Source: an uncultured Luminiphilus sp. (lineage in GTDB: Bacteria; Pseudomonadota; Gammaproteobacteria; Pseudomonadales; Halieaceae). Taken from it: a stretch of 34,870 bases of DNA. Of the stretch, positions 1 to 34,870 are shown piece by piece (within the stretch, counting starts at the first letter, position 1; every line of letters starts with the position of its first letter). The position numbers and the translations under genes are program-made. Below the pieces are notes generated by a model. That model made no database searches. It was not told the DNA's origin and saw only the letters and a program-made list of their open reading frames with translations. The stretch is taken from the NCBI GenBank assembly GCA_938085095.1, contig CALKEI010000088.1:1-34870 (forward strand), given 5' to 3'.

Positions 1-120
1 TCGCGCCTCGACACCGAGGTCGCTGCGCAACACATGTCGGCTGGAGAGATAGGTGCCAAGGTCACCACCGAGCCAATAGACCAGTGCCAGAACATGGATA
101 TAAAGCAAAACGGTATACAT
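1..120 (-). CDS. N-terminus of an integral membrane protein (CopD-like), truncated by the window edge; paralogue of 3588..4268
   Basis: Reverse complement reads MYTVLLYIHVLALVYWLGGDLGTYLSSRHVLRSDLGVEAR. This aligns with LRWLHIIAMVYWLGGEWGVFNTSTHVINRDLSMEERR of 3588..4268. AGAGG lies just upstream of the ATG. Absent from the ORF track. Confidence 0.75.
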   Translation of the reverse strand, partial: MYTVLLYIHVLALVYWLGGDLGTYLSSRHVLRSDLGVEAR

Positions 121-200
121 GGTTACCTCTCAATGAGTTGGGATAGTGAAATTTTGCCGTCACACGGCGCCCGTTACTGTGAGTGAAGGCTCGCGCAATG

Positions 201-215
201 TGATCGCCGCGATCA
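201..215. promoter_or_regulatory. Perfect 7-1-7 palindrome TGATCGC-C-GCGATCA
   Basis: Direct reading; lies between the stop at 239 and the start of the left-edge gene at 120. Confidence 0.3.
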
Positions 216-238
216 TAGATGTCTGCCACCCACAACCA

Positions 239-967
239 TCAGGGTGTTTCCTCGACAGATATTTCGGTCAGTTCATAGTGCGTCTGCATATAGCCCTCAG
301 CGCTGGCTTTTAGTAGCAGGTAGTCATCGTCTGCCGTGCACCACACGTCGTAGGGCGGATGCTCTTCCGGAAGGTTGCCTGCGGTGCCCGCTACCTGAAA
401 GTGGCGGGCGTTGAAGCTGCCAGCCGCAACTTCGATTTTTTCCTCTCCAAGATAGACAAGATCAAAGGCCGTCACGAAGAAGAAAGGCCCGGTTGCGCCG
501 CGATGATCTGGCGATGTAAGGAAGATGTTTTTCAGCGCGTGAACCCCGGGGCCCTGAGCCAGTGGATACAGCCGCATGAGGAGGGCATCTCCTACAATCG
601 GGTGGCTCTGCAGCCACCCGACCTGACCGTCTGTTTCCAGTTCCTGGCTGATTCGACCATCTCGTACATTGAAGGTCTCGCACTCTGCGTAACCGTTAGC
701 AAAGCGCATCCAGCCCGAACCTTCGAAGCGGCCTCCAACGGAGAGCCGCACCGAACAATCGATAGGGCTGGAGTCAGCGTGCCGGAGTGCCAGGCACACA
801 TCTCGTGTGACTTTGGGCGCATCGTCAATTTCGCAGTGGGCGAGCAGTACATCGGTGCCATCGGGCTGGCAGCTCAGGGTAAATACTTCTCGCCCGCGGA
901 CCTCGCCGGTGCGCTCGGATTTACGGCTGGTGTACTCGATCACACCTCGGATAAGCTTATGTCCCAT
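239..967 (-). CDS. Hypothetical protein, possibly DUF3108-like
   Basis: 242-aa ORF. Pattern such as GFxR..VYLGEEKIEVAAGSFNARHF and HPPYDVWCTADDDYLLLKA is reminiscent of DUF3108-type proteins. Confidence 0.6.
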   Translation of the reverse strand: MGHKLIRGVIEYTSRKSERTGEVRGREVFTLSCQPDGTDVLLAHCEIDDAPKVTRDVCLALRHADSSPIDCSVRLSVGGRFEGSGWMRFANGYAECETFNVRDGRISQELETDGQVGWLQSHPIVGDALLMRLYPLAQGPGVHALKNIFLTSPDHRGATGPFFFVTAFDLVYLGEEKIEVAAGSFNARHFQVAGTAGNLPEEHPPYDVWCTADDDYLLLKASAEGYMQTHYELTEISVEETP

Positions 968-1025
968 GCGGCCCTCTGTGAATTGTCTTAGTTTGATCTG
1001 CGGCGCCAGATCTCGCTATGTATTA

Positions 1026-1045
1026 ATGATATGTTTTTATATCAT
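1026..1045. promoter_or_regulatory. Operator-like site A: ATGATAT-gttttt-ATATCAT
   Basis: Perfect 7-bp inverted repeat with 6-nt spacer in the divergent gap 968-1078; contains AATGATAT. Confidence 0.5.
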
Positions 1046-1078
1046 GACGGTTCGCGCTTCGGAAAAACAGGAATAACA

Positions 1079-1744
1079 ATGGAAACCAGCGACCTCACTG
1101 CGCGGCAGATCTACCAGCAAATTAAGGATAACCCCAGCCGCGCCCGCTTTGGCTTCGGCAAGAAGGCGATCCTTGTCAATATCGATCTGCAAAAGGCGTA
1201 TACCCGAACCGACCTGTTCAAAACCGCTTACGAGACCGATCCTGACCAGCTTAGTCACGTAAATCAGCTGGCAGAAGCATTTCGTGCGCTCGATTGGCCC
1301 GTAGTGTGGACCCATGTTGCTTTTATGGACTCAGGGGAGGACTGCGGTGTGTGGGGAACACGCACCGATACACCGGACTCGCTCCAGAATATTAAGTTTG
1401 GCTCGACGCGTGCCGAGTTCGATGATCGGCTCGACATTGATGAGCGGCGCGATGTCATCTACTGCAAAAAAATGCCGTCGGCTTTTTTCGAGACTGCGCT
1501 GCAGTCGCTTTGTGTTTGGCATCAGGTCGATACCGTGATCATGACCGGGGGCTCCACCAGTGGATGTATTCGCGCCACGGCCGTGGATTCACTATCGCGG
1601 GGTTACCGTACGATTGTCCCTGAGGAATGTGTGGCGGATAAGCACGAGAGCTACCATTTTGCGAATCTGACAGATTTGTCGATCAAATATGCCGATGTAC
1701 TCGGTGTGGGTGAGGTGCTCAACTGGCTCTCACAGCAGGGCTGA
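1079..1744 (+). CDS. Isochorismatase-family cysteine hydrolase (amidohydrolase)
   Basis: AILVNIDLQKAY and TGGSTSGCIRATAVDSLSRGYR carry the catalytic Asp and Cys motifs typical of carbamoylsarcosine/maleamate amidohydrolase relatives. The internal ATG at 1079 is preferred over 1031, which lies in the palindrome. Confidence 0.85.
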   Translation: METSDLTARQIYQQIKDNPSRARFGFGKKAILVNIDLQKAYTRTDLFKTAYETDPDQLSHVNQLAEAFRALDWPVVWTHVAFMDSGEDCGVWGTRTDTPDSLQNIKFGSTRAEFDDRLDIDERRDVIYCKKMPSAFFETALQSLCVWHQVDTVIMTGGSTSGCIRATAVDSLSRGYRTIVPEECVADKHESYHFANLTDLSIKYADVLGVGEVLNWLSQQG

Positions 1745-1746
1745 GG

Positions 1747-2670
1747 ATGAGTGGCACGACGCAACACGCTGAGCTCGCTCTCTATGATTACAATCCCTAT
1801 GAGCGGCGCCCCAAAATCGAGTGGCCTAATGGCGCGCGCATGGCGTTTTGGGTGGCGCCCAATATTGAATTTTACGAGCTGAACCCGCCCCTCAATCCGC
1901 ATCGTAAGCCCTGGCCGCACCCTTATCCCGCAGTACCCGGCTACAGTATTCGCGATTATGGGAACCGGGTGGGCCATCACCGCCAGATGGCTGTGCTCGA
2001 TAAATATGGTGTGCGCGGTTCGATCAGTCTGTCGGCGGCGTTATGTGAGCACCACCCCGAGATTATCGCGCTTTGCGCTGAGCGCAACTGGGAGTTCTTC
2101 AGCCACGGTATCTACAACACTCGCTACACCTATGGTCTGAGCGAGGATCAGGAACGCGAGATGATCGAGGATGCCATGGCGACGATCGAGCGCGCGGTGG
2201 GTCAGCGGCCCGCAGGCTATCTGGCGCCGGCGCTGTCACACTCAAACCACACCATTGATCTATTCGCCGAGGCCGGTGGGCTCTATACCTGCGATTTGTT
2301 CCACGATGATCAGCCCACTTGGGTCAAAACGCGCAGTGGTAAGCCGTTTGTGTCGATTCCTTACTCGCTGGAACTCAATGACACGATTGCCTATGTGGTG
2401 CAGAAGATGGAGCCGCGTCGCTACGGAGAGATCATTCGCCGTGCCTTCGATCAGCTTTATGAGGAGGGCGCTGAGAGCGGCACGGTGATGTGCATTCCGA
2501 CCCACAACTATCAGGTGAGCTGTCCGCATCGGCTACGCGCTTTCGAGGAGGCCCTTGAATACATCACCGGCCACTCTGACGTATGGGTCACCACGGGGCG
2601 AGAGATCGCCGAGTACTCGCTGACCCACCTGAAGGATCAGATCGGCAGTAACGCGGAGGCGTCGGCATGA
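1747..2670 (+). CDS. NodB-fold hydrolase (polysaccharide deacetylase/PuuE allantoinase-like) 1
   Basis: YSIRDYGNRVG, HGIYNTRY, LAPALSHSNHT and DLFHDDQPTWV...IPYSLELND resemble PuuE-type cyclic amidohydrolases. Confidence 0.85.
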   Translation: MSGTTQHAELALYDYNPYERRPKIEWPNGARMAFWVAPNIEFYELNPPLNPHRKPWPHPYPAVPGYSIRDYGNRVGHHRQMAVLDKYGVRGSISLSAALCEHHPEIIALCAERNWEFFSHGIYNTRYTYGLSEDQEREMIEDAMATIERAVGQRPAGYLAPALSHSNHTIDLFAEAGGLYTCDLFHDDQPTWVKTRSGKPFVSIPYSLELNDTIAYVVQKMEPRRYGEIIRRAFDQLYEEGAESGTVMCIPTHNYQVSCPHRLRAFEEALEYITGHSDVWVTTGREIAEYSLTHLKDQIGSNAEASA

Positions 2671-3584
2671 GTGATGAGTTGCTGGTCTATCCGCGGCGCG
2701 ATTACGGCATGGATCACGATCGCTACGGGTGGTCGATGCTGCAGGACCGCCCGCCGGTCGCTTGGCCCGGTGGCAAACCCCTTGCCCTGTGGATCAACCT
2801 CTCGCTCCAACATTTCCCGCTCTCGGGAGAGAAGCCCTCAGTGGCACCACCGGGAGCGCTCACCATGCCCTACCCCGATCTCAGGCATTACACGTTGCGG
2901 GACTATGGCAATCGGGTGGGTATTTATCGGCTGCTCAAGTTGATGGAGCACTATCAGGCCGCGCCTTCACTGGCGATCTCTGGCGCATTGGCAGAGCGCT
3001 ACCCGCAGCTCTTGGAGCGGCTCGCAAAAACATCATCGGAATGGTTGGGCCATGGCTGGAACATGTTGTCGATGCACGCGGGTGAGATAGACCCTCAGAT
3101 CGAAACCGAATGGATTCACAATACCCGCACCGCGCTCGAGGCCTTTACTGACCAACCGATTGTTGGCTGGTTGAGCCCGGGGCGCATCCAGAGCGCCAAT
3201 ACACCCGAGCTGTTGGTGAAAAATGGCTTCCGGTACCAATGTGACTGGGTGAACGACGAGCTGCCCTATACCTTCAGGACCAGCGAGGGAGACATGACCT
3301 GCCTGCCTTCTAGCCTCGAGCTCGATGATGTCTTCGTCTTGACCCAGAATCTGCACAGCGAAGATAGCTTCGCCCAGCAGGTGATGGATGCGGCTGACCT
3401 GCTGATCAATGAGGGGCGCGAGCAGGGTGGACGATTACTATCGCTGAATTTTCATCCCTGGCTTGTGGGGCAGCCGCACCGCATTCGCACGGTCCGCGAG
3501 ATTCTTCAGGCTCTGCTGGTCGAGCGTGGCGACGACATTTGGCATGCGTCGCCCAGCCAGATTATCGAAGCGGCGCAGGCGTAA
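2667..3584 (+). CDS. NodB-fold hydrolase (PuuE-like) 2, diverged paralogue
   Basis: YTLRDYGNRVGIYR, LGHGWN, WLSPGRIQSANT, DWVNDELPY...LPSSLELDD and NFHPWLVGQPHR. Overlaps the previous stop by 4 nt (ATGA). Confidence 0.85.
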   Translation: MSDELLVYPRRDYGMDHDRYGWSMLQDRPPVAWPGGKPLALWINLSLQHFPLSGEKPSVAPPGALTMPYPDLRHYTLRDYGNRVGIYRLLKLMEHYQAAPSLAISGALAERYPQLLERLAKTSSEWLGHGWNMLSMHAGEIDPQIETEWIHNTRTALEAFTDQPIVGWLSPGRIQSANTPELLVKNGFRYQCDWVNDELPYTFRTSEGDMTCLPSSLELDDVFVLTQNLHSEDSFAQQVMDAADLLINEGREQGGRLLSLNFHPWLVGQPHRIRTVREILQALLVERGDDIWHASPSQIIEAAQA

Positions 3585-3587
3585 TCG

Positions 3588-4268
3588 TTAGATCGCCTTG
3601 GTCGCACCGAAGAAGGCGACAGACGCAATGGTGACCCAATAGAAATAAGCGAGGCGCTTGCCGAATGCGAGGCTCTGCTCCAGCTGATTCTCCGCTTGCT
3701 GATTTGGTCCGTCCGCCAATACGCGAAACAGCGTGGTCCACTCGCGCATAATGAAACGTAGTTTCAGGCCAATCATCAGCGTCACGCTATAGAGCAAAAT
3801 TTTGATAGAGAACCAGTACTGCATCGGTCCGACATTGAAGGGGCCATAACCCAGAAGTGAGCTGAGCGAAGAGATCACTAAAAGCGGGATTAGGATAAAG
3901 CGCACTTTCTCATCCCACAGGGTGAGCTGAAGGCCGCGGTCGGTCTCACGATAGACATACGCTGAGATGCACAGTGCCAACCAGGCGATTGCCAGTACCC
4001 ACACTGCAATCAGAAAGTCGCCGCCATAGGGTTGCACGCCCCACAGATAGCCCATGTGGAGGCCAAGAGGCAACAGGGTGATGATGCCGATGCGCGCCAG
4101 AATATCGATGTGGTACGCGGTCTGCATGTGCCGGCGCCGCTCTTCCATGGACAGATCGCGGTTAATGACATGGGTCGACGTATTGAATACGCCCCATTCT
4201 CCACCCAGCCAGTAGACCATGGCGATAATGTGCAACCAGCGCAGCACAGCCAGTTCAGTGATACCCAT
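3588..4268 (-). CDS. Multi-pass integral membrane protein (CopD-like)
   Basis: Several hydrophobic segments with intramembrane His (RWLHIIAMVYWLGG, HIDILARIGIITLLPLGLHMGYLWG). Confidence 0.7.
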   Translation of the reverse strand: MGITELAVLRWLHIIAMVYWLGGEWGVFNTSTHVINRDLSMEERRRHMQTAYHIDILARIGIITLLPLGLHMGYLWGVQPYGGDFLIAVWVLAIAWLALCISAYVYRETDRGLQLTLWDEKVRFILIPLLVISSLSSLLGYGPFNVGPMQYWFSIKILLYSVTLMIGLKLRFIMREWTTLFRVLADGPNQQAENQLEQSLAFGKRLAYFYWVTIASVAFFGATKAI

Positions 4269-4292
4269 CGTTCTGCCCCCAAATACTAAAGG

Positions 4293-4308
4293 TATATCAT
4301 TATATCAA
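4293..4308. promoter_or_regulatory. Operator-like site B: TATATCATTATATCAA (overlapping tandem half-sites)
   Basis: Reverse complement contains AATGATATA; lies upstream of the minus-strand gene at 4268. Confidence 0.5.
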
Positions 4309-4398
4309 AAGCTTACTGTTAACGGTGCCCCGATCGCAGACGTCGACTGGTGCAAAAGGTGAACAGAATCGGGCGCCGAATGTCTAATACGCTTATTT

Positions 4399-4410
4399 TG
4401 ATATATCATT
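4399..4410. promoter_or_regulatory. Operator-like site C: perfect palindrome TGATATATCA followed by TT
   Basis: 10-bp perfect palindrome; reverse complement contains AATGATATA; about 40 nt upstream of the GntR start. Confidence 0.5.
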
Positions 4411-4448
4411 AGATCTAACCAGTTCGATCCGATAGGAGAGGCCTTTTT

Positions 4449-5219
4449 ATGGAAGAAGTGTTCAGCCCGCATCTTATCGGACAGCTATCCAAAGCATCCC
4501 CCACTCCCCTTTATCATCAGTTGTTTTCGCTACTGAAAGCTCGGATTCTCGACGGCACACTGGCGCTCGGTTTGCGTTTGCCCCCTGAAGAGCAGCTGGC
4601 GGGTCTTTTTAAGGTTTCTCGCATTACCGCTAAGCGCGCCATGGATGACCTGGCGGGCGAGGGGTTGGTTGAGCGCCGACGCGGTCGCGGTACCCATATC
4701 ATTTACCAATACTCGCCAAAGCCGGTGCAGGCGCCGTTAACGGGAATGCTGCAGGAAATTGAGAGCATGGCGCGCAATTCTTCCGCGCAGATTCTCGATT
4801 ACGGCATGCGTGTTCCCCCGCAGGCGGTCCGGGAGGACCTGGGCCTGGCCGATGGCAACACCGCATTGCATTTGCTCCGGGTACGCGAACGTGACGGCAT
4901 GAAGTTTGGTCACTACACCAGCTGGACCGCCGGCGTGGAAATGCCCTCTGATGCGACGATTTTCGAGAACACGCCTCGATTGAGTTACTTCAGGCAACAG
5001 GGGCTTGAGGTGAGCCACGTTACACAAACTCTTTCTGCTGTGTCAGCTGATGCCGCAGTCGCCGGCGCCCTCGGTGTTTCGCAAGGCAGTCCCTTGCTGA
5101 GCTTGACGCGCCGCTCCTACCAAAAGACCGGCGCTGAGAGCGAGCAGATTATGGATTTTTTGATCGTGCTCTATAACCCCGAGCAATTTCAGTATTCCAT
5201 GGACCTCACTTTAGATTAA
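4449..5219 (+). CDS. GntR-family transcriptional regulator, HutC-type (UTRA domain)
   Basis: N-terminal PLYHQLFSLLKARILDGTLALGLRLPPEEQLAGLFKVSRITAKRAMDDLAGEGLVERRRGRGTHI winged helix, then a UTRA-like domain. Confidence 0.92.
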   Translation: MEEVFSPHLIGQLSKASPTPLYHQLFSLLKARILDGTLALGLRLPPEEQLAGLFKVSRITAKRAMDDLAGEGLVERRRGRGTHIIYQYSPKPVQAPLTGMLQEIESMARNSSAQILDYGMRVPPQAVREDLGLADGNTALHLLRVRERDGMKFGHYTSWTAGVEMPSDATIFENTPRLSYFRQQGLEVSHVTQTLSAVSADAAVAGALGVSQGSPLLSLTRRSYQKTGAESEQIMDFLIVLYNPEQFQYSMDLTLD

Positions 5220-5221
5220 GG

Positions 5222-6271
5222 TCAGATCAGCCCTGCCTTTTTGAGGCCCTCAATCACCAGAGATTGCTGCTTCATAAAATGCTCCCGGTCAGGGACCACG
5301 ACCTCACCGTTAGCCCCTGCGAGATTATCTTCAGGATAAAAATGTTCCTGTTCGTAGGTAGAGCGGAACAGTGAAAGCCGCTGTCGCGCCATCAGATTAG
5401 TCATCGCCGGTTTGGCGCGGGCTTCGCGTAATCGCTCGATATCGATCATGGCGTGGGCCACCATCGATTCACCCGTATAGGCCTCTGTCATGACCTGCCC
5501 TTTGTAATCAACCACCTGAGAATGCCCTTGGGTGGAGTTCTGGGGCACGGGTGAGCCGTGAATAGCCGAGGTGTTGCTGGAGACCACGTAGCACATGTTT
5601 TCGTAGGCGCGTGCGCACTTGGCAATATTTTTGGGCGTGGGTCTGGGGCTGCCGACTTCACTTGAGGAATGCAGAATGACCTCGGCGCCACGCGTCGTGA
5701 GCGCTCGGGTCACTTCTGGATAGAGGATCTCTTCAGAGGCGACGCAGGCGAGACGCCCCAGCGGTGTGTCGGCCACGGGGAATAGCCCTTCTTCGCCATA
5801 GACTTCACGATATTGCGACAGCACGTCGTGCGGCGTTGGTGCAAACATTGAAATCAGCCTGCGGTAACGCAGAATGACTTCGCCTTCATCGTTAATAATG
5901 AAGCTGGTCTGAAAGTAGAGGTCGGGGAAGTGAGGATCGAGCTCGTAGGCATTACCCGACAGATAGACGCCCCGGTTTCGGGCGATCTCACCCATCCGCT
6001 CGTACTGGGGCCCATCCATGGCGATACAGGCTTTATTGCGCCACTCGCCGATACTCTCACCCATAGGAAAACTGGTCAGAAAATACTCAGGCAGCACGAC
6101 CAATTTCAGGGTGTCGCCGCTAAACGTTCCAATAAAACCCTTGCTGCCGGCGATCAGCTGATCGACGCGGGTCAACGTATCCGACATAGCCTGCTCGACG
6201 GCTGCACGGTCGGCGAGCCGGTTCACGGCATGACAATCCATTTGCAGTGCGAGAGCGGAATAGGGCGTCAC
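5222..6271 (-). CDS. Nitrilase-superfamily carbon-nitrogen hydrolase
   Basis: VVLPEYFLTSFP (Glu), YRRLISMFAPTPHDV (Lys position unclear), LACVASEEILYPEVTRALTTRGAEVILHSSSE. The usual nucleophile context is not an obvious CxxxxxPE. Confidence 0.75.
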   Translation of the reverse strand: MTPYSALALQMDCHAVNRLADRAAVEQAMSDTLTRVDQLIAGSKGFIGTFSGDTLKLVVLPEYFLTSFPMGESIGEWRNKACIAMDGPQYERMGEIARNRGVYLSGNAYELDPHFPDLYFQTSFIINDEGEVILRYRRLISMFAPTPHDVLSQYREVYGEEGLFPVADTPLGRLACVASEEILYPEVTRALTTRGAEVILHSSSEVGSPRPTPKNIAKCARAYENMCYVVSSNTSAIHGSPVPQNSTQGHSQVVDYKGQVMTEAYTGESMVAHAMIDIERLREARAKPAMTNLMARQRLSLFRSTYEQEHFYPEDNLAGANGEVVVPDREHFMKQQSLVIEGLKKAGLI

Positions 6272-6277
6272 GGCGTA

Positions 6278-6583
6278 TTACTCCAGTGTGGTTTGTTGCA
6301 GGCCATCGACGAGCATCACTCGAAAGCTGCCAGTCCCTTCCCGCAATGGTTTGGCGGCTTCGTAAGCCTCGCTATACCAAAAGGCTTTGGCCTGCTCCGC
6401 CGAGGGCCACCGGTGCATGACCAGCCTAGAGGCGCCCCAGTCACCTTCGAGTGATTCTTGTTGACCACCCAGAACAAGATATTCGCCGCCAAACTCGGCC
6501 ACGATGGCAGGCACGGTTTTAGCATAGGCACTGAATTTTTCTGGATCGTGTACCACGGCTTCAACAATGATGTAGGCAGTCAT
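6278..6583 (-). CDS. DUF1330 family protein
   Basis: AYIIVEAVVHDPEKFSAYAKTVPAIVAEFGGEYLVLGG...VMHRWPSAEQAKAFWYSEAYEAAKPLR is a typical DUF1330 pattern. Confidence 0.85.
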   Translation of the reverse strand: MTAYIIVEAVVHDPEKFSAYAKTVPAIVAEFGGEYLVLGGQQESLEGDWGASRLVMHRWPSAEQAKAFWYSEAYEAAKPLREGTGSFRVMLVDGLQQTTLE

Positions 6584-6685
6584 GGTTGCACCTCTGGTGA
6601 TTGCAGGTCGCTACGATTGTGATGCGATCGAATATAGCATGCCAGCCGATGCCCGCCGGGTTGAGCATTGGGTGGGTTCAGGGTC

Positions 6686-8251
6686 TCAGGCGAGACCAAG
6701 GGCGCCGGGGTTCATGATGCCATCGGGATCCAGCGCAGATTTTATTCCCGTGATGAGCTGCAAGGCCGGGGCCTTTAGGGCGGAGTGATAATGGTAAGCC
6801 TTGCCGAGTTGCAGGTGGCTCGCGCCTTCCCGCGATAACACGTCCACGACCTCGCTTTTGATCTTATACACAGCGTCCCAAGCATCAGGGACGTGATCAA
6901 ATTGGTTGAGTTTGGCGAGATGATCGGCTTCAAGGCTGTGCTTATGGAGCGCATTGAGCTCATCGGGCCAGAAGAAGACCGGTTCGAGAACGGTGATCTG
7001 CTCACTGACCACGGCGATGAGATACCCCGTTTCGATGTTGAACTGATCGAGTGTGGATCGGTTGCGGTCATAGACCGACTCCAAAGCGGCGAGCACGGCT
7101 TCGCCGCGTGAATGGGGCACCAGACCGTGAACAGGCAGCCAACGCTCGCCTTCGGCGCCCACCATGTTATTGACAGGCCCAAAGGGGTTGGCGGCCAGAA
7201 TTCTAGGGATGCTATCAGGGAGCGCTTTGCCGCCTTCGGCAGCACAGATTGTCTTGATGCGTGCCGCCTGATGGTTTGCCTCAGCCTCGGTGCGTGCTTC
7301 GCTAATGGTAAACATGGCCCACTCGACGTCGTCCATGAATCGACGGCCTGACAGAGCGATCTTCGCACCCTGCTTAATCTTATTGACGATGCCAGATTCT
7401 TGCTGGACCACCCCGGAGAGTTGTTGGGCGTCTGCCGCCAGGCTCGCACGCTTCATACGCTGCTGTTGCAGGTAGGGGTCAAAGCCAAAACACTCTGTTG
7501 TCAGTGATTCACGAGAGATCTGTGCCATGGCGCGCAGCATCGGACCTGATTCGTGGAACGCAAAGCTGGTGTAGCCCTTAGCACCTGCCACCGGCACCAG
7601 CGGCAATGTCGCTCGCACCTTGATGCCCAGCGCGCCGCAGTCTCCAAGAAATAAGCCGGTCAGGTCCGGACCAAAATGTCGCATAAAAGGTGCTGCGTGC
7701 TGTTGGCTGGCCGATCCGGTTTCCATCAGCTCACCCTTGCCGGTGACGACGCTCACCGACAGCACGTTGTCGGCGGCGGTACCGCTCTGGCCGCTGCCCC
7801 AAAAAATGCTGTTCTGAGAGAGGCCGCCCCCGACTGTGGCAAATCGACCCGATAGGGTGCCCCAGTAAGGTGTTCTCACACCAAGCGGCGCCAGATGTTC
7901 ATACAGTGTTTGCCAGCTGCACCCTGCCTCTACCGTGACGTAGCGGTCTTCAAGATTGACCTCAATGATCCCATCCATGCTGGTCATATCGATCAAGACG
8001 CTATCGGGTGCCGTGGCGAGATAGCCACTGGTGTAGCTCATGCCCCCGCCGCGGGTCACGATCGGCGTACCGCGCTCCAGACATGCACGCACCAGCGACT
8101 GCACCTCGTCGATCGTGCGTGGTCGAACGACTGCGCAGATGGGTGGTCCAATGCTGAAGACATCCTGCGAATAGAGGGCGATCTGCTCGACGTCGGTATC
8201 GATGATCTCCGCCGGGAGCAGCTGACTGATGGTGGATACCACTGCGTTCAT
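6686..8251 (-). CDS. VAO-type FAD-linked oxidase/dehydrogenase
   Basis: FAD-binding motifs PIVTRGGGMSYTSGYLA, VTVEAGCSWQTLYEHL and GRFATVGGGLSQNS. Start set at 8251 because AGGAGG precedes that ATG; the longer 8371 start is less likely. Confidence 0.85.
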   Translation of the reverse strand: MNAVVSTISQLLPAEIIDTDVEQIALYSQDVFSIGPPICAVVRPRTIDEVQSLVRACLERGTPIVTRGGGMSYTSGYLATAPDSVLIDMTSMDGIIEVNLEDRYVTVEAGCSWQTLYEHLAPLGVRTPYWGTLSGRFATVGGGLSQNSIFWGSGQSGTAADNVLSVSVVTGKGELMETGSASQQHAAPFMRHFGPDLTGLFLGDCGALGIKVRATLPLVPVAGAKGYTSFAFHESGPMLRAMAQISRESLTTECFGFDPYLQQQRMKRASLAADAQQLSGVVQQESGIVNKIKQGAKIALSGRRFMDDVEWAMFTISEARTEAEANHQAARIKTICAAEGGKALPDSIPRILAANPFGPVNNMVGAEGERWLPVHGLVPHSRGEAVLAALESVYDRNRSTLDQFNIETGYLIAVVSEQITVLEPVFFWPDELNALHKHSLEADHLAKLNQFDHVPDAWDAVYKIKSEVVDVLSREGASHLQLGKAYHYHSALKAPALQLITGIKSALDPDGIMNPGALGLA

Positions 8252-8481
8252 TCCGCGCCTCCTGACCCATATCAATAAAATACGATGGACTATAAAGGGT
8301 AACAGACGTTTCACCATATCGCCCGGCGTGTTGGACAGCAATGAAAACACTGCGGGGAGCGCGAACCCCAACCAGATATCTTCAGTGTGGTGAGGTTGCG
8401 GCGTGGGTTATGAGTCACGATAGCGCTTCTCTAATGGGTATGGCGGTATGATGTGACCGACTCGAAACGAAGGGCAATCCA

Positions 8482-9423
8482 ATGAGAAAGAGCGGCTTCT
8501 CGCACGTGATCATCACCACAGCCCATGCAGAGCGATTAGGGGGATTTTTTTCGGCGCTGGGTTGGCGATCTGAACGGGCCGAGCTGCACGCCGACGCCGA
8601 AGAGTTTTGGGGTGCTGAGTTGTCGGCCGAGGCGGTGCGCTGGACACCGCCCTCCGAAGCTTGCGAGGCACTGTTGCTGCCCGTTTCCGCTGAGACACCC
8701 GCACTGCGACCGCTGGACTGCCCCGTGACCACGCCCGGCGGTATCTTTGATTTCAACATGCGTACTTGGAGCAGTGAATGGGCAAGGGGCTTTCTGCAGG
8801 ACCACGGTTGGCGTGAATTGGTGCCCGCGGTTGCGTGGCAATTTGGGGACGTGCAAACCAGCGAGGGGCTCTATATTCAGGATGACGGTATCGTTATGGC
8901 GGTAATGGAGCGTTTGGACCCGCCGCTGGAAGGTGTCGAATTTGATCGCATGAGCGATATCTTCAACTCTACGCAGATGGTGGTTGATGTTGAGGCGACA
9001 CTCGCTTTCCTCAGCGTGATAGGTTTTGAGCGTTTTGTTGATCATGCGGGCCCCCTGCCAGGCGAGGGCCCCAAGGTGCTGCAGCTTGAGAACTATCCGG
9101 TGGAGACCGCCGAGATTCACTTGAGTATTGCGCACCCCCAATCGACGATGTCGGGCTCTATCGAGCTGATTGACGTACCGAACTACCCTTTGCCGGTCAT
9201 TGATGTTCCGAGCAACGGCGGCCGGGGCTTGCGAGCGATCAGCGTGCCCTGTGAGAATATCGGGGAAACGTATGCCGCCCTCCAGTCCAGTGAGTGGTCG
9301 GAGCAGATTTGTCACCCTCTGGCGGAACGGAGACTGCCCGGGGTGCTGGGGACCCAGTGTTTTGCTGTGACGGCCCCCGACGGTGGCCGGCTCGATCTCT
9401 ATCAGCTGCCGCAGGGAGGATGA
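8482..9423 (+). CDS. VOC-superfamily protein, two modules
   Basis: FSHVIITTAHAERLGGFFSALGW and MVVDVEATLAFLSVIGFERFVDH are VOC-like beta-alpha starts. Confidence 0.7.
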   Translation: MRKSGFSHVIITTAHAERLGGFFSALGWRSERAELHADAEEFWGAELSAEAVRWTPPSEACEALLLPVSAETPALRPLDCPVTTPGGIFDFNMRTWSSEWARGFLQDHGWRELVPAVAWQFGDVQTSEGLYIQDDGIVMAVMERLDPPLEGVEFDRMSDIFNSTQMVVDVEATLAFLSVIGFERFVDHAGPLPGEGPKVLQLENYPVETAEIHLSIAHPQSTMSGSIELIDVPNYPLPVIDVPSNGGRGLRAISVPCENIGETYAALQSSEWSEQICHPLAERRLPGVLGTQCFAVTAPDGGRLDLYQLPQGG

Positions 9424-9427
9424 AGCC

Positions 9428-10327
9428 ATGTTGAAATCGATACTGATGGTCTGGTTGCTGGCGCAAGATCTTGCTGTCACGCAGGTGGCATACGAGGACT
9501 ATCTCGGCTATCGGGCGGTGGATGAGGGTGTGATGTCTGCTGAGCTGGCTTTAGCGATTAATCGCCCTCAGCTCGCTGGCCGGCCGTTTGTCACATTGGT
9601 GCCGCGCTCAGGTCCGCAGGTCGGTATTCGCATTGTTCAGGGCGGGCAGTCCGGTTTTGAGCCGATGCAACGGCTAGGCTGGAGCGCGGTCGAGTTGCTG
9701 GTAAAAGACCCGATGGCGCTAAAAGAAGGTCTAGACGGCTCGGCGTTTCGGCATCTGCAAGGACCCGATTTTCTGACGGACCAGAAAAACATTCTCGCGA
9801 TGCAGGTGACCGGGCCCGATAAGGAGCTGTTTTACCTGACGCATATGATCGACCCATCGCAGTCCTTTCTTCAGCCCCAACCCAATCCTGAGCCTGTGGG
9901 CCATACCTTTATTATGGTGATGGGCAGTGCCGATATCACAGCCAGTGTGGCGTTCTGGCAGCAGCATTTTGACAACGGTGTGGTGGGGCCGATTCCATAT
10001 CGTATCGGGGTGTTGTCGGAGGCCTATGGCTTGCCGCTTGAAACCGAGCATGCGCTGGCGCTGGTCTCCATGGCGGATGGTTACGGAATCGAAATTGATC
10101 ATTACCCTGAATCGGCCAGTCCCGTGCCGGCACCAGAGGGTGAACAAGGCGGCGTCATTCTGGTGAGCCTTAGCGTGGATCCCCGCGCCTTGAAGGCGCC
10201 ACTCCCTTGGGAGCTTGCTTATCATAACCAAGACGGAGGATTGCGCGGCGGCGTTGTCAGGCTACCGTCGGGGGCGCCGATAGAGGTCGCATTTACCGAG
10301 GCTGTATTGCCAGCGTCGGCTGATTAG
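9428..10327 (+). CDS. VOC-superfamily protein, two modules, tandem relative of the preceding gene
   Basis: HTFIMVMGSADITASVAFWQQHF...; start ATG 9428, 4 nt after the previous stop. Confidence 0.65.
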   Translation: MLKSILMVWLLAQDLAVTQVAYEDYLGYRAVDEGVMSAELALAINRPQLAGRPFVTLVPRSGPQVGIRIVQGGQSGFEPMQRLGWSAVELLVKDPMALKEGLDGSAFRHLQGPDFLTDQKNILAMQVTGPDKELFYLTHMIDPSQSFLQPQPNPEPVGHTFIMVMGSADITASVAFWQQHFDNGVVGPIPYRIGVLSEAYGLPLETEHALALVSMADGYGIEIDHYPESASPVPAPEGEQGGVILVSLSVDPRALKAPLPWELAYHNQDGGLRGGVVRLPSGAPIEVAFTEAVLPASAD

Positions 10328-10339
10328 ACTTATTGTTAT

Positions 10340-10350
10340 AATGATATATC
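10340..10350. promoter_or_regulatory. Operator-like site D: AATGATATATC
   Basis: Exact AATGATATA core, upstream of the LeuC-like gene at 10402. Confidence 0.45.
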
Positions 10351-10401
10351 TATTGCACGGTCTGCCACGGGGTAGAGCCGTAGGGGATTCGCGGGTTCGC
10401 T

Positions 10402-11808
10402 GTGACAGCCACGCTATTTGACAAACTTTGGCAAGAACATGAGGTGATGACGCTTTCAGAGCGCCAATCACTCTTGTATGTCGATCGTATCTTCCTTCAC
10501 GAGCGGACAGGGAGTGCCGCACTGAACGGTTTGCTCGAGCATAACCGAGCGGTCCGTCGACGCGAGCATGCGTTCTGCACCATGGATCATATTGTCGATA
10601 CGTTGCCCGGACGGGGTGATGACACCTTGATGCCCAGTGGGCGTGATTTTATCGTCGCGACACGTGGCGCGGCCCAAGAAACCGGCATTCAACTATTTGA
10701 TATTCCCGATCCGGATCAGGGGATCGTCCATGTGATCTCGCCGGAGCTTGGGATCGCTTTGCCTGGTCTGTCGCTTATTTGTCCCGATAGCCATACCTGC
10801 ACGCTCGGCGGCCTCGGGGCGCTGGCATGGGGAGTGGGTTCCACCGAGGCAGAGCATGCGCTGGCCACCAGTACGCTTCGTGTCACAAGACCCAAGACAA
10901 TGCGCGTCACATTCGAGGGAGCCCTTCCGAACAGCGCGACGGCCAAAGACCTTATTTTGTATACGATTCGCGAGCTGTCCGGCGCTGGTGGTGCGGGCTG
11001 TGCCATTGAATTTGCTGGCCCGGCGATTCAGGCGTTGGCCGTCGAAGCGCGCCTGACGCTGTGTAATATGGCGACCGAACTGTCTGCCTTCACGGGTTTG
11101 ATCGCGCCTGACCAAAAGGTGTTCGATTACTGCAACGGTCGTCCTTATGCGCCCCGGGGTGACGTTTGGGATCAGGCCAATGCGCACTGGCACGGATTGC
11201 ACAGTGACGAGGGCGCCCGGTTTGATCGCGAACACGTTTTGGACATCCGGGCACTCAAACCCCAGCTCAGTTGGGGCACCAGTCCGCAACACGCTATCGA
11301 TTGGGATGGCGTCGTGCCTCACGTGATTGACGCGCCGGATGACGCCACAGCAGTGGCCTGGCAGCGCGCACAGGATTACATGGGGGTGAGTGGGGGCAGT
11401 CAGTTGTCGGATTACTCTGTTGACGCGGCTTTTATTGGTTCCTGCACCAACAGCCGACTGTCTGATTTACGGCTTGCCGCAGAGTATCTCGCGCGCACAG
11501 GTCACCGCGTGGCCAATAATGTGAAAGCCTTATGCGTCCCCGGGAGCGGACAAGTGAAGCGTGCCGCGGAAGCAGAGGGTCTTGATGAGATTTTCCGCAG
11601 TGCCGGTTTTGAGTGGCGCGAGCCAGGCTGCTCCATGTGCTTTTTTGCGGGGGGTGAGAGCTTCGGGGATGGGGTGCGCGTTGCCTCAACTACGAACCGT
11701 AATTTCGAGGGCCGGCAGGGGCTGGGCGTGCGCACGCACATTGCCAGTCCGCTGACCGTCGTCGCGAGCGCCTGTGCGGGCCATTTGGTCGCGGACATTT
11801 CAGCATGA
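10402..11808 (+). CDS. Aconitase/isopropylmalate isomerase family large subunit (LeuC-like hydratase)
   Basis: DSHTCTLGGLGALAWGVGSTEAEHALATSTL, IGSCTNSRLSDL, PGCSMC and ASTTNRNFEGRQG ([4Fe-4S] Cys set). GTG start. Confidence 0.92.
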   Translation: MTATLFDKLWQEHEVMTLSERQSLLYVDRIFLHERTGSAALNGLLEHNRAVRRREHAFCTMDHIVDTLPGRGDDTLMPSGRDFIVATRGAAQETGIQLFDIPDPDQGIVHVISPELGIALPGLSLICPDSHTCTLGGLGALAWGVGSTEAEHALATSTLRVTRPKTMRVTFEGALPNSATAKDLILYTIRELSGAGGAGCAIEFAGPAIQALAVEARLTLCNMATELSAFTGLIAPDQKVFDYCNGRPYAPRGDVWDQANAHWHGLHSDEGARFDREHVLDIRALKPQLSWGTSPQHAIDWDGVVPHVIDAPDDATAVAWQRAQDYMGVSGGSQLSDYSVDAAFIGSCTNSRLSDLRLAAEYLARTGHRVANNVKALCVPGSGQVKRAAEAEGLDEIFRSAGFEWREPGCSMCFFAGGESFGDGVRVASTTNRNFEGRQGLGVRTHIASPLTVVASACAGHLVADISA

Positions 11809-12437
11809 CGCCTTTCAAGCAGCACACAGGCATCACCGCACCGTTAGTGCGCGATAACATTAATACCGATACGATCATTCCCTCTCGCGAAATGCGAAGC
11901 GTGTCTAGGTCGGGGCTTTCGGAAGGGCTGTTTGCGCCCTGGCGGTACCACGATCCGAATGCGCGCACCCTGAACTCGGCATTTGTGCTGAATGAGGCCG
12001 CTTTCTCCGGCGCCTCAATCCTCCTGACCGGCGCCAATTTTGGCTGTGGGTCCTCCCGTGAGCACGCGGTATGGGCGCTGCTGGAGAGTGGCTTTCGGGT
12101 CATTATTGCAACCTCTTTTGCTACGATTTTTCGCAACAACGCGCTCCGCAATGGGTTGCTGACCATCGAGCTTCACCCCGACCGGATTGAGCAGCTTGCA
12201 GAATGGGTAAGTAGCGATCCACAGGCACATACGCTGGGTGTGGATCTTGAGGCCTGCACGATCAGGCACGATCTGCAGCGTGATGCGGAGACTTTCTCGG
12301 TTGACCCGAGCGCGCGCGATATGTTGCTGCAGGGGCTTGATGAAATCGGACTGACCGAGCAATCTTTAGATGATATTGCCGCTTTCGAGAAAAGGGATCA
12401 GGCGCGTCGGCCTTGGGTGTATCTCGGCACTGATTAG
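11805..12437 (+). CDS. Isopropylmalate isomerase family small subunit (LeuD-like)
   Basis: LVRDNINTDTIIPSREM, ILLTGANFGCGSSREHAVWAL and FATIFRNNALRNGLL. Coupled to the upstream gene by ATGA overlap. Confidence 0.93.
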   Translation: MTPFKQHTGITAPLVRDNINTDTIIPSREMRSVSRSGLSEGLFAPWRYHDPNARTLNSAFVLNEAAFSGASILLTGANFGCGSSREHAVWALLESGFRVIIATSFATIFRNNALRNGLLTIELHPDRIEQLAEWVSSDPQAHTLGVDLEACTIRHDLQRDAETFSVDPSARDMLLQGLDEIGLTEQSLDDIAAFEKRDQARRPWVYLGTD

Positions 12438-13648
12438 GCGCTCAATACGCCTTCTTGGGTGAGATGGGCAATGGCCTCTTCATCCAGTCCGAGCTCTATC
12501 AATACCTCGCGATTATGCGCTCCTGCCTCGGGCAGATCACGATGCAGAGGAGGTTTATGGCTTCCAAACTCCACCGGCAAACGCGGCAGAGTCGTCTCTT
12601 CTCCCGCGCGATCACCCTCAGTCAGATGCACCGGTAACAATCCGCCCGACGCGGTCAAATGAGGATCATCAAACAGGTCCCCGGGGGTATTGATCGGCGA
12701 GAAAGGCAGGCCTGCGCGCGCTAATCGTTCACTCAAGGTGGCCAGTGTCATGGGCGCAAATAACGCTTTTATGGCGGGAAGCAGTGTTTCTCGTGCGGCA
12801 ACGCGATCGGCGTTGTGGGCGAGGGTGCTGTCCGACGCCCAGTCAGCCAGGCTAAATTCTTCGCAGAAGCGTTGCCATAGCGTGTCACTGACGATCCCCA
12901 CAAACAGCCTCTCGCCCGAGTCCAGTTCGAAAATGTCATAAACCGCCCATGCGGATTGCCGCACTGACATGGGTGGTGGCGGCTCACCGCTCACCGCTTG
13001 CTGCGCCATGTGCTGGCCAACGAGAAACGCGGTGGTTTCAAACAGGGCGCTCGTGACATGACTGCCCTCCCCGGTTTCCCGGCGACGATGCAGCGCGGAG
13101 AGGATGGCAATCACACCAAACATGCCGCCGGTGATATCAATGACTGAAGAACCGGCACGTAAGGGCCGTTCCGGGAGCCCGGTCATATAGGCCAGACCGC
13201 CCATCATCTGGGTGACTTCGTCGAGCGCGACGCGGTTCTCGTAGGGGCCTGATAGAAATCCTTTGAGCGAGCAATAAATGAGGCTGGGATGGTTGGCCTT
13301 GAGCGAATCGTAGTCGAGTCCCAGGTTCGCCATCGTGCCCGTGCGGAAGTTCTCCAGGACAATGTCAGCCGACTGGATTAGCTGCAGTGCGACCTCGCGG
13401 CCCTTTGGGTTTTTTAGGTCGAGGGCGATCGATCGCTTGTTTCGGTTGTACATTGGAAAGTACCCGGCGCCAGAGCCTTTCAGGCGCCGCGTATTGTCAC
13501 CTTTCAGTGGTTCGACTTTGATCACATCGGCACCGAGGTCACCTAAAATGACACCTGCGGTGGGGCCCATAACCATGTGGGTGAATTCAACAACTCTAAT
13601 TCCTCGCAGCGGAGCTGCTTGCTCCTCTGCCCCCGGGCGCCCCGTCAT
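12434..13648 (-). CDS. CaiB/BaiF (class III) CoA-transferase
   Basis: LRGIRVVEFTHMVMGPTAGVILGDLGADVIKVEPLKGDNTRR, NRNKRSIALDLKNPKGREVALQLIQSADIVLENFRTG. Confidence 0.95.
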   Translation of the reverse strand: MTGRPGAEEQAAPLRGIRVVEFTHMVMGPTAGVILGDLGADVIKVEPLKGDNTRRLKGSGAGYFPMYNRNKRSIALDLKNPKGREVALQLIQSADIVLENFRTGTMANLGLDYDSLKANHPSLIYCSLKGFLSGPYENRVALDEVTQMMGGLAYMTGLPERPLRAGSSVIDITGGMFGVIAILSALHRRRETGEGSHVTSALFETTAFLVGQHMAQQAVSGEPPPPMSVRQSAWAVYDIFELDSGERLFVGIVSDTLWQRFCEEFSLADWASDSTLAHNADRVAARETLLPAIKALFAPMTLATLSERLARAGLPFSPINTPGDLFDDPHLTASGGLLPVHLTEGDRAGEETTLPRLPVEFGSHKPPLHRDLPEAGAHNREVLIELGLDEEAIAHLTQEGVLSA

Positions 13649-13672
13649 TACTGCCTCTCCAGATGATTTGTT

Positions 13673-13688
13673 ATGATGTTATATCATT
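13673..13688. promoter_or_regulatory. Operator-like site E: ATGAT-gttat-ATCATT
   Basis: Reverse complement contains AATGATATA; in the 67-bp divergent gap 13649-13715. Confidence 0.5.
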
Positions 13689-13715
13689 AAGCTCTTTACA
13701 GTAGCAAAGTAGAAC

Positions 13716-14723
13716 ATGACAACAACCGTGGACAATCTCGCCGTCATCCTTCAACAACGCCCTGAAGGTTTGCCCAACCTCGATGACTTCGCTCTGGAGA
13801 GTCGGCCGTTGGGCTCCCGCACCGCGGGACAGGTGCGATGCGAGACCCTTTATCTGTCACTGGATCCTTACATGCGGTCGGTGATCGCCGGCAATCATCT
13901 CGGTCACGGGATCGACCCCGGTGACGTGATTCCCGGCGAGGTGGTCGCCCGTGTGTCGGAGAGTGACGATTCGAATTGGCCGGTTGGGACCGCGGTGCGT
14001 TGCCACGGCGGTTGGCAACAAGTGAGCGATCACGCTCCGGAGGCGCTGTCTCGTGTTCCGACAGGTCTTACCCGTCCTTCTCTGGCACTTTCGATTCTCG
14101 GCATGCCTGGATTGACGGCTTGGGCCGGTATGGTGGATCTGGCCAAAGTCGGTGAAGGTGATGTGGTGGTGATACCGGCCGCGGTAGGGGGCGTCGGTGC
14201 CATGGCGGCACAGCTGTCAAAGCGCGCGGGCGCTACCACCATCGCGATTACCAGTGGCAGCGAGAAGTGTCGTATTGCCCTTGAAGAACTGGGATACGAT
14301 CACTGCATTGACCGCAATGAGGAGGATCTGGCGGGCGCGCTGTCAACGATCGCACCACAAGGTGTCTCGGTTTACTTTGACCTCGTAGGTGACCCGATAT
14401 TAACGACCGTGGCACAGCAGCTGTCCATCGGTGGCCGAGTGGTCCTGTGTGGCCTGATCAAGGATTACAATGGTGATCACAAAACCACGGGGCCGCACCC
14501 CGGTTTATGGATTACCAAGCGCGCCACCGTGAGCGGTCTGGTGGTTTACGACTACGAGCCTCAGCGAGGCGCATTCGAAGACGAATTTGTGCCCCTTGCC
14601 GAAGCCGGGAAGCTGGTGGGGAATGAAGAGATGCACAATGGGCTTGAGGCCGCCCCCGAGGCGTTCTGCCAATTGATGCGGGGACTGAACCACGGCAAGG
14701 TGGTTGTGCGCGTCGGTGAGTAA
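13716..14723 (+). CDS. NADP-dependent medium-chain oxidoreductase (MDR, CurA/leukotriene-B4 reductase-like)
   Basis: LYLSLDPYMRSVIAG, GDVIPGEVVARV, VIPAAVGGVGAMAAQLSKRAGATTIAITSGSEKC and YFDLVGDPILTTV. Confidence 0.9.
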   Translation: MTTTVDNLAVILQQRPEGLPNLDDFALESRPLGSRTAGQVRCETLYLSLDPYMRSVIAGNHLGHGIDPGDVIPGEVVARVSESDDSNWPVGTAVRCHGGWQQVSDHAPEALSRVPTGLTRPSLALSILGMPGLTAWAGMVDLAKVGEGDVVVIPAAVGGVGAMAAQLSKRAGATTIAITSGSEKCRIALEELGYDHCIDRNEEDLAGALSTIAPQGVSVYFDLVGDPILTTVAQQLSIGGRVVLCGLIKDYNGDHKTTGPHPGLWITKRATVSGLVVYDYEPQRGAFEDEFVPLAEAGKLVGNEEMHNGLEAAPEAFCQLMRGLNHGKVVVRVGE

Positions 14724-14733
14724 AGGAAGCCCC

Positions 14734-15675
14734 ATGAAGCAGATCACGATTAGCGAAGTCGGCCCCAGAGACGGGCTGCAAAGCGTCGATACCATTTTGT
14801 CTACCGAGGGGAAGCTCACCTGGATCGAGGCAGAATATGGAGCAGGTGTTCGGGAAATCGAGGTGGGTTCGTTTGTTTCTCAAACCTTACTGCCACAGAT
14901 GGCTGATACCGCGGCAGTGGTGAAGGGCGCGCGCCGGCACACCGATTTGGTCATTGCAGTGCTCGTGCCAAATGTTCGCGGATGTGAAGCCGCTCTCGAG
15001 GCGGGTGCGCATAAAATCTCGATACCGCTCTCCCTGAGTGAAACTCATAGCCTGAAAAACGTGCGCCGCGACCATGCCCAGATGCTAGAGGAGATCGCTG
15101 CGTGCCAGGCGCTAGTGAGTCAGGTGCCTGAGGCGGACCGCCCCTGCTTTGAAGTCGGTTTAGCGACCGCATTTGGCTGCACGATTGAGGGAGCGGTGGA
15201 CGAAGCTTTTGTGATTGATATGGCGGCTCGAGTGCTGGAAATGGGGGTCGCTGAGGTCGGTTTGTCAGACACCACCGGGATGGGAAATCCGGCTCAATTG
15301 GAGCGCTTGGTGACGGGCATTTGGCAGCGTTGCGGGGAGTCTCGTCTTACCGGCGTGCATTTGCACAACACCCGTGGTCAGGGTCTGGCTAATGCCTTGC
15401 GGGCGGTCGAGCTGGGTATTACTACCCTCGACAGCTCCCTGGGCGGCCTGGGCGGCTGCCCCTTTGCTCCGGGCGCCAGTGGCAATATTGTGACCGAAGA
15501 TCTGGTCTTTATGCTCGCGTCTATGGGGTATTCAACCGGTATTGATCTAGAGGCGTTACTCGCGGTGCGCCATCAGGTGGCGGCGCTTTTGCCAGAAGAG
15601 GAATGGTTTGGTTTCACCGCCTCGGCGGGGCTGCCCAAACACTTTGAAAAGATGCCTATGCGGGAAGCCAGTTGA
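14734..15675 (+). CDS. Hydroxymethylglutaryl-CoA lyase family (DRE-TIM) enzyme
   Basis: ISEVGPRDGLQS, VGLSDTTGMGNPAQLERLV, GVHLHNTRGQGLAN and GGLGGCPFAPGASGNIVTEDLV. Start at 14734 after AAGGAAG. Confidence 0.93.
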   Translation: MKQITISEVGPRDGLQSVDTILSTEGKLTWIEAEYGAGVREIEVGSFVSQTLLPQMADTAAVVKGARRHTDLVIAVLVPNVRGCEAALEAGAHKISIPLSLSETHSLKNVRRDHAQMLEEIAACQALVSQVPEADRPCFEVGLATAFGCTIEGAVDEAFVIDMAARVLEMGVAEVGLSDTTGMGNPAQLERLVTGIWQRCGESRLTGVHLHNTRGQGLANALRAVELGITTLDSSLGGLGGCPFAPGASGNIVTEDLVFMLASMGYSTGIDLEALLAVRHQVAALLPEEEWFGFTASAGLPKHFEKMPMREAS

Positions 15676-15676
15676 G

Positions 15677-17122
15677 ATGACGGCGTCGATGTTACCGGTT
15701 CGTAATCCGCGAACCGGTGAATATGATTACGAGATTCCGGTCACTTCGGCCGATGACATTAATTCGATTACTGCCGACTTGCGCGCGGCGCAAATGCAGT
15801 GGTCAACCCTTGGCGCGGAGGGGCGCGCCGAAGTCCTCAACCGTTTTGCCGATTCAATGACGACCGAGATGGGGCCCCTTGCGCAGGCGCTGTCAGCGGA
15901 TACCGGTCGCACCACATTTGCACAGTTTGAGGCGATGAAATCGGTTGAGCTGATTCGCATGTGGGCGGAACGCGCTGGCCCTATTCTGCAAGACCTGGCG
16001 GGCTCAGGTCAGTCGGGACAGGTCCCCGCGGTGCACTATCAGCACCGCTTGATTCCTTACCCAGTGGTCGCGGTGATCAGCCCCTGGAACGTTCCTTTAT
16101 TGCTCGCCATGATCGACAGCCTGGCGGCACTGGCCGCAGGATGTGCGGTCTTGCTGAAGCCCTCAGAGGTGACGCCGCGATTTGTTGCGCCGCTGCAGCG
16201 CGCGCTTGATGCAGTTCCCGAGCTTGCGGCGGTGCTGCACATCGTGACGGGCGGACCGGACACGGGTAAGGCGATGATCGAAGAGGTGGACGCGGTCTGT
16301 TTTACTGGCAGCGTGAAGACAGGACGGCAAGTGAGCCAGCAAGCTGCAGCGTGCTTTATTCCCGCGTTTTTGGAGCTGGGAGGCAAGGACCCTGCCGTTA
16401 TTTTGCCCGACGCAGATGTGCCTCTGGCAGCCCGCGCGATTATCCGCAGCGCGATTGGTATGACGGGTCAGGCTTGTCAGTCGCTGGAGCGAGTTTACTG
16501 TCACGAGAGTATTTCAGAGACAGTAACCGAAGAGCTCCTCAGGCAGCTAAGCGAGCTCTCGCTCACCTGTTCTGAAGATGGCGCCGGCGACATTGCGCCG
16601 CTGATTTTTGAGCGGCAGGTGAACATTATTCAAGCTCAGGTCGACGACGCACTGGCCAAGGGCGCGACCTGCCTGCTGGGCGGTGAGCCCGTTCGAGCTG
16701 GCGGGGTCTGGTATCCACCGACGCTGCTGACCAACGTGAATCACACTATGTTGATCATGCAAGAGGAGACTTTTGGTCCCGTGATTCCGGTCGTAGCGTT
16801 CAGTGATGCTGACGAAGCTGTGGCGCTGGCGAATGACTCGAAGTTTGGCCTCTCAGCAGCGGTGTTCTCGACAGATTCCCGCGCCGCTATTGCCGTAGCG
16901 GAACGATTGCAGGTGGGCGCAATCAGCATTAATGACGCGTCGCTGACGGGTATTGTTAACGACGTTGAAAAGAACAGTTTCCGCTTCTCGGGCATGGGGG
17001 GGTCGCGCATGGGCCCTGCCGGGCTGATCCGTTTTGTGCGCAAGCGCGCACTGCTCATACAGACTGATGAGCCTGCTCGGGTGCAGCTATTTTCAGATAC
17101 AGCACTCTCAAATACACCATAG
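15677..17122 (+). CDS. Aldehyde dehydrogenase superfamily
   Basis: VVAVISPWNVPLLLAM, CFTGSVKTGRQVSQ, FLELGGKDPAVIL and GQACQSLERVY (catalytic Cys). Confidence 0.95.
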   Translation: MTASMLPVRNPRTGEYDYEIPVTSADDINSITADLRAAQMQWSTLGAEGRAEVLNRFADSMTTEMGPLAQALSADTGRTTFAQFEAMKSVELIRMWAERAGPILQDLAGSGQSGQVPAVHYQHRLIPYPVVAVISPWNVPLLLAMIDSLAALAAGCAVLLKPSEVTPRFVAPLQRALDAVPELAAVLHIVTGGPDTGKAMIEEVDAVCFTGSVKTGRQVSQQAAACFIPAFLELGGKDPAVILPDADVPLAARAIIRSAIGMTGQACQSLERVYCHESISETVTEELLRQLSELSLTCSEDGAGDIAPLIFERQVNIIQAQVDDALAKGATCLLGGEPVRAGGVWYPPTLLTNVNHTMLIMQEETFGPVIPVVAFSDADEAVALANDSKFGLSAAVFSTDSRAAIAVAERLQVGAISINDASLTGIVNDVEKNSFRFSGMGGSRMGPAGLIRFVRKRALLIQTDEPARVQLFSDTALSNTP

Positions 17123-17133
17123 GAGATAGCGTC

Positions 17134-17421
17134 ATGACGATGGTATGGGTCGATCTTAAGCCGGGGGAAGAGGGCTGCCAGCCTATTCTCGATTTTCTCA
17201 GCGGCATCTTGCCGGACACGCGGAGCTTCGACGGGTGCCAGGATTTAAAGGTCTATATAGAAGGCGACGGTGAAGGCATTGTCTTTATCGAGTATTGGGA
17301 CAGTGCTGAGCATTATCAGCGTTACCTGAGCTGGCGAACAGAAACTGGTGTGTTGAATCAGCTCGTCGACATGCTGGCAGCGCCGCCGGTTATTCGCATC
17401 GCCGAGGATTCAGGTATCTGA
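17134..17421 (+). CDS. Small antibiotic-biosynthesis-monooxygenase-like (ABM) protein
   Basis: 95 aa; DTRSFDGCQDLKVYIEGDGEGIVFIEYWDSAEHYQRYLSWR pattern of dimeric alpha+beta barrel proteins. Confidence 0.7.
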   Translation: MTMVWVDLKPGEEGCQPILDFLSGILPDTRSFDGCQDLKVYIEGDGEGIVFIEYWDSAEHYQRYLSWRTETGVLNQLVDMLAAPPVIRIAEDSGI

Positions 17422-17422
17422 T

Positions 17423-17445
17423 ACAAAACCTCGCCGAATGGCGAG
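17423..17445 (-). terminator. Intrinsic-terminator-like hairpin for the minus-strand acyl-CoA dehydrogenase operon
   Basis: On minus strand CTCGCC-attc-GGCGAG followed by GTTTTGTAT, about 50 nt past the stop at 17498. Confidence 0.5.
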
Positions 17446-17497
17446 CGGCACGGTGCTGATCATTGGCGCGTGGGTGGGCTTGCGTATTGCTTGATGA

Positions 17498-18775
17498 TCA
17501 GGACACGAAGCCATAGAGCACCCCTGCGATTTTCCGCAGCTGAATTTCTTCTGCACCTTCGGTGATTCGATAGCGCCGGTGGTGACGGTAGATATGTTCA
17601 AACGGTTTGTGGCGGGAATACCCCATACCACCATGAAATTGCATGGCGGTATCGGCTGCATTACAGACCAATCTGTTAGCCCGGTAGTTGCACATTGACA
17701 CTTTGTCGGTCAGCTTTTTTGCGACATCCACTTTATCCATTTGATCCATTTGCGCCGCCGTTTTATAAATTAATAGACGTAGCATTTCGGCTTCGGTCTG
17801 CAGCTCTACCAGCGGAAACTGAATCCCTTGATTGGCTGATAGCGGTTTGCCGAACGGTGCGCGTTTCTGCGTATAGGAAAAGGTCTCATCGAGGCAGTAT
17901 TGAGCGGCCCCAAGGGACGAGGCAGCTTGGCGGATACGGCTCTCGTGAACAAAGTGCATGGCGACTTTAAGCCCCTGCTCGACATCCCCCAGCACGTCCC
18001 TGTCGGGGACAAAGACCTCATTTAGAGTGCAGTGGGGATGGTCGGTAGGCATATTAAAGGTCCAAAGATACTCCCCGATCTGAAAGCCCTCGGCCTGGGT
18101 CGAGGCAACAAAACAGCCAATACCCCGGGGGCTACCGTCTTCTCCTGAGTGGCGCGCGAAGACCATAACGTGACTGGCCTTATGCAAACCGGTTGTCCAC
18201 ATTTTTTCGCCGGTAATCGACCAACCTTCCACGCCCTCTTTCGTCGTTCGCTCGGCGCGGGTTTCCATCCAGGTCGCATCCGATCCGTGGGCAGCTTCAG
18301 TGAGGCCAAAGCACCAGCCCAGCTCACCTTGCAAGAGCGGCTCCATCCATCGGTCTTGCTGATCCGCCGTGCCAAAATCGCGCAGCATCATCGGAGTCAT
18401 CAGATTGCCGACGATCGAGGTTTCGTTTTGTAGGTCGTTATGTAACCCAAGACCTTTGGCGGCGAGGTGCTCACGAATCCGAGCCATGGCGAGATTACTG
18501 CCACCCTGGCCCCCGAATTCTTCCGGTAGGGCGTAGCGAAAGTGACCTGCGGCATCGGCGCGCTGGCGCATTTCCTTTAGCAATGCCTCCCAGTCTTCGC
18601 GGGGTAGGCCATCTCTGTCCCAGTCGGTTCGCGCGTGCTCTCTTCGATGGTCGAAGAAGCGGATATTGTCATCCTGCATTTCAAGGGGTTTGATCTCGCG
18701 CTCGATAAAATCATCAAGCACCAGAAGATAGTCTTCAATGGAGCGGGGAATGTCGAACAGGAAAGACTCAGTCAT
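17498..18775 (-). CDS. Acyl-CoA dehydrogenase, LvaC/ACAD10-11-like by context
   Basis: ALPEEFGGQGGSNLAMARI, WCFGLTEAAHGSDATWMETRA, RAPFGKPLSANQGIQFPLVELQTE and FHGGMGYSRHKPFEHIYRHHRRYRITEGAEEIQLRKIA. Confidence 0.95.
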   Translation of the reverse strand: MTESFLFDIPRSIEDYLLVLDDFIEREIKPLEMQDDNIRFFDHRREHARTDWDRDGLPREDWEALLKEMRQRADAAGHFRYALPEEFGGQGGSNLAMARIREHLAAKGLGLHNDLQNETSIVGNLMTPMMLRDFGTADQQDRWMEPLLQGELGWCFGLTEAAHGSDATWMETRAERTTKEGVEGWSITGEKMWTTGLHKASHVMVFARHSGEDGSPRGIGCFVASTQAEGFQIGEYLWTFNMPTDHPHCTLNEVFVPDRDVLGDVEQGLKVAMHFVHESRIRQAASSLGAAQYCLDETFSYTQKRAPFGKPLSANQGIQFPLVELQTEAEMLRLLIYKTAAQMDQMDKVDVAKKLTDKVSMCNYRANRLVCNAADTAMQFHGGMGYSRHKPFEHIYRHHRRYRITEGAEEIQLRKIAGVLYGFVS

Positions 18776-18870
18776 AGATTATGAGTGCCTCGTGAAAGCC
18801 TGCAGCACCGCCTTATGGTAGGGCGCAATAACGGAGTGCCTTTGTCGATAGGGTAATAGGATAGAGCGTA

Positions 18871-19293
18871 TCAAGTATCGCGTGCGCGCCATTTTTTTTC
18901 TGCAATGGCACGGCTCGCATAACGCGGGTTGTTGATGGCCGTTACCAGAAGCTGCCGGGCTTTGAGGTAGTTCATAAAATCGGTGTCTGGAGCAAGCTTT
19001 CGCTCAGCCAGTGCTCTTGCTAATCGCTGCGCAATAGTAGCCCCTGATTCGGCACCCGGCAGCCATTGTTGGGCGGCCTTGGTGTCGAGTGCAACCAAAT
19101 CCTCGTGTAGGTTTTGCTCGCGCTCGATGATGCCTAGCACATTAGCAGCGACACGCGCGTTGAACTGCTCTCGCCCCGAAAGTGCCGGTAGTGCGCTCTC
19201 CATGAGAAAGCTTTTGACGGCTCCCAGCAGCTCTAAGGACGACACGTCAGTCGGGGTACCGTTGTCGTTATCCTGTGTCACGAGTCTTCCCAA
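18871..19293 (-). CDS. Small LvaB-like (DUF6285-type) partner protein
   Basis: 140 aa; SSLELLGAVKSFLMESALPALSGREQFNARVAANVLGIIEREQ, sandwiched between the kinase and acyl-CoA dehydrogenase genes; 16-nt overlap with the kinase gene. Confidence 0.7.
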   Translation of the reverse strand: MGRLVTQDNDNGTPTDVSSLELLGAVKSFLMESALPALSGREQFNARVAANVLGIIEREQNLHEDLVALDTKAAQQWLPGAESGATIAQRLARALAERKLAPDTDFMNYLKARQLLVTAINNPRYASRAIAEKKWRARDT

Positions 19294-20291
19294 GCCTCTA
19301 TCAGTAGCAGCATATCCAGTTCCGCCTCTGAGCGTCGGCGAGCAATAGCTGCGCGTTCTACATCACCGTTGCCACTGTGCCAAAGTGCGCCCATTGTTTG
19401 ACAGACCAATCCCCAGCTCAGTGCGGCAAAAATTTCCCAGTAGCGCACAGTGGTGAGTTCTGGCGCCCAACCCGCTATAGACTCGTAGCCTGCAATCAGA
19501 TCCTCATAATGACCGAAGCCGCCCACTGGCTTATCCAGGCGCCCGAATCGCCAGACATAGGCACATAAATAACCAAGGTCTTCTTCCGCCGGCCCCTGGT
19601 GAGCCAGTTCCCAATCGAGTACGCCGGCTAGTCCTTTGTCATCAATTAGTAAATTGCCGGTCCGGAAATCGCCATGAAGCAGCACGCAAGCAGCCTCCCT
19701 GGGCGCATGGTCGATCAGCCAGTTAAGGCCGAGTTGCATCACCGGAGACCCATCACCAAAAGCATGCAGTCTTTTCTGCGCGGCCCCGAACCGTTTTTCA
19801 AGCGTTGTAGGTGCCACTGTGTTGGGCAGCTGCGTGCAGTCGATCGCATGGATACGGGCCAGAGCCTCGCCGCACTGAAAGGCAAGGTGTTCCCGAGCGG
19901 CTTCGAAAGTGGCATCTGTTAGCCACCGCTGAGGAATGCTTTCACCCGGGATAAAATCCATGAGGAAAGCCTCCCCAACGGGATGCGCCGCGTCAAACAC
20001 CGCATATATCTCAGGCACTGGCACCTGCGCTGCGCTCGCAAGCTGAATCACGGCCGCCTCATCCTTTAGTGACAGACCAAGGATATTACCCTCGAGGTTG
20101 TCCACTGAATCTGCAGAGAAGGGCCTGCGCCGGAGGATCAGTGGGGTATCCCCCCAGCTGAGTCGCCAGGTCTCATTAACGGCGCCGCCAGATAGCCGGG
20201 TGAGTTGGTCGATCCGATCACCCGGCACTTTCCCTGCCAAGGGCGCACGCAAGGCGACATTGAGTTGTTCCGACAGCTTTTCGTGGGACAT
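19278..20291 (-). CDS. Aminoglycoside-phosphotransferase-fold kinase, LvaA/ACAD10 kinase-like
   Basis: LSGGAVNETWRLSW, CVLLHGDFRTGNLLIDDKGLAGVLDWELAHQGPAEEDLGYLCAYVWRFG (HxDxxxxN and DWE). Confidence 0.92.
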   Translation of the reverse strand: MSHEKLSEQLNVALRAPLAGKVPGDRIDQLTRLSGGAVNETWRLSWGDTPLILRRRPFSADSVDNLEGNILGLSLKDEAAVIQLASAAQVPVPEIYAVFDAAHPVGEAFLMDFIPGESIPQRWLTDATFEAAREHLAFQCGEALARIHAIDCTQLPNTVAPTTLEKRFGAAQKRLHAFGDGSPVMQLGLNWLIDHAPREAACVLLHGDFRTGNLLIDDKGLAGVLDWELAHQGPAEEDLGYLCAYVWRFGRLDKPVGGFGHYEDLIAGYESIAGWAPELTTVRYWEIFAALSWGLVCQTMGALWHSGNGDVERAAIARRRSEAELDMLLLIEAWEDS

Positions 20292-20334
20292 TGTTGTCTG
20301 TTCGCCTAAGACGCTATCTGGACTCGGTTTGGGG

Positions 20335-21525
20335 CTAGCCCTTCTCGATCTGGAAGGTCAAACCCGCGTGTTCCTGTAATCGTTCTATCAAGGCATCGCC
20401 CATCGCCGCGGCCGGCGTCCATATGCCACCTGAAGCCAGCTCAGGATTTTTCAATAAACAGATGGCTGCTTCAGCCAGCATTTTTGAGGTTGATCCGTAG
20501 CCCGGGTCACGGTCACCCTGAACGCTACTGATCATCAATTCGCCTTCGCTGCTCTCTCCCACAAAAATGGCATCGTAGTTGCCGTTCTCCCGCTCTTCTT
20601 TACTGGGCCCTTCGCCCGGCTTCAGGTCGCTCTTCGCTACCGAGTCATCTTTGGCAACATATTCGGCAGTCGCTTTGCCTTGATCGCCGTCGCCAGTTAG
20701 CAGCATTTCGTCGTAACAGAAATTCTCGCCGTACTGATGTCCCAGCAAATAGTTAGAGCGGTGAATATTTTTGGTGTTGATGGCTGCCATGATAAAGGGC
20801 GCACTCCAGCTTTGAAGCTCCTCGTCATACTGGGGTGTCATGCCGGCCGGTTGCTCCGGTCCGGTGAAGCCCTCGGTCAGTGCGAAGGGGTTGGTCAATA
20901 TCTGAATCAGTGCAGGGTTCGCCTTAGCTGAGGCCATTGTGGCATGCATCGAAGCGATGGTGCCGCCTGAGAACGTCCCGTTCATAGCACGCACGCGTCC
21001 TTTTACGGTGGCGAGGGGCTGGCCAGTTTTGTCAATGGCATGCTGTTGCAGCAAATAGACGCCGAGATCAAAAGGGATCGAATCAAAACCGCAGCTGTGC
21101 ACAATCCGCGCACCCGATGCTTTTGCTGCCTCGCTATAACGCGCGATGGTCTCGTGCATCCAGCTCGGTTCGCCTGATAGATCGACATAATCGGTGCCGC
21201 GCTCGGCGCACTGCTTGACGAGCGATTCACCGTAAAGTTGATAAGGCCCGACCGTCGTAATCACGACCCGGCTCGCATCGACCATTTGCGCCACGGATTC
21301 AGGGTTGTCTGCGTCAATGGCCATTAACTCTACGGAGTCGCTGATACCCATCTCGGCCCGGACCGCGGCGAGTTTTTCTAGCGATCGCCCGGCCATCGCC
21401 CATTTCAGGTCTGCGGCACTATATTCTGCTGCGAGGTATTCAGCGACGAGGCGCCCGGTGTAACCCGAAGCGCCAAAAACGACGATATCAAACGGTTTGG
21501 GTGCGGTGGTCATGATGACAATCAC
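20335..21525 (-). CDS. Saccharopine-dehydrogenase-like (trans-acting enoyl reductase family) oxidoreductase
   Basis: FDIVVFGASGYTGRLVAEYLAAEY, DADNPESVAQMVDASRVVITTVGPYQLYGESLVKQCAERGTDYVDLSGE, IVHSCGFDSIPFDLG. Confidence 0.92.
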   Translation of the reverse strand: MIVIMTTAPKPFDIVVFGASGYTGRLVAEYLAAEYSAADLKWAMAGRSLEKLAAVRAEMGISDSVELMAIDADNPESVAQMVDASRVVITTVGPYQLYGESLVKQCAERGTDYVDLSGEPSWMHETIARYSEAAKASGARIVHSCGFDSIPFDLGVYLLQQHAIDKTGQPLATVKGRVRAMNGTFSGGTIASMHATMASAKANPALIQILTNPFALTEGFTGPEQPAGMTPQYDEELQSWSAPFIMAAINTKNIHRSNYLLGHQYGENFCYDEMLLTGDGDQGKATAEYVAKDDSVAKSDLKPGEGPSKEERENGNYDAIFVGESSEGELMISSVQGDRDPGYGSTSKMLAEAAICLLKNPELASGGIWTPAAAMGDALIERLQEHAGLTFQIEKG

Positions 21526-21645
21526 TCCAGAGTGTTATTTTGTGGGGGAGCAAGGGTAACCCCTCGGCACGGCGACTGGGAAAATTTTATTACCGAGACG
21601 GCAATCACCGTTTCTTCATCGCTCCCGCATGACTATGATCGCCGT

Positions 21646-22392
21646 ATGGAGATTGATTGCATCACACGCCATACGATTGAGCGCCTTTTGGCTGCAATCG
21701 AGTCGCGTGATTTGCGTGCGATCCGCACTGTGCTCCACACAGATGTGACCTGGCAAAACGTGCCTCATCCGCCTGCCACAGGCAGGGAGGCAGTCGTGGC
21801 CCTATTGGGAAATATACTGTGCTGGTCAGACAAGGTGCAGTGGGATGTGGTGTCAGCATCAGTGAGTGGCGCCACCGGCTGGTATGAGCGGCTTGATCGA
21901 TTCTGGTTGGATGGCGAAGAGTATGCGGTTCCCTGCAATGGTGTGCTGACGGTGGACTGTCACACGCAGTCGATTATTGCGATGAAGGATTATGTTGACC
22001 TTGGCGAATGGCGCAGCAGGGTGACACCAAAATTGGCGTCACTGGCTGCCCGGCCTGCCGCGGCCGTGGTAGCGCGACATCTCAAGGCGGTTAGGGCCCT
22101 CGACCCTGTTGCGATGGCCGCAGACTACGCTCTGGGCGCAACGTTAGAACGCCCTGGTGCCCGGTACGGTGATTGGTATGCCATTGCAGATTACTTTGCG
22201 TCGGTTCCTGAACGACTGGCTGGGCGCCAGCTTATTTTGGGTGAAGTGGAAGTGGCGGGTCCCGACGCCGCGCAGGTCGTTTGGGAGGTGACTGGCGCCA
22301 CTGACTCGGTGGTCTCGGGTAGAGACCTTTTTCGGGTCAACGAGGGCAGGATTTTTCATCAGGTCACCACGCTCGATGAGGGCGATTTTTGA
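21646..22392 (+). CDS. Protein with two SnoaL/NTF2-like modules
   Basis: First module ERLLAAIESRDLRAIRTVLHTDVTWQNVPHPPATGREAVVALL; second VARHLKAVRALDPVAMAADYALGATLERPGARYGDWYAIADYFASVP. Start 21646 favoured over GTG 21532. Confidence 0.65.
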   Translation: MEIDCITRHTIERLLAAIESRDLRAIRTVLHTDVTWQNVPHPPATGREAVVALLGNILCWSDKVQWDVVSASVSGATGWYERLDRFWLDGEEYAVPCNGVLTVDCHTQSIIAMKDYVDLGEWRSRVTPKLASLAARPAAAVVARHLKAVRALDPVAMAADYALGATLERPGARYGDWYAIADYFASVPERLAGRQLILGEVEVAGPDAAQVVWEVTGATDSVVSGRDLFRVNEGRIFHQVTTLDEGDF

Positions 22393-22471
22393 GCTCGAGA
22401 CCAGTCCCGCTCGCGATTGGTTACCAAGTCAGTATTAGATGCGGTCTCAATGGCGGTGCGCCAAGTGCCTG

Positions 22472-22909
22472 TCAGGATGAAGCGGCTAACCAGAGCCCGG
22501 CGGCCCCGACTGTTTCGATGTTCAACTGACCTGCCAGCCCCGCTGTGCGGTGGACGCTGATTTCTGCGTACTCGGGCATTTGGATCATCTCAAGCATGGC
22601 GCCGCGGGAGGGATACATTGCGATCGCAATTTGGTCCCACAGTTCCTCGACGTCACCTAACATCAGACGCTCCACATCTGCACCGAACCCAAGGCAGCCG
22701 CCCACTTTCGGGAGCAGCTTTGCGACGCCTTTGGCATAGATTCCATAAGCTTCTCGACCGGATAGAGCGGTGTCACGTCCATCTTCGTACTCGGCGTGCT
22801 CTTTGAATTTAAGGAGATTCAACATGAATATCGCAGCGTCCGATTCCGGGGCGAGAAAGCCCTCCATCTGCTCTTGAGTGGGGATTACGGCATTGTTTAC
22901 TCGCATCAT
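22472..22909 (-). CDS. DUF1330-like protein
   Basis: FMLNLLKFKEHAEYEDGRDTALSGREAYGIYAKGVAKLLPKVGGCLGFGADVERLMLG...WDQIAIAMYPSRGAMLEMIQMPEY. Confidence 0.75.
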   Translation of the reverse strand: MMRVNNAVIPTQEQMEGFLAPESDAAIFMLNLLKFKEHAEYEDGRDTALSGREAYGIYAKGVAKLLPKVGGCLGFGADVERLMLGDVEELWDQIAIAMYPSRGAMLEMIQMPEYAEISVHRTAGLAGQLNIETVGAAGLWLAASS

Positions 22910-23019
22910 GCGCTCCTCTTAAGGGTGTCGAGCTGTTTGTTGGCGTGGCAACCGACTGTGGCGTGGGTGGTGCTGGTGACGCTGGGCTACAGTAACTCGA
23001 TTTGACGGAGTCTATATAA

Positions 23020-23036
23020 TGGCATAATTTATGCCA
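23020..23036. promoter_or_regulatory. Palindromic operator-like element TGGCATAA-t-TTATGCCA
   Basis: Perfect 8-bp arms with 1-nt spacer, abutting a TATAAT (23015-23020), between DUF1330 (-) and the dehalogenase-like gene (+). Confidence 0.55.
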
Positions 23037-23074
23037 ACACTTCAGTCTACCTTTTCTGACGAGCGTGCAAAACC

Positions 23075-24157
23075 ATGCAAATACTCCGTACCCCTGACGC
23101 GCAGTTTGAAGGCCTTGCCGAATACCCCTTTGATCCGCATTACACGGAAGTCGATTCCGGTGAGGGGGAAACCCTGCGGATCCATCATATTGATGAAGGT
23201 GACCGTCATGCGCCCATTGTGCTGTGCCTGCATGGTCAACCGAGTTGGAGCTATCTTTACCGCAAGATGGTGCCGTTGCTTGTGGCGTCCGGATTGCGCG
23301 TCGTCGCCCCTGATCTGCCCGGATATGGAAAATCTGACAAACCCGCCGCTCGCGAGAACTATAGCTATCAAAGGCAGGTTGATTGGATGGGTCGCTGGCT
23401 GGAAGCAAACGACTTTGCCGAGATGACTTTTTTTGGACAGGACTGGGGCGGCTTGATCGGGCTGCGGTTGGTGGCCGATTACCCCGACCGTTTTGCGCGG
23501 GTTGTAGCAGGCAATACCGCACTTCCCCTCAACTCCAGCCTAGACAAACAAATTGTCGACAAAGTAATGGCTTTTCGTGAGGACGGTCAGCGACTCAGTT
23601 TTTCCGCTATGGGCCGTGCCCTGTCGCGTCTTAAAGGGATGGCAATCGAGCCTGACGCGTTCCCAATGGGTTTTGCTCATTGGCAGAAGTTTTGTTGGAA
23701 CACCGCAGATATGCCGGCAGGATTTCTCATGGAAATGATGATCGCCCCCCCCGCGACCTGGCGAGTCGCGCCGCAAGTACTCCTAAATCACTATCTGGGC
23801 ACCTCTATCCGACCCAAGACGCCATTAGGCCGGGCCTACGAAGCGCCTTTCCCTGACCCCAGCTATAAAATGGGACCCCGCGCGATGCCCAGTCAGGTAC
23901 CGACACTCCCCACCGATCCTTCTCTGGATGCTCAGAAAAAGGCCTGGGAGTTCTTCCTTCAGTTCAGCAAGCCTTTCCTTTGCCTGTTCACTGGAGATGA
24001 TCCCGTGACACGGGGCGCAGAAAAGAGCTTCATTGGGCGGGTGCCGGGCACGACGGGTCTTAATCATCAGATATTTCCAAAGGGTGGGCACTTTCTTCAG
24101 GAATCACGTCACCGCGAGCTCAGCGCGGCGATTAGTGACTTGATCAGCACGACCTAG
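23075..24157 (+). CDS. Haloalkane-dehalogenase-like alpha/beta hydrolase (HLD-I, DhlA type)
   Basis: CLHGQPSWSYLYRKMVPLL, APDLPGYGKSDKP, GQDWGGLIGLRLV (nucleophile D, adjacent W), GFAHWQKF (second W), YEAPFPDPSYKMG, GDDPVT and GGHFLQES. Confidence 0.85.
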   Translation: MQILRTPDAQFEGLAEYPFDPHYTEVDSGEGETLRIHHIDEGDRHAPIVLCLHGQPSWSYLYRKMVPLLVASGLRVVAPDLPGYGKSDKPAARENYSYQRQVDWMGRWLEANDFAEMTFFGQDWGGLIGLRLVADYPDRFARVVAGNTALPLNSSLDKQIVDKVMAFREDGQRLSFSAMGRALSRLKGMAIEPDAFPMGFAHWQKFCWNTADMPAGFLMEMMIAPPATWRVAPQVLLNHYLGTSIRPKTPLGRAYEAPFPDPSYKMGPRAMPSQVPTLPTDPSLDAQKKAWEFFLQFSKPFLCLFTGDDPVTRGAEKSFIGRVPGTTGLNHQIFPKGGHFLQESRHRELSAAISDLISTT

Positions 24158-24255
24158 GTGTTCAAGGCAACGGGGCGCGTCCGGCTGCATCACCCGATCT
24201 TCGACCCTGGCGCAGCCTGCGCTGATCCACTATTTAATGTGGTTCATTTGAAGGG

Positions 24256-25335
24256 CTATCCAAGCACGGTGACGCCTCGAAGCGGGTCATCCCCCGTGAT
24301 CAAATCGTAAAAAGCCTCCGCCATTCGACCGCTCTCGTGAACGCAGGTTTCCCAATAGGCGACCCTTTCAGAGGCCGACATCACTCGGAAGTCGCTGCGG
24401 TCTGGAATCTTGGCATAGGGCAGTTGGGCGAGAAACGTGTCGCTGGGGCACATCAAGACCAAGTTATCGACCACCGGTTTGGCGGGCTTGCGCCAGCGCA
24501 ACATCTTGTCAAACCAGCCCGGCGTCAGTCGGTCTCGAAAGTGAGGGTAGAGCACCAAACCTGACGGCTGATGGTTATCCAGTGTGAAGTGGTAATCGAT
24601 GATGCCGCCGTCCCAGAAGGGCCCGCCTGCCGCCCCCGAGATAGCAGGCTCGCATTGCATGAGAAATGGGATGGCCCCGCTTGCTTTGAGTGAGGAGATC
24701 AAGTTGAGCTCAGAGAGAGGGATCAGCTGTGTGTTGAACCCCTCGGAAAATGGCACCTCATCGAGGTGGCGATGGCAAAATGCCACTCGCTCAAAGAAAA
24801 GGCCCAACGCTTTCCGGTTGATGGTGTTGCCGAGCGTCGCAGCGGCCATCGCCATAGCCAAAGGCACTCCGTTTTGACCTCGCGCGATGCCTTTGGCCCG
24901 CGCTGTAATAATGGCGTTTCGGAGGGCGGGGTGCTCAACAATCTGCTGTGGTCCCTCTGTGCCTAGCGCCTCTCGGAGCATCTGTTCCGCTACGTGACTC
25001 ACCTCTTTGGCTGTCGGGCGAGCGCAGCTGTATTCCTGATAGAGATACGCCCTTTGCAGTCTGAGTATGGCTGCGCTGGGGTCGGGCAGGCTGAGGCAGG
25101 CATGTCGCCAAGTGCCAATTGAGGAGCCCATGAGGGTTACCGGCCCATCGCACTGCGAAAGCAGCTCCGCGCCCAGAACTCGGTCCATTTCAGAGAGAAT
25201 GAGCCACTTGGGGCCGCCCGAGGCGCCAATCAGGGTCTCGAATGGCGCAGACCGCCAGCCCTTTTCACCGATAAGAGCGGCAGCTTTTCGGCCCATGTAA
25301 ATAGAAATGGCTGGCGTCATATCGCTGTTATTCAT
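24256..25335 (-). CDS. Patatin-like phospholipase
   Basis: IGASGGPKWLILSEMD, LMGSSIGTWRHACL (GxSxG) and FWDGGIIDYHF (DGG dyad). Confidence 0.8.
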   Translation of the reverse strand: MNNSDMTPAISIYMGRKAAALIGEKGWRSAPFETLIGASGGPKWLILSEMDRVLGAELLSQCDGPVTLMGSSIGTWRHACLSLPDPSAAILRLQRAYLYQEYSCARPTAKEVSHVAEQMLREALGTEGPQQIVEHPALRNAIITARAKGIARGQNGVPLAMAMAAATLGNTINRKALGLFFERVAFCHRHLDEVPFSEGFNTQLIPLSELNLISSLKASGAIPFLMQCEPAISGAAGGPFWDGGIIDYHFTLDNHQPSGLVLYPHFRDRLTPGWFDKMLRWRKPAKPVVDNLVLMCPSDTFLAQLPYAKIPDRSDFRVMSASERVAYWETCVHESGRMAEAFYDLITGDDPLRGVTVLG

Positions 25336-25564
25336 GGCCCTGGCGCCCAGATAGTGCCTCTGTCACGGTTTTGTCTACGCGAGTCTAGCGAAATCACACT
25401 GCGAATCCTCTTTTAATGAAAATAGGCACGGTGTTTGCATACCTACTTTACCGGGCGCAATGCGGCAAACTAGAAACGCAGTGCCTGCATCTGAAAAGGG
25501 GGGCGTTATCAGGATCGATGGCGCGAAAACGCAACACTGGTCAACAAAGTGATGGGAAAACATT

Positions 25565-26497
25565 ATGGACGATGAGCAAAAAGCCCGAACAGCACTGCCG
25601 ACAGTGCTGACACAATATAGTAAAGCGGAGGCGCTACCTGAAAGCCTCGCCGATGCCTTCCTCAAGTGGTACGCGGGCGTCACTCACCACCTGGCGATAT
25701 GGGCCAATGAACGCGAAACACCGCCATTGGTGGGTATAAGCGGCTGTCAGGGGTCGGGCAAGAGCACGCTGGTGCAGCTGATGGCACATGTTCTGTGTGA
25801 GCTTCACGATGTCTCCGTGGTCGTGCTCTCGCTGGATGATTTTTACCTCCCCAAGGCGGCGCGAAGAGCGATGGGCAAAACCGTTCACCCGCTGTTCGCC
25901 ACGCGGGGAGTGCCCGGCACCCATGACTTGGCTTTGCTGTCCGACACGATTGACGCGTTGCGGAGTGCGCGTGGACCAGTGGCCGTGCCCACCTTCGACA
26001 AAGCCCGGGACGAACGCACCGAAATGGGGCATTGGCGCCAAGTGAGTGCGCCGGTGCAGCTGATTTTACTTGAAGGCTGGTGCATGGGGGTTCCCCCCCA
26101 GCGGGGAGCCGACCTGCTGGCACCAGTAAATCGCATCGAGGAGGAAGAGGATTCGGATCTGACCTGGCGGACCGAGGTGAATCGTCAGCTCAGTGGCGGT
26201 TACGCAGACCTATTCGCAGGGCTCGATGCATTGCTGTTGCTTCAGGCGCCAGATTTTGATGCGGTCTTTGAGTGGCGCTGGCAGCAAGAGCAGCGTCTGT
26301 CGGAGCGATTCCGGCGTCACCATCCGGACGCTTCAGATCCGACTATGGGTCGCGACGAGATCGCTGACTTTGTGTTGCATTATCAGCGACTCACCGAGCA
26401 TGCCCTGAGAACATTACCCGATCGGGCGGATTTTGTATGGGAGCTTGAGGAAGATCGCTCGGTGAGACGCATGCGTCTAACGGGGGCGGCGGCATGA
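25565..26497 (+). CDS. D-glycerate 3-kinase (GLYK-type P-loop kinase)
   Basis: GISGCQGSGKSTLVQLM, VVLSLDDFYLPKAARR, HPLFATRGVPGTHDL, FDKARDER and LLEGWCMG; operon context. Confidence 0.85.
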   Translation: MDDEQKARTALPTVLTQYSKAEALPESLADAFLKWYAGVTHHLAIWANERETPPLVGISGCQGSGKSTLVQLMAHVLCELHDVSVVVLSLDDFYLPKAARRAMGKTVHPLFATRGVPGTHDLALLSDTIDALRSARGPVAVPTFDKARDERTEMGHWRQVSAPVQLILLEGWCMGVPPQRGADLLAPVNRIEEEEDSDLTWRTEVNRQLSGGYADLFAGLDALLLLQAPDFDAVFEWRWQQEQRLSERFRRHHPDASDPTMGRDEIADFVLHYQRLTEHALRTLPDRADFVWELEEDRSVRRMRLTGAAA

Positions 26498-27372
26498 GTA
26501 GCGCAGTGATTTACACCGACCTCGACGGCACGTTGCTTGATCACCACACCTATTCGTTTGATGCAGCGCGCTCGACAATCGCCGCACTCAGCGAGCGCGG
26601 CATCCCTGTGATTCCCTGTACCAGCAAGACCCGTTCCGAGACGGCAAAGCTGATGGAAGCATTGGGACTTGATGGGCCAATGATCGTGGAGAACGGTGCC
26701 GCGATTTGGGTTCCCAAGGATTGGGGTCTGGACCGGCCGGAAAATGCTGACGACGACGGAGATGCTTGGGGTCACTCTTTTGGGCCTTCACGCGGCGTGA
26801 TTCGACGGCAGTTGGCCATCCTGAATATTGAGTGGGGTAATCGTTACCAGTCTTTATGTGATCTGTCGGATAAACAGGTCGCTGCCGTCACGGGACTGGA
26901 TCTTGACAGCGCAGCGCGCGCAAAACAGCGACAGCATTCCGAAACCCTGGTGTGGCTAGGTACACCGGCAGACCGAAAGGCGTTTGCCGCGCACGTGCAG
27001 GCGCTAGACATGCACTGCGTTCAGGGTGGTCGGTTTGTTCACGTGCTGGCTTCGGGTGGCAAGGCGGAGGCAGTCAGTTGGCTACATAACAAAATCCGCA
27101 AAGAGCGCTGCGACCTTGAGCTGGCGCGCAGTCTATCTGCGGGGGATGCCGAGAATGATGTCGAGATGCTTGAAGTAACTGATCTTGCGCTGTTGGTGCG
27201 ATCGCCGGTCAATGAACCGCCGACGGTGCGCCGCCAGTGCCGACTGGTCATCAGCGATGCCATGGGCCCGGCAGGGTGGGCCGAGGGCATTGAAGCGCTT
27301 ATTGAACGAGTGGAAGAGGAGGAAGGCCGTGGCCGACTTTTATCAAAACGGCACGATCACAACGCTGCATAA
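26494..27372 (+). CDS. HAD phosphatase, mannosyl-/glucosyl-3-phosphoglycerate phosphatase
   Basis: IYTDLDGTLLDHHTYSFDAARSTIAALSERGIPVIPCTSKTRSE, IVENGAAIWVP and LSAGDAENDVEMLEV. Confidence 0.88.
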   Translation: MSSAVIYTDLDGTLLDHHTYSFDAARSTIAALSERGIPVIPCTSKTRSETAKLMEALGLDGPMIVENGAAIWVPKDWGLDRPENADDDGDAWGHSFGPSRGVIRRQLAILNIEWGNRYQSLCDLSDKQVAAVTGLDLDSAARAKQRQHSETLVWLGTPADRKAFAAHVQALDMHCVQGGRFVHVLASGGKAEAVSWLHNKIRKERCDLELARSLSAGDAENDVEMLEVTDLALLVRSPVNEPPTVRRQCRLVISDAMGPAGWAEGIEALIERVEEEEGRGRLLSKRHDHNAA

Positions 27373-28582
27373 CTTGGGCGAACGCTCTACCGCTGAACTG
27401 GAGCAAGAATTACTGCAATTCAGCGAACGCAGGCCATTGGGGTTGATACTGCCCTCTCTTTACTCGGAGATCGAGACGCCAGCACTACCCGCTATTATTC
27501 AGGAGTTGCGATCAGTCCCATACCTATCTCAAATTGTGATTGGTCTGGACCGTGCGACTCAGGACGAGTACCAGCACGCGCTGCACTTTTTTTCCGATCT
27601 TCCGCAGCACCACCGCGTGCTGTGGAACGATGGGCCACGATTGAAAGCCATTGACGCTCGGCTACAGGAGTCGGGTCTCGCGCCCCAGGAGCTCGGCAAG
27701 GGGCGTAACGTCTGGTACTGCATGGGTTACGCGTTGGCTACCGGTCGAGCGGAAGCCATAGCTCTGCACGACTGCGACATTCTGACTTATGAGCGGAGCT
27801 TGCTAGCACGCCTTATTTACCCAGTCGCGCACCCTATTTTTGGTTACGAGTTTTGCAAGGGTTATTACCCTCGGGTATCCGAGAACAAAATCAACGGCAG
27901 GGTTTGCAGGCTCTTGGTGACGCCCATGATCCGTGCGTTGAAACGTATCGTTGGGGAGTCGCCCTATCTCAATTATCTCGACAGTTACCGCTACATCCTC
28001 GCAGGAGAGTTTGCGTTCCGGAAACGCTTGCTCGGTGATCTGCGAATCCCCACCGACTGGGGTCTGGAGATCGGAGTGGTCTCGGAGGTCTACCGCAGCA
28101 ACAGCAACAAGCAGATTTGCCAGGTCGACATCGCGGATAACTACGACCACAAGCATCAGGATCTGTCGCTGGACGATCAGAATGCGGGCCTGTCGCGCAT
28201 GTCACTCGATATTGCGCGATCTCTGTACCGCAAGCTGGCGATACAGGGCACGGTATTCAGTCAAGAAACATTCCGAACGTTAAAGGCTACCTATTATCGG
28301 ATGGCGCTTGATTTGATCGAGACCTATCGTAACGACGCCATCATGAATGGCTTGAATTTCGATATTCACAAGGAAGAGGAGGCGATCGAGCTGTTTGCTG
28401 AGAATATTCTCGAGGCGGGCGTGCAGTTTCTGGAGCGATCGTCCGAGGTGCCCTTTATTCCTACCTGGAATCGAGTATTCAGCGCGATGCCCGATATATT
28501 TGAAGAGTTGGTCGCCGCAGTAGAGGCCGATCATGAGGAATTTTCTCCCGCGCGTGAGTTGCCCAAAGTCGCCCAAGGATGA
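27329..28582 (+). CDS. gpgS: Glucosyl-3-phosphoglycerate synthase
   Basis: LGLILPSLYSEIETPALPAIIQEL, LHDCDILTYERSLLARLIYPV, FEFCKGYYPRVS-type segment and NYDHKHQDLS. GTG start after GAGGAAGG, overlapping the phosphatase by 44 nt. Confidence 0.88.
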   Translation: MADFYQNGTITTLHNLGERSTAELEQELLQFSERRPLGLILPSLYSEIETPALPAIIQELRSVPYLSQIVIGLDRATQDEYQHALHFFSDLPQHHRVLWNDGPRLKAIDARLQESGLAPQELGKGRNVWYCMGYALATGRAEAIALHDCDILTYERSLLARLIYPVAHPIFGYEFCKGYYPRVSENKINGRVCRLLVTPMIRALKRIVGESPYLNYLDSYRYILAGEFAFRKRLLGDLRIPTDWGLEIGVVSEVYRSNSNKQICQVDIADNYDHKHQDLSLDDQNAGLSRMSLDIARSLYRKLAIQGTVFSQETFRTLKATYYRMALDLIETYRNDAIMNGLNFDIHKEEEAIELFAENILEAGVQFLERSSEVPFIPTWNRVFSAMPDIFEELVAAVEADHEEFSPARELPKVAQG

Positions 28583-30315
28583 TCAGCACCTTATCTCAGC
28601 GGCTGCGGGAACACCTGGCTGCGGTCTATGGTGAGGCCTTTTCAGATGGCGCGCTGAACGGCTGGGTTGATCGTTTACTCGACGCCGCGCAACTGACAGC
28701 AACGGCGTCGCCGCCATCGGCACACCGCAATCTATGGGATGAGACCGATGTGGCGGTGATCACTTATGGCGACTCACTGCTCAACGGTGAAGAGGCGCCG
28801 CTCAAGACCCTGCACGGATTTTTGACCCAACGATTGGGCGCACTGGTGAGCTGGGTGCACGTGCTGCCCTTCCACCCCTGGACCTCGGATGATGGTTTTG
28901 CGGTGCTCGATTACTCGAGCGTTAATGAGGCGCTCGGCACCTGGTCAGACATCACCCGGTTGGGCGTCGACTATCGCCTGATGGCGGATCTCGTGCTCAA
29001 CCACTGCTCGAGCCGATCGGCCTGGTTCGAGAATTTTCGCAAGGGTGAGGCACCCGGAGACGATTATTTTTTCGCCCCCGATGAGACATTTGATACCGGC
29101 CAGGTTGTCAGGCCCCGGACCTCTCCACTGCTCAGTAAAGTGACCACGGAGCAGGGCGAGCGGGCGGTGTGGTGCACCTTCGGTCCGGATCAGGTGGATT
29201 TTAATTTCGCCAATCCTGCGGTGGTCGTGGAGTTCGTCACCATCATTCGTCAGCTGCTGGACGCCGGGGTCCGCGTTTTCAGGTTGGACGCGGTGGCGTT
29301 CCTCTGGAAGGAGAGTGGTACCTCCTGCATGAATCTACCCCAGACGCACGAGTTGATCAGACTGTTTCGCCTGATCATCGAGTGCGCCCAGGCCGACGCG
29401 ATTGTCATCACCGAGACCAATGTCCCCAACCGCGAGAACCTCTCCTACTTTGGTCATGCCAATGAGGCCCACGGCATTTACAACTTCTCTCTGCCGCCGT
29501 TACTGGTACATGCGCTGGTCACGGGTACCAGTCGCTACCTGTCGACTTGGATGATGAGCATGCCGCCGGCACAGGACGGCACCATCTACTTCAATTTCAT
29601 TGCCTCGCATGATGGCATCGGGCTGCGCCCGGTGGAGGGTTTGCTGGAGCAGTCGGAGGTCGATGAGTTACTGGCCACGATGGAGCAGTTCGGGGGTCGC
29701 GTCTCATGGCGGCAGGCGGCCGGCAGTGAAGCCAAGCCCTATGAGATCAACATTGCGCTGATAGACGCCCTGCAGGGCACCACCCGTGGCAAGGATCAGT
29801 GGGGGCTCAAGCGCTTTCTCTGTGCGCATGCCATCATGCTGGGGCTCGAGGGCGTGCCCGCTTTTTATATCCATTCTCTGCTGGGCACCCGTAATGACCT
29901 GGAGCGTCTCGCTCACACCAGCCATAACCGGTCTATCAACCGGCATCAATGGGAGCTGAGCGCGTTGTCGAGCGCGCTGGATTGCAACGCATCAGACCAC
30001 CACGGGGTCTTTGAGGCACTGAAGCACCTTATTGCCCTGCGCAAGGCGCAGCCGGCATTCCACCCCAACGCGACCCAATTCACCCTGCACCTGGGTGATG
30101 AGCTGTTCGGGTTCTGGCGACAGTCACTCGATCGGCGCCAGAGCCTGTTCTGTGTGCACAACCTCACCAGTGAAGAGCAGGTCCTGCCGCTGAGCCGCCT
30201 GAATCTTGTGGTCAATCATCGTTGGCGGGAGCTGATTTCCGGGGCGCCCGTCGAAGAAAATTTACCCGAGTGGACGCTTTCTCCCTACCAAACGTTGTGG
30301 ATTACCAACGGCTGA
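28579..30315 (+). CDS. GH13 subfamily 18 phosphorylase, probable glucosylglycerate phosphorylase
   Basis: VHVLPFHPWTSDDGFAVLDYSSVNEALG, DLVLNHCSSRSAWFENF, VDFNFANPAVV, FRLDAVAFLWKESGTSCMNLPQTHELIRLFR, ITETNVPNRENLSYFG; specificity from context. Confidence 0.85.
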   Translation: MISTLSQRLREHLAAVYGEAFSDGALNGWVDRLLDAAQLTATASPPSAHRNLWDETDVAVITYGDSLLNGEEAPLKTLHGFLTQRLGALVSWVHVLPFHPWTSDDGFAVLDYSSVNEALGTWSDITRLGVDYRLMADLVLNHCSSRSAWFENFRKGEAPGDDYFFAPDETFDTGQVVRPRTSPLLSKVTTEQGERAVWCTFGPDQVDFNFANPAVVVEFVTIIRQLLDAGVRVFRLDAVAFLWKESGTSCMNLPQTHELIRLFRLIIECAQADAIVITETNVPNRENLSYFGHANEAHGIYNFSLPPLLVHALVTGTSRYLSTWMMSMPPAQDGTIYFNFIASHDGIGLRPVEGLLEQSEVDELLATMEQFGGRVSWRQAAGSEAKPYEINIALIDALQGTTRGKDQWGLKRFLCAHAIMLGLEGVPAFYIHSLLGTRNDLERLAHTSHNRSINRHQWELSALSSALDCNASDHHGVFEALKHLIALRKAQPAFHPNATQFTLHLGDELFGFWRQSLDRRQSLFCVHNLTSEEQVLPLSRLNLVVNHRWRELISGAPVEENLPEWTLSPYQTLWITNG

Positions 30316-30361
30316 TACAGGGCGCTTGAATCCTTCACGCTAACCGTGTCAGCCTGTTCGC

Positions 30362-31723
30362 ATGAACTGGATACCGTTTCGATTTGTACGCACCGCCCTC
30401 AATCTGGCGATAGCCGCCGCTTTGCTGTGCGTCGCGCTGGTGTCGCCCGCCTGGGCGTGGTCCGACCACGCGAGCCTTGTCTGGCCCTTGCTCAGGAGTC
30501 AGCCTGAGCTGATTCACCAGAGTGTGGCGGCCGAGCCGCTCGACGCCTTTTTAGCGGCTGAGCAAGCGGGTATCGCAGAGACCCTTGAAGCCCTCGAGTC
30601 GTGGTCTGCCGCCACCATTGAGCACTACCCGCCGACCCCCGGGGATCTGCGCTGGGGGACGGATCACGCGCCCACCGCTGAGCGCTTTTTTGCGGCGATC
30701 AGGGTCAATCCGATGCTCCCGTATCGCCTGTACGTGGATCTCTCTCCCGAGCGTGCCCAGCCGGAGCAGGCGCCACTGGCCTGGTCCGAGCTGAGCTTTT
30801 TGGGGGGCGGCACCTCGCAGCTGGCCGCGCGCTACTGGGCGCTGGCGCCCGGCGAGCCCGTATCGATCGCGGAGGTGATTGCCAGTGCCAACGACGAGCC
30901 CGATTTCGGGATGGACATCGGGCTCTTTGCAGATAACGGCACCGACTTTGGTCAGCGCTACGGTTTTGGCCAGCAGCCTTTTGGTAACCCCAATCTCGAT
31001 TACGGCTCTCAGGCACCGTTTCACATGGGGTTTTACCACCTCGACTGGCTGACACGGACGGCGCAGCCCTCGTTGCTGCGGACTTACCCCCTGTGGCGCA
31101 TCGCCTTGTTTGGTGAGTTAGCCGAGCTGGCGTTTAGCACCGGGCATGACTATTGGGGCTGGCGCTTTCTCGGTTGGGGTCTGCACTACGTCGGTGATCT
31201 CACCCAGCCCTATCACGCGATACCACTGCCCGGGGTCGACACCGTCGATGCGCTGTGGTCGGTGGTGCAGGGCAAAACAGGCGAGCTGGTGCAGTTGGTC
31301 TCCAATCGTCACGGCGTGATCGAGTCCTACCAGTACCAGCGGCTGACCCGCGCGTTAGAGGCCCGCCAGTGGTCCGCGCCACTGCTGACAGCAATATCCG
31401 ATCACCCGGATGCCACCGCCGTCGAATACGAGTCCTTTGTCATGGCATTGACGGCTGATTCAGTCGAGGCCGCGGCCGAGTTCGACGCGGCCATCGAGCG
31501 CAACGTGCCATCTCGCTTTGTCAGCGACTCCGACTTTGAGTGGACGGGGTCAGGCTTTGAGCAATCGATCGTGCAGCGGGTTGCCGACGAGCAGGGTGAG
31601 CCCGCTATTGCGGAACTCGATGCCGCGGTGATCGTGCAGCTCGCCCGGTTCTCGGCGGTCGCCAGCCGCTGGATTGCGCGCGGCCGGGTAGCGGAGCCTC
31701 CCTTGCAGGGGGAAAGCCCATGA
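30362..31723 (+). CDS. Secreted S1/P1-nuclease/phospholipase-C-like zinc protein
   Basis: Signal peptide ending SPAWA|WSDHASL, giving mature N-terminal Trp, and GLHYVGDLTQPYHA with H-x3-D-x5-H spacing. Confidence 0.65.
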   Translation: MNWIPFRFVRTALNLAIAAALLCVALVSPAWAWSDHASLVWPLLRSQPELIHQSVAAEPLDAFLAAEQAGIAETLEALESWSAATIEHYPPTPGDLRWGTDHAPTAERFFAAIRVNPMLPYRLYVDLSPERAQPEQAPLAWSELSFLGGGTSQLAARYWALAPGEPVSIAEVIASANDEPDFGMDIGLFADNGTDFGQRYGFGQQPFGNPNLDYGSQAPFHMGFYHLDWLTRTAQPSLLRTYPLWRIALFGELAELAFSTGHDYWGWRFLGWGLHYVGDLTQPYHAIPLPGVDTVDALWSVVQGKTGELVQLVSNRHGVIESYQYQRLTRALEARQWSAPLLTAISDHPDATAVEYESFVMALTADSVEAAAEFDAAIERNVPSRFVSDSDFEWTGSGFEQSIVQRVADEQGEPAIAELDAAVIVQLARFSAVASRWIARGRVAEPPLQGESP

Positions 31724-31759
31724 CGACCGAACCTCTGCTGCGCGCTTTGGTGCCTGCGA

Positions 31760-32197
31760 ATGTCTAACCCATTCGAGCTCGACCCGCGGTTGGCGGCCGA
31801 CACCTTTTTAGTGGGCGAGACGCCACTGAATCAGGTATTGCTGATGAACGACGCGCGCTACCCCTGGCTGATTCTGGTACCTCGGCGGGGCGATACCACC
31901 GAGCCTTTTGAGCTCAGCGAGGCCGATCAGGCGCAGCTGTGGCGGGAGTCGATGCGGCTGGGCCAGGCGATGAAAGCGCACTTTGCCGCCGACAAACTCA
32001 ACATTGCCGCGCTCGGTAATCAGGTGGCGCAGTTGCACGTTCATCACGTCGCGCGATTTCACACGGATGATGCGTGGCCCGGTCCGGTCTGGGGCGTGGG
32101 TAGCGCAGTCCCCTACAGCGATGCCGCCCGCGATGCGCTCATTGGCGAACTGCGCAGTCTGCTCCGGGAGCCATTGGGCCTGACGGGGGCAACCTAG
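31760..32197 (+). CDS. HIT-family protein
   Basis: NQVLLMNDARYPWLILVPRR, NQVAQLHVHHVARFHTDDAWPGPVWG. Confidence 0.88.
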   Translation: MSNPFELDPRLAADTFLVGETPLNQVLLMNDARYPWLILVPRRGDTTEPFELSEADQAQLWRESMRLGQAMKAHFAADKLNIAALGNQVAQLHVHHVARFHTDDAWPGPVWGVGSAVPYSDAARDALIGELRSLLREPLGLTGAT

Positions 32198-32199
32198 GC

Positions 32200-32688
32200 A
32201 TGAGCGTTCGCGTGCTGTTTGTCTGTATGGGGAACATTTGCCGGTCTCCGACTGCCCACGCACTGTTTCGCGAGGCGGTGACCGCGGCGGGATTAGATGA
32301 CGAGATCACGACAGATTCGGCGGGCACCCACGCCTACCACATCGGCAACCCGCCCGACGCGAGGGCTACCGCGACGGCGCTAGAGCGAGATATCGATATG
32401 ACAGACCTGCGCGCGCGACAGGTCTGCGAGGCAGACTTTGAGCAGTTTGATTACGTCGTGGCGATGGACCGAGACAACCTCGCTTTGCTGGAGGCGTCTT
32501 GTCCTTCAGCAGCGCAGGACCGACTCAGCCTGATGCTCGACTGGACGGAGGGCTGGGGCGATGAGGTGCCGGACCCTTACTATGGCGGCGACGAGGGGTT
32601 TATCCGGGTGTTCGACATGCTGACAGAGGCGTCGCAGGGGTTGTTGGCGCACATCGCCTCAAGCCATGGTCTGGCGGGGCGTTCTTAA
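32200..32688 (+). CDS. Low-molecular-weight protein tyrosine phosphatase
   Basis: [20 protein letters not shown] (C-x5-R) and [19 protein letters not shown]. Confidence 0.95.
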
Positions 32689-32737
32689 CGCGCCCACTCG
32701 ATCAGTAACCCCATCAACCAGCGGCAGAGCTCACCTT

Positions 32738-33175
32738 ATGAAATGTTTACTGCAACGCGTTACCCAGGCATCGGTCACCGTGGCGGGCGAGGTGGTGGGC
32801 GAGATAGATCGCGGGCTGCTGGTGCTGGTGGGTGTGGAGCCCGAGGACACCGAGCAGACCGTCACCCGCATGGCGGAGCGCCTGCTGCGCTATCGGGTGT
32901 TTGCCGACGCCGAGGGCAAAATGAACTTTAACGTTGCCCAAGCGGGGGGTGCCATTCTGCTGGTCTCGCAATTTACGCTGGCCGCCGACACCGCCAGCGG
33001 CAACCGGCCAGGGTTCTCGACCGCCGCACCACCCGAGCAGGCATCTGAGTTGTGTGATGCGCTGGCAGAGGCCCTGCGCAGGGGTGATGTCCGGGTCGAG
33101 ACGGGCCGCTTCGGTGCCGACATGCAGGTGGCACTGGTCAACGACGGCCCGGTGACGTTTCTGCTCGAGGTCTGA
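32738..33175 (+). CDS. dtd: D-aminoacyl-tRNA deacylase
   Basis: [63 protein letters not shown] and [23 protein letters not shown]. Confidence 0.96.
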
Positions 33176-33402
33176 TTGTTAGGGCCGCTCTCGTTGGTTG
33201 TGCTAAACCCCGGTCAAATTTAAAGCTTCCAGACCCATCCAGATTCACCCCATCAGATTGAATTGGGCCGCGTCTCCGCCGGCCCATCACGCTGTTATGG
33301 GTCGCAGCGGTATGAAGGCATCAGACCCCATTTTCGAGGATCTATCGTGCAAAAGACGACAAACTGAACAAAAGTTTAGGAATCCCGCGCCATCTGGGTT
33401 AT

Positions 33403-33432
33403 GGTAATAGTTGACAAAAGTAGACTATTGCC
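33403..33432 (+). other. Potential RNA hairpin GGTAATAGT-(12 nt)-ACTATTGCC in the leader of the right-edge gene
   Basis: 9-bp stem with one G-U pair, in a 400-nt non-coding gap. Confidence 0.3.
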
Positions 33433-33578
33433 TGAGCAGTTAGCGATGGGTTCTCGAGCCATCAGAAGCACACGTCTTCGGCCCGTTACAGGCCGCTCAT
33501 ACAACTCGGCAGCGCAACACTTGGGGGCTGACTTTGGTTAAGGGAACTTGGTGCGGCAGGGTCGTGTCACGCCATTCG

Positions 33579-34870
33579 ATGATGTCTTATCTCCTGACGC
33601 GCCTGCGTCGCTTCAATCCACCATCTGTGAAGGGTAGTCGTCGACGACGCGGCGGACGCGCCCTGCTGACCACGCTGCTCTTTGGCCTCGTCGGGGCGCT
33701 TATGCTCCCTGCGCCCCCGGCGTCTGCTGAGGTGTTCGGCACGATCACGACGCCTGGTGATGGTTGGGATGTGACGTTTCATCCAACGAATCAGAACTAC
33801 GCGTTCTTTGCGCATCACCGCGGCATCGTCTTTGGGTGCTTCTACCGGCTCGATCCTGATGGGGCTGGTTCGATTGAGCAGGGTGATGGCTGCTTTAACG
33901 GCGTCTACGATTTGAACATCGGAGGCGCGGTTGGGCAGAAGTCGTCGGCATGGGTGACCTCGGACGGCAACACCGCCTACGTCCCACGTAATAAGGACGC
34001 CAGCACGCTCATTGCAAAGGTGGACATCAGCGACGCAGATCCAATGAACTGGTCAGTCACCGGGACGGTGGATTGGGCTGCAGCCATGCAGTACTTCACG
34101 AACTCGGTGATGGTCGATGACGTGCTGTACGCCTTGTCTTCGAGCGGGTGGCTCACGTTGGACACAACGAATAACGACACGGCAGGCCAGGTTGCGTTCA
34201 ACGGCACCGGGCCGGACTACTACTCAACCATCTATGAAGCGGACGGCAAGCTGTGGGCCGTTTCGAGCGACTGGTACCTGCACTGCTTCGACCCGGCTGA
34301 TGGTGCGCTTTGTGACCACAACGGCTGGACGAACGGCAAGAGCACCAATCAGTTCACAACGTCAACCCCTCACCCAGACGCCGTTGTTGAGTACCGAAAC
34401 ACCGACGGCAGCTTTGGTGGTTTCTGCGTTGCCCACGGAACAAATTGGGCCACGTACGCCTGCCTCAACGCTGACGGCTTGCTCGACCCGAACGCTGGCC
34501 AACCCGACGCGATGGTCAACCCGTTCGAGCAGATGCAGAACGCGATGGGCAACCAAAACTGGGGATACTCAGCCTGGTACGGTCAATTTTACGTGACCCC
34601 CCAGCATCAGGTCATCATCCACGAGCCGCTCAATAGCCCGCAGGATTACTACTGCTGGGATTACACGACGCAAGCGGCGTGCGCGAACTTCAATATTTCG
34701 GGCAACAACGCCTACCCCGGTAAGGCGTACACGATCGTCCAGGACCCGTGGATTGACACGTGCTTCTGGTCAAACGCTGACGACAAGAAGATTGGCGTCT
34801 GGAACAGCTCCCATACCGGTGCGTTCGCGACGTCGGGCGGCGAGTGCGACCTCACTCTTGTCTCAACAAC
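33579..34870 (+). CDS. Secreted cysteine-containing protein, possibly beta-propeller-like; C-terminus beyond the window
   Basis: Open frame with no stop from ATG 33579 to the window end. N-terminus MMSYLLTRLRRFNPPSVKGSRRRRGGRALLTTLLFGLVGALMLPAPPASA|EVFGTITTPGDGWDVTF looks like a signal peptide. Not in the ORF track because it lacks a stop. Confidence 0.75.
   Translation, partial: MMSYLLTRLRRFNPPSVKGSRRRRGGRALLTTLLFGLVGALMLPAPPASAEVFGTITTPGDGWDVTFHPTNQNYAFFAHHRGIVFGCFYRLDPDGAGSIEQGDGCFNGVYDLNIGGAVGQKSSAWVTSDGNTAYVPRNKDASTLIAKVDISDADPMNWSVTGTVDWAAAMQYFTNSVMVDDVLYALSSSGWLTLDTTNNDTAGQVAFNGTGPDYYSTIYEADGKLWAVSSDWYLHCFDPADGALCDHNGWTNGKSTNQFTTSTPHPDAVVEYRNTDGSFGGFCVAHGTNWATYACLNADGLLDPNAGQPDAMVNPFEQMQNAMGNQNWGYSAWYGQFYVTPQHQVIIHEPLNSPQDYYCWDYTTQAACANFNISGNNAYPGKAYTIVQDPWIDTCFWSNADDKKIGVWNSSHTGAFATSGGECDLTLVST

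Follow-up and report, generated by a model that had tools for sequence, protein, structure and literature searches.

A three-gene module in an uncultured Luminiphilus-like (Halieaceae) bacterium combines a kinase and a small protein of the LvaAB type with an acyl-CoA dehydrogenase-fold flavoprotein that is not LvaC. The module lies on the minus strand of contig C88 (34,870 nucleotides; referred to here as the window) of a metagenome-assembled genome (MAG; 2 Mb; 80% complete). We refer to the flavoprotein as ACAD-W. Kinases of the LvaAB type phosphorylate hydroxy fatty acids in the form of CoA thioesters, which opens these acids to degradation. The module is one instance of a widespread variant and may represent a second version of the LvaABC-like pathway. 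Our preferred reading, which we hold tentatively and at slightly less than an even chance, is that an LvaAB-like kinase works here with ACAD-W instead of LvaC, with ACAD-W handling the phosphorylated hydroxyacyl-CoA.

The module consists of genes for an LvaA-like kinase of the APH/phosphotransferase fold (337 aa; 19278..20291), an LvaB-like kinase subunit of the DUF6285 family (18871..19281 or 19293), and ACAD-W (425 aa; 17498..18775), all on the minus strand and in the order given by the original prediction. That prediction also described a 16-nt overlap between the first two genes. An overlap does exist, but its length of 16 nt depends on a TTG start at 19293, while the sequence also contains a GTG at 19281, which would reduce the overlap with the kinase stop to 4 nt (GTGA). 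Given that relatives have an ATG or GTG start at this junction and that the protein read from GTG 19281 begins MTQ..., like LvaB, the GTG with the 4-nt overlap is the likelier start. The gene for a saccharopine-dehydrogenase-like NAD(P) reductase (Sacchrp_dh_NADP; PF03435, 60 bits; 20335..21525, minus strand) ends 43 nt upstream of the kinase gene and is probably part of the same operon. A double SnoaL-like protein (PF12680 in two stretches; 21532..22392, plus strand) is a divergent conserved neighbor. Both neighbors, identified by Pfam as anticipated, are retained in synteny at split-module Luminiphilus loci. On the convergent side, profile matches and synteny identified four conserved neighbors, namely, a class III CoA-transferase (12434-13648, minus strand), a medium-chain reductase (13716-14723, plus strand), an HMGL-like lyase (14704-15675, plus strand), and an aldehyde dehydrogenase (15608-17122, plus strand).

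The synteny of the three module genes is kept across approximately 10 related contigs. Pairwise pN/pS values were 0.06 to 0.11 for ACAD-W, 0.17 to 0.28 for the kinase, and 0.32 to 0.41 for the DUF6285 protein; all are well below 1, indicating purifying selection on the three genes. Chance adjacency of the kinase and ACAD genes was ruled out by this synteny and by the co-occurrence described below. Pfam scans of the main ORFs of the window detected no acyl-CoA ligase (PF00501), no SDR-type lvaD, and no lvaE, lvaF, lvaG, lvaR, or lva transporter genes, in agreement with the non-levulinate setting that had been proposed for the module.

We compared the module proteins with LvaA, LvaB, and LvaC from the lva operon of Pseudomonas aeruginosa plasmid p12939-PER (L113; gene order: regulator, kinase, LvaB, ACAD, SDR, acyl-CoA synthetase, DUF485, and symporter). 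The window kinase matched APH (PF01636) at 123 bits, has intact catalytic motifs (HGDFRTGN and LDWE), and is 35% identical to LvaA of this operon, which upholds its description as an LvaA-like kinase. The original prediction called the small protein an LvaB homolog and proposed comparing it with LvaB/DUF6285 by HMM. The small protein matched DUF6285 (PF19802) at 55.4 bits (curated cut-off, 28.1), the annotated LvaB of the reference operon (WP_015270461) itself matched this family at 85 bits, and the two proteins are 33% identical; the homology is thus confirmed. No PDB match to the small protein was found by sequence, and no mention of DUF6285 was found in the literature searched.

The DUF6285 family is closely linked to kinases. 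Among 140 DUF6285 ORFs at the loci scored, 52 were fused to an LvaA-type kinase and 85 overlapped such a kinase or lay within 1.5 kb of one, leaving 3 without a fused or nearby kinase (2 of them at contig starts). A natural kinase-DUF6285 fusion (L045) was modeled as a single two-domain protein (pLDDT, 91; pTM, 0.91), which agrees with the reported pull-down of LvaB with LvaA (PMC6692424). On the basis of homology, we infer that the kinase pairs with the DUF6285 protein as the two subunits of an LvaAB-type hydroxyacyl-CoA kinase. In a quick kinase tree with several weak forks, the DUF6285 kinases split into an LvaC-partner group and an ACAD-W group. The window kinase clustered among the DUF6285 kinases and outside the ACAD10/11 clade, and kinases of ACAD-W-free Luminiphilus nested within the ACAD-W group, a pattern that would be expected from partner exchange.

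ACAD-W contains three ACAD domains (PF02771, PF02770, and PF00441; Acyl-CoA_dh_1, 147 bits, plus the N and M domains), a catalytic acid, and a predicted ACAD fold. In the window protein, the catalytic residue is Glu406 and the motif is F275..R280.RQAAS286. LvaC and ACAD10/11 carry Asp and R..R.xHCMR where ACAD-W has Glu and F..R.RQAAS; in ACAD11 numbering, ACAD-W lacks R626, H634, R637, and D753, with Phe at 626 and RQAAS replacing the HCMR stretch. The reference LvaC and a Thermus homolog have the full R626/HCMR/Asp set. The catalytic Asp (D753), R626, and the HCMR motif (H634 and R637) are described features of ACAD10/11/LvaC, and nonconservative substitutions of R626, H634, and R637 affected ACAD activity most severely (PMC12440821). 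At the loci scored, F..R.RQAA(S/G) was present in all 117 ACAD-W sequences and Glu in all 110 that covered the site, and the catalytic Asp was found in 120 HCMR sequences.

ACAD-W sequences formed one clade (support, 100/100) that was sister to the HCMR clade of LvaC/ACAD10/11 (99/95), in a tree that included 21 other ACADs and thus had limited outgroup sampling. Together with the absence of all four diagnostic residues and an identity of 28% between the window protein and LvaC, this separate position rules out LvaC as the identity of the third gene, and the original assignment was abandoned. The two clades share a His near the FAD (corresponding to ACAD11 H597) and, three residues ahead of the catalytic residue, an Arg. 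H246, R282, Q283, and R403 are invariant in ACAD-W, and invariant polar segments cover residues 37 to 50, 116 to 118, 282 to 283, and 397 to 403. The predicted model of ACAD-W matched ACAD structures with E values of about 1e-22; in this comparison, all ACADs scored about equally, and ACAD11 (2wbi) ranked 24th, so that structure gave no information on the placement of ACAD-W. Ordinary acyl-CoA dehydrogenases (SCAD, SBCAD, and CarC) resemble ACAD-W in fold (TM score up to 0.86 by target) and in the catalytic Glu, but the structural matches are at most 28% identical, and ACAD-W differs from them in its own invariant polar segments and its fixed association with kinase-DUF6285. ACAD-W is hosted by alpha- and gammaproteobacteria, Binatota and Myxococcota MAGs, Nocardia, and haloarchaea.

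The occurrence of DUF6285 was assessed in 398 evenly drawn Pseudomonadota genomes, in which DUF6285 was present in 47, ACAD-W in 36, and LvaC (counted at E ≤ 1e-80) in 32. Among the 36 genomes with ACAD-W, 35 contained DUF6285; LvaC was present in each of the 12 genomes that had DUF6285 but not ACAD-W; and none of the 340 genomes without either ACAD contained DUF6285. When counted by genus, with kinship uncorrected beyond that level, DUF6285 was present in 18 of 19 ACAD-W genera versus 8 of 213 others. Since DUF6285 and ACAD-W are distant from each other in several genomes (G241, G130, G188, and others), the co-occurrence exceeds mere adjacency. A kinase lay within 2.5 kb at 39 of 80 ACAD-W loci in the genome collection.

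In the genus and order sample, the two ACAD types also excluded each other as partners: FHCMR or lva-operon LvaC was present in none of 24 ACAD-W genomes and in 7 of 9 ACAD-W-free DUF6285 genomes (G002, G007, G009, G016, G032, G047, and G055); in the first five of these, LvaC was apart from the kinase. The other two of the nine were an incomplete genome (G034) and one with a weak DUF6285 match (G003). In G024, ACAD-W is at a contig end and DUF6285 is absent. Two betaproteobacterial kinase-DUF6285 pairs (L112 and L115), seen as loci only, had no adjoining ACAD-W, and the pair in L115 was followed by another ACAD.

The kinase-LvaB-ACAD order on one strand, the kinase family, and the LvaB/DUF6285 subunit all match LvaABC of Pseudomonas putida, as would be expected if the window encoded a plain LvaABC module. 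This original reading is nevertheless highly improbable, given that the window ACAD belongs to another clade, has only 28% identity to LvaC, and lacks the diagnostic R626/HCMR/Asp residues, and that the scans described above revealed no lvaD, lvaE, lvaF, lvaG, lvaR, or lva transporter genes in the window. A different division of labor is a more serious competitor: the kinase-DUF6285 pair would make the 4-phosphoacyl-CoA, an ACAD10/11-type HCMR enzyme encoded elsewhere would remove its phosphate, and ACAD-W would serve as a conventional FAD/ETF dehydrogenase at a separate step of the same pathway (e.g., the shortening of longer hydroxyacyl-CoAs to the 4-hydroxy stage), and the canonical Glu kept by ACAD-W is consistent with it. 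Each of the 47 genomes searched (35 ACAD-W genomes and 12 with DUF6285 but without ACAD-W) contained a DNA pattern for R626/R631/HCMR, and at least one match of the ACAD10/11 type (RLGPGRIHHCMR) was present in 35 of 35 ACAD-W genomes versus 4 of the 12 others. The genome of the window itself encodes an HHCMR ACAD (C12:460-1683), and an HCMR ACAD is clustered with kinase-DUF6285-ACAD-W at L321/L322 (a proteobacterial genus with large genomes), L137 (Sulfitobacter), and L045 (Halieaceae Ww294). However, HHCMR ACADs are also frequent in the absence of DUF6285, their kinases form a clade of their own, and a division of labor would leave the mutual exclusion of ACAD-W and FHCMR/THCMR LvaC unexplained. 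We regard it as less likely than the preferred reading.

We consider it less likely still that the kinase phosphorylates another hydroxyl group (tertiary, 3-, 5-, omega-, or on a steroid/terpenoid side chain) and that ACAD-W acts on the product or its CoA ester. The 25-hydroxy-steroid kinase of Sterolibacterium denitrificans (9fsg) is a structural neighbor of the fused kinase model (E value, 2e-12) and resembles the window kinase in its APH fold and in turning an alcohol into a phosphate leaving group, and steroid-type Rieske, P450, and KstD-like genes are present in the genome of the window. On the other hand, the identity in the structural match is only about 19%, the steroid kinase acts on a steroid tertiary alcohol and not on a CoA ester, and DUF6285 links the window kinase pair to LvaAB. 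In the steroid system, phosphorylation of the tertiary alcohol is followed by phosphate loss through a lyase (PMC8449060); no lyase gene was found near the steroid kinase.

Several genes for HCMR-clade ACADs were observed outside the window. Contig C12 of the same MAG (L170, 460-15425) encodes the HHCMR/Asp ACAD, two Rieske oxygenases, a thiolase, a P450, and a KstD-like flavoprotein, a gene set suggestive of steroid or terpenoid catabolism. Two further HCMR-clade ACADs, one in the same MAG (L118:750-1961) and one in G006 (L126:1450-2673), have the R626 equivalent and the Asp, with the altered motifs QYAMG and RHGMH, and are further variants of this clade.

The replacement of LvaC by ACAD-W, which we tentatively prefer, draws on several lines of evidence. 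DUF6285 is the LvaB family and is kinase-fused or kinase-adjacent in 137 of 140 ORFs. The co-occurrence with ACAD-W in 35 of 36 genomes, the presence of LvaC in all 12 remaining DUF6285 genomes, and the exclusion in the genus and order sample point to one partner or the other. ACAD-W is sister to LvaC/ACAD10/11 and shares a His and an Arg with them. Lastly, ACAD-W-free kinases are nested among ACAD-W kinases, and the Sulfitobacter module lies in an operon with beta-oxidation genes. Counted against this reading are the missing R626, H634, R637, and Asp and the presence of an HHCMR ACAD in every ACAD-W genome of the draw.

Under the preferred reading, the kinase and DUF6285 pair would phosphorylate the hydroxyl of a hydroxyacyl-CoA, which would probably be a 4-hydroxyacyl-CoA, and ACAD-W would bind the phosphorylated acyl-CoA in the place of LvaC. 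Both the substrate class and the direct action of ACAD-W on the phosphorylated product are inferred. Glu406 and the FAD would activate the alpha and beta positions, and ACAD-W would help expel the phosphate, yielding an enoyl-CoA for beta-oxidation. For ACAD10/11, the proposed sequence is removal of the C2 proton, hydride transfer to FAD, phosphate loss, and hydride return (PMC11342911, PMC12440821). In ACAD-W, the phosphate-binding site would differ from the R/HCMR/Asp site of LvaC and ACAD10/11, with Glu406 as the base and other residues (candidates, H246, R282, Q283, and R403) around the phosphate. A bolder proposal, which we hold with more reserve, is that ACAD-W replaces LvaC as a second, independent solution for flavin-dependent phosphate removal from phosphoacyl-CoAs, one that relies on a Glu base and a phosphate site of a new kind. 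ACAD10/ACAD11 and the bacterial kinase-HHCMR ACAD operons likewise couple an APH-fold kinase to an ACAD-fold enzyme, and, like ACAD-W, their ACADs have the His close to the FAD and the Arg preceding the catalytic residue; in contrast, these ACADs contain HHCMR and Asp, and the associated kinases belong to another clade without DUF6285.

ATP-driven dehydroxylation of 4-hydroxyacyl-CoAs has been resolved enzymatically only lately (LvaABC in 2017 and ACAD10/11 in 2024 to 2025), and the literature calls the mechanism by which the flavin enzyme expels phosphate unclear. A conserved clade that shares the kinase but is missing the residues that have been reported to be essential would offer a natural experiment on this mechanism. 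If the bolder proposal is true, an LvaC-replacing kinase-DUF6285 pathway spans several bacterial phyla and haloarchaea. The analysis also ties DUF6285, a Pfam domain of unknown function, to the LvaB kinase subunit through family membership, natural fusions, and near-obligate kinase linkage. Such loci should not be annotated as lvaABC.

No substrate could be named from the neighborhood, as the flanks vary by lineage: a fused module is situated beside housekeeping genes (L128), the Sulfitobacter module (L137) lies among beta-oxidation genes, and another module (L102) is flanked by an ECH and a CoA-transferase. In the window, the medium-chain reductase is nearest to curcumin/leukotriene reductases with a score below the curated cut-off, and the aldehyde dehydrogenase and class III CoA-transferase assignments are likewise below theirs. 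One might speculate that these three enzymes could turn a 4-hydroxyalkenal into 4-hydroxyacyl-CoA; this route stays speculative because the assignments are below cut-offs and because, in L128, a module of this kind lies by itself between housekeeping genes.

Other Luminiphilus (L127, L128:4676-7323, L129, and L134) have a two-gene cassette of ACAD-W and a fused kinase-DUF6285, which in L128 is situated between housekeeping genes. On haloarchaeal plasmids (L135:4337-7227 and L136:5995-8816), ACAD-W has a phosphotransferase and a small protein next to it. In Natrinema, the small protein had no Pfam match and is therefore not callable as DUF6285; it may be an analog or a diverged form of LvaB.

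Three other regions of the window were observed. Positions 10402-15675 encode a LeuCD-like hydratase pair, the class III CoA-transferase, the medium-chain reductase, and the HMG-CoA-lyase-like gene, are syntenic at split-module Luminiphilus loci, and possibly form a cluster for the catabolism of dicarboxylates or branched-chain acids. A haloalkane-dehalogenase-like alpha/beta hydrolase (23075-24157, plus strand; NF002043, 361 bits; cut-off, 265) is syntenic in split-module Luminiphilus. Positions 25565-30315 (plus strand) encode a PRK-family kinase, a HAD/sucrose-phosphatase-like phosphatase, a GpgS-like glucosyl-3-phosphoglycerate synthase (360 bits, below its own cut-off), and an alpha-amylase-family enzyme, a probable glucosylglycerate-type compatible-solute operon.
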